From: Acidimicrobiaceae bacterium
Lineage (GTDB): Bacteria; Actinomycetota; Acidimicrobiia; Acidimicrobiales; RAAP-2
Length of the DNA: 64,000 nucleotides
Reading direction: 5' to 3'
Assembly (NCBI GenBank): GCA_003133325.1
Contig: PKXA01000022.1
Coordinates: forward strand, 1-64,000
The notes beneath the pieces were generated by a model. It was not told the origin of the DNA, ran no database searches, and saw only the letters and a program-made list of their open reading frames with translations. Within the stretch, counting starts at the first letter, position 1. The number at the start of each line of letters is the position of its first letter. This document shows, piece by piece, positions 1 through 64,000 of the stretch. A program made the translations under genes and the position numbers.

Positions 1-683
1 GATGCCATCCGGAAATTCGATCAACAATGGGAACGCAAGCCTGGCCGTCCTCCCAATCGCACGCGGAGCGCTGCCTGAGACAACTGCACTCATAGGAGTC
101 TCGCCAAACGTAGGTGGCCACATCACCGATGGCGACAGCGCTTTGACCTCAAACTTCCCTTTCCGAAGCCATTGCGGACTGATCATTGGCACGGTCATGC
201 GACGTTCCGCAGCTCTGACCAGCCACTTTCCATCACAACAAGGCGTGGACCTGAAGTGCGTCGGAGGACCGACTGGCAACTTAGGTCCACGCCCTGTAAT
301 CCGGCTCTTCGCGTTGAACTGGGGAATATGACGTAACGAGGTATCCGCGAACGCGGCCAGGGGCCGTCCCGTCATCGTTGTGGTTGCTTGAGGACTCCAA
401 CGAGGAGGACGATGCCGCGTGCCTAACCGACGTCACCCGAGCGAGCAGTTCGTGCAACACAGGGTTCATCGGCGCCATAACGGGCAACACGGGGTAGCCA
501 ACAAGTCTTCGGGGGTACCGGCTGTGGGCGTTCTCGGTTCAGCGAGTCCAGGGCGTTGGAAATGGGGTGCGGTATGCTTCGACTCCCCTCCGATTGGGCC
601 AGCTAGGTCGTGAACTTACTATTTGAACTTACTGACCAAATCGGATCGCAGTAGACAGGGCAGAAAGTGGCTCTGAACAGGAA

Positions 684-761
684 CGGGCTGTGGCGCAGCT
701 TGGTTAGCGCGCTTGACTGGGGGTCAAGAGGTCCCGGGTTCAAATCCCGGCAGCCCGACCA
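684..761 (+). tRNA. tRNA-Pro(GGG), CCA encoded
   Basis: Cloverleaf readable by eye: acceptor CGGGCTG/CAGCCCG, anticodon stem CTTGA/TCAAG with loop CTGGGGG (anticodon GGG), T-arm CCGGG-TTCAAAT-CCCGG, 3' ACCA. Confidence 0.96.
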
Positions 762-764
762 GAG

Positions 765-793
765 AAGGCCCCAGGTCGCTCACCTGGGGCCTT
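765..793 (+). terminator. Strong hairpin after tRNA-Pro (AAGGCCCCAGGT-CGCTC-ACCTGGGGCCTT)
   Basis: Perfect 12-bp stem, 5-nt loop, immediately downstream of the tRNA. Confidence 0.8.
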
Positions 794-929
794 CATCGGG
801 GGTCGTGCGACCCGCTCATTCGGCCCACAGACTGCGAGATGCAACCAGTGGGCACATCAGCGGCCATTTCCAACCATCCGCCGCACCTGCACTCGCGTTG
901 CCTACCGGCCATTCGCATAGGGTCACCCC

Positions 930-1448
930 ATGCCCATCTACCAATTAGGCGATCTCATCCCGACCATCGACCCTGAGGCGTATGTGCATCCCGACGCCGT
1001 CATTATCGGGGATGTCACCCTCGGCCCCGAGACGACAGTCTGGCCGTGTGCCGTACTCCGAGGGGACTTCGGGACAATTGCCGTGGGAGCCCGCACTTCC
1101 ATTCAGGACGGAACCGTGATCCATGCCGGACCCGAGTTCCCCACCATGGTGGGCAACGGCTGCGTTATCGGTCATCTGGCCCACCTCGAAGGCTGCACCC
1201 TCGAAGACGATTGCCTGGTTGGTTCAGGCTCGGTGGTACTCCACCATGCAGTCATCGAGTCCGGTGCCACCGTGGGAGCCAACGCCGTCGTTCCCAACCG
1301 GATGGTGGTTCCCGCCGAATCACTGGCGATAGGGGTCCCTGCTGTCATCAAACCCGGAAAATCGAGTCTGAGGCTGATTCAGCTCTCCTCCGCCGAGTAC
1401 GTGAAGAATGGCCAACACTACAAAAAGGAACTGACCCGCATCGACTGA
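930..1448 (+). CDS. Gamma carbonic anhydrase family protein (left-handed beta-helix hexapeptide)
   Basis: ORF 172 aa; hexapeptide-repeat pattern and conserved HP/GH blocks (VIHAG, VIGHLAHLEGC). Confidence 0.9.
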   Translation: MPIYQLGDLIPTIDPEAYVHPDAVIIGDVTLGPETTVWPCAVLRGDFGTIAVGARTSIQDGTVIHAGPEFPTMVGNGCVIGHLAHLEGCTLEDDCLVGSGSVVLHHAVIESGATVGANAVVPNRMVVPAESLAIGVPAVIKPGKSSLRLIQLSSAEYVKNGQHYKKELTRID

Positions 1449-1518
1449 CTGACCATTTCGCTGAGGCTCCAAAAGAGCCATCCCCACCCAGGGTGGCAAG
1501 AGGCGACAGAATCGATCA

Positions 1519-2493
1519 ATGCAGGGAACCCTCACTCGTGACGGCACAACAGTCACAGCAACCCGGAACCTCATCGACCAGAGCCTCTCCTCGGGGACGT
1601 TCTTCTGGCTCGATCTCGACGGTGTCGACAGTGAGGCCCACGATGTCCTCCTCACTACGTTTCACGTCCACCATTTGGCGGTGGACGATGCTCAGAACTT
1701 CGGCCAGCGTCCGAAGATCGAGGACTACGACAACTTCACCTACCTGGTGGTCCACGGGGCAGGTCTCGATGGGAAAGGAACCCTTGAAGTTCATTTCATC
1801 ATCGCCGAACACTTTGTCATCACCGTTCACCGCGGCAGCTGCCCGGCCTTGGACAGCGTGCGTGCTCGGGCGGGGCGGCCCAGCGCCCCCAAACTCGTGG
1901 CGCCCCAGATCGCTTTGCTCTATCTGCTGATCGACCTCCTGGTGGATAGCTTCTTTCCATTCCTTGATGCGTTCGACAACCAGATCGATGAACTCGAGGA
2001 CGCTATTCTGGTGAATCCCACCAACCAGCAATTGGGGACGTTGTTCGACCTCAAACGCAACCTGATCTCGGTGCGGAAGGTGGTCACCCCCCAACGTGAC
2101 ATGTTCGCCGGCATCATCTCAGGAGTCACCCCTATTCCTGGTATGACTGACGAAGGTCAGCGGTACTTGCGCGACATCTACGACCACTTGATCCGGATCA
2201 GTGACCTGGTCGACAGTTACCGCGACCTGCTGAGCGGGGCTCTCGATACCCACCTGTCCACGGTGTCGAATCGCCTCAACGTGGTGATGAAGCAACTGAC
2301 GATCATTGCCACCATCTTCCTTCCCCTCACCTTCGTCACCGGATTCTTCGGCCAGAACTTCGCGTGGTTGGTTACCCGGATCAACACTGGATGGGCGTTC
2401 GTGATCTTTGCCATCGGTCTCGAAGTCGCCTGTGCCCTCGGACTGGCGGTCTATTTCCGCAAGAAGGGGTGGCTGGGCGCGGATTCTGGTTAG
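1519..2493 (+). CDS. CorA family magnesium/divalent cation transporter
   Basis: ORF 324 aa; C-terminal two-TM region with TFVTGFFGQNFAW (GxN signature region). Confidence 0.9.
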   Translation: MQGTLTRDGTTVTATRNLIDQSLSSGTFFWLDLDGVDSEAHDVLLTTFHVHHLAVDDAQNFGQRPKIEDYDNFTYLVVHGAGLDGKGTLEVHFIIAEHFVITVHRGSCPALDSVRARAGRPSAPKLVAPQIALLYLLIDLLVDSFFPFLDAFDNQIDELEDAILVNPTNQQLGTLFDLKRNLISVRKVVTPQRDMFAGIISGVTPIPGMTDEGQRYLRDIYDHLIRISDLVDSYRDLLSGALDTHLSTVSNRLNVVMKQLTIIATIFLPLTFVTGFFGQNFAWLVTRINTGWAFVIFAIGLEVACALGLAVYFRKKGWLGADSG

Positions 2494-2511
2494 TCCGATT
2501 AGGTGGTTCTG

Positions 2512-2775
2512 CTACTTCGGACCATCTCTGAGCACGCCCCTCCATGATCGCCACGACATGACGGAGAGGACCGAGAACGCGGAGAGCAGTGAGGCCGCTC
2601 CCAGGAATGAACCCACCGACGCCACTGATACCGCCGACCCCACCGATCCGATGGAGAGGATCGACCCCACCGATCCGATGGAGAGGATCGACCCTTTCGA
2701 GTTGATGGAAAGGATCGAATCCGTTGAGTTCACCGACCAGAGAGCGTTGCCCACCGAGTGTTTCGAGCTCGACAT
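2512..2775 (-). CDS. Small Ser-x-x triplet-repeat protein (SILSIGSVG repeats)
   Basis: Minus-frame ORF, internal ATG at 2775; SxxSxx periodicity over most of the length; codirectional 44 nt after the lipoprotein gene. The opposite strand is also open, so strand assignment is moderate. Confidence 0.55.
   Translation of the reverse strand: MSSSKHSVGNALWSVNSTDSILSINSKGSILSIGSVGSILSIGSVGSAVSVASVGSFLGAASLLSAFSVLSVMSWRSWRGVLRDGPK
2641..2694. repeat. Two perfect tandem copies of a 27-bp unit (CACCGATCCGATGGAGAGGATCGACCC)
   Basis: Copies at 2641-2667 and 2668-2694 are identical by direct reading. Confidence 0.95.
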
Positions 2776-2819
2776 GGCTCCAGTATGCCCGTCGCGGTCC
2801 GGACTCACATGCGGAGCCG

Positions 2820-3347
2820 CTATGGGGTTCGAACGGCCGATCCGGCAGCATTGACGACATACCAACGCCCGCCGAGATTGGTAAGGGCCTGGCCGGTGGC
2901 CTGGCCCGGGGCAGTGTCTTGCGGCCAGGTGTAAAGAGGCCAACCGTTATAGGTGATCTGGGTCGTCCCATCGGCCCGAGGCGAAGTACCGAGCAGCGCT
3001 GGCTTGATGCCTGGTCCGGCGATGGGTGTTCCCGTACCCGGTTGCAGTACGAGAGGTGGCCACTGCACCGCGCAGAGACTCACGCACGTTGACGGGGCTC
3101 CCTGGTGATCAGCGGCGAACAGATAGACGGTCAACCCCCTCCCATCCACCAACACCCCACCGAGCCCCGACACCGTTCCGATCTTCACTTCGTCGGCCGG
3201 GCCATTCTCGAAATTCGGCGTCGAGCCGCCGTAGGGGGCGCGCACGGCAACCCCCGGGGCAGTACTGCAGCCACCGAGAAGGCATACGACCAACAGGAGA
3301 CCACTGGCAATGCCGCGCCGAGGCAACGAAACGGAGCGCACGTTCAT
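2820..3347 (-). CDS. Secreted lipoprotein, Secreted_repeat/COG4315-like
   Basis: Signal peptide with lipobox LLGGC; GLTVYLFAADHQG...CVSLCAVQWPPL motif; ATG at 3347 overlaps upstream stop. Confidence 0.8.
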   Translation of the reverse strand: MNVRSVSLPRRGIASGLLLVVCLLGGCSTAPGVAVRAPYGGSTPNFENGPADEVKIGTVSGLGGVLVDGRGLTVYLFAADHQGAPSTCVSLCAVQWPPLVLQPGTGTPIAGPGIKPALLGTSPRADGTTQITYNGWPLYTWPQDTAPGQATGQALTNLGGRWYVVNAAGSAVRTP

Positions 3348-3958
3348 CGGGTGGTCGGATCGTGGTGAGCCGCTTCGATTGCCTCGAGCGTAGGGCTCGG
3401 ATAGGCGCCGCGACCCGGCCGCCACCCGGCCGCCAGCTTCTGTTCGGCAACTCCACCTTCGGCCCAGATATGGCAGGTATTTCGGACCCAAGGGCTATGC
3501 GTTCCGGTAATCAGGTCTTCCGATTTCCCACGAGCGACCGCCAGTGCCCGCTTCGACGTCACCGCCTGGATGACAACCGGACCCAACGATCTGGCGAGGT
3601 GCTCAAGGTGAGAGCACCCTTGTGGCCCTCCGAACAGGTTCTGCACTTGGCGGGTGAAACCCCGTCCGACCTGCAATCCCGCCAAGCCTCTGAAGGCAAA
3701 GAGGATCCATGGGCATTCGGCGTGGGGAAACACGTGCATCAACGCGTCGGACTCGACGATGATCAGGTCGTCGACTCGAACGGTGACCCGAAGCTCCATG
3801 TCATGGACATGCTGGACAGCGGTGCCGTCGGCGGCCCACGGGCGGGTGTCACGCAGACGCCCGACGATGGTCAGGTCATCTTCGCCGTCAAACGCTTGAT
3901 ACTCGATGGTCCGCACGTGGAGTGGAACGGGAGGACTCTCCGAGGGACTGCCGTTCAT
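3344..3958 (-). CDS. DUF2889 domain-containing protein
   Basis: ORF continues from 3994; internal ATG at 3958 gives a 4-nt overlap with the upstream gene; RTIEYQAFDGEDDLTIVGRLRDTRPW pattern resembles DUF2889. Confidence 0.7.
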   Translation of the reverse strand: MNGSPSESPPVPLHVRTIEYQAFDGEDDLTIVGRLRDTRPWAADGTAVQHVHDMELRVTVRVDDLIIVESDALMHVFPHAECPWILFAFRGLAGLQVGRGFTRQVQNLFGGPQGCSHLEHLARSLGPVVIQAVTSKRALAVARGKSEDLITGTHSPWVRNTCHIWAEGGVAEQKLAAGWRPGRGAYPSPTLEAIEAAHHDPTTR

Positions 3959-4332
3959 TTGGGTGAAGGGAGGTCGACGATGACGTACGACCACAGTTCG
4001 CTGTGGACACCGACCGGCGGGGGAGAGTCTGTCCTGGGAGCCTGGGGTCGATCGGTGTCAGCGTGTTCTTGTGGATTCGCATCTTCACGTTCAGATTGAC
4101 CGCGGTGCCCATGAGCAAATGCGGGGGACGAAACCCACGCGTTGAACGAATCCTCGTCCCTCCACCTGGTGACGACCAGCCACGTGCTTCGGTCGTCGTT
4201 CGGCTGCATGAGCTCAAACCCCTCGAAGCCATCCGCGTCGTCGACCGCGCCGGCCCGGCTGGCAAACCTCCGGCCCAGTTCGTCACCCGATCCCTCGCGT
4301 ACGGTAATGGCGTTGATCTTCACGACTGTCAT
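3955..4332 (-). CDS. Antibiotic biosynthesis monooxygenase (ABM)-fold protein, heme-degrading monooxygenase-like
   Basis: ORF 125 aa; MTVVKINAITV...FEGFELMQPNDDRSTWLVVTRWRDEDSFNAWVSSPAF. Confidence 0.8.
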   Translation of the reverse strand: MTVVKINAITVREGSGDELGRRFASRAGAVDDADGFEGFELMQPNDDRSTWLVVTRWRDEDSFNAWVSSPAFAHGHRGQSEREDANPQEHADTDRPQAPRTDSPPPVGVHSELWSYVIVDLPSPK

Positions 4333-4433
4333 GACTTGATCATTGCTTCCCCGGCGGGCGGGTCCAAATCCACGGGCCAGGGTTCCGCGCGCCGCCGATG
4401 TGCGGAGATTGTCGATCCTGGTCCCTCTGTGGT

Positions 4434-4459
4434 CACACCGGCGTAATTACGCCGGTGTG
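4434..4459. promoter_or_regulatory. Perfect 26-bp palindrome CACACCGGCGTAATTACGCCGGTGTG, candidate operator
   Basis: Exact inverted repeat read directly; lies between divergent genes (starts 4332 minus and 4532 plus). Confidence 0.75.
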
Positions 4460-4531
4460 GTATCCTCACCCCGAGGTTGACGGTGATCCGTCGGAATGAT
4501 GTCAACCTCTTGTCGAGGTGGAGGTAACTTG

Positions 4532-5047
4532 ATGGTCCCGAGCAGCCGAGATGCCGTCCAAGGGGAGGGCTTCCGGGGTCCCCAGGTGTGTTCCCTGGTG
4601 GGAATCACCTATCGCCAACTCGACTACTGGGCCCGCACCGGCTTGTTGCGACCTTCGATCACCGATGCCAACGGGAGCGGCACACAACGTCGATATTCGT
4701 ACGGCGATGTCCTCGAGCTCAAAGTCATCAAGCGTCTCCTCGATGCCGGACTCAAACTGCAACAGGCCCGCCAAGCAGTGGAGTGCCTTCGAGAGGACCT
4801 GGGAGCGGACCTCACCTCGGCCCAGCTGGTGCTGGCCGGCTCCCGTTCCGTTCTGGCCCATTCCAACGGAGAGGTTGTCGACCTGCTCGCCGGAGGCCAA
4901 GGTGTGTTCAACATTCTTCCGCTTTCCGGGGTTGTGAAGGAACTCGAAGCTGCCATCGTTGAGATACAGATTCCGATACCGGCCCTCCGGTCGCCTCGTC
5001 ATCCGGCCGCCGTCTACATGGCATCGGCTGAGGCAGCCCAACGTTGA
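4532..5047 (+). CDS. MerR family transcriptional regulator (resembles mycobacterial Rv1830/ResR type)
   Basis: ITYRQLDYWARTGLLRPSI HTH and EVVDLLAGGQGVFNI C-terminal motif; SD GGAGG at 4520-4524. Confidence 0.88.
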   Translation: MVPSSRDAVQGEGFRGPQVCSLVGITYRQLDYWARTGLLRPSITDANGSGTQRRYSYGDVLELKVIKRLLDAGLKLQQARQAVECLREDLGADLTSAQLVLAGSRSVLAHSNGEVVDLLAGGQGVFNILPLSGVVKELEAAIVEIQIPIPALRSPRHPAAVYMASAEAAQR

Positions 5048-5442
5048 CCGTGGTGGCGTCGGGGTTGGAGTATCGGTCACCGATCGATCTGACCCGGTTC
5101 GCTCACGAATCCGAACGGCGGTTTGCCCGGGTCCTCGACTTCTACGACGTCCCGTGGGAGTACGAGCCGGTCGAGTTTTCTCTCCGGTGGGACGCTAACG
5201 GACGCACGGTCGCAGGTTTCCGTCCGGATTTCTGGCTCCCGGAACAGCGGTTGTTCGTGGAGGTGACCACGCTCAATCAGCGCCTTGTCACCAAAAAGAA
5301 CCGAAAGGTTCGGCGCATGGGCGAGCTCTACCCCGAGGTGCGGATCAAGATCCTCTACCAGCGCGACACACTGGCGTTGCTGGCCAAATATGGGCTGGCG
5401 GCAACCGACCCGGGGGATTGGGGCTCGGTTCGCTCAGCGTGA
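5044..5442 (+). CDS. Conserved hypothetical, PD-(D/E)XK nuclease-like fold
   Basis: ORF 132 aa starting TTG, overlaps MerR stop; FRPDFWLPEQRLFVEVTTLNQRLVTKKNRK. Confidence 0.7.
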   Translation: MTVVASGLEYRSPIDLTRFAHESERRFARVLDFYDVPWEYEPVEFSLRWDANGRTVAGFRPDFWLPEQRLFVEVTTLNQRLVTKKNRKVRRMGELYPEVRIKILYQRDTLALLAKYGLAATDPGDWGSVRSA

Positions 5443-5476
5443 CCGTACCGGTCGAGCCTGCCAGTAGCCTTTCGGC

Positions 5477-6604
5477 GTGAACGAGGCCTCGCCTGACTCC
5501 GGCAATTCCATCGCTGCTGAACCTGGGCACTCCTTGCGGCGTACGCCCCTGCTCAATGCCCACCGGGGACTGGGCGCCAAACTGGTGGGCTTCGGGGGCT
5601 GGGAGATGCCGCTGGCCTATCCGAGCGGAACGTTGGCCGAACACCGCGCATGTCGTACCGATGCAGTGGCGTTCGACGTAAGCCACTTGGGAACTGTCCG
5701 GGTCTCCGGCACCGGCGGGTTCGACCGCCTTCAGGCCGCACTGTCCAACGATCTCCGCCGAGTGGGTCCGGGTCGGGCCCAGTACACCCACCTTCTCTCC
5801 GAGGACGACGGCTCGGTGGTCGACGACATCATCGTGTGGTGGGTATCCGACGATGTCTTCGACGTGATGCCCAACGCCTCCAATACCGCCCGGGTCGTCG
5901 ACGCCATCGGCGGAGAGGACACTACCGAATCCCGTGCCATCATCGCCGTCCAGGGGCCGATGGCCCGGTCCCGATTGGAGACCATCGTCCCGGGCGCCGC
6001 CGCGGTTCCCCGTTTTGGGGTTGCCGGATTCGAATGGGAGGGCGTTCCGTGCCTGGTGGCCGGCACTGGGTACACCGGTGAGGACGGCGTCGAGTGCGCA
6101 GTGCCAGCAGACACCGCCGAGTCACTCTGGTCAGCGATTCTGGGCACCGGCGTGCATCCGGCTGGTCTCGGTGCTCGGGACACACTTCGCCTCGAGGCCG
6201 CCCTTCCCCTGCACGGTCACGAGCTGGGACCAGGGATCACCCCGCTGCAGGCTGGGCTCGGTTGGGTCATCGGTTGGGACAAGCCGGCGTTCCGCGGCCG
6301 GGATGCCCTGCTGGCCGAAAAGAAGGCGGGACCACGTCGGAGGTTGGTCGGATTGGCCACCGAGGGTCGCCAGCCTCCGAGGGAGGGATCTCCGGTGACA
6401 AAGGGCAACAATACTGTCGGGACCGTCACCAGCGGCAATTTCTCTCCCATGTTGGGGCATGGGATCGCCCTGGCTCTGGTGGACACCACCACCGAGGTCA
6501 GCCCGCAAACGACACTTACCATCGAGCAGCGCGGACGAGCCATGACAGCCACCGTGGTGAAGACGCCATTTGTCCGAGCCGGGCAATGGGCCACCGGCAA
6601 CTGA
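5477..6604 (+). CDS. gcvT: Glycine cleavage system aminomethyltransferase (T protein)
   Basis: ORF 375 aa; GGWEMPLAYPSGTLAEHRACRTDAVAFDVSHLG; followed by gcvPA/gcvPB. Confidence 0.93.
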   Translation: MNEASPDSGNSIAAEPGHSLRRTPLLNAHRGLGAKLVGFGGWEMPLAYPSGTLAEHRACRTDAVAFDVSHLGTVRVSGTGGFDRLQAALSNDLRRVGPGRAQYTHLLSEDDGSVVDDIIVWWVSDDVFDVMPNASNTARVVDAIGGEDTTESRAIIAVQGPMARSRLETIVPGAAAVPRFGVAGFEWEGVPCLVAGTGYTGEDGVECAVPADTAESLWSAILGTGVHPAGLGARDTLRLEAALPLHGHELGPGITPLQAGLGWVIGWDKPAFRGRDALLAEKKAGPRRRLVGLATEGRQPPREGSPVTKGNNTVGTVTSGNFSPMLGHGIALALVDTTTEVSPQTTLTIEQRGRAMTATVVKTPFVRAGQWATGN

Positions 6605-6643
6605 ACCCATGACCGGATATCGACACACACCACCCAAGGAGCA

Positions 6644-8002
6644 GTGAAGAGCGTGGGCACTTACATTCCCCATACCGAAGACGAAGTTGCGAGCATGCTC
6701 GCCTTCTTGGGACTTTCCACCATCGACGAGCTCTTCGATGCCGTGCCCGAGGCACTGAGGCTCCAGCGTGGCCTGGAACTGGCCGATGGAGCCGGAGAGC
6801 CGGACGTACTCGCCCATATGGACGCCTACGCCGATCGCAACCTGGCCCGAAACGACCGGCTCCTGTGTTTCGCCGGAGGGGGTGCGTACGACCACGAGAT
6901 CCCGGCGGTGACGAAGGCCCTGGCCGGGCGGTCCGAGTTCGTCACGTCCTATACGCCCTATCAACCCGAAGTCGCGCAGGGGGTGTTGCAGGCGATGTTC
7001 GAATTCCAGACCCTGATCGCCCGACTCTTCGGGTTGCCGGTGGCCAATGCGTCGCTCTACGACGGAGCCAGCGCCACCGTTGAGGCAGTCAATCTGGGGG
7101 TAGCTGCCTCGGGACGCAGCACGGTGTGGGTATCGGAGGGGATCCATCCCCATTGGCGTCAGATGCTCACCACCTGCGCAGCCGGGACCGGGCACCGGCT
7201 TCGCACCGTCAACCTGGTTGACGGTGTCACCGTGTGGCCACGTGTTGAGGTTCCATCTGACGATCAGCCCGGAGTTCTCCTGGTTGGCTACCCGAACTAT
7301 CTGGGGTGCTTGGAAGACATCCCCGCCGCCCGCGCTGTGTGCGATGACACCGGGGCTCTTTTGGTGGTCGCCACAGACCCCGTGTCGTTGGGGCTGTTGA
7401 AATCACCGGGGGAATCAGGTGCAGATGTGGTGGTGGGGGAGGGGCAGATGTTCGGTACGGCACTCGGGTTCGGTGGTCCGTATCTGGGCCTCTTTGCCTG
7501 TGCCCAGTCGCACGTGAGACGGCTTCCCGGACGCTTGGTCGGAGAAACCGTGGACGTCGAAGGTCGACGCGCCTATGTCACCACCCTTCGGGCCCGCGAA
7601 CAGGACATCCGAAGGGAGAAGGCCACCTCCAATGTCTGCACCAACCAGACGTTGATGGCGGTCACCGCCGCGATTCAGCTGGGATGGCTGGGTACGGCCG
7701 GTTTGGCCGAGCTCGCGCTGCGATGTGCCAGAGCCACCCGCTATGCCCGGGATGCGCTGGTGGCGATCGATGGGGTGACCGCGTATGCCGATGCACCGGT
7801 GGTCCGAGAATTCGCGGTCCGGACCCCGATACCCGCCGACACGGTCGTCGAACGAATGGCCGACGCCGGGTTCCTGGCCGGTATCCCACTTGGAGACCAG
7901 TTCGACCAGGGTGAGCACGGATTGCTGATTGCGGTGACCGAACGCCGGACCCGGGATGAAATCGACGCCTACGTGGCGGCCTTCGCCAAGGCGGTGGCCT
8001 GA
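6644..8002 (+). CDS. gcvPA: Glycine dehydrogenase (decarboxylating) subunit 1
   Basis: ORF 452 aa; YIPHTEDEVASMLAFLG, YTPYQPEVAQGVLQAMFEFQT, NVCTNQTLMA. Confidence 0.93.
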   Translation: MKSVGTYIPHTEDEVASMLAFLGLSTIDELFDAVPEALRLQRGLELADGAGEPDVLAHMDAYADRNLARNDRLLCFAGGGAYDHEIPAVTKALAGRSEFVTSYTPYQPEVAQGVLQAMFEFQTLIARLFGLPVANASLYDGASATVEAVNLGVAASGRSTVWVSEGIHPHWRQMLTTCAAGTGHRLRTVNLVDGVTVWPRVEVPSDDQPGVLLVGYPNYLGCLEDIPAARAVCDDTGALLVVATDPVSLGLLKSPGESGADVVVGEGQMFGTALGFGGPYLGLFACAQSHVRRLPGRLVGETVDVEGRRAYVTTLRAREQDIRREKATSNVCTNQTLMAVTAAIQLGWLGTAGLAELALRCARATRYARDALVAIDGVTAYADAPVVREFAVRTPIPADTVVERMADAGFLAGIPLGDQFDQGEHGLLIAVTERRTRDEIDAYVAAFAKAVA

Positions 8003-9570
8003 TGGCCGGATCCAACCTCCTGAACGGACCGGCAGCCCCGGGAGGCAAGGCGACCAGTGCTCCACTGCTGGGGCGGGATACGGAGCCGACGCTCTTCGAG
8101 CTCTCCCATCCCGGACGCCGGGCATGGTCGTTCCGGACCACGGGAATCCCCGAACTCGACATTGAGGACCTGCTTCCGCGCGAGCATGTCCGGTCGGAGC
8201 CAGTTCCATTGGCCGAAGTGTCCGAACGTGATCTGGTGGCGCACTTCACCCGGCTATCCCATCGGCAGTTCTCGGTCGATCTCGGTGCCTACCCGCTGGG
8301 CTCGTGCACGATGAAGTACAACCCCAAGGTCTGCGACGCGGTGGCGGCCCTTCCCGGATTGGCCGGGGTCCACCCGGCAGCCCCGGCTTCGTTGACCCAG
8401 GGTTGGTTGGCTCTGATGGTTGAGGTGGAAGAGACGCTGTGCGAAATCACCGGCATGGCCGCCGCCACACTGCAGCCGGCCGCCGGAGCATCGGGCGAAC
8501 TCACCGGCCTGCTGCTGATGCGCGCCTGGCACCAGGCCCAGGGGGCTCCCCGCCACAAGGTGATCATTCCCGACTCCGCCCACGGCACCAATCCCGCCTC
8601 GGTCACCCTGGGCGGCTACGAAGTCGTGACCGTGCCCAGCGATGCCCGGGGTTGCGTCGACATGGAAGCACTGGCCTCGGTATTGGACGAGGACGTGGCT
8701 GGCATCATGCTGACCAATCCGAACACCCTCGGCCTCTTCGAAGAAGACATCGCCGCGATCGCCGCCGCGGTCCACAAGGTCGGTGGATTGCTCTACTACG
8801 ACGGTGCCAACCTGAATGCCATTCTCGGCGTGGTCCGGCCTGGCGACATGGGTTTCGACATCGTGCACATGAATCTGCACAAGACGTTCGCCACGCCCCA
8901 CGGTGGGGGAGGGCCCGGTGCCGGCCCGGTGGCGGTATCCGAACGACTGGTGCCATATCTGCCCGGTCCCCGACCCGAACGGGTGGAGGACGGAGCCGAG
9001 GGCAAGCCGACCTATCGGTGGTTCACGCCCGAACGCTCGATCGGGAGGATGCACTCGTGGCACGGCAACACCCTGGTGTTGGCCAGGGCATTGGCCTACA
9101 TTCTGGCAAACGGGGGCGACGGGTTGCGGAAGGTGGCGGAGATTGCCGTCCTCAACGCCAACTGGATCCGACAACGACTGTCGGGCACCTTCGACGTGCC
9201 GTTCGACCGACAGTGCATGCACGAGGTCGTGCTGTCGTCCCGAAACCTCAAACAGGCCCACGGCGTGCGCGCTCTCGACATAGCCAAACGCCTTTTGGAA
9301 GAAGGGTTCCACTCACCCACTGTCTACTTCCCACTCATTGTGGAGGAAGCCCTGATGATCGAACCGACCGAGACGGAGAGTCCCCAGACCCTCGAGGCGT
9401 TGGCCCGGGCCCTCGAGCTGATCGCCTACGAGGCGAATGAGCTGCCGGCCGGCTCGATGACCGAGGCACCCCGCAATACTCCCGTCCGCCGGGTCGATGA
9501 GGCCCGGGCCGCCCGAACCCTGATCCCCACTTTCGACGCCTCGGCGAGAAGTAGGCCTGACCCGTCATGA
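8002..9570 (+). CDS. gcvPB: Glycine dehydrogenase (decarboxylating) subunit 2
   Basis: ORF 522 aa; PLGSCTMKYNPK, DSAHGTNPASV, NLHKTFATPHGGGGPG. Confidence 0.94.
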   Translation: MAGSNLLNGPAAPGGKATSAPLLGRDTEPTLFELSHPGRRAWSFRTTGIPELDIEDLLPREHVRSEPVPLAEVSERDLVAHFTRLSHRQFSVDLGAYPLGSCTMKYNPKVCDAVAALPGLAGVHPAAPASLTQGWLALMVEVEETLCEITGMAAATLQPAAGASGELTGLLLMRAWHQAQGAPRHKVIIPDSAHGTNPASVTLGGYEVVTVPSDARGCVDMEALASVLDEDVAGIMLTNPNTLGLFEEDIAAIAAAVHKVGGLLYYDGANLNAILGVVRPGDMGFDIVHMNLHKTFATPHGGGGPGAGPVAVSERLVPYLPGPRPERVEDGAEGKPTYRWFTPERSIGRMHSWHGNTLVLARALAYILANGGDGLRKVAEIAVLNANWIRQRLSGTFDVPFDRQCMHEVVLSSRNLKQAHGVRALDIAKRLLEEGFHSPTVYFPLIVEEALMIEPTETESPQTLEALARALELIAYEANELPAGSMTEAPRNTPVRRVDEARAARTLIPTFDASARSRPDPS

Positions 9571-10052
9571 AGGGCGGCATCTTGACCACCCGATTCGTCG
9601 GGCCCTACCTCCGATTCCATGCCTACATCTACGAACGCAGTGACGGGCGAATCGGAAAGCATTCGAACCGGGTGCCGGCCTTGTTGCTCACCACGACCGG
9701 TCGCAAATCAGGTGAGGCGCGAACCCACGGGCTCACCTATTGTCGCGACCGCGGCGATGTCATCGTGGTGGCGTCCAACGGGGGAAGTGACCGGCCCCCG
9801 GCCTGGCTGCTGAATCTGCAGGCGGAACCGCGGGTGAAGGTCCGACTGGGGCGCCAGATAGGGGGCGCCGCCGCCCGGGTGGCAACCCCCCAGGAGCGTG
9901 CGCAGTTGTGGCCGCTGGTCAACCGGACCAACCGGGGAATGGCCCTCCTGTTCCATCCTGGCGTGACCGGCCGGTATGACGTCTACCAACGCCACACCGC
10001 TCGGGAGATCGCGGTGGTGATCATTGCCCCGGACCGCCCCCAGGCAACCTGA
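9567..10052 (+). CDS. Nitroreductase/deazaflavin (F420)-dependent oxidoreductase family (Ddn-like)
   Basis: ORF 161 aa; LLLTTTGRKSGEARTHGLTY...VVASNGGSDRPPAWLLNLQAEP. Confidence 0.88.
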   Translation: MKGGILTTRFVGPYLRFHAYIYERSDGRIGKHSNRVPALLLTTTGRKSGEARTHGLTYCRDRGDVIVVASNGGSDRPPAWLLNLQAEPRVKVRLGRQIGGAAARVATPQERAQLWPLVNRTNRGMALLFHPGVTGRYDVYQRHTAREIAVVIIAPDRPQAT

Positions 10053-10073
10053 CCGCCGATCCGGTCGGTGGAC

Positions 10074-10853
10074 TCAGGTGACAGCGGGAATGTTCTGATG
10101 CATGACCCAGCCGAGCACTGATAGGGCCTGGCCCACCGTCCAGGTCTGTCCATTGGCCCCTGGGTCATTCAGATTCTGCTTGCCTTGATCGTCGAGCATC
10201 CCGTCGAGGGCAGATGGCAGGGAGTGGGAGATCACATCGGGGGTGGCCGACGTCGCGAACTTCTCGTGACCGCTGGAGTCGATGATGAAAAACCCGTCCG
10301 AGTGATTGATGTCATAGGTCAGTGGCTGGTGGGTCCACCAGTCCATCTGCGGAGGCGAGCCTTCGGCCACCTTCTGGGCCAACACATAGAAGAATGCGTT
10401 CATGGCCGTCACATTGGCCTGGCTCCCGGTGAGCAATGTCCACGAGGCTCCGGCGAGTTTGGCGTAGGCAGCCAACCGGGCGGGCGAATCGCGTTCGGGG
10501 TCGACCGAGTACTCCACGATGGCCACCTGCTTGGTGAGACCCGCCTTGTCGATGGCGTGATGCATCAACAGAAGGTTCTCCGTGGTGAGCGGGCATACCT
10601 CTTGGCACAGCGACAACATCGGAGCCAGCACGATCGTCTTTCCCCGAAACGAGGCCAACGTCGTCGGGGTGCCGTTCTGGTCAACCAGCGGAATGGCCGG
10701 TACTGCCCGGTTCTGGATGATGCCCTGCGACGCGGAGGGAGGCCCGGGGAGCGAACTCGATGAGCACGCCGCCAGCGTGACCGCGGCCAGAACGCTCATT
10801 GCCAATGCGCGGCACATCTTCCACACCGACGGACGGGTACGAAGCGGCAACAC
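10074..10853 (-). CDS. SCO1/SenC family lipoprotein
   Basis: Lipobox LAACSS; LCQEVCPLTTENL (CxxxC), DPERDSPARLAAYAKLAG, HSDGFFIID. Confidence 0.85.
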   Translation of the reverse strand: MLPLRTRPSVWKMCRALAMSVLAAVTLAACSSSSLPGPPSASQGIIQNRAVPAIPLVDQNGTPTTLASFRGKTIVLAPMLSLCQEVCPLTTENLLLMHHAIDKAGLTKQVAIVEYSVDPERDSPARLAAYAKLAGASWTLLTGSQANVTAMNAFFYVLAQKVAEGSPPQMDWWTHQPLTYDINHSDGFFIIDSSGHEKFATSATPDVISHSLPSALDGMLDDQGKQNLNDPGANGQTWTVGQALSVLGWVMHQNIPAVT

Positions 10854-10923
10854 GGACAGTGAGGCTAGACAAACCCAAATCGATTGTCAGATCACCTCAG
10901 CACTTGGTTCCACCGAACATCGG

Positions 10924-11688
10924 TCAATCGAGCAGGTCGGGCTGCTCCCGCACGATGCGGTCGAAGAGGGGCCTGAAGCTGAACCAACCAGCCATGTGAG
11001 AACCAACTTGGCCTTGAGTCAACCGGGCCATCTCCGGATCGATGAGGACCGGCTCACCGGCGGCGGACGCCAGCAGCTGGGCCTGGCACGAGCGCTCCAT
11101 GGTGATGAACCACCACACCGCCTCGTCCACCGATTGTCCGACGGTCAACAGTCCGTGATTGCGGAGAATGGTCGCCTTGTTCTCACCGAGCGCGTGGGCA
11201 ATCCGCTTGCCTTCCTCGATATCGAGCACCACACCGGTGTAGTCGTCGAAGACCGAGTGGTCCTCGAAGAAAGCACACACATCCTGGGTGATCGGATCAA
11301 GAGGTTTACCGAGGGTGGCCCACGACTTTCCGTAGATTGAGTGGGCATGGGCAGCCGCCACGACGTCGGGGCGGGCCGCGTGCACCTGGGAGTGAATGGC
11401 GAACGCCGCGCCGTTGACCGGCTTGTCACCTTCGACGACCTTGCCCTCATGGTTGACCAGAATGAGGTCGGACACCCTGATATGCCCGAAGTGCATCCCG
11501 AACGGGTTCACCCAGAAGTGATCGAGGCGCTCGGGGTCCCTGGCCGTGATGTGCCCGGCCACACCTTCATCGAAGCCACACTTGGAGAACAGCCGGAATC
11601 CGGCAGCCAAGCGCTGCTTGCGGTGAATCCGCTCTTGGTCAGGTGAATCAAACACCAGGGACGGCGGAAGTTCGACGATTTCAGGCAT
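10924..11688 (-). CDS. Class II aldolase/adducin family protein
   Basis: ORF 254 aa; GVAGHITARDPE...HAHSIYGKSWATLGKPLDPITQD, LRNHGLLTVGQSVDEA. Confidence 0.92.
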   Translation of the reverse strand: MPEIVELPPSLVFDSPDQERIHRKQRLAAGFRLFSKCGFDEGVAGHITARDPERLDHFWVNPFGMHFGHIRVSDLILVNHEGKVVEGDKPVNGAAFAIHSQVHAARPDVVAAAHAHSIYGKSWATLGKPLDPITQDVCAFFEDHSVFDDYTGVVLDIEEGKRIAHALGENKATILRNHGLLTVGQSVDEAVWWFITMERSCQAQLLASAAGEPVLIDPEMARLTQGQVGSHMAGWFSFRPLFDRIVREQPDLLD

Positions 11689-11836
11689 AGTTCCCCCTCG
11701 AAGAGACCGACGGGAACTCCCGATTTGGTTCGGGAGAACCGCTCACCCAGTCTACGCCTCGAACTGCCGCTCTTGTCCGCCGGATGGTGCGCCCCGCTCA
11801 GCCGTCACACGCACCTTTTGTTGTGGATGCCGATCC

Positions 11837-12637
11837 CTACGTTGGTGGATGGAACAGGCGATGGGCGACCGTCATTACCGATTGATCGAATACCGTCTGG
11901 GTGTCGACCGGTAATGCGGTGGTTTCGCTCTGTTCTTCCACGAAAGACAGGGCCCGTCCCGACTGCATGACCACCTCCTGGGACACGCTGACCTGGGTCT
12001 GCGCATCCTTGCCCGGCGCGGTCTGGGTCGCCACCGAGAAGGCAATTCCCTTGATGCCGGCCGGCAATGCCGGAGTCGGGACCGAGACAATCTCCTCCTG
12101 ACGGACAGTCTCATTGAACATCGCCGGTAGTACCCGGCTGAGGAACCCTTGGAGGCAGCTGGGGAAGGTGGAGGCGGAGTAGAGCGCATACGTCGCCTGG
12201 GCCTTGCCCAGAGTCCCGAACACAGCCACGGTGGATGAAATGGTGGCATTCCCGTCGGCAGCAGACGAGTACTGCGCCACGTTCTGGGCCACGGTTCCCG
12301 GCGGGGGAGAGCTCTCGAGGGATGCGATGAAGGTCCCCTTCAAAATCTGGCACCCAGCGGGAAGCGACGACACGATTCCGTTCACGATCTTCAGTTGCGA
12401 ATCACTTAATGACGCAGCCGCGGGGGTGGCGGAACCGGAAGGTGTCGACTGCGCTGACCAACCGGCAGGAAGATCCAGCTGCTTCAGGTTCGCCTGTTGG
12501 ACATAGCTCTGGGCATTCTTGAGCGACTGGGGCTCAGGCGTGCTGCACGCGGCCAGAACCATCACCAGGCCCGCCGAAGCGACAGCCAGTACCCGCCGGT
12601 ACGACGTGGATGGGTGGGCGACCCGGGTGATTCGCAT
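11837..12637 (-). CDS. Putative lipoprotein, unknown function
   Basis: ORF 266 aa with signal peptide and lipobox VLAACSTPE. Confidence 0.75.
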   Translation of the reverse strand: MRITRVAHPSTSYRRVLAVASAGLVMVLAACSTPEPQSLKNAQSYVQQANLKQLDLPAGWSAQSTPSGSATPAAASLSDSQLKIVNGIVSSLPAGCQILKGTFIASLESSPPPGTVAQNVAQYSSAADGNATISSTVAVFGTLGKAQATYALYSASTFPSCLQGFLSRVLPAMFNETVRQEEIVSVPTPALPAGIKGIAFSVATQTAPGKDAQTQVSVSQEVVMQSGRALSFVEEQSETTALPVDTQTVFDQSVMTVAHRLFHPPT

Positions 12638-12823
12638 GCCCAGAAACTAGGCGCTTACCCGTGCCTTGTTGGCCCGGCGGTCAAACGCCACCTTGGAACG
12701 CATCCCCGACCCGCCAAGTTCTCAACTCAGCCATGCGGTCCAGGGTCCATCAGATAGCCAAACAGGACGCAACCCCGCCCTTTCGGCCAACAGACGCCCT
12801 CCCGTGCGAACCCCCGGGCAGCG

Positions 12824-13708
12824 TCAGTGGGTTCCCGAGGAATCCGTCGCAACCGGCACCCAGCCTGGCTGCGACGTCGCCAAGATGAGGTCGAGCACGC
12901 TCTGGTCGGGTGCAGGTGGACGCTCCACTGTGGGGAGTTCCCGCAGCGTTGCCAGGGCCTCTGCGACCTTGCTGCCGGTAATCAGCGGGCTGTGTGCCGA
13001 GATGATGGTCGAGATCTCGAGATCGGAAAGACGCTGCACCTCGACCCCGAAGCGGTCTTTGTCGACCAGTCGCAGCCACGGTGCGATTGCATAGAACGCG
13101 AACATCGTCATGCCATTGGTCCAGAACTCATCGTCAAGCTCGGCGACGTCGCGGACGAGATTCCCGGCACCCTCACCGCCCGGCACGGGCGTGGCAAAGC
13201 AGTCGGCGGCCCAGTAGATGCCGGTCTTCGTGTCAAGCAATCCCCGGGTTGTCGGGGAATCGTAGAGCGGCGGTCGCACCACGGACATCTGGCGGTCACC
13301 GGCGTCGAATGTGGCCCCGTCGTCCAACCAGCGACAGCGCTCCAGCGGAAAATCGAACGCGTTGGTGTGACGTTCGACAATGGCCCAGTTGCATAACAGG
13401 GTGGCGTTCGGGCAGGCCTCCATGACCGCGTCGAGGTTGCCGACATGGTCGGCATCCTCGTGCGAAATAAAGACCCATCGGACCTCCATGGGATCTACCA
13501 AAGCGAAGGTATCCTCGAGCCAGACCCGCTGGTTGTGCCGCGAACCGGTGTCGATGAGCACGGGTTCCTTGGCCAGAATCACGGCAGAGTTGATATAGAC
13601 GGACAAGGGCTGCCCAAGGGTGTGCTGTACCTCGTGGATGAGGTAGGTGTCTAGGGTGACCTGGGTCGGACTCTGCCGATAGGTCGGCTCAGACAGAATG
13701 GTCGGCAT
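12824..13708 (-). CDS. MBL-fold metallo-hydrolase (ODP/flavodiiron-like)
   Basis: VLIDTGSRHNQ, ISHEDADHVGNLD, AADCFATP, SAHSPLI motifs; start chosen at MPTILSE, possibly off by 1 nt. Confidence 0.85.
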   Translation of the reverse strand: MPTILSEPTYRQSPTQVTLDTYLIHEVQHTLGQPLSVYINSAVILAKEPVLIDTGSRHNQRVWLEDTFALVDPMEVRWVFISHEDADHVGNLDAVMEACPNATLLCNWAIVERHTNAFDFPLERCRWLDDGATFDAGDRQMSVVRPPLYDSPTTRGLLDTKTGIYWAADCFATPVPGGEGAGNLVRDVAELDDEFWTNGMTMFAFYAIAPWLRLVDKDRFGVEVQRLSDLEISTIISAHSPLITGSKVAEALATLRELPTVERPPAPDQSVLDLILATSQPGWVPVATDSSGTH

Positions 13709-13787
13709 CGACACCTCTTTCCCGCGTGACAACGCTACGTGTCTGCACGCTGGCCCTTTCAGTGGAGCCCGACCACAGATAGTGACA

Positions 13788-13817
13788 CTCTACCTACTGA
13801 CAGCGGTGGGTGTCAAC
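13788..13817 (-). promoter_or_regulatory. Predicted sigma70-like promoter TTGACA-N18-TAGAGT
   Basis: Read on minus strand (tgtcaa 13812-13817, actcta 13788-13793), upstream of the MBL-fold gene. Confidence 0.5.
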
Positions 13818-13818
13818 G

Positions 13819-14073
13819 CCTTTTGAGACGGTTTCTTCATTGATTTAGTGAGTTGGCGGCCTCCTCTGGTTGGTTGATCCACGCGACGGCTGGAAGCGCC
13901 GGTGGCGAGGGGATCTTGCGGACGAATCGTTCGGGGTGTTTGGGGATCCCGTGTTGGCCCAAATCGCTCGTCACTCGCCGGGAATCAGGCAGTGTCACCC
14001 CGTACTCAGCGTCCAGCATGTCTCGGTCCGAACCGTGATTCTCGTAGCAGGACATTGTCCATGCAGATTGCAA
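13819..14073 (-). mobile_element. IS3-family transposase C-terminal remnant plus terminal sequence
   Basis: Minus ORF ends HPERFVRKIPSPPALPAVAWINQP, resembling the C-terminal tail of IS3-family OrfB, followed by ACCGTCTCAAAAGGCGTTGACA typical of IS3-like ends. Confidence 0.55.
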
Positions 14074-14183
14074 GCACCCACCCCGCGGACCGGCACCTGG
14101 GTCAACACAATTATGACTTTACATAATATACATTATAGGCGATTTAGGCGAAGCATGAACAGAGGTCCGCCCATCTTCGTCCT

Positions 14184-14516
14184 CTACTGCCTCACCGGCT
14201 CCACCACGAAGCCCGTAAGCTCCCTGGCTGCTTCGTAGAGGTGCTCGAATGCCTGCTGGTATGCCTTCGGGCCACGAGAGCCATCGAGATCGGCGTCGAC
14301 GTCCTCGATGGCTGACTCCAGGCGATATAGCCTGTCGTGCAACCGGTCCAGTTCCCGTTCTGCCACGATCACCTGGCCGGCCGGCACGTGCAATGCATTG
14401 GCCCGGCGGCGGGCCTCGTAAGCCCTTTGGCGATGGGAGGGGCTACAGAATCGCCGTGGGCGACCGGGACCGGCTTGATGAGCCATCGGACGCCGGCACC
14501 AGCCGCACCGATCCAT
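14184..14516 (-). CDS. Small zinc-ribbon-like protein with C-terminal coiled coil
   Basis: Internal ATG at 14516; MDRCGWCRRP...GRPRRFCSPSHRQRAYEARRR then heptad-like helix. Confidence 0.65.
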   Translation of the reverse strand: MDRCGWCRRPMAHQAGPGRPRRFCSPSHRQRAYEARRRANALHVPAGQVIVAERELDRLHDRLYRLESAIEDVDADLDGSRGPKAYQQAFEHLYEAARELTGFVVEPVRQ

Positions 14517-14766
14517 CTCTGATGATTTCGTCACGGTGATGATATTATCGCCAATTGCGCCGCCGTCGGTGCGAGGTTGCTCAAGTCCAGTGGATGATCC
14601 CGAGGAGCCGGTGCGATCCGAATTGCCGCCATGGCTGCCGCTGGCCCCCGACATGCCGGCCCACCCCCGTTGCAGGGTGGATGACAAACTTCGGGACTGG
14701 AGTGCCGTCATTGGTGTCGGCATCGCCCGACCGCACGATCTCGATCGCATCTGACGGTAAAGTCGG

Positions 14767-15021
14767 GTGAGGAGTGTTGCGTTGGAAGCCAATTCGTACG
14801 ACCACCCATTTGATAGCGATGCGTACATCCGCACCTGCGGGAGATGTGGCCGACAGACTGCGCCCCGATGGTCCGAGTCATCGAGTCTCGAGGAGGCCCG
14901 TCGGTTGGGTTGGCGACGGGTGGCGGCCTCGGATCGGCCCGGCGCCCACCGGCTCGACCTCTGTGGTGACTGTGCTGGCGATGCGGGTTACGGCCCTCCC
15001 CTGGCCAGTTGGGGTTATTGA
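14767..15021 (+). CDS. Small zinc-ribbon protein, unknown function
   Basis: 84 aa; CGRCGRQTAP...LDLCGDCAGD (two CxxC knuckles). Confidence 0.55.
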   Translation: MRSVALEANSYDHPFDSDAYIRTCGRCGRQTAPRWSESSSLEEARRLGWRRVAASDRPGAHRLDLCGDCAGDAGYGPPLASWGY

Positions 15022-15647
15022 GCTAATGGGCGGGTCCCGCCACCGTCGATGACGGTGACCAGGGCGCTCAGTTCCGGGTCGGTCCGGTCCCTCGTGTACC
15101 GATCGCCGACGTCCTCGGGGGTACCGATATTCACCCATCCCAGCAATTGCTCCCGGTCGGTGGCACCGAAGAGGGACCGGACCGGAGGGGTATGGAGGAC
15201 CGAGGCACTCTTCCAGATAGCCCCGAACCCCAGGAAGGTGGCCGCCAGCACCATGGCATAGCCGGTACAGGACGCCGACACGAGTTGCTCCCATTCGGGC
15301 ACGTTCGAACCGGAGACCGGAGAGCCGATGACCATTACGCAACACGGTGCCGCGAACGCCTTCTCCCGCATCTTGTTCACGACAGAGTCGAGAAGATCGC
15401 TCCCCCGTTCTTGGTGCAACCCTGCCACCAGAGCATCCGCGAATCTTTCCCGACCCGCGTCTTTGACCACCGCGAATCTCCAGGGCTTCAGTCCACCGTG
15501 GTCAGGGACGGTGGTGGCCGCTTTCAGGATCTCCACCATCTCGCGCTCACCCGGTCCCACTCCGTTGCGGCTCGGAGTCGGGCGAAGTTCCGTCAACCGA
15601 TCGGTCACCCATGACGGAGAAGAAGCCTCGGGCCCGGAGTGCGTCAT
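15015..15647 (-). CDS. Nitroreductase family protein
   Basis: ORF 210 aa; LKAATTVPDHGGLKPWRFAVVKD, LGWVNIGTP. Confidence 0.88.
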   Translation of the reverse strand: MTHSGPEASSPSWVTDRLTELRPTPSRNGVGPGEREMVEILKAATTVPDHGGLKPWRFAVVKDAGRERFADALVAGLHQERGSDLLDSVVNKMREKAFAAPCCVMVIGSPVSGSNVPEWEQLVSASCTGYAMVLAATFLGFGAIWKSASVLHTPPVRSLFGATDREQLLGWVNIGTPEDVGDRYTRDRTDPELSALVTVIDGGGTRPLAQ

Positions 15648-15749
15648 CGGCTGCTTGGATTCATCGATCTGACCTCGGATTTGGGCGGCTACTCCCCCAT
15701 CGTAGGTGGATCTTGCCTCCTCACCCGTGGCACGTCACCGACCCGCCGG

Positions 15750-17228
<1,479 letters not shown>

Positions 17229-17428
17229 TCGCCGGCTCCTCTTCGCTTGCGCCCATCATTGGACATTGCTTCGTCTCGGGTTGGTCTTTCGCCAACGCTG
17301 CGGTGTCATCGTACGGTGACAATCAGCCGACATACCCCCATTTCAGAGGGTTCTTAGCCGCTTCTTAGTCCACGCTTATCCTGTCCGTGCCCGTGGGGGT
17401 GCGCGTCGGCAGTAGCGTGTCGCCCGGT

Positions 17429-18739
17429 ATGGCTCATCGTATAGAAATCGAACTCACCAGCCGGACAGACGAGACCACCTGGACGTGGCGCGCCGCAGGG
17501 GCCAAGCAACCCCGCGGCACCGTGGATGCCTCGTTGGTTCCTGACGGGACCGCAGCCGGAGCTGTCCTGAGGGCCGAGGTCGAGTCCACGCTCGACGGCA
17601 CGACTGTGGTGGCCCTGCTCCCGCCCAAGGGAAAGGCGGCCCCCAGGAAGATCGAAACGATCGAAGTGGTCGGCGTTCCCACCTCCGGACCCGACGTCAA
17701 TGTCGTTCTGGCCTCCAAGTCAAAGGGCCGTCGCCGTGACGAACGGCCCGGCGGCGGTCGTGACGAACGGCCCGGTGGAGGTCGCGATGGCGGTCGTGGA
17801 CCCTCCGATCGCCGACCTCGCACCGATTCAGCCGAACGAGGGCCCCGCCGAGATGGCGGAGGTCGCACAGGGAGCGGGGACGGTCCCAGCTCCGATAAGC
17901 GTCGCGAACGCCCCGCTCGCCCCGGGGGTCATGAGGGTGGCCATCGCGAGGGACCACGCCGGCCGGCCCAGTCGACGACCTACCGCAACGCTGCGCTCGC
18001 CACCCTCAAACCGGAGCAACTCCCCGTGGCCGAGCAGTTGCTGCGGGGGGGCATCCCGGCCGTACGCCAAGCCATTGAAGAGCAGAACGCCCGGGCACGA
18101 GCCGAGTCCCGGACAGAAGTCACACCGGGCCCGCTTCTCACCCTGGCCGAGCAGTTGCTTCCGATCGTGAACCTGGCGGCGTGGAAGGACCGCGCTTCGA
18201 TGGCACGAACCGAAGGCAAAGATGTTCCCCTTCGGGAGTTGCGCTCCATCGTCGCCTCGGCGTCAACCGTCACCCTCGACGAGGAGGGCCGTGAGTTTTC
18301 GACTGCCCTCCGTGCTGCCCTGGATGTGCGGGTCACGGCACTTCGGGACGGCTGGGTTGAACGCATCACAATCGCCCTGGACGAGGGACGGGTGGCCGAT
18401 GCCCTCCGTGTCTCAAATCGTCCTCCCGAACCGGCCACCCGCCTGTCGGCCGAGCTCGCCGTTCGCTTGGCGGACTCGGCCAGTCGTGCGATGTCGTCGG
18501 ATTCCACCCCGGCCGACTGGTTGGCGGTTCTCGAGGTGGTCATCGATTCGCCGGTCCGGCGCAACGTGAAGCCGGCGGGAATCCCCACCGGTGCCGACGA
18601 AGCCCTCTTGGTGGCGGCCAACAAGGCATCGGGATACGTGCCTGAACTGGCCAAGCTCCTCGGCCTTCCCATTCCTCCCCCACCCGGGCCTCGTCGTCCG
18701 GTGCCGGCCCGAACCACCCCGGCCCGGCGTCGCCCCTAA
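17429..18739 (+). CDS. Hypothetical protein with central Arg/Gly/Asp-rich low-complexity linker
   Basis: Long ORF, ATG at 17429; N-terminal beta-rich domain, RRRDERPGGGRDERPGGGRDGGRG linker, helical C-terminal domain. Confidence 0.75.
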   Translation: MAHRIEIELTSRTDETTWTWRAAGAKQPRGTVDASLVPDGTAAGAVLRAEVESTLDGTTVVALLPPKGKAAPRKIETIEVVGVPTSGPDVNVVLASKSKGRRRDERPGGGRDERPGGGRDGGRGPSDRRPRTDSAERGPRRDGGGRTGSGDGPSSDKRRERPARPGGHEGGHREGPRRPAQSTTYRNAALATLKPEQLPVAEQLLRGGIPAVRQAIEEQNARARAESRTEVTPGPLLTLAEQLLPIVNLAAWKDRASMARTEGKDVPLRELRSIVASASTVTLDEEGREFSTALRAALDVRVTALRDGWVERITIALDEGRVADALRVSNRPPEPATRLSAELAVRLADSASRAMSSDSTPADWLAVLEVVIDSPVRRNVKPAGIPTGADEALLVAANKASGYVPELAKLLGLPIPPPPGPRRPVPARTTPARRRP

Positions 18740-18751
18740 AAGGCAAAACCT

Positions 18752-19558
18752 TTATCCGGAAGACGCCCGCCGGTACGGCATCATCAGGTGGGTCGTCTCG
18801 TCGGAGAGGAAATCGAGAACAATCCGATTGAACAGCGATGGTCTCTCTATCGGCGCGGCATGAGAGAGTCCCGGCAACACAGCCAACTCACCCTTGGGGA
18901 GGGCCCGATACATGGCGGTGGCATGTTCCAACGTGACCAGATCGTCATCGGCCACCATCACCAGGGTGGGAGCTTTGATCGAAGCCAGTCGATCGGTGAA
19001 GTCGAACGGCGCCGACCACAGCGAACGGACCTTTTCCCAGACCACAGAGAAATGGTCGGGCCCGTCGGGACTCACCGGGTCATACATGGCCCGGAACTCA
19101 GCAATCTCGGGAGCGTCGGCCGGTTGGTCGAGTAGAGACTCCATCTCACCTGGTTGATAGCCCTCACTGCTCGAGTTCGATCCGAACGCCACCACCTTGG
19201 AGACCAGATCGGGATAGGTGATGGCCAAGAGGAGGGCGATGATGCCACCGTCGCTCCAGCCGACCACACACACCGGTGGCAGCCCCAGGCCGGTCAGGAA
19301 GGCCGCGGTGTCATCGGTCATCTGTTCGTAGTTGTACGGCCCGGCACTGTCGGCGGTGTGACCGTGCCCGGGTCGCTCGGGGGCGATTACCCGGTAATGG
19401 GCCGAGAAGTCGTCGATCTGGCCCATCCACCCCAGGTTGGATGCCATGCCACCGTGCAAGAGCAGCAGTGGATCGCCCTCCCCGACACTGTCGAAATACA
19501 TCTCGATGCCATTGGCATACACCGTTCCGTGCTCCACTGGATCGGTTGGCGGCGTCAT
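18752..19558 (-). CDS. Alpha/beta hydrolase
   Basis: LLLLHGGMASNLGW, VVGWSDGGIIALLLA, final catalytic His region GLSHAAPIE. Confidence 0.9.
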   Translation of the reverse strand: MTPPTDPVEHGTVYANGIEMYFDSVGEGDPLLLLHGGMASNLGWMGQIDDFSAHYRVIAPERPGHGHTADSAGPYNYEQMTDDTAAFLTGLGLPPVCVVGWSDGGIIALLLAITYPDLVSKVVAFGSNSSSEGYQPGEMESLLDQPADAPEIAEFRAMYDPVSPDGPDHFSVVWEKVRSLWSAPFDFTDRLASIKAPTLVMVADDDLVTLEHATAMYRALPKGELAVLPGLSHAAPIERPSLFNRIVLDFLSDETTHLMMPYRRASSG

Positions 19559-20031
19559 TCGAACGTGTGGTGCATGGTCAACAGCCGGGCCTTGAACCCG
19601 GAGGCTTCGAAGAAGTTCTTCGCTTCCCGATCACCGGGGAGAGCCGTCCCGTCGACTCCGACACAGTTCCGATCCGAAAGCCACCCTACGATGCCATCCA
19701 ACAACAAACGCCCGAGCCCGACGCCGCGGGCATCTGGTTCCACGTAGCAGGCGTCAAGAAACCCGAGGGGTCTCCCATCGGGCAGGGGTTCGACGTGGCC
19801 CATTGCCAGTCCCGTCACCATGCCGTCGAGAGTACCAATCATCAGCAATCGATCCGGATCATCGAGCAGCTGACCAAACCGGGCAATATCCGATACCCAC
19901 TCGGTTGATTCCTCCGACTGAGCCAGAAGGAGGGAACCACCCCGCCGCGAGGCCAACCCAGAGACAAATTCATCCGCCAGTTCGAGACATCTCTGAGCGT
20001 CGTCGGCTTCTGCAACCCTGACTCCCTCCAT
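19555..20031 (-). CDS. GNAT family N-acetyltransferase
   Basis: YVEPDARGVGLGRLLLDGIVGWL; 4-nt overlap with hydrolase start; ORF can extend to 20061. Confidence 0.85.
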   Translation of the reverse strand: MEGVRVAEADDAQRCLELADEFVSGLASRRGGSLLLAQSEESTEWVSDIARFGQLLDDPDRLLMIGTLDGMVTGLAMGHVEPLPDGRPLGFLDACYVEPDARGVGLGRLLLDGIVGWLSDRNCVGVDGTALPGDREAKNFFEASGFKARLLTMHHTFE

Positions 20032-20075
20032 GCCATCCCCTCGGTCGAGCCGAACCTCCACTCGGAGAACAGCAG

Positions 20076-20678
20076 CTATGCCCGTTCGTCCAGCAGTTGG
20101 TCGATTCTGCTGAGAATAGTCCGGCGTCCGCGTGTACCTGCCTCATAGGCCCGGGCTGCCACCAACTCCCCGCGGCTCAAGCCGTCCAGGCGCTGGACGA
20201 CCTGCGATGCGGACAAGGTATCGAAACCGGGGATGGCAAGGGATGACACCGTGGGAACGTGCCCGTTGGTGGACGGACGGATGACCGCCGCCACCGGGTT
20301 CTCAGGGATGGACGATGCAGTGGGAGTCGGAAGAGGCGTCAACGGAGCGCTCGGCATCGGAGCCTCTACCGATTCGCCGGCCGCCGGCGAAGTCGGCACC
20401 GAGTGGAGACCCACTGGACTCTCGTCGGCCGGGTTGGCACGAGAGCCACGATGCAGGAGGTCGTCACCCCTCCGCTTGAGCTCGTCACGCCCGACCTTCA
20501 CCGCAAACTCACCGATCACCCGGGCCGTCGACACCTGGGCTCCCAACCGTTCGCGACCCAGCGCCGCCAATTTGGGGAAATCGTCCAGCGCGGAGAGAAC
20601 GAACCCTGCCGGTGCATACACGAATACATCGAGGAGATGGTCGTTCAGCGACACGTCATCATTGGCTTCATCGACCAT
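20076..20678 (-). CDS. Conserved actinobacterial hypothetical
   Basis: ORF 200 aa; C-terminal LAIPGFDTLSASQVVQRLDGLSRGELVAARAYEAGTRGRRTIL. Confidence 0.75.
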   Translation of the reverse strand: MVDEANDDVSLNDHLLDVFVYAPAGFVLSALDDFPKLAALGRERLGAQVSTARVIGEFAVKVGRDELKRRGDDLLHRGSRANPADESPVGLHSVPTSPAAGESVEAPMPSAPLTPLPTPTASSIPENPVAAVIRPSTNGHVPTVSSLAIPGFDTLSASQVVQRLDGLSRGELVAARAYEAGTRGRRTILSRIDQLLDERA

Positions 20679-20690
20679 GGAGGCCTCCTC

Positions 20691-21194
20691 TCACACGCAA
20701 TCGCGGCACAACATCTTCTTCCGATCCGCGAGCTGGTTCGGGTGCTTCACCAAGAAACATGAACGGCAGACAAACTCGTCAGGCTGTTTGGGGAGCACCC
20801 GATCGACCCCGTCCGTGCGGTCTTCCGGCTCGGGAGCATCTTCGTCCTCTTCGGGCTCCTCGACCACGAGACGCTCTTTGAGGATGACATCGAGGCTGGC
20901 CTCGACGTCCTCGTCATGCTCCTCGTCCTCGTCCTCTTCCTCCTCCTCGGCGGCGGCAGGCTTGGCGACCACCGTCGCACCGGGAACAACCTCTTCCTCG
21001 ACGGCGTCGGGAGCCAGGTCGTCCTCGACGGCGTCGGGGGCCAGGTCTTCCTCGACGGTCAGGACGTCGACGGCCAGGACGTCGTCGTCGTCGTCGTCGT
21101 CGATCAGGTCATCATCGTCCTCGTTCGCCAGCGCATCGAGGTCATTCTCGGCGAGCTCTTCGGGTTCTTCCAGTTCATCGACTTCTTGCGGCAT
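20691..21194 (-). CDS. DUF4193 family protein with long poly-acidic N-terminus
   Basis: C-terminal FVCRSCFLVKHPNQLADRKKMLCRDCV; long Asp/Glu-rich tract. Confidence 0.8.
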   Translation of the reverse strand: MPQEVDELEEPEELAENDLDALANEDDDDLIDDDDDDDVLAVDVLTVEEDLAPDAVEDDLAPDAVEEEVVPGATVVAKPAAAEEEEEDEDEEHDEDVEASLDVILKERLVVEEPEEDEDAPEPEDRTDGVDRVLPKQPDEFVCRSCFLVKHPNQLADRKKMLCRDCV

Positions 21195-21616
21195 ATCGGC
21201 CCTTCAATGGTGAGTTGGCCGGGAGCATAGACGGTCGCGGACCTATTCGGTACATGAATCAATGGCAGGTTGGGCTACGGAGGACAGCCGAAGGCGGGAC
21301 ACCGTCTGAGAGCCGGCCAACTACCCAGGTGCGGGGACACTGCCAGGTCTGGCGGACCAACCCGGGGGTTCTTTGGTACCACTCCCCCGCCACCCTCGGC
21401 TCTCGCCTTCGGTTTCGGGAAACCGTTCTCTACTCGAACCCCCGGGTCATCCCCGCCTCTGACACCATCCCCCCCCTCAATCCGGACCGGACAGCAACCG
21501 CCACCGAGAACGTCAATTGGAGCGCATGGGAATGAGCGCACGTTACGCCACTGGTCCCCGAGTTCGTCAAGTGACAAACTTAGGCTCTGACCAGGTACGA
21601 CTCCCAACTTCCCAGG

Positions 21617-23275
21617 TCAGGGACGTGAAGTAATTTTGTTGACATCCTGCCCGGCACGCTTCTCTTCGGCCCGTCTCTCTGATTCCAACCGCTCCAGGTC
21701 CTGTCCGCCGTAGTCGACGTAGGACATGGCTTCGGCCAAGAGCCGGTGGCCGGCCTGGTCAGCGATCAGCCGATGCATCTCCTGAGCCACCCAGCGGTAG
21801 GAGGGATGGCCCTGCGGGCCCGACCGCAGTTCGGTGAGGTGCATGGCCTCGCGGGCGTTCATCTGCATCGAATATCGGATCCGATAGGCCAACGCCACCG
21901 CGTAGGCGGATTCGTGGGGGAATGCCGGCGCCAACGCGGCGTAGAGGTCACGGGATCTCTCGAGGGACGCGGCGTAGCGGACTGCCACTCCCGCCTCTTC
22001 CACCGTCTCGGGAATGCCGTATCCGAGCGACGGACCCAACGGCTGCCACTCGATGGTCAACATGCGGTGGCGCTGCAGATCGCGGAAGGCCCCGTAGTCG
22101 CTCACCACATCGAAGCGGTAGTCGGTTCGCTCGAAGGCCCGCCCGGGCCGATGGCGCCGGTTGGTGCGATCCCCCACATACGAACGAAGCAATGACCGGC
22201 GGTCCTCGACCCCCATCAGTCCGACCCGGCGGACCACCTCTTCTTCCGGTCGACTGGTGAGTGGCGCACAGATGGCGGCGATCACCTTTTCCTCGCCATC
22301 GGGATCGAAATCGAGCAGGGTGACCGAAGGTGCGCCCGAGGGGCCTGCGATCGGATCTTCATCGGCCACGCACAGATCGGGAAAGAATGTTTGCACCAGG
22401 CGTCCGGTGTCGGTGTGGGTCTTCTCGAGATAGGCCGACCACGCCACTCCCCGCTCAGCCCGATCCACCCGTTGCAAGAATGACGGAATGACCTTTCGGA
22501 GTTCATCGAGCATCATGTCCGCATACCGGCGGGCTTCGGGGAGTGGGTGTGACCGCATCCGTAGCAGCAGCATCTCGTAGGACTGCCCGGTGCCGTACAC
22601 ACCCACATTGGACAGCGACCCGGCAGGGAGCAGGCCCCTCAGAGAATCGAGGGCCTTGGCCCTCACTGCCTGTCGGTGGACGAAATCCGAGTCGCCGGCC
22701 TGGCGCGGATGCCGCCGGGTCAGCCAGGCCTGGACCTCCACCAGGAGTTCGGCGTAGGTGTCGAACATACGGTCCATGTCACCCACGTAACGGGCGCCCA
22801 AGGAAGAGTCGAGCAGGCCCGGGTCCCGGTAGTACCGGTAGTGCCCGGTGGAGAGTCGGTTGTCGTAGCCGATATACCGGGTGGATTGCTCGAGGTAGGC
22901 CATCAGCCTTCCCCGCTCGAGGACCTTGGTGAGGACATTGGAGGCCTGCTCGCAGGCCAGGTGCACCCCGCCGAGCTGAGCCACCGAATCATCGCCGTAC
23001 TCGAAAAACACCTTTTCGTACAGTTGTTCAGCCCGTTCCACTCCTACCGTGGCATCCACCGAGGCATCCCCGGAGATGTCCAACTCGCCCACGAATTCGT
23101 CCAGAAACAGCCGGCGCAGGCTTTTCGGAGAGCGCGAATACCGGGCAAACAGTGCGCCTTTCACCACCTCGGGCAGATTGACCAGGGCGAACACCGGTAA
23201 GTCGAGGTTGGTGACATACCGGCGGAGAATGTCTTCTTCGTCGGCGCTAAAGGTTTCAACGGCGTAAGGGAACAT
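21617..23275 (-). CDS. FAD-dependent thymidylate synthase (ThyX)-like protein, double-length
   Basis: ORF 552 aa with two ThyX-like halves (LEQSTRYIGYDNR; RHRMLTIEWQPLG; SMQMNAREAMHLTELRSGPQGHPSYR). Confidence 0.8.
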   Translation of the reverse strand: MFPYAVETFSADEEDILRRYVTNLDLPVFALVNLPEVVKGALFARYSRSPKSLRRLFLDEFVGELDISGDASVDATVGVERAEQLYEKVFFEYGDDSVAQLGGVHLACEQASNVLTKVLERGRLMAYLEQSTRYIGYDNRLSTGHYRYYRDPGLLDSSLGARYVGDMDRMFDTYAELLVEVQAWLTRRHPRQAGDSDFVHRQAVRAKALDSLRGLLPAGSLSNVGVYGTGQSYEMLLLRMRSHPLPEARRYADMMLDELRKVIPSFLQRVDRAERGVAWSAYLEKTHTDTGRLVQTFFPDLCVADEDPIAGPSGAPSVTLLDFDPDGEEKVIAAICAPLTSRPEEEVVRRVGLMGVEDRRSLLRSYVGDRTNRRHRPGRAFERTDYRFDVVSDYGAFRDLQRHRMLTIEWQPLGPSLGYGIPETVEEAGVAVRYAASLERSRDLYAALAPAFPHESAYAVALAYRIRYSMQMNAREAMHLTELRSGPQGHPSYRWVAQEMHRLIADQAGHRLLAEAMSYVDYGGQDLERLESERRAEEKRAGQDVNKITSRP

Positions 23276-23287
23276 GCCCGGATTACA

Positions 23288-25357
23288 CTAGGACGGCACC
23301 GACCCATCAGGCGCGGACCCTACTGGAACAGGATCATCGGCGGCCACCACTCCGCGGCGAAGGAGGGCCACCGCCAGGTTGGCGGCTTCGGCGGTGCTCG
23401 GATCCGGCGCCACCTGGGCCAACTGTCGGACCAGATCGATCAGTTGACGAATGTTCCTCACAAAGTCTCCCGGGGCCACATCGTTGTGGCGCAGGACCGA
23501 CGACAACAGCCCTCCCTGGGCCCAGGCCACCACCGAGCGAGCCAGGCCCGGATCAGGGCGCCTGGTCCTCCTGAGCCCGTGGCGGCGCTCCTCCGCTCTC
23601 AGGTCGTCGGCCATGGCCTCGAGGGCTCTCAGGCGCTCCGCCACCAGTCGCTGCCGCGGGCCATCCGGGTCCTCTTCGGCCCGCCGAGCCTCGAAGGTGA
23701 GCCCAGAGACCACGCCGGCCAGAAGTGCCGGTTCCAAACCATCGAAGATCCCGGCGCCCAGCGCTTCCGATACCAGCAGATCGGACTCGTGGTAGATACC
23801 GGCCAGAACACTTCCGGCGCCGGTGATCCGCCATCCGTCGATATAGCCCCGCGACCCCAGTACGGCCAGGCGGCGGTCGAGTTGGGCCGGGAGTGACACC
23901 GAGCCCGGAGGGGCCTGCCACTGCCCATAGGAGGCGGCCAGCAGGCTGTGCGCCTCCTCCCTGTCCCAGCGCCTGACCAAATTGACTGCCAGGTTGTAGG
24001 TGGGATGGAAGGACGAGATGAGGTCGGGCGGTGGCGCCGAGGCGGTGGCGGCCACCGTGGCGAACGTCGTGGCGTGGGACCAGAGGATGAACGCATGACC
24101 GACGGTGTCGATGCCCCGTCGTCCGGCCCGCCCGGTCAGTTGTTGGTACTCCCCCGCCGTCAATGCCGACGTGTCCCTGCCTCGGAACTTGGCGAACCGC
24201 TCCACCACCACCGTGCGGGCCGGCATATTGATTCCGAGGGCCAAGGTTTCGGTGGCGAACACCAGTTTGAGCAGGCCCTCCGAGAAGCAGTGTTCCACCG
24301 CCCGGCGGAAGGCCGGCACTAGGCCGGCGTGGTGAGGTGCGATCCCGGCTTCGAGGGCGGCCGACCATTGCTCATATCCGAGAGTCCGGAGATCATCATC
24401 GGACAACCGCTCCACCGCCTCCTCGGTGAGCTCACGTATGCGTTTTCGCTCTTGGGGGTTTGTCAGTCGGAGACCGTCCTGAAGGCACTGTCGGGTGGCA
24501 TCGTCACAGGCGGCCCGGGAAAAAATGAAAGTGATCGCCGGCAGCATGCCTGCGTCGGACAGATACTCGGCAACCTCGGTGCGCCGTGGCGTCCGAAAGC
24601 GGTGTCGAGCATTGCGTTGTCGCCGTTCGTCGAGACGGAGGCCGTCTGGATTGGGCTTTCCTTGTCGGAAGAGGGGGAACACGCTGATCCGGTCACTGCC
24701 CCGCTCGGCCACCGCGTAATGATGCTGGAGCGTGACCGGTCGATGGGTTTCGACCACCACGTGGGTGGTTCCTCGCACCGAGGTGAGCCAGGCCCCGAAG
24801 TCCTTCGAATTGTTGACAGTGGCCGACAGGCTGATGAAGGACACATCCGGCGGCGTCAGTATCAGAATTTCTTCCCACACCGACCCGCGATACGGATCTT
24901 GGAGGTAGTGCACCTCGTCGAGGACGATGACGGCCAGGTCATCGAGCATCGAAGAGCGGGCGAACAGCATGTTCCGCAGGACTTCCGTCGTCATGACCAC
25001 GATCGGAGCCTGTGACTGGTGGGACACGTCCCCGGTCAGAAGGCCCACCCGGCGGTCGCCGTACCGATCGGCCAATTCCGAGAATTTCTGGTTGGACAGG
25101 GCCTTCACGGGTGTGGTGTAGAACGCCTTGCCCCCGTAGTCCAGCGCCCTGGCCGAGGCGTAGTCGGCGATGATCGTCTTGCCCGATCCGGTGGGAGCGG
25201 AAACCAGCACCGATTCACCGCGGTCGATGGCATCCATGGCCTCGCGCTGAAACCCGTCAAGAGGAAATCCGAGACCGGATTCGAAGCGGGCCCGGAGCCC
25301 ATGCTCATCGGCTCCATCGACACCCTGACACCGACCTCCGGCCTGCCCGGAAGTCAC
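23288..25357 (-). CDS. helY: DEAD/DEAH-box helicase, Ski2/HelY type
   Basis: ORF 689 aa; APTGSGKT, VLDEVHYLQD, SATVNN, QLTGRAGRRGID; next to tatC as in actinobacteria. Confidence 0.88.
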   Translation of the reverse strand: MTSGQAGGRCQGVDGADEHGLRARFESGLGFPLDGFQREAMDAIDRGESVLVSAPTGSGKTIIADYASARALDYGGKAFYTTPVKALSNQKFSELADRYGDRRVGLLTGDVSHQSQAPIVVMTTEVLRNMLFARSSMLDDLAVIVLDEVHYLQDPYRGSVWEEILILTPPDVSFISLSATVNNSKDFGAWLTSVRGTTHVVVETHRPVTLQHHYAVAERGSDRISVFPLFRQGKPNPDGLRLDERRQRNARHRFRTPRRTEVAEYLSDAGMLPAITFIFSRAACDDATRQCLQDGLRLTNPQERKRIRELTEEAVERLSDDDLRTLGYEQWSAALEAGIAPHHAGLVPAFRRAVEHCFSEGLLKLVFATETLALGINMPARTVVVERFAKFRGRDTSALTAGEYQQLTGRAGRRGIDTVGHAFILWSHATTFATVAATASAPPPDLISSFHPTYNLAVNLVRRWDREEAHSLLAASYGQWQAPPGSVSLPAQLDRRLAVLGSRGYIDGWRITGAGSVLAGIYHESDLLVSEALGAGIFDGLEPALLAGVVSGLTFEARRAEEDPDGPRQRLVAERLRALEAMADDLRAEERRHGLRRTRRPDPGLARSVVAWAQGGLLSSVLRHNDVAPGDFVRNIRQLIDLVRQLAQVAPDPSTAEAANLAVALLRRGVVAADDPVPVGSAPDGSVPS

Positions 25358-26103
25358 CGACGGATGAACTTACCGATGATGATCGACGCCTCGTAGAAGA
25401 TATACAAGGGAACGGCCAGGGCGATCATCGAAAACGGGTCTGAGCTGGGGGTGATCACTCCCGCCACCACCACGATCAGCACAATGGCCCACCGACGCCA
25501 CGAAGACAGCTGTTTCGGCGTCAACACGCCCGCCACCTCCAACGACACCAGAAGGACCGGAAACTCGAAGGTGAGGCCGAAGACCGTCATCAACAAGACG
25601 ATCAGGCTCAAATACTTGGTCGGGTCGAGGATTTGGTTGAGGCTCGGGCCCCCGACCGAATCGAGGAACTTGAGGGCATGGGGAAACGTCTCGTAGGCGA
25701 CCAGGCATCCGAGTGAGAAGAGCACAATCGACGCGGCGATGAACGGCACCGCATACTTCTTCTCTTTCGGATTCAATCCCGGGGTGATGAAGCGCCACAG
25801 TTCCCACAACAGGACCGGTGATGCGGCAAAGAGTCCGCCATAGGCGGAGATCTTCACCCTCAACGACAAGCCATCGAGCGGCCCGGTGATGTAGAAGGTG
25901 CAGTGGTGTGGTGCAACCTGGCAGTACGGCTCCTTCAAGAAGGCGAGAATCGGGTTGTAGGCGATGAAGGCCACCGTTGCGGCCACGATGAACGCCACCG
26001 CGCACACCAACACCCGATGTCTAAGTTCCGTCAGGTGCTCCACAAGTGTCATGGATTCGGGCTTGGATGTTGTGTCGTTACGCCGCTTCAGGCTGATAGC
26101 CAT
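25354..26103 (-). CDS. tatC: Sec-independent protein translocase TatC
   Basis: ORF 249 aa; MTLVEHLTELRHRVL, multiple TM, FEFPVLLVSLEVAGVLTP, GVITPSSDPFSM. Confidence 0.95.
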   Translation of the reverse strand: MAISLKRRNDTTSKPESMTLVEHLTELRHRVLVCAVAFIVAATVAFIAYNPILAFLKEPYCQVAPHHCTFYITGPLDGLSLRVKISAYGGLFAASPVLLWELWRFITPGLNPKEKKYAVPFIAASIVLFSLGCLVAYETFPHALKFLDSVGGPSLNQILDPTKYLSLIVLLMTVFGLTFEFPVLLVSLEVAGVLTPKQLSSWRRWAIVLIVVVAGVITPSSDPFSMIALAVPLYIFYEASIIIGKFIRR

Positions 26104-26146
26104 CGTGTTCGTCCTCGAGCCGCCGCTGATCCGTGGTCTGACGTGA

Positions 26147-26617
26147 CTAGTTCATGCCGGGGTCATCGGGGACGACAACGCCGGATACGCGTACCCGGTG
26201 GACCACACCTCGGGGATTGGCCGAGGTGTCACCTGGGGTACCGGGTCTCTCCTCTTCCGGCCAGACGGTTCCCGAGGGCCGGTTGCTGCTGCCCGACGGA
26301 TCGACAGCGTCTCCGAATGTACCAAGTGACTCGGAACTGTCGCTCACCACGGATGTCGTGCCATTCTCCGACTGGTGGGTATCCGCCAGGGTGCCGAGGA
26401 AAGTCAGGGGGGACCGGACCGCCTGGGCGATCTTGTCGGTCGACGGCAGGTCGGGGAACGACCCTCGTACGTCGGTCTCCAAGCGTTCACGGAACTTACG
26501 GAGGTCCCCCCAGAGCCCGCCGATCTGCTTGGCCACCTTGGGCAACTTGTCAGGTCCGAGCACGACCAGAGCCACCACGAGAATGATCAACAACTTGGCG
26601 GGACTGATGAACGGCAC
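26147..26617 (-). CDS. Sec-independent protein translocase TatA/TatB family
   Basis: GTG at 26617; ISPAKLLIILVVALVVLGPDKLPKVAKQIGGLWGDLRKF. Confidence 0.88.
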   Translation of the reverse strand: MPFISPAKLLIILVVALVVLGPDKLPKVAKQIGGLWGDLRKFRERLETDVRGSFPDLPSTDKIAQAVRSPLTFLGTLADTHQSENGTTSVVSDSSESLGTFGDAVDPSGSSNRPSGTVWPEEERPGTPGDTSANPRGVVHRVRVSGVVVPDDPGMN

Positions 26618-26697
26618 GTTGTCGAGTCTACCGGCGACCACCACGTGTGGGGCGGCGTTAACCCTTCCCGGCCCCGGGGAAGTGGCCGGATCAGGCG

Positions 26698-27318
26698 TCA
26701 GAGGCCCTTGAGCCGGCCTACCGGCCACACCACGGCAACGGCTCGGCCCACGATGAGCGACTCCGGAATCGGTCCGAAGAAACGGCTGTCCTCGGAGTCT
26801 GTCCGATTGTCCCCCATCACGTAATAAGAGTCCTTCGGTATCTTCACGGGTCCCGGCATATTGAACTGTTGATGAGCATCGGACGCCAGCGGCCCGGTAT
26901 AATTCTGAGGCCCTGTCGGAAGCCATGGTGCGGAGAGCATCTTTCCATTGATGTAGACGTTGCCGTTCACCGTCGAGATGGTTTCGCCCGGGAGCCCGAC
27001 GACCCGCTTCACCAGGTCGGCATAGTTCTGCGCCTCGAGCGGTGGCCGTTTGAAGACCACGATGTCTCCCCGGTGCACGCCGTGGAAGTCATAGCTCAAC
27101 TTATTGACGATGATGCGGTCACCGAGGTGCAGGGTGGGAAGCATCGATCCCGAGGGAATCGAGAAGGTCTGGATCACGAACATCCGCAGAATGAATGTCG
27201 ACCCGACCACCAGCACCAGGATGATCGCCCACTCGATCAACCAACGCCCCACCGAGCCCGATCCACGCGGTTGGGCACCAGACGTTGTCGTCGATGTGTC
27301 GGAAGATTCGGTGGTCAC
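26698..27318 (-). CDS. lepB: Signal peptidase I
   Basis: ORF 206 aa; SIPSGSMLPTLHLGDRIIVNKL, VKRVVGLPGE, YYVMGDNRTDSEDSRFFGPI. Confidence 0.95.
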   Translation of the reverse strand: MTTESSDTSTTTSGAQPRGSGSVGRWLIEWAIILVLVVGSTFILRMFVIQTFSIPSGSMLPTLHLGDRIIVNKLSYDFHGVHRGDIVVFKRPPLEAQNYADLVKRVVGLPGETISTVNGNVYINGKMLSAPWLPTGPQNYTGPLASDAHQQFNMPGPVKIPKDSYYVMGDNRTDSEDSRFFGPIPESLIVGRAVAVVWPVGRLKGL

Positions 27319-27354
27319 AATCGGTGGACCCTAGTGCACGGTGACCCGTGTGCC

Positions 27355-28713
27355 TCACAAGCCGGCGATCAGCTTGTCCACCCGGTCATCTTTGGACTTG
27401 AACGGGTCTTTCAACAGTACCGTCCGCTGCGCCTGATCGTTGAGTTTCAGGTGAACCCAATCGACCGTGAAGTCGCGTCGGCGTTCCTTCGCCTTCCGCA
27501 CAAATTCGCCTCGAAGCCGCGCCCGGGTGGTCTGGGGTGGGGTGGACATGGCCACGGCGATATCGGCGTCCTCGCAGATCCGATCGAGTTGATCGTGGCG
27601 CTGCAGCCGATAGTAGAGCCCCCGGTTGCGATCCACATCGTGGTACTGCAGATCGAGCAATGACACCGCCGGGCTGTTGAGGGGCAATTGATGGCGATGG
27701 CGGTAGCTATCGATGAGCCGGTACTTGGCCACCCAGTCACACTCGCGGTGCAGTGACAGCGGGTCAGACCCTAGACCCTTCAGACAGTGCTCCCACATAT
27801 CCAGGGCCCTGTCCTCCTGGGGGGACAGACCTTGCCGGTCACGGAATTTCAACGCCCGTTCCAGATACTCGGCTTGCATGTCGAGTGCGCTCATCTCCCG
27901 ACCATTGGCCAAACGCACGGTGCGACGACAGGTGATGTCGTGGCTGATCTCACGGATGGCCCTGATCGGATTCTCCAGGGCGAGGTCGGGCAGTACCGTC
28001 GCCGGGTCCTCGAGCATCCTCAACATGATGCTGGTGGTGCCCACCTTCAGAAACGTGGCGTACTCACTCATATTCGAGTCGCCCACGATCACGTGGAGCC
28101 TCCGGTACTTCTCGGCATCGGCATGCGGTTCGTCCCGGGTATTGATGATCGGTCGGCTCCGGGTGGTGGCCGAGGAGACGCCTTCCCAGATGTGCTCGGC
28201 CCGCTGGCTCAGACAGAACACCGCGCCACGGGCAGTTTGGAGGACCTTGCCCGCGCCGGCGTAGATCTGCCGACTGACCAGAAACGGGATGAGCACCTCG
28301 GTGTAGTGCGCGAAGTCATCCTTCCGGCTGGTCAGATAGTTCTCGTGGCACCCATAGGAGTTTCCGGCCGAATCGGTGTTGTTCTTGAACAGGTAGATGT
28401 CGCCACGGATGCCCTCTTCTTGTAGACGGGTCTCCGCCCCGTCCACCAACGATGACAGGATCCACTCCCCCGCCTTGTCGTGGACGACCAGCTCGGCGAT
28501 GTCGTCGCACTCGGGAGTGGCGTACTCCGGATGGCTGCCCACGTCGAGATAGAGTCGCGCACCATTCTCGAGGAACACATTGGAGGAACGTCCCCAGCTG
28601 ACCACCCGTCGGAACAGATACCGGGCGACTTCATCCGGGCTGAGCCGGCGTTGCCCGCGTAGCGTGCAGGTGACCCCGTATTCGTTCTCCAAGCCGAAGA
28701 TACGCTTGTCCAT
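27355..28713 (-). CDS. pafA: Pup--protein ligase
   Basis: ORF 452 aa; [49 protein letters not shown]. Confidence 0.96.
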
Positions 28714-28785
28714 GCCCTCACGGTACCGTGCGCTCGCCGGATTCCAACGGACGGTGTCCGACCTGGTGGATACCCCGGCTCCGCA

Positions 28786-29463
28786 CTACGTCAGCAGAGC
28801 GTCAAGTTCGATGTCCATCAGGCGACGGAAGCAGCGCCGGCCATTTTCCTCGGTGAGGACCGCCACCTCGAGATCCTTGCCGACCAGCGTCCGTTCGGCT
28901 CCGGCCAAGGCTCCCACCGTGGCCTGGAGGGCGGCCGAAAGCGGCCAGTTCTCCTCCCACCCGGATTCGACTTGTTGGGCGATCGTCTCGGTCTCACCTC
29001 CGAGGACAGCGTACCGATCCTCGTCGGTGATGGTTCCCTCATAGGCGATGTGATAGAGCTGGTTCGGATGCAGATCGGTGCCCAACTCGGCCACCAGGAT
29101 CTCGACCTCCAGCGGCTTCATCTCGTGGGTGAAGACCTGCCCGAGGTACTGCGCATACAAGTTGGCCAACGAACGGGCGTCGACGTCCTCACGGCTGTAG
29201 GCGTAGCCCTTGGTGTCGGCGTGGCGAACACCGGAGACCCGCAGCTGATCGAACTCGTTGTACTTTCCCACTCCGGCAAAGGCTATGCGGTCGTAGATCT
29301 CGCTGATCTTGTGGAGCGACCGCGAGGGGTTCTCCGCCACGATGACGATTCCCTCCGCATAGGTGCTGGCAATGAGCGATCGTCCGCGGGCGATTCCCTT
29401 TTGGGCATACTCGGCACGGTCCTTCATGAGCTGTTCGGGGGCCACGTAGTACGGCATGGTCAT
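28786..29463 (-). CDS. prcA: 20S proteasome alpha subunit
   Basis: ORF 225 aa; [27 protein letters not shown]; overlaps prcB stop. Confidence 0.95.
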
Positions 29464-30290
29464 GGCTCGCGACCCTCCACCCGTCGACGTTCGATCAGGG
29501 TGGCGAACCGAAGTGCCACTTCCTCTTCGGTGACCGCTTCAAAACCGGCGGCGGTCACCGTGGCCACCAACGGATAAATGCCTCTCACCAGATCAGGACC
29601 TCCGGTGGCCGAATCCTCGTCGGCAGCCTCAAAGAGGGCCTGGACCGCCAGTTCGACCGCATCATCCCGAGCCATTCCCATCCGGTAGCCAAGTTTGATC
29701 GTCGTCCGGGCGTCGCGTCCTCCTGATCCGGTGGCATTGTGCTCTGTCTCCTCGTAATGGCCGCCGGTGACGTCGTAGGTGAAGATACGGCCGGTACCGC
29801 GGGCCAGGTCGTATCCGGCGAAGAGCGGCACCACTGCCAAACCCTGCATGGCCATGGGAAGGTGCTCACGCACCATCTGGCCCAGCTGGTTGGCCTTACC
29901 CTCCAAGCTGAGCACGGCACCTTCCACCTTCTCGTAGTGCTCGAGCTGGGTCTGGAACAGGCGGACCATCTCCACCGCGGGTCCGGCGGCCCCGGCGATA
30001 GCCACCGCCGAGAAGCGGTCGGCGGGAAAGACCTTCTCCATGGCACGGTGGGCGATGGCATGACCTTCCGTGGCCCGGCGGTCGCCGGCCATCACAATGC
30101 CGTCGGCGAACCGGAGTGCCACCACCGTGGTGCCGTGACGGTATTCGGCCCTTCCGGACCCTCCGGCACCCACGGGCGCCTGGGAACTGCCGATGCTGGC
30201 CGGGGCGCGCACCGGGACCTGAAGTCGGCGGATGAGTCCGGCGAAGTCGGGACCGGGATCGTCCAATGGGGTAAAGAACGGCAACGTCAC
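29460..30290 (-). CDS. prcB: 20S proteasome beta subunit
   Basis: ORF 276 aa; propeptide then [27 protein letters not shown] catalytic Thr. Confidence 0.96.
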
Positions 30291-30295
30291 CGGAT

Positions 30296-30493
30296 CTACT
30301 CGCCGCCCTTCTGCACGTAGTTGCGCACGAACTCCTCGGCATTGTCTTCGAGTACCTCATCGATCTCGTCGAGGAGGTCATCCAGTTCGGCCTTCAGCTT
30401 CTCGCCCTTGGCCGACGTGGCGGGCACCTCCTCCACCGATTCTTTGGCGTGGTCGGTACCGGTGCTCTTCTTCTTCAATTCTCGTTCAGCCAT
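30296..30493 (-). CDS. pup: Prokaryotic ubiquitin-like protein Pup (C-terminus GGE)
   Basis: ORF 65 aa; [29 protein letters not shown]; between dop and prcB. Confidence 0.97.
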
Positions 30494-30505
30494 CTGCCAC
30501 TCTCC

Positions 30506-31999
30506 CTAGCTGCTCAGCCGGTCCAACAACTCCGACGGAGTTGCGCTCTGCCGCAATAGTTCGTCCACGTGATCGGCCGTGCCCCGTAGGGGGTCCATCA
30601 TAGGGACGCGCCGCAAGGGGTCGGTGCCGAGGTCGAAGACCAGCGAATCCCAGTTGGCCGTGACCACTTCCGCCGGCCACTTGGTCAGACACTGCCCCCT
30701 GAACCAGGCCCGGGTATTCCGTGGGGGCTCGGTGATGGCGCTGATCACCGATTGCTCATCGATCAACTTTTCCGTGTCGAGCCGGGCGAAGAGCGACCGC
30801 TCGGGCCGAAGGTCGTGATACTGCAGGTCCATGGCCGCCAGCCGATGATCGTCCCACCCACACCCGTGGCGCTCCCGATAGGCCTCGAGGAGACGCAGTT
30901 TGGCCACCCAATCGAGTTGACGGGCCAGGGACATCGGGTCGGTTTCAAGCCCGTGGAGCACCATCTCCCATCGGCGGAGGACCTCCTCGCCCACTCCCTC
31001 GTTGCCCATGCATTCGAGGCCTCGATCGTCAGCGTACTTTCGGGCCAACGAGAACAGCTCCCACTGGATCTCCAGTGCGGTTGCCGTGGTGCCGTCGGAC
31101 ATCTCCAAACCGTGGCCGAATGTCCGATCGAGCGATACCTGGTGCATGGCCCGCACCGGGTCAGCCAGGTCGAGATCGCGGTCCCCGCCGATGTCGTCCT
31201 CGATCATGGCCAGTACCAGCGACGTGGTACCCACCTTGAGGAGGGAGGCCACCTCGGCCAGGTTGGCGTCACCGACGATGACGTGGAGACGACGGTAGCG
31301 GTGGGGATCGGCGTGCGGTTCATCCCGGGTGTTGATGATGGGTCGTTTGAGGGTTGTCTCGAGCCCGACCCGTTCTTCGAAGAACTCGGCCCGCTGGGTG
31401 ATCTGGAAGTCGACCTGGCGACCATCGTGGGTCGGGGTCTCTGATCCCACTTTCCCCGCTCCGGTAAAGATCTGCCGGGTCACGAAGTGAGGGGTGATCC
31501 CATGGACGATCCGGTCAAAGGGTGTGGCCCGGTCCATCAGATAATTCTCGTGGGTCCCGTACGAATTGCCCTTCCCGTCGGAATTGTTCTTGTAGACGAT
31601 GAAGCGACGGCCGTCGGGGACTGCCGAGTTCGCAGCGGCCATTGACCTGATCAGGATCTGCTCGCCGGCCCGGTCGTATCGCACGCACTCCAGGGCATCG
31701 GCGCATTCGGGAGTGGAAAACTCCGGATGAGCATGGTCGACATAGAACCGCGCCCCATTGGTAAGCACGGTGTTCAACAGATGGGTCTCCACCTTGGGCG
31801 GCATCGATCCCTCTCGGGCGTACCCCCGGGCGTCATTCCCCGGGGACTCGTCTTCAAAATCCCAACCGGTCTGTTGGCGAACGATGTCCTGCGCATAGGC
31901 GTTGATGAGCACCGATGAGGCAGCAATCGGGTTGGGATCGCCGTTTTCCACATGGATGCCGTACTCGGTCTCGATGCCGCAGACCTTCGGGATGGCCAC
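30506..31999 (-). CDS. dop: Pup deamidase/depupylase
   Basis: ORF 497 aa; GIETEYGIHVENGDPNPIAASSVL, NGARFYVDHAHPEFSTPECAD. Confidence 0.95.
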   Translation of the reverse strand: MAIPKVCGIETEYGIHVENGDPNPIAASSVLINAYAQDIVRQQTGWDFEDESPGNDARGYAREGSMPPKVETHLLNTVLTNGARFYVDHAHPEFSTPECADALECVRYDRAGEQILIRSMAAANSAVPDGRRFIVYKNNSDGKGNSYGTHENYLMDRATPFDRIVHGITPHFVTRQIFTGAGKVGSETPTHDGRQVDFQITQRAEFFEERVGLETTLKRPIINTRDEPHADPHRYRRLHVIVGDANLAEVASLLKVGTTSLVLAMIEDDIGGDRDLDLADPVRAMHQVSLDRTFGHGLEMSDGTTATALEIQWELFSLARKYADDRGLECMGNEGVGEEVLRRWEMVLHGLETDPMSLARQLDWVAKLRLLEAYRERHGCGWDDHRLAAMDLQYHDLRPERSLFARLDTEKLIDEQSVISAITEPPRNTRAWFRGQCLTKWPAEVVTANWDSLVFDLGTDPLRRVPMMDPLRGTADHVDELLRQSATPSELLDRLSS

Positions 32000-32024
32000 G
32001 CGCCGACCCTATCCTCACTTCAGC

Positions 32025-33812
32025 CTAAAGATACTGACCGGTGCCGACCCGCTCGATCGACCGGCCACCCTTGGTTCCTCGATCCTCACTGATGAGCGTG
32101 CGGATGTAGACAATTCGCTCGCCCTTCTTTCCGGAGATCTTCGCCCAATCGTCGGGGTTGGTGGTGTTCGGGAGATCCTCGTTCTCTTTGTATTCCTGAC
32201 GGATCGACTCGAAGAGGTCGTCCAAGCGAATGCCCCGGCCGGTTCCGGCAATGGCCCGCTTGATGGCCAGCTTCTTGGCCCGGCGAACAATGTTCTCGAT
32301 CATGGCGCCGGAGGCGAAGTCTCGGTAATAGAGGACTTCTTTGTCGCCGTTCTGGTAGGTGACCTCGAGGAATCGGTTCTCCTCATCGTCCCGGTACATT
32401 TCGGCCACGGTCGCCTCGATCATGGCCTGGGTGGCCTTGGCCGGGTCACCCCCTCCCCGGGTGCGGACCTCCCCGGCGTCGAGCGGGAGATCCGGGGTCA
32501 GATACCTGGCGAAGATCTGTGCTGCTGCCACTTCGTTCGGTCGCTCAATGCGAATCTTTACGTCCAGGCGACCAGGGCGAAGTATGGCGGGGTCGATCAG
32601 ATCCTCACGGTTGGATGCTCCGATGACGATCACATCGCGCAAGGTCTCCACCCCGTCGATCTCCGCCAACAGCTGCGGCACGACGGTCGATTCCATGTCC
32701 GAGCTGATGCCGGTGCCCCGGGTTCGGAAGAGTGAGTCCATCTCGTCGAAAAAGACGATGACCGGAACTCCTTCTTCGGACTTCTCCCGGGCCCGTTGGA
32801 AGACCAGGCGAATCTGACGCTCGGTTTCCCCGACGTACTTGTTCAGGAGCTCGGGCCCTTTGATGTTCAGGAAATAGCTGCGCGTATTGGTATTGCCGGT
32901 CACCTGGGCGACCTTCTTGGCCAACGAATTGGCCACCGCCTTGGCAATCAGCGTCTTCCCGCAACCGGGCGGACCGTACAGCAGAATCCCCTTGGGTGCC
33001 GGCAGCTTGTGCTCGGCAAACAGCTCGCGGTGCAGATAGGGAAGCTCGACGGCATCGGTGATCGCCTCGATCTGGGAGTCGAGTCCGCCGACATCGGCGT
33101 AGGTGACATCGGGCACCTCCTCGAGGACGAGTTCCTCGACCTCAGGACGGGCGAGCTTCTCCACCAGCAGACCGGTACGGGACTCCATCAGGACGGTATC
33201 CCCGGAGCGGAGTTTCACCCCGATGAGTGCGTCGGAGAGCTCGACCACCCGCTCTTCGTCGGCGCGACTGTAGATGAGGGCGCGGCGTCCGTCCTCAAGC
33301 AATTCCTTGACCACCACCACTTCACCCGACCCTTCTCCTTGTCGGGCCAGGACCACATTGAGTGATTCGTTGAGGACGACCTCGTTCCCTCGCTGCAGGT
33401 CACCGAGCCCGATCTCGGGGTGCAGCGACACCCGCATCTTCCGACCTCCCGAAAACACGTCGACCGACCCGTCATCATTGGTTCCGAGGAACGTGCCATA
33501 GGCCGCCGGTGGCTGGGTGAGCTTCTCCACTTCCTCACGGAGGTTGGTGATGTGCTCCTTCGCCGTCTGCAGAGTGAACGTCAGCTTCTCGTTCTGAGAG
33601 ATGGCCTGGGCCAGCTGACCCTTCGTCTCGAGCAATTTCTCCTCGAGGGTCTGAACCCGAAGTGGGCTCTCCTGGAGGCGACGCCTGAGCAGGGTGACCT
33701 CTTCCTCGGCCTCCTGGGCGCGGAGGCGCAGGGTGGCGAGGTCGTCGCCCCCCATCACATCGCCAGGTCGATGCTGGCCCACTTCGTCGTCGGGTTCAGT
33801 CGTCGGAATCAC
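32025..33812 (-). CDS. mpa: Proteasome-associated AAA ATPase (Mpa/ARC)
   Basis: ORF 595 aa; [14 protein letters not shown], coiled-coil N-terminus, C-terminal GQYL motif. Confidence 0.95.
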
Positions 33813-34067
33813 CTCGCATGTCTAGGCTCTTAAATGGCGACCATACACCGGCACCTGGGCGGATCAAGCACCACCCGGAAGCCTGGAGCCCGCCAGCCGA
33901 CCAAGTATCAACTTGGGCCAACCGCAGTTCGGGATAGCATGGTCTCCACGGGTTGCAGGCCTCTTGGGGACTGACGGCGGGCGGTTGGCGCTGTCAACCT
34001 GCAGGAACCGCCCCGTCGGCCGTCCGCATACATGTGGACCGAAACATACGTAGGAGAGTTGCAACTG

Positions 34068-34304
34068 ATGAAGGTCTGGATCGACCAGGATCTCTGCACC
34101 GGAGATGGCCTCTGCGAGGAGATCGCTCCGGCCGTCTTCACTCTGCTGGACGACGGCCTTGCCTATGTGAAGGACGGCGCCGACGTGAAGAACGAGCCGG
34201 GTGGATCGGCCGGTTTGGCCAGTGTGCCCGCTGATCTCGAGGATGCCGTCGTCGAGGCCTCCGAAGAGTGCCCAGGTGAGTGCATCTTCATCGAACAGAG
34301 CTGA
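34068..34304 (+). CDS. Ferredoxin (single-cluster type)
   Basis: MKVWIDQDLCTGDGLCEEIAPAVF...EECPGECIFIE. Confidence 0.88.
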   Translation: MKVWIDQDLCTGDGLCEEIAPAVFTLLDDGLAYVKDGADVKNEPGGSAGLASVPADLEDAVVEASEECPGECIFIEQS

Positions 34305-34329
34305 GTAGTCAGGGGTACCTCGCCTGCGC

Positions 34330-35214
34330 TCAAAACTCCGTGGAGACCAGTCCGGGCTCGCTGGGTGACTCGGCATCGCCGGCTGCCTCGTACTTCTTGG
34401 CGTTATATGGGGATCGGTCAGGATCCGGCACCAAGAGTCTCGCGGTGGTGAGGAACCCGGTATGTCCCACCATGCGATGGTCAGGTCGCACCGACCGGGT
34501 TTCCACGTGCCACGTCCGATAGAGCACCTCGACGGTGGCCGCCATACCGAATGGGGTGTGGGCGAGTGCGTTGCGCAACTGTGAGGTCTGATTGATGGTG
34601 GGGAGATAGGAGCAGAGAATGCCACCTGGGCGCATCGCCACTTCCGCGTGGGGCAGCACCCTCCACGGTTCCGGAAGATCGAGGACTATCCGGTCGAGGC
34701 CCCGTTCGTCGATTCCCTCGTAGACATCGCGTATCTCGACCCGGTACGGGACCTGCTTCCCCACCAGGGCCTCCACGTTGGTCCGGGCCCGGTCGGCAAA
34801 GTCTTCGCGCAACTCGTAACCGACCACATCGGCGCCGGACCGCAACAGGGCCATTGATAACGCCCCGGACCCGACGCCCGCCTCGAGAACGCTGACACCC
34901 GGGGCAATATCCGCCAACACCATGATGGCGGCCAGGTCCTTCGGGTAGATCACCTGGGCGCCACGAGGCATTTTCAGTACGACATCGGCCAAGGTCGGCC
35001 GGACCACCAAGAAGCGCCGCCCGGTGCTACCCACAATGGTGGACCCCTCGGGTGCACCGATCAAGTGATCGTGGGCGATGATGCCCATGTGGGTATGGAA
35101 CGAGGTCCCCGCCCGCAGGGTGATCAGATACTGACGCTCTTTTGCATCGACCAAGAGGACCCGCTCGCCGTCAACGAGAATTGAGCGGCTGTCGTCGCTA
35201 CCCACCGTTGTCAA
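34330..35214 (-). CDS. trmI: tRNA (adenine-N1)-methyltransferase
   Basis: ORF 294 aa; VLEAGVGSGALSMALLR, IYPKDLAAIMVLADI; near the proteasome locus as in other actinobacteria. Confidence 0.9.
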   Translation of the reverse strand: MTTVGSDDSRSILVDGERVLLVDAKERQYLITLRAGTSFHTHMGIIAHDHLIGAPEGSTIVGSTGRRFLVVRPTLADVVLKMPRGAQVIYPKDLAAIMVLADIAPGVSVLEAGVGSGALSMALLRSGADVVGYELREDFADRARTNVEALVGKQVPYRVEIRDVYEGIDERGLDRIVLDLPEPWRVLPHAEVAMRPGGILCSYLPTINQTSQLRNALAHTPFGMAATVEVLYRTWHVETRSVRPDHRMVGHTGFLTTARLLVPDPDRSPYNAKKYEAAGDAESPSEPGLVSTEF

Positions 35215-35426
35215 TCGCCGGACAGCTTGGCGTCACCAGGGTTGCTGGTCTCCACCACCAGCCGTTCACCGGGAAGCAGAACCGTCCGGTAGATGACGTC
35301 ATCGTCCCTTCGGCGGGCTCGGATGAGCAACCAGGCTGATGCCCCGATCACGAACCAAACCGGATGCTCACCGCGAAAGCCGCGGCGGAATCCGTTCTTC
35401 AGGAAATAGCGAAGGAGGCGCTCCAC
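35211..35426 (-). CDS. Small basic hypothetical protein
   Basis: GTG at 35426: VERLLRYFLKNGFRRGFRGEHPVWFVIGASAWLLIRARRRDDDVIY. Confidence 0.55.
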   Translation of the reverse strand: MERLLRYFLKNGFRRGFRGEHPVWFVIGASAWLLIRARRRDDDVIYRTVLLPGERLVVETSNPGDAKLSGD

Positions 35427-35430
35427 GTCT

Positions 35431-35643
35431 TCAGATCCGCCGGACCTCGACCACTGCCGAACGACTGCGGCCACGTCGCCGACCGGCCATATAAGCGATG
35501 GCGAGCAGCACCACTGCGGATGCAACTCCGACGGCCAACAGTTTGGACCGGGCAGACTCAACCTCGGTGGCGACCTCGCCGTTGAGTTCGCGGAAACGTG
35601 CTTCTATGTCGGCGCGGGTGATGGTTGAGCTTTCGGGGCTCAT
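35431..35643 (-). CDS. Small single-TM hypothetical protein
   Basis: ORF 70 aa; SKLLAVGVASAVVLLAIAYMAGRRRGR; overlaps neighbour by 4 nt. Confidence 0.6.
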   Translation of the reverse strand: MSPESSTITRADIEARFRELNGEVATEVESARSKLLAVGVASAVVLLAIAYMAGRRRGRSRSAVVEVRRI

Positions 35644-36005
35644 GCAGTCTCCTTGTGTCGTTCAACCTGTCGCTTGCCCTGTCCCCGGCTGATGGCAGCC
35701 ACCGCCACCGTGGCGATCGCCAACACGGCCACTGTGCAGATCAGGTAAGGGGCCCACGACCAGTTGCCGGTGAACGTGCTTCCCGTCTCACCCTGCAACA
35801 GGCGGAGGAATCCCACGGCCAGGATCACCAGGCCGATACCCAACGCCACTGATCCGGCCACACCGAATACGATGAACCGTCCCAGACCCTTCAACGGCTG
35901 GAGGGTCTCCTGCTTGATGTAGTCGACGACCAACTGGAGGGTGTCGCCTCCCATCGCCTGGATTCGTCCGGTTCCCTCGTCTTTCCCCTTACGGCCTCCG
36001 GTCAC
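35640..36005 (-). CDS. Phage holin-like superfamily III (Holin-X) membrane protein
   Basis: ORF 121 aa; two TM segments, GVAGSVALGIGLVILAVGFLRLLQ. Confidence 0.65.
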   Translation of the reverse strand: MTGGRKGKDEGTGRIQAMGGDTLQLVVDYIKQETLQPLKGLGRFIVFGVAGSVALGIGLVILAVGFLRLLQGETGSTFTGNWSWAPYLICTVAVLAIATVAVAAISRGQGKRQVERHKETA

Positions 36006-36280
36006 GGTCCTCCTTCAGTGGTGTCGCCGTCCCAAAGGCCATCGCCGTCCCAAGGGTGTCGCTCTACGCAACTATACGCAAGGCGACACGCCGCCCTGAG
36101 ATTCGGCAACGTACCACGGCATGTGCCAAGCCGCGACGGCCCGGATACACCGGGTGAGGACCCGCCCGGCTCAAGGCCGGCCGTTGGCCTCGTCGAGGCT
36201 CGTACGGGTGAGGATCGAGTGCAACTCCACACCGAGACCCGCAAGGTTGTCGTGTCGGCGTTGCCGGCACCCCACCGGAT

Positions 36281-37291
36281 CTACGAGGTCCCCTCCTCGA
36301 CGAGCGGCAGAGTGCGAGCCTCGGCGCCCAACTGATGGGTGCCGCCGCCGCTCTCCCACCGCACGGAAACCGTTTCGGGCGGCGTCACCCGCCGATGGAG
36401 GGTGGCCAGGGCCACCGGTGAACCGAAGAGGGGAGACCAGGCCACCGAGGTCAGATGGCCGACCTCGTGCTCGCCATCAGAGGTCCATACCGCCGCCCCG
36501 AGCGGAGGAAGGTCGCTGCGGCCACCCCCGCTGTCACCCGGCCCGGAAGCGATCACCAGACCGGCCAGCTTCCGGGCGACCTTCGAACCCCGGGAGTCAA
36601 GGCGGGCCACCAACTCCTGACCGGTGAAGCACCCCTTGGTGAACGACACCGCCCTGTCCACCAACCCGACTTCCGCGGCGATGGTCGAATCGTTGATTTC
36701 ACGCCCGTTGAGGGGAAGCCCGGCTTCGATGCGGGCCGCTTCCCAGGCGTTGTCACTACAGCGCACCACCCCTTCCCCCACCCAGGCGTCGGGTGCTCTT
36801 CCACCTGCGGTCGCCGGGCCCAGCAGGTCGAAGCCCGAGAACCCGGGCCAGGCGACAGGGAGGCGTAGCACCGACGGATCGCCGGCCGCGGCCGCGGTCA
36901 CCACCTTGGTGGGGTCGGCGCCGGGGCCCCGCACGGCCATGCACTCCCATGCCAGCAATTCCAACTCCACCTTTACCCGAAGGCGGAACCGCTCCAATCG
37001 GGTCTTCACGGCCTCGCCGAATCCGCCATCGGTGTCGATGACGAACTGGTCGTCCCCTGTGCGATTCACCCTCACGAACGCGTCCATCTTCCCCTGGGGG
37101 CTGAGAAGCAGCGCCTCGGCTGTTCCCCCCACGGTCAGGCCGGCCACGTCCTGGCTGCACTGTCCTTGCAGGTAGCTCACCGCATCCGGCCCCGTCACCC
37201 GCACGATGTCGCGGTCGATCCGGTGGGCAGCCACCAAGGTGCGCAAGGCGTCATACCCGTTTGTCAACGCCTCATCCGGAGCCACACTCAT
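36281..37291 (-). CDS. Folate-binding protein YgfZ
   Basis: ORF 336 aa; YLQGQCSQDV, GLVDRAVSFTKGCFTGQELVARLDSRG. Confidence 0.9.
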   Translation of the reverse strand: MSVAPDEALTNGYDALRTLVAAHRIDRDIVRVTGPDAVSYLQGQCSQDVAGLTVGGTAEALLLSPQGKMDAFVRVNRTGDDQFVIDTDGGFGEAVKTRLERFRLRVKVELELLAWECMAVRGPGADPTKVVTAAAAGDPSVLRLPVAWPGFSGFDLLGPATAGGRAPDAWVGEGVVRCSDNAWEAARIEAGLPLNGREINDSTIAAEVGLVDRAVSFTKGCFTGQELVARLDSRGSKVARKLAGLVIASGPGDSGGGRSDLPPLGAAVWTSDGEHEVGHLTSVAWSPLFGSPVALATLHRRVTPPETVSVRWESGGGTHQLGAEARTLPLVEEGTS

Positions 37292-38874
37292 CGATCAGCC
37301 CCCATTCCACCCACAGCCCCGGTCGACGGCGTGTCCCCGGTCGATGCCGAAGCCCTGGTCATGGCCACCGCCGAGAGCATGGCTGCCGCCTTGTGCGCGC
37401 ACTCGGCATTCTCCGAAGCCGGATCGCTGTCCGCCACGATCCCCGCGCCGGCCTGGACCGAGGCACGACCATCGGGATCCACGGTCATGGTGCGAATGGC
37501 TATGGCGGTGTCGAGATTCCCCGAGAAGTCGAGATACCCGACCACTCCCCCATAGATCCCCCGCTTGGTCGGCTCGAGGTCGTCGATGATCTGCATGGCC
37601 CTCACCTTGGGTGCCCCGGAGAGGGTGCCGGCCGGCAATGTCGCCCGCAGGACGTCGATGGGCCCTTTGCCCGGAGCCAGACTCCCCGAAACCTGAGACG
37701 TGAGGTGCATGATGTGGCTGTAGCACTCCACCACCATCATCTCGTCGAGCTGCTCGGTCCCGAACGACACCACCCTCCCCACGTCATTGCGGGCCAGATC
37801 CACCAGCATCACATGTTCGGCTACTTCCTTCGGATCTTCCGCCAGCTCACCCTGGAGGCGCAGGTCTTCCTCGGGATTCCGGCCCCGGGGTCGCGATCCG
37901 GCGATCGGCCGGGACGTCACCGTGCCGTCCCGGAGACGCACCATGGGCTCGGGGGAGGCACCCACCACCGTGACCTCGGGGAATCGAAGGAAATACAGAT
38001 AGGGACTCGGGTTGACCAGTCGGAGCACCCGGTAGACGTCGAAGGGGTCGACCCCCAGGCACGGGAGATCGAACCGTTGCGACAGCACCACCTGAAACAC
38101 GTCCCCAGCGGTGACGTGCTCCTTGGCCACCCGCACCGCATCTTCGTAAAGATTGTCCGACATGGTGCGCACCACGTCGGAAGGGGCACCGGTTTTCATC
38201 GGCAGCAGACGAGCCGGTTCGTCGAGCGGACGGAAACAATCGGCCGCCAGTTGGTCCAAACGCCCCTGGGCGGCGGCATGAGCCGCGTCCATCTCGTCAG
38301 CGCCCCACGAAGGGTCGATCACCACGTTGTCGATGAGGACCACCCGCTGGCGCCAGTGGTCGAATGCCGCCAGCTGGCCGATGACGGCCAGAATGGCATC
38401 GGGGTGACCCAGATCGTCCCTGGGGGTGTCCGGGAGGTGCTCGACCTCGCGCACCACGTCATAGCCCAGGTACCCGACCAACCCGGCGTGGAGCGGGGGT
38501 AGATCAGGGAGCTCGGGTGATTCGAAGGCGTTGAGGATCGCCTCCATGGCCACGAGCACACCCCTGTTCCCGGTGACCGCGTTGTCGGTTACCGCGTCGA
38601 GGTCGAGGGGGCCGGCGCTGGTGACCGCGTCGCCCACTGCGGTGACGGTGGCCAGAGGGTTACGGCCCACAAAGGAGTAGCGACCCCAGCGTTCTCCCCC
38701 CTCCACCGATTCGAGCAAGAACCCGACATTGTCACCGGTGCCCACGATCTGGAGGAATGCCCCCACCGGGGTGATGGTGTCGGCGATCAGTTCCCGCCAC
38801 ACCGGGACGATCCGGTGTTTGGCCGCCAATGAACGGAATCCGTCCTCACCCGGCCCGGAGCCAGAGTCGTTCAT
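37288..38874 (-). CDS. trpE: Anthranilate synthase component I
   Basis: ORF 528 aa; [54 protein letters not shown]. Confidence 0.93.
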
Positions 38875-39266
38875 ATGTTCGCTGATGGATCGCCGAAGGA
38901 GCGGTAGAAGCAGGTGCGGTTGCCGGTATGGCAGGCACCCTTTCCCTCCTGGTCGACCACGATGAGCAAGGTGTCACCGTCACAGTCGTAGCTGAGGCCA
39001 CGCACGTACTGTCGATCGCCGGAGGTCTCGCCCTTGCACCAATACTCCTTCCGGCTCCGGCTCCAGAACCAGGTACGCCCCGTCTCGAGCGTCCTCCTCA
39101 GCGAATCCTCGTTCATCCACGCCAGCATGAGCACGGCATGATCCGAGGCATCCTGGATGATGGCCGGCACCAAGCCGTCGGCGTTATAGGCCACCTCGGC
39201 CAGCTCGACGGAGGTGAACGGAATGGGGGTGGCAATGAATTCTGACTGTGGCTGGGTGGTACTCAC
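38871..39266 (-). CDS. hisI: Phosphoribosyl-AMP cyclohydrolase
   Basis: ORF 131 aa; [38 protein letters not shown]. Confidence 0.95.
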
Positions 39267-39308
39267 GAGACGTACTCCCTGTAACTGAGCATTGAGGTCA
39301 ACCGTCGT

Positions 39309-39680
39309 TCAGAGATAGAGGCCGGTGCCGCCGTCGATGCGGGTGGAGGCCACCGCGTGAATGTCCCGCTCTCGCAGAATGACGTACTCGTCCCCCTGCA
39401 CGTCGACTTCGAACCGGTCCTCCGGATTGAACAACACGTTGTCCCCCACCTTGATGGTTCGGACATGGGGGCCGACGGCCACCACTTCGGCCCACGCCAA
39501 TCGGCGGGATACCTGGGCGGTGGCGGGAATCAGGATCCCTGACCGGGACCGGCGCTCCCCCTCGGCTTGCCCGACCTGTACCAACACGCGGTCGGCGAGC
39601 ACGGTGATGGGTTGTTTGGGCCCGTCTCCCGCTCCATTGCGGCTGATGTCGGGTGTCGCTCGGGTCACGGTAGCCACCAC
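39309..39680 (-). CDS. GroES-like co-chaperonin
   Basis: ORF 123 aa; ITVLADRVLVQVGQAEGERRSRSGILIPATAQ, VGDNVLFNPEDRFEVDVQGDEYVILRERDI. Confidence 0.85.
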   Translation of the reverse strand: MVATVTRATPDISRNGAGDGPKQPITVLADRVLVQVGQAEGERRSRSGILIPATAQVSRRLAWAEVVAVGPHVRTIKVGDNVLFNPEDRFEVDVQGDEYVILRERDIHAVASTRIDGGTGLYL

Positions 39681-39732
39681 CCCAGGCTACCAACGTCGGC
39701 CGGGATGCCCTTCCCGGCCCCCCAGGCAGCCT

Positions 39733-40515
39733 TCACGCCGGGCGGACAGCCACGCCGGCAGCGGCCAGGTGGTCCTTGGCCTCCCCCACCGTGAACTCGC
39801 CGAGATGGAAGATCGACGCGGCCAGGACGGCATCGGCCGCACCTTCGACCGCTCCGGCCACCAGGTGATCGAGCTCCCCCACCCCTCCCGAGGCAATCAG
39901 GGGCACCGGACAACTATCGGAAACTCGGCGGGTGAGGGCGAGGTCGAATCCATCCCGGGTGCCGTCACGGTCCATCGAGGTGAGCAGGATCTCACCGGCG
40001 CCGATGGTTGCGCACCGTTCCGCCCAATGGACGGCGTCCATGCCGGTGGAAGTGCGCCCTCCATGGGTGAACACCTCCCAGGCCACACCTTCGCCATCGC
40101 CATCCGGGGCCGGGCGGCGCCGGGCATCGATGGCCACCACCACACACTGGGCGCCGAACTCCGTGGCGATCTCGCTGATCAGCTCCGGGCGCTCCACCGC
40201 CGCGGTGTTGATGCCCACCTTGTCGGCACCGGCCCGCAACAACCGGCGGGCATCTTCGACCGACCGGACGCCACCGCCCACCGTGAAGGGGATGAATACC
40301 TGCTCGGCGGTGCGGGAGACAACGTCGACCATGGTCCGGCGGTGATCCGAGGATGCGGTGATGTCGAGGAAGACCAGCTCGTCTGCCCCCTGGGCGTTGT
40401 AGCGGGCAGCCAGTTCCACCGGGTCCCCGGCGTCGAACAGATCGACGAATCGGATGCCTTTGACGACGCGGCCGGCGTCCACGTCGAGACAGGGAATGAC
40501 CCTCACTGTTCGCAC
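39733..40515 (-). CDS. hisF: Imidazole glycerol phosphate synthase cyclase subunit
   Basis: ORF 260 aa; [31 protein letters not shown]. Confidence 0.96.
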
Positions 40516-41258
40516 GCCGCCACCCCTTCTCCTACGGTCATGCGTCCGTCGACCAAGGCCTTGCCACAGATCGTGCCGGTAAGGCGCCGCTGCGAGCCTC
40601 CCACCCGTACCGACATGGTGGCCAGGGCCCGGATGTCCTCAACCGAGCCGACCCCGCCCGACGCGATCACCGGAAGCGCTGTCGCCCCCAGGACCGCGGC
40701 CAGGCCGGCCAGGTCAGGGCCTCCCAACATCCCGTCCCGATCGATGGCGGTCACGATCACCGCGGACAGATCCACCTGGGCGAGTTCCTCGAGCAGGTCG
40801 GCCAGGATGCGACCGCTCCTCTCTTCCCAACCTCGGATGGCAACCTCGGCCCGGCCTTCGCCATCGACCCGGTAGTCGAGACCCACCGCGATGCGCCCCG
40901 GGTGGCGGGCGGCGGAACGGAGGGCGAGCCCGGGGTCATCGAGCACGGCACTGCCGAGAATGACCCGGGCGACTCCGCCGGACAACAGCTCGTCGATGTC
41001 CTCGTCGGTTCGCACTCCCCCACCGGTCTCCACGGGAACCTCCACCGCCGCGACGATGGCCAGCACGGTCTTCCGATTCACCGGACTGCCGGTTCGGGCT
41101 GCGTCCAGATCGACCACGTGGAGCCAGGGGGCACCAGCATCGGCAAAGGAACGGGCCAGAACCAGCGGGTCCCCGTAGTCACTCTGTCGGCCGAAATCCC
41201 CCTGGACCAACCGCACCGCGGCGCCGTTCCGGATGTCGATGGCCGGATAAAGGTCCAC
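40503..41258 (-). CDS. hisA: Phosphoribosylformimino-5-aminoimidazole carboxamide ribotide isomerase
   Basis: ORF 251 aa; [38 protein letters not shown]. Confidence 0.95.
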
Positions 41259-41929
41259 TATGAACCCGTGCCCGGCGGAGCCGGCCGACCGGTCACCGGA
41301 CGGGCCGAGACCCCGGGCCTGGTGCCGGCAACTTCGCGCGCGAAGTTCCCCAGAATGCCGAGCCCGACCGAACCGGACTTCTCAGGGTGGAACTGGGTAC
41401 CCCAGAGTGGACCCCGCTCCGCCGACGCAGTGATCGGGCCGCCATAGTCACAGGTGGAGGTGGTGTCGGAGGTCATCTCCGGGGCAAAGGAATGCACGAA
41501 GTAGACCCAGGCCGGGTCGGGTGTCCCGGCCAAGAGGCCGGATTCGTGCCCGGCTACCCGGTCGAGCACGTTCCACTGCATCTGGGGGTGTTTGACCCCT
41601 CGGGGCAGGGCACGAACCATCCCGGGGAGCACCCCGAGACCCGGCTGGTCGGGATCTTCCTCCGAGCCCTCGTAGAGCAACTGGAACCCTATGCAGATCC
41701 CCAAGAAGGGTGTGCCCCGGGCAATGGCATCGAGGGCGGCGGATGCGAGTCCGCTGTCACGTAGGGCTCGCGCACACGGCCCGAAGGACCCGACTCCGGG
41801 CAGCACCACGCCTTCGGCGTCGGCCACCCGGGCGGGGTCACTGACCAGACGAGCGTCGGACCCCACGTGCTGGAGTGCCTTTTCGGCGGAACGCAGGTTG
41901 CCGATGCCATAGTCGAGGACGGCGATCAC
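41258..41929 (-). CDS. hisH: Imidazole glycerol phosphate synthase amidotransferase subunit
   Basis: GTG at 41929: VIAVLDYGIGNLRSAEKAL; GICIGFQLLYEGSEED (catalytic Cys). Confidence 0.94.
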   Translation of the reverse strand: MIAVLDYGIGNLRSAEKALQHVGSDARLVSDPARVADAEGVVLPGVGSFGPCARALRDSGLASAALDAIARGTPFLGICIGFQLLYEGSEEDPDQPGLGVLPGMVRALPRGVKHPQMQWNVLDRVAGHESGLLAGTPDPAWVYFVHSFAPEMTSDTTSTCDYGGPITASAERGPLWGTQFHPEKSGSVGLGILGNFAREVAGTRPGVSARPVTGRPAPPGTGS

Positions 41930-41972
41930 GAGTCGGTCGGGCCACCACAACCCAGGGCACACGGCCCGGGGG

Positions 41973-42620
41973 TCACAGGGTCCCCTTGGTGGAAGGAATC
42001 CCTTCACCTTCTTGGCGAACGGCGTCACGCAGGGCGCGTGCCACCCCTTTGAAGGAGGCCTCGATGATGTGATGGGCATTCTTCCCGGTGCGAAGGCGGA
42101 TGTGGAGGGTGATCCCGGCGGCGGTGGCGAAGGCCCGCCAGAACTCCTCGGCCAACTGCGGGTCGAAGGGTGGGTTGCCCAGGGCGATCACGTCAGGGGC
42201 GAAGTCGACGTCGTACGTGAGGAACGGACGCCCCGACAGGTCGAGAGCGACCTCGACCAACGCCTCGTCCAGGGGCAGGTTGATCGATCCGAACCGTCGG
42301 ATGCCGGCCTTGTCGCCCAGGGCCTTGGCCAGTACATCCCCGAGGACGATGCCCACATCTTCCACGGTGTGGTGGGCGTCGACCTCAAGGTCCCCCCGGG
42401 CCGCCACCGTGAGGTCGAAACCGCCGTGCTTGCCGAGTTGGCTGACCATGTGGTCGAAGAAGGGCAGGCCGGTGGTGACCGCCGTGGTCCCGGTGCCATC
42501 GATGTCCAAGGCGACCTCGATGGATGTCTCTTTGGTGGCGCGGTTGAAGGACGCGCTCCGATGGGTAGACAACACAGTGGAGGGAGTGGCGCTGGTGTCA
42601 GTCGGTCTGGTGTCGGTCAT
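41973..42620 (-). CDS. hisB: Imidazoleglycerol-phosphate dehydratase
   Basis: ORF 215 aa; LPFFDHMVSQLGKHGGFDL, DAHHTVEDVGI, GKNAHHIIEASFKG. Confidence 0.96.
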   Translation of the reverse strand: MTDTRPTDTSATPSTVLSTHRSASFNRATKETSIEVALDIDGTGTTAVTTGLPFFDHMVSQLGKHGGFDLTVAARGDLEVDAHHTVEDVGIVLGDVLAKALGDKAGIRRFGSINLPLDEALVEVALDLSGRPFLTYDVDFAPDVIALGNPPFDPQLAEEFWRAFATAAGITLHIRLRTGKNAHHIIEASFKGVARALRDAVRQEGEGIPSTKGTL

Positions 42621-43738
42621 TCCAAGCTCTCATTCAAGGCCTCCAGGAATCGGTCATTCTCGCCGGGCAGGCCGACTGTCACCCGAAGGCACCCGGTGAC
42701 GCCCGGCCACTCCGAACAGTCTCGCACGAGCACTGACCTGCCGAGAAGGTGGGTCCATACCTGGTGAGCGGATCGCTTCGTGGGCCGGAACAGGATGAAA
42801 TTGGCTTCGGACGGCCATGTCTCCACCGGCAGTCCGGCCAGTGCGGCGGCGATGCGTCCGCGTTCCTCGGTCAACATGGCAACCCGGGTCTCCATCTCGC
42901 TGACATAGCGCAGGGCCAGACGCCCGGCCAGTTGCTTGGCGGCGTCGAGATGGTAGGGAAGCGCCACCAGTTCACACGCCTCCACCACTTCGGGCGTGGC
43001 AACCAGGTAGCCGAGTCGGGCACCGGCCATGGACCAGGTTTTCGAGAACGTTCGCACCACCACCGTGCGGGCCGCTCCCGCCGAGTTGCCCCGCAAGATG
43101 TCGAGCGCGCTCGATGGCGCGAACTGGCCGTAGGCCTCATCCACCACCACCAGGCCGGGTGCCCGGGCGACCACCGATTCGATCACCTCCGGCGGGTCGG
43201 CCCGGCCGGTCGGGTTGTTCGGTGAGCACAGGAAGGTGATCACCGGTTGGTGGGCATCGAGAACTCTGACCACTTCGTCGAGATCGAGACGGAAATCATC
43301 GGTCCGACGGCCGGCCGCCACCGTGGTCCCGGTGGTACGGGCGATTTGGCCATGCATGGTGTAAGTGGGCTCGAAGAACGCCACCGTTCGCCCGGGACCT
43401 CCGTAGGCCAGCATCAACGATTGGAGTACCTCGTTGGAGCCGTTGGCACAGAAGATCTGGGAAAGGTCGACCCGGTGGCTTTCGGCCAGCGCCTCACGCA
43501 GTGCCACTGCTTCGCGATCCGGATACCGGTTGAAGTTGAGGTGCGCCAGTTCGCTCTGGAACGCTCGGAGCCAGGCATCGGGCGGCGGCAGGGGTGACTC
43601 ATTGGTGTTGAGCCGTACCTCGACGTCGACCTGGGCCGAGTGGTAGCCGGTGAGCGCCACCAGATCGGGACGGACGACGGGCATGCCGACGGGTGCGCCG
43701 GTGGGCAGGCCGACTCCGTCGGCAGTCAGGTCGGCCAT
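42617..43738 (-). CDS. hisC: Histidinol-phosphate aminotransferase
   Basis: ORF 373 aa; RTFSKTWSMAGARLGY, LCSPNNPTG. Confidence 0.93.
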   Translation of the reverse strand: MADLTADGVGLPTGAPVGMPVVRPDLVALTGYHSAQVDVEVRLNTNESPLPPPDAWLRAFQSELAHLNFNRYPDREAVALREALAESHRVDLSQIFCANGSNEVLQSLMLAYGGPGRTVAFFEPTYTMHGQIARTTGTTVAAGRRTDDFRLDLDEVVRVLDAHQPVITFLCSPNNPTGRADPPEVIESVVARAPGLVVVDEAYGQFAPSSALDILRGNSAGAARTVVVRTFSKTWSMAGARLGYLVATPEVVEACELVALPYHLDAAKQLAGRLALRYVSEMETRVAMLTEERGRIAAALAGLPVETWPSEANFILFRPTKRSAHQVWTHLLGRSVLVRDCSEWPGVTGCLRVTVGLPGENDRFLEALNESLE

Positions 43739-45027
43739 CGCAGCCTCACCGAATCGGCGTGGGCGGGCAGGCCTTCGGTCTCGGCCAAGGTCACCACGTG
43801 TGGTCCCAACTCGGCCAACCCCTCGTCACTGACCGTCACCGCATGAATGTGCCGGCGGAAGTCATCGACCCTCAAAGCACTGGCGAATCGGGCCGTGCGG
43901 TTGGTGGGCAACACGTGGTTGGGCCCGGCCAGGTAGTCCCCGACACTGGCCGGTGAATTCGGCCCGAGGAATACCGCCCCGGCCGAACACACCAGGGGCA
44001 GCAGCGACGCAGCGTCCTGGGTGAGGATCTCCAGGTGCTCCGGGGCCACGATGTTGGAGATCTTGAATGCCTCTTTGGGCCCGTCCACCAGGACTGCATA
44101 CCCGCCCGTGCCCAGGGTCGCTTCCAGATCCCCCCGCCGCGGCGACGCCCGGACGATGCGATCGACGTGGGCGGTGACGGCATCGGCCACCTCTTCGGAC
44201 CAGGTGATGAGCCAGGCCAGGCCGTCAGGCCCATGTTCGGCCTGCACCACCAGGTCAATGGCGGCGAGCTCGGGAGGTGTATCGGGGCCGGCAATCACCA
44301 CTACCTCTGACGGACCGGCAAAGGCCGAAGCCACCCCCACCGCGCCGGATACCTGCCGCTTGGCCTCGGCCACGTAGCGGTTCCCGGGCCCGACGATCAC
44401 GTCGACCGGAGCAATCGATTCGGTCCCGTACGCCATGGCCGCGATGGCCTGGGCCCCACCTACCCGATAGACCTCATCGACACCGGCCACCGCCGCGGCC
44501 GCCAGGGTGGCGTCGTCGACGGAGCCGTCGGGACCGGGGGGCACGCACAGCACCACCTCTTCGACTCCGGCCACCCGGGCCGGAATGGCACACATCAGGA
44601 CGGTGGAGGGGTATCGGGCCCTCCCTCCCGGGGCGTAACAGCCGGCCCGGGTCACCGGGCGTGTGAGGTGGGTGACGGTGATCCCGGCCGATTCGAAATC
44701 GTCGGTCTCCGCCGATGCGGCCTCGTGGGCGTGGTAGGCGAGAATCCGGTCGTGAGCGACATCGAGGGCCTCCTGCAGGGCGGCCGGGATGCGGTCCAAC
44801 GCCGTTTTGACCTCCGACATCGGCACCCTCAACTCGTCGAGCACGACTCCGTCGAACTTTCGGGTGAAGTCCCGGAGCGCGCTGTCTCCATGGGCCCGGA
44901 CCTCGGCGATGATGGCGGCCACCGTCTCGGCAGAACGTTCCTGTTCGTCAAGCGGACGCGGGAGCGCCTCGCGCAGTTCACTGCGGTTTCCGGTAAACCC
45001 GCGAAAGTCGAGACGACTGAGCAACAT
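43726..45027 (-). CDS. hisD: Histidinol dehydrogenase
   Basis: ORF 433 aa; YAPGGRARYPSTVLM, VGPGNRYVAEAKRQV, SPASVGDYLAGPNHVLPT. Confidence 0.96.
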   Translation of the reverse strand: MLLSRLDFRGFTGNRSELREALPRPLDEQERSAETVAAIIAEVRAHGDSALRDFTRKFDGVVLDELRVPMSEVKTALDRIPAALQEALDVAHDRILAYHAHEAASAETDDFESAGITVTHLTRPVTRAGCYAPGGRARYPSTVLMCAIPARVAGVEEVVLCVPPGPDGSVDDATLAAAAVAGVDEVYRVGGAQAIAAMAYGTESIAPVDVIVGPGNRYVAEAKRQVSGAVGVASAFAGPSEVVVIAGPDTPPELAAIDLVVQAEHGPDGLAWLITWSEEVADAVTAHVDRIVRASPRRGDLEATLGTGGYAVLVDGPKEAFKISNIVAPEHLEILTQDAASLLPLVCSAGAVFLGPNSPASVGDYLAGPNHVLPTNRTARFASALRVDDFRRHIHAVTVSDEGLAELGPHVVTLAETEGLPAHADSVRLRWPT

Positions 45028-45136
45028 GGTCTGTCGATGTTACCCGGGCCGGTTCGGAACCACTGTCGTGAGCAGGTGGCCCGCCGGAGAGGATGGTTCC
45101 CTGTGCGATCGACTCCGCAGATGCCATGATCGTCCT

Positions 45137-45334
45137 ATGGCCGCCAGCACCGCAGAACTCTCATCCCTCGCTACCGCCCTCGAGGATCTGACCCGTCGGG
45201 TGACGGCCCACGCCGATGCGGCCCACGGCGCCAAAGAGGATGACATGGCCAAAGAGCTATTCGCCATCGAACGCTCCCTGATGGGGGCCAGCCGCCGGCT
45301 CACACGGCTGACCTCGGCAATGCGTCGACCCTGA
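45137..45334 (+). CDS. Small helical hypothetical protein (65 aa)
   Basis: ATG 45137; divergent from hisD; helical, heptad-like composition. Confidence 0.5.
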   Translation: MAASTAELSSLATALEDLTRRVTAHADAAHGAKEDDMAKELFAIERSLMGASRRLTRLTSAMRRP

Positions 45335-45392
45335 GAGCCATTCCGGAGCCGATCCTCGGCTTGTCCGCTCGGGGATGTCCGAGCGTGGCATT

Positions 45393-45410
45393 TAGTTGGT
45401 GTTCCAACTA
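45393..45410. promoter_or_regulatory. Dyad TAGTTGG-TGTT-CCAACTA upstream of icmF, candidate operator
   Basis: Perfect 7-bp arms, 4-nt spacer, ending 12 nt before the icmF start. Confidence 0.6.
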
Positions 45411-45421
45411 TCGTATGTCAA

Positions 45422-48400
45422 ATGAATAGATCGGCGAGAGCCCCCTCCGGGCCCGAAGGCACCTTCGAACTGCACCGGCCCACCCACCCGGTGAGATTCA
45501 TCAGTGCCGCCAGCCTGTTCGACGGTCACGATGCCGCCATCAACATCATGAGGCGCCTTCTCCAGGCCCAAGGGGCCGAAGTGGTCCACCTCGGGCACAA
45601 CCGCTCGGTCGACGAGGTGGTGGCGGCGGCGGTGGCCGAAGATGTTCAGGGTGTCGCCATCAGCTCCTATCAGGGAGGGCATCTCGAGTACTTCCGCTAT
45701 TTGGTGGACAGGCTCCGCCAAGAAGGACGTGGCGATATACAGATCTACGGCGGTGGCGGTGGCGTCATCATTCCTTCGGAAATCGCCGAACTCGAGGAGT
45801 ACGGCGTGCGCCGCATCTTCTCGCCGGTGGATGGCCAACGACTCGGCCTCGAGAGGATGATCAATGTCCTCATCGAGGAGTGCGATATCGACCTGGCCTC
45901 CCACCTGCCATCCACCCTCGACGAGTTGCTGCTGGGCAACATCGCCGACCTGGCCCGGGTGATCACCGGGATCGAAGCCGGCACGTTGACGCCGGAGATG
46001 AGCGACGGACTGGACCGAGCGGCACGGAAGCGGTCGGTCCCAGTGCTCGGGATCACCGGGACGGGCGGATCGGGCAAGTCCTCGTTGACTGATGAACTGA
46101 TCCGTCGATTCCGACTCGACCAAGGCGACAAGCTGCGCATCGCCGTGTTGGCCGTGGACCCCACCAGGCGGAGAAGCGGGGGTGCACTTCTCGGTGATCG
46201 CATCCGGATGAACGCCATCGACACGCCACAGGTGTTCTTCCGCTCCCTGGCCACCCGAGGGAGCGCCTCAGAAATCCCCTCACCCGTCCCTTCGGCCATC
46301 GATGCCTGTCGGGCCGCCGGATTCGACCTCATCATCGTGGAAACCCCGGGCATCGGACAGGGAGACGCCGCGGTGGTGGACATCTCGGATGTATCCCTCT
46401 ACGTCATGACGCCCGAATACGGGGCCCCCTCCCAGTTGGAGAAGATCGACATGTTGGACCTCGCCGACGTGGTGGCGATCAACAAGTTCGATCGACGGGG
46501 AGCCGACGATGCACTGAGGGCGGTGCGTCGCCAGTGGACACGCAACCACTCCGGAAGGTTGTCTTCGGGCGGTCCCGGCTCCGCGGAACCTCCTGTGTTC
46601 GGCACCATCGCCTCACGTTTCAACGACCAGGGGACCACCGCGCTCTACCAACACCTGCGCGACGCGTTGGCCGGGCACGGCCTCCCGGTGTTCGGAGGCC
46701 AGCTGCCATCCGTGGACGTCCGCGCGTCCCTGGCGGGTTCCGCCATCGTTCCGGCCGAGCGGACCCGTTACCTCTCCGACATCTCCGAGACGGTACGCGA
46801 CTATCACGCCGCTACCGAGCAACAAGCCGGCATTGCCCGCCGGATACAACAACTGGAAGACGTCGCCGGCTTGGTGGCATCCCGCGGTCGAACATCCGAC
46901 GCCCCGGGCCAGGATGGGATTCCCGAGGTGCTCGACGCGTTGATGGTCGAGAGCACCGACTCCCTCGAACCGGCCAACCGGGATCTGTTGGACGAGTTGT
47001 CCAGCCTTCGGGAACAGTTCGATGGGGACGAGATGACCGTCCCGGCTGCTGATGGCACTCGGACCGTTCCAATCGCGACCACCTCCCTGTCCGGAACCCG
47101 CGTCCCCAGGGTGGCTGTCCCCCGCGGCACCGATCAGGGGGATCTCCTCCGGTGGCTGCGGGCAGAGCACCTTCCCGGCCATTTCCCGTTCACCGCCGGC
47201 GTCTTCCCGCTCAAGCGCGAGAACGAGGACCCGGCCCGCATGTTCGCGGGCGAAGGCGATGCATTCCGCACCAATCGCCGGTTCCACCTTCTGGCCGCCG
47301 ACCAACCGGCGACTCGGTTGTCCACCGCCTTCGACTCGGTGACCCTGTACGGGCGCGACCCGAATACCCAACCCGACGTCTATGGAAAGGTCGGGACCTC
47401 AGGAGTCTCCATCGCCACGCTCGACGACATGAAGGTCCTCTACTCGGGCTTCGATCTGTGCAACCCGGCCACCTCGGTGTCCATGACCATCAATGGGCCG
47501 GCCCCGACGATCTTGGCCATGTATCTCAACACTGCCATCGACCAACGGCTCGAACGGTTCGAAGAAGACCACGGGTGCCCCCCGACCGACTCTGAGGCCG
47601 AGGACTTGCGCCAGTGGGTCCTTCGTACGGTTCGTGGCACTGTGCAGGCCGACATCCTCAAAGAGGACCAGGGCCAGAACACCTGCATCTTCTCCACTGA
47701 GTTCTCGCTGGGCGTCATGGCCGACATCCAGGAGTTCTTCGTCGACAACGCAGTTCGGAACTTCTACTCCGTGTCGATCTCCGGCTATCACATCGCCGAA
47801 GCCGGGGCCAACCCCATCACCCAGTTGGCGTTTACCCTGGCCAATGGTTTCACCTACGTGGAGTCGTATCTGGCCCGTGGTCTGGCCATTGACGACTTTG
47901 CTCCCAACTTGTCGTTCTTCTTCTCGAACGGGATGGATCCCGAGTACACGGTGATAGGCCGGGTGGCCCGCCGCATCTGGGCGGTGGCCATGCGCGATCA
48001 CTATGGGGCCAACGAGCGATCCCAGAAGCTCAAGTACCACGTCCAGACTTCGGGGCGTTCCCTCCACGCCCAGGAAATGGCCTTCAACGACATCCGGACC
48101 ACCCTGCAGGCACTGTGCGCCATCTATGACAACGCCAACAGCCTCCACACCAACGCTTACGACGAGGCGGTCACCACGCCCTCGACGGAATCGGTACGCC
48201 GGGCCCTCGCCATCCAGCTCATCATCACCCGAGAGTGGGGTTTGGCCGCCAACGAGAATCCACTCCAGGGCAGCTTCATCGTGGAGGAGCTCACCGACCT
48301 GCTGGAGGCCGCGGTGCTCGCCGAACTCGACAACATCTCCGAGCGAGGGGGCGTTCTCGGTGCCATGGAGACCGGGTACCAGCGAGGCCGGATCCAAGAT

Positions 48401-48733
48401 GACTCGATGGTCTACGAACATCGCAAGCACGACGGCACGCTCCCGATCGTCGGCGTCAACACCTTCATCGCCGATTCCGGTTCAGAGACTCCTGCATCCC
48501 TCGAGCTTGCCCGGGCCACTTCAGAGGAGAAAGAGAGTCAGATCAAGCGGCTGGCCGATTTCCATCGACGGCACACCGCCGACGCACCCACCGCTCTGGC
48601 CGATCTGCGCGATGCGGCGTTGCGGGGAGACAACATCTTCGAGACCCTCATCCGCACGGTACGCAGCGCCTCGTTGGGTCAGATCAGCCAGACCCTCTTT
48701 GAGGTCGGCGGTACCTACCGAAGGAACGTATAG
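45422..48733 (+). CDS. icmF: Fused isobutyryl-CoA mutase (B12-binding, G-protein chaperone and mutase domains)
   Basis: ORF 1103 aa; N-terminal FDGHDAAI B12 domain, GTGGSGKSSLTDELIRRF P-loop, C-terminal SISGYHIAEAGANP mutase. Confidence 0.93.
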   Translation: MNRSARAPSGPEGTFELHRPTHPVRFISAASLFDGHDAAINIMRRLLQAQGAEVVHLGHNRSVDEVVAAAVAEDVQGVAISSYQGGHLEYFRYLVDRLRQEGRGDIQIYGGGGGVIIPSEIAELEEYGVRRIFSPVDGQRLGLERMINVLIEECDIDLASHLPSTLDELLLGNIADLARVITGIEAGTLTPEMSDGLDRAARKRSVPVLGITGTGGSGKSSLTDELIRRFRLDQGDKLRIAVLAVDPTRRRSGGALLGDRIRMNAIDTPQVFFRSLATRGSASEIPSPVPSAIDACRAAGFDLIIVETPGIGQGDAAVVDISDVSLYVMTPEYGAPSQLEKIDMLDLADVVAINKFDRRGADDALRAVRRQWTRNHSGRLSSGGPGSAEPPVFGTIASRFNDQGTTALYQHLRDALAGHGLPVFGGQLPSVDVRASLAGSAIVPAERTRYLSDISETVRDYHAATEQQAGIARRIQQLEDVAGLVASRGRTSDAPGQDGIPEVLDALMVESTDSLEPANRDLLDELSSLREQFDGDEMTVPAADGTRTVPIATTSLSGTRVPRVAVPRGTDQGDLLRWLRAEHLPGHFPFTAGVFPLKRENEDPARMFAGEGDAFRTNRRFHLLAADQPATRLSTAFDSVTLYGRDPNTQPDVYGKVGTSGVSIATLDDMKVLYSGFDLCNPATSVSMTINGPAPTILAMYLNTAIDQRLERFEEDHGCPPTDSEAEDLRQWVLRTVRGTVQADILKEDQGQNTCIFSTEFSLGVMADIQEFFVDNAVRNFYSVSISGYHIAEAGANPITQLAFTLANGFTYVESYLARGLAIDDFAPNLSFFFSNGMDPEYTVIGRVARRIWAVAMRDHYGANERSQKLKYHVQTSGRSLHAQEMAFNDIRTTLQALCAIYDNANSLHTNAYDEAVTTPSTESVRRALAIQLIITREWGLAANENPLQGSFIVEELTDLLEAAVLAELDNISERGGVLGAMETGYQRGRIQDDSMVYEHRKHDGTLPIVGVNTFIADSGSETPASLELARATSEEKESQIKRLADFHRRHTADAPTALADLRDAALRGDNIFETLIRTVRSASLGQISQTLFEVGGTYRRNV

Positions 48734-48888
48734 CGGCCGATCCCGCTCAGCGGGGAGCGGCCACGGACACCTGAGCGATCTTGTCGGCTCTCTTCATCTA
48801 CCGCCGGTGAAGAGGCTCCTCTCTCCAGGTCTCCATAACACCAAGACGACGGATGAAGGCGGCGTCGGACATCACCTGAAAAAGCAGC

Positions 48889-48912
48889 AAAGGCGCCCCG
48901 GAGGGCGCCTTT
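48889..48912 (-). terminator. Hairpin AAAGGCGCCC-CGGA-GGGCGCCTTT between convergent icmF and nth; T-run on minus strand
   Basis: Perfect 10-bp stem, tetraloop; minus strand continues GCTGCTTTTT. Confidence 0.75.
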
Positions 48913-49112
48913 GCGCGAGCGGGCCGAGCGGCGGGGCCCGGACACCGCTCCCCGGAACCAGGTGGCGGGAACCGGTTCCGAGTGTCTAATGATACAACAT
49001 CACGTGGTGACCTTTCTTCCGGTCAGCGCTCCAATTCCTCGGAACTTCCCCTCTTGGTCAGAATTGTCTTTGTAGTCTCGACGGTAGTCTCGACCATCCG
49101 GTCATCTGCGGG

Positions 49113-49787
49113 TCATCGTGCCCGGGTCGAGGTGGAGCCTCCGGTCACGCTGGGGCAGAAATCAGCCAGCCCGCATTCGCCACACCGTGGCGACCGGGCC
49201 ACGCAGGTGCGGCGGCCGTGCAAGATCAACCGAAGGCTGAAAGCTCCGTGTTCGCGCCTCGGAATCAGCCGATTCAGCTCCAATTCCACTTTCACCGGAT
49301 CCGTCTCGGTGGTCAGCCCCAACCGAAGGGCAAGCCGGCCCACGTGGGTGTCGACGGGTAGGCCGGGAAGTTCGAATGCCACGGTTCGCACCACATTGGC
49401 GGTTTTGCGGCCGACTCCGGGCAGTGTGACCAGGTCCTCCCGACGAGTGGGGACTTCTCCGCCGAAGGGGCCCATCACCGCTTGCGCCATTCCGATCAGA
49501 TTTCGGGCTTTGGACCTGAAGAACCCGGTGGAGTGGATGATCTCCTCCAAACCATCGGGATCCGCCGCCGCCAGAGATGGGGCATCGGGATACCGTGCGA
49601 AGAGAATCGGGGTCACCATGTTGACCCGCTTGTCCGTGCACTGGGCGGAGAGGATGGTGGCGACGAGAAGCTGAAACGGTCCGGCATGGTCAAGGGCACA
49701 CAGTTCGTCGGCGGATCCGGGGAACTCAGCACCAAGACGAAGATTGACCTCTCGGGCACGCCCAGCAGGAGTTCGAGGTCGAGCCAC
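49113..49787 (-). CDS. nth: Endonuclease III
   Basis: LLVATILSAQCTDKRVN, LPGVGRKTANVV, C-terminal CxxCxxC Fe-S cluster; start taken as GTG at 49787. Confidence 0.93.
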   Translation of the reverse strand: MARPRTPAGRAREVNLRLGAEFPGSADELCALDHAGPFQLLVATILSAQCTDKRVNMVTPILFARYPDAPSLAAADPDGLEEIIHSTGFFRSKARNLIGMAQAVMGPFGGEVPTRREDLVTLPGVGRKTANVVRTVAFELPGLPVDTHVGRLALRLGLTTETDPVKVELELNRLIPRREHGAFSLRLILHGRRTCVARSPRCGECGLADFCPSVTGGSTSTRAR

Positions 49788-49817
49788 CTCGAGCAGACTA
49801 CCGGTAGCGTCACGACC

Positions 49818-50903
49818 ATGGATGAGGTGCTCCTGACCGTGGTTCACCAACTCGACGCCGGCTCACGTGCCCGCATTGCTCATCTCGCCGAGTCGGCTGC
49901 CGCCGCGGATGGTTACGACGCTCTCAGCGAGCACAAGCGGTTGGAACTCACCTTGGCGATGCATCGCTCGACGGATGCAGCTGTTCCAAGAGGGACGGCG
50001 GCCGGGTTGGCCTTGTCGGAGGGTGATGATGAACATGGTGACGCCGGTGATGACAGGCACCACCAGTTCGCCGCGGTATTCGCTTGTTTGGCCGATGTGG
50101 CCGAACCGGTGGGATACGCCCAGGTGAGTTCCGCCGGCACCAAGGGAGGGTTCGGCGTGGAGCTGGTGTTGCACCCGCACTATCGAGATCCGGCCCTCGG
50201 GATCGCCGACGCACTGCTGGCGACGGCACTCAGCGAAGCCGACCGTCTCCGCGGCAGTGCCGCGGGTGTCGGCGCGGACGCGGTGAGGTACTGGGCACCC
50301 CACGCCGGCCGGAGTTCTGACGCATTGGCCGCATCCCACGGCCTGCACCCGGAACGGGACCTCATCCAGATGCGCCGGCCCCTCCCCGCCGAGGATGAGC
50401 CGACGGACATTGCGACTCGAACGTTCGTACCCGGGGTTGACGAGGATGCCTGGTTGTACGTGAACAATCGAGCCTTTGCCACCCATCCCGAGCAGGGGAA
50501 CTGGACCCTCGCCACCTTGCTCGAACGGGAAGCCGAACCGTGGTTCGATCCGACCGGCCTTCTGCTCCACGAAGAACAGGGGCGAGTGGTGGCCTCATGC
50601 TGGACAAAGGTCCACCCCCACACATCTCCACCCATGGGCGAGATCTACGTGATCTCTGTCGACCCGGATTTTCGGGGGCGCGGATTGGGCAGGGCAATGA
50701 CGCTCGCCGGCCTCGACAGCCTGGCTGGCGCCGGTCTGCGGGTCGGGATGCTCTACGTCGATGGTGGCAATTCTGCCCTGTCCCTGTATCGGTCGATAGG
50801 CTTTACCGAGGACCACGCTGACAGGGCATACGTGCATTCGGTCGGTTCAGTCGGTTCGGTTGGCTCATCGGGCTCGATCGACCTGGAAAGGCCGATCGGT
50901 TGA
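49818..50903 (+). CDS. mshD: Mycothiol synthase (double GNAT)
   Basis: ATG at 49818; NRAFATHPEQGNWTLATLLEREAEPWFDPTGLLL, EIYVISVDPDFRGRGLGRAMTLAGLDSL. Confidence 0.9.
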   Translation: MDEVLLTVVHQLDAGSRARIAHLAESAAAADGYDALSEHKRLELTLAMHRSTDAAVPRGTAAGLALSEGDDEHGDAGDDRHHQFAAVFACLADVAEPVGYAQVSSAGTKGGFGVELVLHPHYRDPALGIADALLATALSEADRLRGSAAGVGADAVRYWAPHAGRSSDALAASHGLHPERDLIQMRRPLPAEDEPTDIATRTFVPGVDEDAWLYVNNRAFATHPEQGNWTLATLLEREAEPWFDPTGLLLHEEQGRVVASCWTKVHPHTSPPMGEIYVISVDPDFRGRGLGRAMTLAGLDSLAGAGLRVGMLYVDGGNSALSLYRSIGFTEDHADRAYVHSVGSVGSVGSSGSIDLERPIG

Positions 50904-50936
50904 CGTGAATGGAATGGAGCGCGGCCGCGGCCTGAT

Positions 50937-51632
50937 TCAGTGACCGCCGCCGATGAAGTGGCCGATCGTGAAGGTCACCGCGGCAGCTACGCCCGAGATC
51001 AACAACTGCCTGGAGGCCGACCACAGCCAGAATCGCCCGGTGAAATGGGCGAGTGCCGAACCCACCCCAAAGGCACTCACTGCTCCCAGAATGACCGACC
51101 ACCACATCGCCAATGCTCCATGCGTGATCAGCCAAGGAAGGAGCGGGATGAACGCCCCGATGGCGAACATCACGAATGACGATCCGGCTGCCTGAAATGG
51201 ATTCCCCGTCTCCGCGGGATTGATGCCGAGTTCCTCGCGGGCGTGCGTTTCCAAGGCAAGTTCGGGATCGCGCATCATCTTCTCGGACAGTTCTTCTGCC
51301 ATGCCCGGATCGAGGCCACGGTGCTGATAGATGGCTGCGAGTTCGCGGCGTTCGTCCTCGGGCTCGTGCCGGATGGCCTCCCGTTCGACGTCGAGCTCTC
51401 TCTCCACCAGCTCGGACTGCGCCCGCATCGACACATACTCGCCCGCTGACATCGAGAAAGCCCCTCCGACCAGGCCGGCCAATCCCGCCAGCCTCACGGC
51501 CCCGCCAGAGGAATTGGCTCCGGCCATCCCCAGGATGAGAGCGACATTGGAGACAATGCCGTCGCTGATGCCAAATACAGCTGCCCTGGCACCTCCGCCC
51601 TGCAAGTTACGATGATTGTGTCCTTGGTTCAC
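50937..51632 (-). CDS. VIT1/CCC1-family iron/manganese transporter-like protein
   Basis: ORF 231 aa; GISDGIVSNVALILGMAGA, FSMSAGEYVSMRAQSELVERE. Confidence 0.92.
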   Translation of the reverse strand: MNQGHNHRNLQGGGARAAVFGISDGIVSNVALILGMAGANSSGGAVRLAGLAGLVGGAFSMSAGEYVSMRAQSELVERELDVEREAIRHEPEDERRELAAIYQHRGLDPGMAEELSEKMMRDPELALETHAREELGINPAETGNPFQAAGSSFVMFAIGAFIPLLPWLITHGALAMWWSVILGAVSAFGVGSALAHFTGRFWLWSASRQLLISGVAAAVTFTIGHFIGGGH

Positions 51633-51776
51633 TCGATGAAGCGTAGCGACGGCAGGCGGTGAGGATGAACTGAACTTTCCGCGTAGGACAGCCTGCTTGG
51701 ATCAGGGCCTGTGTGAATCGGTCACCCTGCCTCGATGAGGTGGTGATGCCCATGTCGGATCCCATACACTCCGTTC

Positions 51777-52232
51777 ATGGCAACCACCGTGCATGGCATT
51801 GACACATTTCACGAACTGATCGGGCAGCATCTGGGCTACAGCGAGTGGCACCGGATCGATCAAGAGCAGGTGAATCTCTTCGCCGACGCTACCGGTGACC
51901 ACCAGTGGATCCATGTCGACCCCGAACGGGCCAAAGCCGGTCCGTTCGGCAGTGCCATCGCTCACGGGTACCTGACCCTGTCGCTCGCCCCTGTGTTGTT
52001 GGGCGAGGTCCTCGTTGTCGAGGGAATGTCGTTCGGGGTCAACTACGGCTGCAACAAGGTTCGATTTCCATCGCCCGTCCCGGTTGGGAGCAATCTCCGG
52101 ATGGGGGTCGGGGTGGAATCGGTCGAGGATGTCAAGGGTGGCGTCCAGGTCGCACTCGGCATGACATTCGAGACGGAGGGCTCAACCAAGCCCAGTTGCG
52201 TGGCCGAGGTGGTCTACCGCTACTTCCACTGA
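51777..52232 (+). CDS. MaoC family dehydratase
   Basis: ORF 151 aa; FADATGDHQWIHVDPERAKAGPFGSAIAHGYLTLSL. Confidence 0.94.
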   Translation: MATTVHGIDTFHELIGQHLGYSEWHRIDQEQVNLFADATGDHQWIHVDPERAKAGPFGSAIAHGYLTLSLAPVLLGEVLVVEGMSFGVNYGCNKVRFPSPVPVGSNLRMGVGVESVEDVKGGVQVALGMTFETEGSTKPSCVAEVVYRYFH

Positions 52233-52307
52233 CCGGGACGAACCCGTTCAGGCGCTCTTTAGGAGCGTGCTCGCACAATTGGAGCGATTACTCCTAGAAT
52301 CGCACTC

Positions 52308-53156
52308 ATGGAGATTCGCGTCGAAGAACTGTCGGCTGACGCAGGGGTGTCAGTCGACACAATTCGGTATTACCAGAGCAAGGGTCTGCTCGATCCGCCC
52401 CGGCGAGAGGGTCGGGTGGCGTGGTACAACCCGGACCACCTTGCCCGCATCGCCCGGGTCCGTTCGCTTCAACAACGTGGCTTCACGCTGGCCACCATCG
52501 CCAGGTTGGTCAACGGTGACCTCGACGCCGCCGATGAGGCCCTCGTTGAAACGTTGACGGGAGAAATGAATGGAGAAACAGGAACGAGCATCGCCCCCCT
52601 TTCCCCTTCGCTGACATCCGAACCGGAACTGTTCACCCTGTCCGAATTGGCAGAGCAGACCGGGGTGCCGCTCGCACTTCTCAAGGCACTCGAAGCCGAG
52701 GAACTGCTCATCCCTCGTCGAGTGGGATCGGTCGAACGGTATACCCATCAAGATGTCGAATCGACAGGAGCAGCCCTGCTTCTGTTGGAATGGGGCCTCC
52801 CCCTTCCAGAGCTCCTCGACCTCTCACGACGCCACCATTCCGCCACCGTCGAGGTGGCCCGCTCCGCTGTCGACATGTTTTCCACCCACGTCAGGGGGAA
52901 GTTGCGGGAACACCGGGTCGCCGGTGTCGATGGGGTCGGTCTCGACGGGTCTGACGACGAGAACGCCACCCAACTGGTGGAGGCCTTCAGGGTGCTGTTG
53001 CCGGCGGTTACGACGCTTGTCGAGCATCACTTCACCCGAACGCTCCTGAAGGCGGCATTCGACCACATCGAACAGGTCGGATCGGATATTGAGCGCCAGG
53101 CAGTGTGGGAACAGGTGAACCAGACAGTGTCGCCGGCAGAGACAGTGTCTTCCTGA
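52308..53156 (+). CDS. MerR family transcriptional regulator with second HTH-like region
   Basis: ORF 282 aa; N-terminal AGVSVDTIRYYQSKGLLDPPRREGRVAWYN; second LSELAEQTGVPLALLKALEAEELL. Confidence 0.88.
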   Translation: MEIRVEELSADAGVSVDTIRYYQSKGLLDPPRREGRVAWYNPDHLARIARVRSLQQRGFTLATIARLVNGDLDAADEALVETLTGEMNGETGTSIAPLSPSLTSEPELFTLSELAEQTGVPLALLKALEAEELLIPRRVGSVERYTHQDVESTGAALLLLEWGLPLPELLDLSRRHHSATVEVARSAVDMFSTHVRGKLREHRVAGVDGVGLDGSDDENATQLVEAFRVLLPAVTTLVEHHFTRTLLKAAFDHIEQVGSDIERQAVWEQVNQTVSPAETVSS

Positions 53157-53917
53157 TGGCACAGGACCAGAGTCTCGAGCCGGCCGAGACCAGGACCGTC
53201 TTCGACGCGGCAGCCCGCGCTGCGGAAGCCGATCTCCCTTCCGGCGATGAGAAAACCGCGCTGGTCCGCACCATGTTCGACACCATCGCCCCTCGTTATG
53301 ACCTGGTCAACCGTCTGATGACCTTCGGCTTGGACGTCGGCTGGCGCAAGCAGTCCGCCCGCGCCCTTGGACTTCCCGCCGGATCATCAGTGCTCGACCT
53401 CGCCTGTGGAACGGGAGACTTCCTGAAGATCCTCGGCCGAACCGGACTTCGACCATTTGGGATGGACCTTTCATGGGGGATGCTGGCCGCCAACCGAACC
53501 GGCGCCCCATTGGCGCAAGCCGATGCCGCCGCCCTCCCCGTGGCCACCGGTGCCGTAGACGGTATTACCTGCGGATACGCACTCCGGAACTTCACCGAAC
53601 TCGTTCCGGTCTTCGAGGAGTTCAGCCGGGTCATACGGCCGGGGGGCCGACTCTGCATCCTCGAAGTGGCTGAACCTGAACATGGGCTGCTACGGATCGG
53701 AGACCGCATCTGGTTTCGCCGAGTGGTTCCGCTGATAGGCGGCATCCTGTCCGATGGCGCCGCCTACCGGTACCTTCCCCGGTCCACCGCCTACCTCCCA
53801 CCCACCGACGAGTTGCGGTCGATGCTCAACCACGCCGGCTTCTCATCGGTCAACCGGCGTGCCCTCTCCGGTGGCCTCAGCCAGTTGTTGACCGCCACTC
53901 GACGGGGTCAACCATGA
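53156..53917 (+). CDS. Demethylmenaquinone/ubiquinone methyltransferase
   Basis: MFDTIAPRYDLVNRLMTFGLDVGWRK, LDLACGTGDFL, YALRNFTELVPVFEEFSRVIRPGGRLCILE. Confidence 0.93.
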   Translation: MAQDQSLEPAETRTVFDAAARAAEADLPSGDEKTALVRTMFDTIAPRYDLVNRLMTFGLDVGWRKQSARALGLPAGSSVLDLACGTGDFLKILGRTGLRPFGMDLSWGMLAANRTGAPLAQADAAALPVATGAVDGITCGYALRNFTELVPVFEEFSRVIRPGGRLCILEVAEPEHGLLRIGDRIWFRRVVPLIGGILSDGAAYRYLPRSTAYLPPTDELRSMLNHAGFSSVNRRALSGGLSQLLTATRRGQP

Positions 53918-55281
53918 CCGATCCGATGGCGCTCACTGCCGTGCGCCGTCGTCTTCCCGCGGGGCCGCCACTCGACCCCTACGCCCTGGCCGGACCCACC
54001 GGGATCGTATTCGACACCGGCGATCGACTCCTGGTGGGCATCGGCTCGGCTCTCACCATTCCCCTGGGTGCCGGACTCGAGTCGACGCCGGATCTCGACC
54101 GGGCCCGCCGGACCCTGGCTGCCATCCGCTGCGACGATCAGGCGGTCGGGGCCGGATCCGCGGTCATGGCGTTCGGGGCGCTCCCCTTCGACCGGTCCGA
54201 GCCAACTTCGCTGGTCATCCCCGAAGTCATCTACGACCGTCGTTCGAATGGGGACGAGTGGGTCACCGCTATTGGTGGGGCAATCACCGACCATCCTGGA
54301 GACACCTTGCTGGCTTGCCGACACGAGGCTCCGGCTCCGTCCTCTGACACCGAGCATTCCATCGAGGGCGGCGCGGAGGGCGGTGCGGAGGGCGGGGTGC
54401 TCGTCGATCCTTTGTCCTCCGATGCCGATTTCCTCAATATCGTCGGCCAAGCCGTCGCCTCGATCGATCGCGGAGAGTTGACCAAGGTGGTGCTCTCGCG
54501 GCAGGTCGACGTCCACCTCGGACGACCGATCGTCCTCCCAGCCCTCCTCCGGCGTTGGCGGGCCATGGAACCCAACTGCACGGTCTTCGCGATGCCGACC
54601 GCCGCAGGACAGTACGTCGGGGCCAGCCCGGAACTGTTGATCGAACGCCGGGATGACCGGGTCCACAGCCGGCCGCTGGCCGGGAGTACCGGTCAGATGT
54701 CCGATCACGACGTGGCCGCATTTCGTTCGTCGGACAAGGAGACCCTCGAGCATCGTCTGGTCGTCGAGGCGATCGGCGAAGCGCTCTCCCCTCTCTGTGC
54801 AGTCATGGATCTCCCCCCGGGACCGGATCTGGTCCGTCTGCACAACATCATCCATCTGGGAACAGTCATCCGCGGGAAGCTCCGCCGGCGTCCAACCGAT
54901 GACAATCCGGATGGCGATCTCCCCACCGCTCTCGACCTGGTAGCCGCACTCCACCCCACACCGGCGGTCGGAGGCGTTCCGACAAACCGAGCCATCGACA
55001 CCATCGGGAGGCTCGAATCCGAGGTTCGTGGGTCGTACGCTGGGCCGGTCGGATACGTCGACGGTAACGGCGACGGGCAGTGGGTCGTGGGAATCCGAGC
55101 TGTCACCCTGAACGGCTCGACGGCCAGATTGGCGGCAGGCGTGGGGATCGTCGATGGCTCCGATCCCCAGGCCGAGCTCGCCGAGACCTTGCTCAAGTTC
55201 ACCGCGGTGTTCGATGCGTTGGTGCCGGGAGTGTCATTCTCGACCGTGCCTCAACGACAGAAGGCGCCTGCCGTCCCCTAA
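53914..55281 (+). CDS. Isochorismate synthase
   Basis: ORF 455 aa; chorismate-binding motifs VVLSRQVDV, ASPELLIERRDDRVHSRPLAGS, LHPTPAVGGVP. Confidence 0.92.
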   Translation: MTDPMALTAVRRRLPAGPPLDPYALAGPTGIVFDTGDRLLVGIGSALTIPLGAGLESTPDLDRARRTLAAIRCDDQAVGAGSAVMAFGALPFDRSEPTSLVIPEVIYDRRSNGDEWVTAIGGAITDHPGDTLLACRHEAPAPSSDTEHSIEGGAEGGAEGGVLVDPLSSDADFLNIVGQAVASIDRGELTKVVLSRQVDVHLGRPIVLPALLRRWRAMEPNCTVFAMPTAAGQYVGASPELLIERRDDRVHSRPLAGSTGQMSDHDVAAFRSSDKETLEHRLVVEAIGEALSPLCAVMDLPPGPDLVRLHNIIHLGTVIRGKLRRRPTDDNPDGDLPTALDLVAALHPTPAVGGVPTNRAIDTIGRLESEVRGSYAGPVGYVDGNGDGQWVVGIRAVTLNGSTARLAAGVGIVDGSDPQAELAETLLKFTAVFDALVPGVSFSTVPQRQKAPAVP

Positions 55282-55343
55282 CGATCGCCCGCTTCCCCCC
55301 TGTCGTCCGCACACCGCAGGTTCTGGAACCGGCAACCCTTGGC

Positions 55344-56264
55344 CTACTCCGTCGACAGGGATTCCGCCCTTCGAGCGGTCAGAGCGATGATCTCCGCCAG
55401 GCGGACCGAAGCGTCCCGGGCCACGAAATGCCCGACGCCCGGGATCTCGAACAGTTCTGCGCCGGGGATGGCGGCGGCGAGGCTGCGGGCGACATGGGGT
55501 GGCACCACGACGTCCCATGTCCCGACAACCACCGACGTGGGAACGTCGATCTTCGCCAACGAAGAGGTGACCGCGGAGAGTTCTTCGAGCAGGGCCCGTT
55601 GCTCACGCATGAAGGTACGCCTGTCTCTCCCCCATGCTCCTCTCCAACCTCCAGGCATCATTTCGTTGGGAAGGGAGACCGCCACAGAGGAACGTAGCCT
55701 CGTTGTCAGCATCTCCCGGGCCAGTCTCCGACCGGGCTCGGGCTCCACATGCATGCTCGACGCCGCAGCCCGGTGTCGCTGGTCCATATCCCTCGCCAGT
55801 CCCCTGACCTGCGGGAGCACCACCCCAATGCCGGTCAGCGCCGCCACGGTGAGGACGTCGCCGATCCCCGGCACCACCAGGAGCCGATCCAACCCATTCA
55901 CGCTGTCAGGCGTCCCCACCGCTCCAACCAGTACGAGACTCCGGACCATCTCCGGGTGGCGTAGAGCCAGAAGGACCGCCACCCCACCCGACCAGCTGTG
56001 ACCCACCACGGTTGCCGGCGCCGCGCCGTGAAAACGGAGATACTCGGCCACCACGTCGCTGTTCTCCGCCATGCCCACGGCATCACCCCCCGTGTCGCCA
56101 TATCCGGGCCGGTCGGGAGCCAACACCCGAAACTGGGGAGTCAGGTGGTCGATCAGAGGAGCCCACGACGCCTTGCTCCCGGGTTGCCCGTGCAGCAGCA
56201 CCACCGGGGCGCCGGATCCCGCGTCAATGGTCGCCAGCATCGGATCCTCCACTCGGCGAATCAT
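55344..56264 (-). CDS. Alpha/beta hydrolase
   Basis: VVLLHGQPGSKASW, VVGHSWSGGVAVLLA, IPGVGHFVARD; start chosen at MIRRVEDPM. Confidence 0.88.
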   Translation of the reverse strand: MIRRVEDPMLATIDAGSGAPVVLLHGQPGSKASWAPLIDHLTPQFRVLAPDRPGYGDTGGDAVGMAENSDVVAEYLRFHGAAPATVVGHSWSGGVAVLLALRHPEMVRSLVLVGAVGTPDSVNGLDRLLVVPGIGDVLTVAALTGIGVVLPQVRGLARDMDQRHRAAASSMHVEPEPGRRLAREMLTTRLRSSVAVSLPNEMMPGGWRGAWGRDRRTFMREQRALLEELSAVTSSLAKIDVPTSVVVGTWDVVVPPHVARSLAAAIPGAELFEIPGVGHFVARDASVRLAEIIALTARRAESLSTE

Positions 56265-57798
56265 TCCGAGAACGTCCGGTTGGTACCGAGCGCGGGTCGG
56301 GCAGTCCCCCGACCGTACCCTCGCCCATGTCCGCACCATCTCCACGCGGAGCGATCGGTCCCAAACCGTACGAGGGAAGAACCACTTCGAAGACGGCACC
56401 TCTCCCCAACGCAGTATCCACGGTGACCTGTCCCCCGAGTGCCCGGGCCACCGCAGCCACAATGAACAGGCCGAGTCCCGATCCTCCGTCCGAACGAGCG
56501 GCATTGCCCCGGTAGAAGCGGTCGAAGATCCGGCTGGCTTGCTCTGCGTCCATGCCCGGGCCCCGATCTTTGACCTGCAGCACCGCCCGCCCGCCTCGGT
56601 TCGCCACCGTCACCTCCACGGGAGTGCCGGCCGGGGTATGCACCAGGGCATTGGCGAGGAGATTGTGAATCAACTGCCCCAGGCGCTGCTCGTCGCCGGC
56701 CACCGGAACCGGTGCAGGGGCAACCACGGTGATGGATCGGCTCCCATCCATGGTCAGAGCATCGGTGACGGCGTCGATGACCAGAGGCACCATGTCGATC
56801 CGGACGCGTTGGGGTTCGGGGCCCTCACCCACCCGAGCCAAGGTAAGGAGATCCTCCACGAGCACACCCATCCGCGCCGCTTCACTCTCAATCCGGGCCA
56901 GCGCCCGTTCGCGGTCTTCTTCCCCGGGCAACGCATCCTTCGCCAGAAGCTCGGCATACCCCCGGATCGAGGTCAGGGGAGTCCGCAGCTCATGGGACGC
57001 ATCGGCCAGAAACCGTCGCAACCGGTCCTCGGACTCGGTCCGTTGGCCGAACGCCGCTTCAATCTGCGAAAGCATGCCATTCAAGGCACGACCCAATCTG
57101 CCGATTTCTGTCTCAGGGTCAGAGGGCTCCACCCGCCGGGTGAGGTCTCCGGCGGCAATTGCATCGGCCTCCTTCGCCATGTCCTCGAGCGGACGCAGGC
57201 CACGGCGGACCAGGAGCGTCATCAGCACCAACAGAGCGGTGACCACGCTGAGGGACACGGCCAGTTCGATGTTCCTCAGCGAGGCGAGGGTGGCGTTGAC
57301 CGAGTCGAGCCTGGTCGCCACCACCAGCGTGCCACCCGGCAGGGCCGACGCCTGCAGCCGGTACTCAGGACCATGGGCGGGATCGGAGGTCACATTGACT
57401 GAATTGACGTCGGGGTGATAGCTCCCGTGGGACTTCGACTGCTGTTGCACCGACAGGGTTGGTTGCACCGGCAGGTGGGCCGGGAGCCGAGGCACCGGGT
57501 CGGACGAAGTGACGGTGCCCGATGGTCGGGAGACGGTGACCTTGCCGTCGGCATTGAGGATCTCCACATAGATTTCGGGGCTCACCCGTGACTGGATCTC
57601 CGCACGATTGACCTCGATCCCCCGCATGTCGGCGCGCAGCACGTAGCTCTCGACCAACTCGTGGGCCACATTCAACTGATCATCGACCCGTCCGTAGAGG
57701 TAGGAGTGCAGCGAGTCGAGAGTGATGATGTCCACGGCAGCGAGCCCCAGTACCACCAGAATGATCATGGAGGCAACCAGTCGGCGCCTGAGGGTCAT
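56224..57798 (-). CDS. Two-component sensor histidine kinase
   Basis: ATG at 57798; two TM, HAMP, FLADASHELRTPLTSIRGYAELL, SGLGLFIVAAVARALGG. Confidence 0.93.
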   Translation of the reverse strand: MTLRRRLVASMIILVVLGLAAVDIITLDSLHSYLYGRVDDQLNVAHELVESYVLRADMRGIEVNRAEIQSRVSPEIYVEILNADGKVTVSRPSGTVTSSDPVPRLPAHLPVQPTLSVQQQSKSHGSYHPDVNSVNVTSDPAHGPEYRLQASALPGGTLVVATRLDSVNATLASLRNIELAVSLSVVTALLVLMTLLVRRGLRPLEDMAKEADAIAAGDLTRRVEPSDPETEIGRLGRALNGMLSQIEAAFGQRTESEDRLRRFLADASHELRTPLTSIRGYAELLAKDALPGEEDRERALARIESEAARMGVLVEDLLTLARVGEGPEPQRVRIDMVPLVIDAVTDALTMDGSRSITVVAPAPVPVAGDEQRLGQLIHNLLANALVHTPAGTPVEVTVANRGGRAVLQVKDRGPGMDAEQASRIFDRFYRGNAARSDGGSGLGLFIVAAVARALGGQVTVDTALGRGAVFEVVLPSYGLGPIAPRGDGADMGEGTVGGLPDPRSVPTGRSRNDSPSGGSDAGDH

Positions 57799-57838
57799 GG
57801 TGTATCCGCGCGGACAACCTTGCCCCCTGCGTGCTGAT

Positions 57839-58549
57839 TCATCCTCGCGGCTCCCGCAGGCTGTAGCCCACCCGCCGGATGGTGTGCACCAACGGCGGAT
57901 CGTAACAATCGACCTTCTTGCGTAGGTAGGAGATGTACGTCTCGACGATATTCGGGTCGCCTTGGAAGTCGTAGTCCCACACCGCGTCGAGAATCTCCGA
58001 CTTCGACAACACGCGGCGGGAATTGACCAGTAGGTACCAGAGGAGGCTGAACTCGGTGGCGGTGAGTTCAATGAGCTCCCCGGCCCGCCACACTTCGTGG
58101 GTCTGGTCGTCCATGACCAGGTCCGCCAAGCGCCGACGGTGGTCGATCTCGGTCGACTCCGACCGAGATCGGCGCAGGACCGCACGGATGCGCGCCACCA
58201 ACTCGTCAAGGCTGAACGGCTTGGTGACGTAGTCGTCACCAAGTTCCAATCCGGCCACCTTGTCACCCACGGTGTCGCGGGCGGTGAGGAACAGGACGGG
58301 GGTGACCACGCCGGCCGATCGAAGCAGGCGGCATACTTCGGTCCCGTCGATATCGGGAAGCATGACGTCGAGCACGATCAGATCGTGCCCCCCCGATCCC
58401 GCCATGGTCATGGCCTGGGCACCGGTGCAGGCGACCTCGGTGGCAAACCCCTCGAAATCCAGGGCGGCGGCGAGGACATCGGTGATGAAGGGCTCATCGT
58501 CGACGATGAGGATGCGACCGGAGCCGGGGACCGGCCCCTTTTCACCCAC
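57839..58549 (-). CDS. OmpR/PhoB-type response regulator
   Basis: ORF 236 aa; LIVLDVMLPDIDG, DDYVTKPFSLDELVARIRAVLRR, winged helix. Confidence 0.95.
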   Translation of the reverse strand: MGEKGPVPGSGRILIVDDEPFITDVLAAALDFEGFATEVACTGAQAMTMAGSGGHDLIVLDVMLPDIDGTEVCRLLRSAGVVTPVLFLTARDTVGDKVAGLELGDDYVTKPFSLDELVARIRAVLRRSRSESTEIDHRRRLADLVMDDQTHEVWRAGELIELTATEFSLLWYLLVNSRRVLSKSEILDAVWDYDFQGDPNIVETYISYLRKKVDCYDPPLVHTIRRVGYSLREPRG

Positions 58550-59285
58550 CGGTCGTCCGTGATTTCCGGCGGAAGACGTGCAGGAAGCGTTGAATCCCCC
58601 ACCAGGTCACCAGGCCGAGCGCCTCCACCACGATGAACGTCGACATCTTCGATTCGCCTTCTGTCCGGTCGACGAACCGTATGGGGACCTCCACAATCGG
58701 AGCACCGGCCCTTTTGGCCTGATAGGTCATCTCGATCTGGAACCCGTACCCTTCGGCCCGAATGTCATCGAGGGCGATCCGGTTGAGCACGGAAGCGGAA
58801 TAGGCGCGGAATCCGGCGGTGGAGTCGGTGACTCCCAACCCGAGAAGAGTGGAGGCGTACACATTCCCTCCCCGGGACAGGAGGCGCCGGTGCCACGCCC
58901 AATTGGGGATCGACCCCCCGGGTACGTATCTCGAACCGATGACCAGCTCGAAACCCTTGTCGAGGGGAGCCACCAGGTCGGGAAGGGCATCAGGGTCATG
59001 GGAAAGATCGGCGTCCATCTCAACGCAGACATCGAACCCGCGGTCCAGGCCCCACCGGAAACCGGCACGATACGCACTCCCGAGACCGGACTTCTCGGCT
59101 CTCCGCAGGATTTCGATGTTGCCGATCTCCGCTCCCACCTTCTCGGCTATATCCCCCGTCCCGTCAGGACTGCCGTCATCAACCACCAGCACGGTGGCGT
59201 CGGGAAGCGCCCCACGGACTCTCCGGAGCACCCGGTCGATGTTCTCGGATTCGTTATAGGTGGGGATGACAACCAAGACTTGCAC
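58542..59285 (-). CDS. Polyprenol/dolichol-phosphate mannosyltransferase family glycosyltransferase
   Basis: ORF 247 aa; VVIPTYNESENIDRVL, VVDDGSPDGTG, EMDADLSHDPDALP. Confidence 0.93.
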   Translation of the reverse strand: MQVLVVIPTYNESENIDRVLRRVRGALPDATVLVVDDGSPDGTGDIAEKVGAEIGNIEILRRAEKSGLGSAYRAGFRWGLDRGFDVCVEMDADLSHDPDALPDLVAPLDKGFELVIGSRYVPGGSIPNWAWHRRLLSRGGNVYASTLLGLGVTDSTAGFRAYSASVLNRIALDDIRAEGYGFQIEMTYQAKRAGAPIVEVPIRFVDRTEGESKMSTFIVVEALGLVTWWGIQRFLHVFRRKSRTTGG

Positions 59286-59294
59286 GGGCGCAGT

Positions 59295-60572
59295 TTACGG
59301 GATCGGCCTGTGATCACCGTGCTCACGGTCTTCCGAACGCTCGTTCCCACTGACGCCCGAGCTCGTGAGGGGTCCGGTTACGGTCGAAACATCAGAGGCG
59401 ACCGCCTCGGCATCATCACTTCCTCCCTGGGTCGGTCGGGTCTGGGCCCATACCTCCGTGCTGATCACCTGAATGGCTCCGCCCACCGGAATTGCCACCA
59501 GAGCACCTGCCAACGCACCGAGGGCAGAGCCGAATGCGCCTCCGAGGTTGGCTCCCACCAACACAGAGAGCAGCACCAGGAGGGGGTTCATGCGGACCGT
59601 CTTGCTCATGACGACCGGGTAGAGGAAGTGATTCTCGATCAGTTGGAACGCGACAAATACCACCACCATCACCGCGGCCGCGGTCGGAGAGTGCAAGAGG
59701 GAGATGACCACGGTGGGCACGCCGGCGATCAAACCCCCTACCAGGGGGATCATCGCCACCAGGGCAACCCACAACCCGATGAGTAGGGCAAAGGGCACCC
59801 CGAGGATGGCCAGGGTGACGAAGACCACGGCCCCGAAGAGCAGCGACAACGCCATGGTGCCCAGCACATAGGACGTTACCGAGCGGGACACCCGGGTGGC
59901 TACCTCTTCGACTGTACGGCGCCTCTTGGCCGGAAGTGCACCGAGGAGCGCCTTCCGCATCAACGGCGCCTCGATGAGCATGAAGAGTGACAAGAAGGCG
60001 ATGGTGGTGAGGGCGAGCATGGTGGAAAAGACGGCTTTGCCCAGATTGGCTCCCACGTTGAGTGCGGGCTTGCCCAATTTCTGGGCGGCGGTCTGCAGTT
60101 TGGGGGCGTTCTTTTGAACCCAGGTGAGCAGGTGGAAGTGCTGCAGGTTATGAGCCAGCCGGCCGTGCCCCTTCTCGAGCTGATCGACCATCGAGGGCAG
60201 CCGGGTGGCGAAGTGGGACAAGGAGTTCACCAGCGGGTATCCGAACAAGCCCAACAGACCGATGAACACGAGGAGGGCGGCGAAAAAGACGATGCCGACC
60301 GCTGGGGCCCGGCTCAACCGGTGGCGCTGGAGGAATCCGACCGCCGGGTCGAGCACCAGGGCGATGAACGCCGCGATCAACACCCAGAGGATGATCTCCC
60401 GAAGACGACCCAGCAGGCGGTAGACCGTCCAGGTGACGATGACCACAGCGTCGATGGTGAGGATGGTCCGAAGAGGAACACCCTTGGCCGAAGCCGCGGC
60501 GAACAGACGATCCAGGCGCGGTCCCTTGCCACCCCCCGACTCGTCTTCGCCTCCGGCCACCGGGTCGGTCAT
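59295..60572 (-). CDS. AI-2E family transporter
   Basis: ORF 425 aa; multi-TM, VGGLIAGVPTVVISLLHSPTAAAVMVVVFVAFQLIENHFLYPVVM. Confidence 0.93.
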   Translation of the reverse strand: MTDPVAGGEDESGGGKGPRLDRLFAAASAKGVPLRTILTIDAVVIVTWTVYRLLGRLREIILWVLIAAFIALVLDPAVGFLQRHRLSRAPAVGIVFFAALLVFIGLLGLFGYPLVNSLSHFATRLPSMVDQLEKGHGRLAHNLQHFHLLTWVQKNAPKLQTAAQKLGKPALNVGANLGKAVFSTMLALTTIAFLSLFMLIEAPLMRKALLGALPAKRRRTVEEVATRVSRSVTSYVLGTMALSLLFGAVVFVTLAILGVPFALLIGLWVALVAMIPLVGGLIAGVPTVVISLLHSPTAAAVMVVVFVAFQLIENHFLYPVVMSKTVRMNPLLVLLSVLVGANLGGAFGSALGALAGALVAIPVGGAIQVISTEVWAQTRPTQGGSDDAEAVASDVSTVTGPLTSSGVSGNERSEDREHGDHRPIP

Positions 60573-60612
60573 GGCCCCAGCATGTCAGGTGGCATGCCCT
60601 TGGCGTGTCAAC

Positions 60613-62082
60613 ATGAGGGCAATGGTCGCTGATACGGGTCAGGAGCCAGACCCTCAATCCGGGTCCGACACGATGCCGACGGCACCGGTGACGGAATCGC
60701 CGACAGAACTGCCGACGGCATCGGCGACGGGCCGGCCGAAGGGGCACCGACGCTGGTGGCACCGGGGTCCCTTCGTCCACCGGAACGTGCGCATCAGTGT
60801 CGGTGTCGTGGTCATCTTCCTCTTCTTCTTCTATGTGGCGTTGCCACTTTTGGCCAGCCACCGTGCGGAGGTCGAGTCGCTCGGGCACATTCACATCCAG
60901 TACGTCGCCCTCGGACTCATCCTTGAAATCGCTGCGTTGGCTGCGTATACCGAGCTCACCCACGCGGTTTTGCCACCGAACGGGCCCCGTCGATTCCGGC
61001 TGTTCCGGATCAACCTGTCAACCTTGGCCCTCAACCACGTGTCGCCGGGCGGGGGCGCTCCAGGCGCCGCGCTCTGGTACCGACTAGCCACCCAGTCGGG
61101 AGTGAGCAGCGGGGATTCGGGATTCGCCCTCGCCACGCAGGGGATCGGCTCCGCCGTCGTGCTCAACGTGCTGTTCTGGTTGGGCCTGGTGGCATTTCTG
61201 GTCGTCCATGGTTTCCACCCCCCCACCGGTCAGCATGGTGGTCAGTACATCTCGGGATCGACCCTGGTCACCGTGGCCGCCGCACTGGGGGTCATTCTGA
61301 TGGCCGCGTTCGGTGGCCTCTTCTATCTGCTCACCCGGGGTCAGGATCGGGCAAACAAGTTGGTCGTACAGGTTGCCACCCGGCTCCGTTTTCGGCATCC
61401 GGATCGCATCGCCGCGTCGGTCGAACGGGTGGCCGAGCGGTTCGCCCTTCTCTTGGACGACCGACCGCTCCTCTACCGTGCCATGGGGTGGGCCACTGCC
61501 AATTGGTTGCTCGACGCTGCGTCCCTTTGGGTCTTTGTCGGTGCCTTCGGACACTTCATCTCTCCGGTGGATCTGTTGGTGGCCTACGGGCTGGCCAACA
61601 TCCTGTCCGCCATTCCGATCACGCCGGGTGGCCTCGGCATCGTCGAGTTCGTGCTGGTATCGATGATTACCGGATTCGGCCCCTCCGCCGCCCAGGCTCT
61701 TTCGGCGGTACTGGCCTATCGGGCTGTCAACTTCTGGCTGCCCATCCCGTTCGGTGGTCTTGCCTACGCATCGCTTGAGTTCGAGTGGGGCACCTTGTAC
61801 CGACGGCTTCATCTGTTCTTCTTCCATCGCCACAGACCCCGTCGAGGCATGGACGGGACCGAAGGGGTGGACCCCGCCTTGCCGGCCGGTCAGGGCTCCC
61901 CTCCCCCACCTGATGGGAAGGTGGCCTCCCCGGTGGGGACACCTTCCGATACCACCGGCGCCACCAATTGTCTCGCCGGTGGCGATGATGACCGGGTCGA
62001 GGGAACAGTGGCAGCCCAAGTGGCCCACCGCGCCGGCCGGAGGGCAGCACACCGGGCAGGCACCGATCAAGATCCGACCTGA
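60613..62082 (+). CDS. Lysylphosphatidylglycerol synthase TM-like flippase (UPF0104)
   Basis: ALNHVSPGGGAPGAALWYRLATQSG, ITPGGLGIVEFVLVSMITGFG, multiple TM. Confidence 0.9.
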   Translation: MRAMVADTGQEPDPQSGSDTMPTAPVTESPTELPTASATGRPKGHRRWWHRGPFVHRNVRISVGVVVIFLFFFYVALPLLASHRAEVESLGHIHIQYVALGLILEIAALAAYTELTHAVLPPNGPRRFRLFRINLSTLALNHVSPGGGAPGAALWYRLATQSGVSSGDSGFALATQGIGSAVVLNVLFWLGLVAFLVVHGFHPPTGQHGGQYISGSTLVTVAAALGVILMAAFGGLFYLLTRGQDRANKLVVQVATRLRFRHPDRIAASVERVAERFALLLDDRPLLYRAMGWATANWLLDAASLWVFVGAFGHFISPVDLLVAYGLANILSAIPITPGGLGIVEFVLVSMITGFGPSAAQALSAVLAYRAVNFWLPIPFGGLAYASLEFEWGTLYRRLHLFFFHRHRPRRGMDGTEGVDPALPAGQGSPPPPDGKVASPVGTPSDTTGATNCLAGGDDDRVEGTVAAQVAHRAGRRAAHRAGTDQDPT

Positions 62083-62127
62083 GGCGGAGTCCACGACCGT
62101 GGCGCGTGCGCCATTAGGATCCCCCCC

Positions 62128-63540
62128 GTGCCGGTGATGACCTTGCGAACTCCTCAGTCGATGCGGCGCGCCCGAGGGGTGAAAGCACGCCGCCGCACCG
62201 AGCTGGGTCTCCTGGTCCTCGCCTCACTCATCATTGTGGGCGCCTACACCCTGATGGTCCTGGGTAATACGTCCCGGCTCCCGTCCGATTCGATACCCCT
62301 GCTGGTGAGCTTGTTTCTGGTGGCTGCGGTGGCCCATGTGGCCAATCGGGTCTTGGCACCCAATGCCCACGCGGTGATTCTCCCCATTGTCTTTCTGCTG
62401 AACGGCATCGGCTACATGATGATCGTCCGCATCGACCTTGGAACGGGGAAGCACTACGCCCCGCTGCAGGCGGTATGGACGGCGGTCGGGGTCGCCGCCT
62501 ACGTCATCACCCTGTTCGTGGTCCGCCGTTCCCGAGACCTCGACCGGTACCGTTACCTACTCCTGGTCGGTGGTGTCGCTCTCTTACTCGTCCCCCTGGT
62601 GCCTCACCTCGGCGCCAATATCAACGGTGCCCGACTTTGGATTCAGATCGGCTCCCTCGAGTTCCAACCGGTGGAGTTGGCCAAGATCGTCCTCTGCATC
62701 TTCTTCGCCTCCTACTTCGCCGAGAAGCGTGAGTTGCTCACCATCCCCACCGCCCGATTCGGGAACCGGTTGGTGCTCGACCCCCGGCCCCTGGTGCCGA
62801 TCGCCCTGGCCTGGGTATTCGCCATCGGAGTCATGAGCCTCGAGCACGACATCGGTTTTTCGGCCCTGCTGTTCACCCTGTTCATCGCGATGTTGTGGGT
62901 GACAACCGGACGGACCGGTTACCTTGTCCTGGGCGTCGTGCTGTTTGCCATCGGGGCATACATCTCAGCCCACTACTTCGCCCAAACCCACATCCGGATT
63001 GAAACATGGCTCGACCCGTGGAAGGTGATCTCGCCGTCTGATCCGGGGGGCCAACTCCGCCAAGCATGGTATGCAATGGGCAGTGGCGGGATCGGCGGAA
63101 CCGGCCTCGGACTCGGATCGCCATGGCTCATCCCCAACGTGAGGACCGACTTCATCTTCGCAGGCATTGGAGAGGAGATGGGTCTCCTCGGCTCGACCAT
63201 GGTGGTAGCGGCCTTTCTCCTCATCGTTGGTGCCGGACTCCGGATAGCCCAGGCGGCCAAGTCCGAGTTCTCCAAGTTGGCGGCCACCGGATTGACCATC
63301 ATCATCGGCTTTCAGGCGTTCTTCATCATCGGCGGCGTGGTCAGGCTGCTACCCCTCACCGGGATCACCCTCCCGTTCGTCTCCTACGGAGGGTCGGCTC
63401 TCATCGCCAACTACGTATTGATCGCGCTCCTCATGCGCATCTCCGACGAAGGCGGGACCATCGCGGACGCGGCCGAGAAGGAGCAGTTCGAAAAGAACGA
63501 GGAGAGTCGAAGAGCGTTGTTGGCGGGTCCGAGGCGCTGA
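62128..63540 (+). CDS. FtsW/RodA/SpoVE family cell-cycle/elongasome protein
   Basis: ORF 470 aa starting GTG; LEFQPVELAKIVLCIFFASYF, GLGLGSPWLIPNVRTDFIFAGIGEEMGLLG, TLPFVSYGGSALIANY. Confidence 0.94.
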   Translation: MPVMTLRTPQSMRRARGVKARRRTELGLLVLASLIIVGAYTLMVLGNTSRLPSDSIPLLVSLFLVAAVAHVANRVLAPNAHAVILPIVFLLNGIGYMMIVRIDLGTGKHYAPLQAVWTAVGVAAYVITLFVVRRSRDLDRYRYLLLVGGVALLLVPLVPHLGANINGARLWIQIGSLEFQPVELAKIVLCIFFASYFAEKRELLTIPTARFGNRLVLDPRPLVPIALAWVFAIGVMSLEHDIGFSALLFTLFIAMLWVTTGRTGYLVLGVVLFAIGAYISAHYFAQTHIRIETWLDPWKVISPSDPGGQLRQAWYAMGSGGIGGTGLGLGSPWLIPNVRTDFIFAGIGEEMGLLGSTMVVAAFLLIVGAGLRIAQAAKSEFSKLAATGLTIIIGFQAFFIIGGVVRLLPLTGITLPFVSYGGSALIANYVLIALLMRISDEGGTIADAAEKEQFEKNEESRRALLAGPRR

Positions 63541-63727
63541 ACCCTCGGAGGGGCCCAACCACCCTTTCACCACTTGACTGGCGGAAGGGTGGTCCGATTG
63601 ACGGTGGCGGAAACTGCGGCCCCGGTCGATCGAGGCCCGCACATCGGCCCTCATGTCACTGCTGAGGGGTGCATGTCCTCGGGAGCGACGTCGCGGACGT
63701 GCTGACTGAAGGACCCACTGGTGGCCT

Positions 63728-64000
63728 TCAGGATCCTCGGCCCCGTCCGGACAGAGCCGGGTCCCGCAGTGCGCTCATTGCCGCGGCAAGAAGGACCCTG
63801 ATGCCGCAGTCGATTGCCGTCTCGTCCACATCGAAGTCCCCGCGGTGAAGGTCCGGAGCCTCAAGGGTCCCGGGCCGACGTACCCCCAGCCGAGCCAACA
63901 CGCCGGGCACCCGGTCGAGGAACCAGGCGAAGTCCTCAGCGCCCATGCTCTGCGGCGCCTCTTGCACCGCGGCCGGGCCGAGCACGGCCGCGGCAGCCGA
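63728..64000 (-). CDS. M20 family amidohydrolase, C-terminal part (5' end beyond window)
   Basis: SMGAEDFAWFLDRVPGVLARLGVRRP...DLHRGDFDVDETAIDCGIRVLLAAA; frame open to window end. Confidence 0.8.
   Translation of the reverse strand, partial: SAAAAVLGPAAVQEAPQSMGAEDFAWFLDRVPGVLARLGVRRPGTLEAPDLHRGDFDVDETAIDCGIRVLLAAAMSALRDPALSGRGRGS

Follow-up and report, generated by a model that had tools for sequence, protein, structure and literature searches.

A small protein with serine at every third residue, encoded in an Acidimicrobiaceae genome, and its relatives in three bacterial phyla

The gene described here lies on the minus strand at positions 2512-2775 of the window, the 64,000-nucleotide stretch of Acidimicrobiaceae DNA (contig PKXA01000022.1) that was analyzed, with its ATG at 2775-2773 and its stop codon at 2514-2512. 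The 87-amino acid product of this SxxSxx gene, P0001 (translated from 2775 to 2512: MSSSKHSVGNALWSVNSTDSILSINSKGSILSIGSVGSILSIGSVGSAVSVASVGSFLGAASLLSAFSVLSVMSWRSWRGVLRDGPK), has a short N-terminus outside the repeat (MSSSKHSVGNALWS...) and a nonapeptide array at residues 20-55 (2611-2718, minus strand) made of SILSINSKG, SILSIGSVG, SILSIGSVG and SAVSVASVG. The two identical units, residues 29-46, are encoded by a perfect tandem repeat with a period of 27 bp and about 2.2 copies, which covers 60 bp (2635-2694, strand not assigned), includes a 33-bp exact match at a spacing of 27, and sits centrally in the gene; SILSINSKG, residues 20-28, is a diverged third unit. An irregular triplet region follows at residues 56-83 (SFLGAASLLSAFSVLSVMSWRSWRGVLR; 2527-2610, minus strand), so that the C-terminal third of the protein retains the triplet and has lost the nonapeptide; AlphaFold2 predicts a low-confidence helix there, with pLDDT of 50-60. 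Of the 25 serines, 22 share one triplet phase, a number that none of 100,000 residue shuffles reached. Both the near-regular serine at every third position of the minus-strand product and the perfect 27-bp core repeat had been pointed out in a preliminary description of this DNA, and both hold. A DNA pattern search of the source genome gave no match.

A convergent gene for a CorA magnesium/cobalt transporter (1519-2493, plus strand) neighbors the SxxSxx gene, and upstream of it on the same strand are the genes for a Lipoprotein_15 (secreted repeat) protein (2820-3491, minus strand) and, beyond that, a DUF2889 protein (3344-3994, minus strand). The order DUF2889, Lipoprotein_15, SxxSxx, CorA is conserved in close relatives only, and the close Acidimicrobia retain CorA and Lipoprotein_15 beside the SxxSxx gene. 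The Corynebacteriales have one context, comprising an unnamed gene of about 260 codons, GT87, and an Rv2525c-like gene. Elsewhere the neighbors differ in nearly every genus, and a search among the SxxSxx neighbors revealed no gene partner common to the different groups. A shared operon partner was rejected because GT87, Rv2525c-like, SRAP, APH, CorA, Uma2 and other genes do not recur between groups. In 39 Corynebacteriales loci the gene immediately preceding the SxxSxx gene is a conserved one of 261 amino acids (L061:5093-5878, plus strand) that found no match in a Pfam search. The sole tRNA gene found in the window is a tRNA-Pro (ggg) at 684-761 on the plus strand.

The plus strand of the window is also open, in a frame that reads DPTDPMERID, and the coding strand was decided by comparison with relatives. 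Of the 19 bases that differ from L021, which is the closest among the matches listed and has the same gene order, 15 occupy third codon positions; codon changes number 14 synonymous and 4 non-synonymous in the minus-strand frame, as against 8 synonymous and 11 non-synonymous in the plus-strand frame. The dN/dS of the P0001 gene is 0.09 with L021 and 0.23 with L022, and across 19 pairs of relatives the minus frame ranges from 0.00 to 0.51 with a median near 0.12. The plus-strand frame is interrupted by stops in many relatives. The plus-strand product is rejected on these codon counts and stops, and the minus-strand assignment of the preliminary description is confirmed: homologs exist, and it is the minus frame that they conserve. 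By this evolutionary evidence the SxxSxx family is translated and under selection, and P0001 is a real and previously undescribed small protein.

A start signal can be proposed from comparison between relatives; a sigma-70 consensus scan found no site near the P0001 start. The putative promoter element is a -10-like hexamer, CATACT, 6 nt upstream of the ATG (2782-2787, minus strand), and relatives have CATAAT, CACGAT or CATGAT at the identical distance. In 13 of 25 actinobacterial starts (window included, Corynebacteriales excluded) the motif YANNNT stops precisely 6 nt short of the start codon, and none of them has it at any other offset between 0 and 15. Among the Corynebacteriales, GTGGTAnAC ends 6-8 nt before the start in 36 of 40 cases. 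In Nocardia/Rhodococcus, L057 and 35 further loci conserve this motif strongly and share little sequence on its upstream side, which gives it the look of an extended -10 promoter belonging to a leaderless gene. A -10-like element 6 nt before the start is the layout of leaderless mRNAs in actinobacterial promoters. The layout favors the ATG at 2775 as the start codon and transcription of the gene on its own, and the SxxSxx mRNA is probably leaderless in the window's organism.

Across 84,980 species genomes, at least 75 loci were found to encode SxxSxx relatives. In profile searches the family was present in 31 of 397 Actinobacteriota genomes, a count based on matches partly read by eye that may include some simple repeats, in 17 of 251 Chloroflexota (16 after dropping one simple repeat), and in 10 of 244 Cyanobacteria (7 after dropping three). 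The genomes dropped were the cyanobacterial G683 and also G673, G644 and G812, where only (SVG)n, (SVP)n, HARS-type or SVR repeats matched. In the cyanobacterial phylum search, G683 contributed ten scattered (SVG)n or (SPH)n simple coding repeats (L103, L107-L115), and these places may belong to a 9-bp DNA repeat dispersed through the genome and not to the SxxSxx family. The distribution of the family is patchy across the three phyla; the preliminary description mentions similar SILSIGS-rich proteins in actinobacteria, where they were indeed found, and they extend to the Chloroflexota and Cyanobacteria. The family has no match in Pfam, and a literature search found no paper carrying the peptide, so in many genomes the genes probably carry a hypothetical label or no annotation whatsoever. 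PADLOC gave no match, and a defense system was set aside for that reason; the few PHROG matches are all to families without function. Phage or virus cargo was discounted for lack of a match in phages or IMG/VR, and plasmid cargo because the single match in the plasmid collection is a 2.66-Mb Nocardia farcinica replicon, although these negatives are weak because the BLAST low-complexity filter masks such arrays.

The period of the protein is three residues. The hydrophobic moment of the ideal nonapeptide unit is 1.52 at 120 degrees and 0.00 at both 100 (alpha) and 180 (beta) degrees, and the array in the window peaks at 1.16 at 120 degrees, with 0.13 at 100 degrees. The repeat cores of 38 Nocardia/Rhodococcus proteins are 54 (35 proteins), 45 (two) or 60 (one) residues long, and those of the other actinobacterial members range from 45 to 66, all multiples of 3. 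Because core lengths vary in steps of 3 and not only of 9, the conserved register is one of three residues and not of nine, and the strict three-residue period first noticed in P0001 extends to its relatives. In 438 units from relatives, Ser occupies positions 1, 4 and 7, Leu position 3, and Gly (64-70%) positions 6 and 9 only. The cores are poor in charge, with 0-2 charged residues in cyanobacteria and Chloroflexota, and their mean hydropathy reaches 1.47, the cyanobacterial maximum. The Chou-Fasman propensity of the unit is higher for beta (1.11) than for alpha (0.88). An uncharged C-terminal 18-residue segment with a mean hydropathy of at least 1.6 is present in 12 relatives of several lineages and absent from most, P0001 included. 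Membrane segments were located only in the C-terminal tails, and inspection of the relatives' N-termini, which are short, polar or basic, revealed no export signal. The surface-adhesive role suggested in the preliminary description is not supported by these termini, as the listed proteins have no signal-like hydrophobic segment at the N-terminus. The solenoid fold suggested with it fared no better in two AlphaFold2 runs: P0001 (mean pLDDT 48, weak helix at 56-83) and the longer and more regular Ktedonosporobacter array (mean pLDDT 45) were both modeled without strands, and neither run yielded a confident fold.

Given its length, its near lack of charge and its abundance of Ile, Val and Leu, the array would be expected either to self-assemble or to enter the membrane. 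The explanation that we prefer, tentatively and at somewhat short of an even chance, is an intracellular scaffold that assembles itself, associates with the membrane and has a structure of three-residue period. An uncharged array of Ser-aliphatic-x triplets is unlikely to exist as a soluble monomer, and its copies would pack into an assembly that resembles a fibre or a sheet and truly repeats every three residues, either by polyproline-II-like or 3-10-like stacking or as a beta-rich polymer, presenting Ser, Ile/Val and Leu/Gly faces. The C-terminal segment, which is a helix-prone tail in P0001 and an explicit membrane anchor in other lineages, would tether the assembly to the membrane's inner face as a scaffold. 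Consistent with this proposal are the evidence for coding and selection, the gene's own start signal, the 120-degree moment, the multiples-of-3 cores, the low charge, the C-terminal anchors and the beta propensity. On the other side, the AlphaFold2 confidence values lend the assembly model no support, the hydropathy of the cyanobacterial arrays would suit a membrane-embedded protein too, no partner gene or phenotype indicates a scaffold, and the anchor is missing in most relatives.

Inner-face self-assembly ranks above the alternatives, among which the one with a possible if lesser claim is a small integral membrane protein whose array itself spans the membrane as tightly packed helices, regulating or forming a channel or pore. 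The Microcystis array, with hydropathy up to 1.47 and zero charges across 54 residues, would suit such a protein, as would the basic residues that many relatives have at one or both ends and the low-confidence helix at residues 56-83. It is harder to reconcile with an array that has no 100-degree helical signal, although amphipathicity is not required of membrane helices, with a unit whose beta propensity exceeds alpha, with the separate and more hydrophobic C-terminal segment that several relatives already own, and with the charged residues within the triplet run of actinobacterial cores. We consider improbable a beta-solenoid or beta-roll with two nonapeptides per 18-residue coil, of the calcium-free RTX roll or antifreeze solenoid type, that binds a surface, ice or mineral. 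Strict units of this kind are frequent in solenoids, and both the nonapeptide period and the 54-residue core (6 x 9) are common; against this reading, lengths step in threes, rather than nines or eighteens, and the C-terminal part keeps the triplet without the nonapeptide. Neither strands, in models that are themselves of low confidence, nor an export signal was seen. RTX beta-rolls are built of a nine-residue repeat unit with the motif GGxGxDxUx; the SxxSxx protein shares the nine-residue unit and differs in lacking this motif and Asp, as well as in its 3-residue length steps and the absence of predicted strands and apparent secretion.

The resemblance of the triplet serines to His-Xaa-Ser proteins raises the idea of a RiPP precursor matured by radical-SAM enzymes. 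HxsA4 (NCBIfam NF038313) is likewise a small protein with Ser at each third residue, and its model has sub-threshold matches in 21 of 40 members at E <= 0.01 (best 2e-7). P0001 is not among the 21, however; it scores 13.9 bits against a cut-off of 55 and has no His-Xaa-Ser repeat. HxsC (TIGR03977) exceeds its cut-off in none of 11 carrier genomes, which show only a generic radical-SAM background like that of controls, and no maturase occurs among the scanned neighbors, making a RiPP precursor very improbable. Hardly any credence is left for functionless repeat DNA or a plus-strand product, which the perfect 27-bp repeat and the open plus-strand frame of the window might suggest: the third-position changes and low dN/dS belong to the minus frame, the plus frame has no such constraint and contains stops in many relatives, and the serines of the same nonapeptide are TCN codons in actinobacteria but AGY codons in the other two phyla.

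Among known structures, the glycine-rich polyproline-II bundles of snow flea antifreeze protein, the acetophenone carboxylase beta subunit and the phage S16 adhesin tip (PMC8409303) share with the SxxSxx protein an exact three-residue period and faces of unlike character. They differ in composition: the SxxSxx unit has Ser at position 1 and Ile/Val at position 2, and is not glycine-rich with Gly on the packing faces. No sequence match in the PDB stands for the family, and profile matches there to kinesin light chain and nucleoporin chains were taken as low-complexity chance. For at least 20 triplets with Ser, not Gly, in a strict three-residue period, the sequence searches made here found no matching solved structure. 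Compact and easy to express, the SxxSxx protein lends itself to testing what may be a new principle of assembly.

The serine codons of the nonapeptide units divide the phyla. TCN outnumbers AGY by 451 to 59 in actinobacteria, while AGY outnumbers TCN by 69 to 0 in cyanobacteria and by 147 to 37 in Chloroflexota, and the AGY bias of the cyanobacterial and Chloroflexota arrays departs strongly from adjoining genes (e.g. Ktedonosporobacter, p = 2e-10). TCN and AGY codons are not interchangeable by a single silent step. The same nonapeptide is therefore maintained by selection despite different codons in the three phyla, and its recurrence indicates that strong selection or convergence preserves the exact unit. 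Either the arrays were expanded separately from founder units or they were invented on more than one occasion. Block order differs as well: actinobacterial members mostly place the array ahead of an irregular SRWS-type block, and members from Chloroflexota and some Acidimicrobiales place the irregular block ahead of the array, which is usually followed by a basic tail. The differences between phyla in codon choice and array position suggest separate expansion, perhaps convergence, although they do not distinguish common descent from convergence. It is possible, if doubtful, that a new self-assembling three-residue-period architecture arose or was re-expanded separately in actinobacteria and in Chloroflexota/Cyanobacteria and converged on SILSIGS(V/A)G. 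One actinomycetote member (L069:939-1418), with a Glu/Pro-rich tail, has mixed serine codons (18 AGY, 9 TCN) and is a possible intermediate between the TCN and AGY groups.
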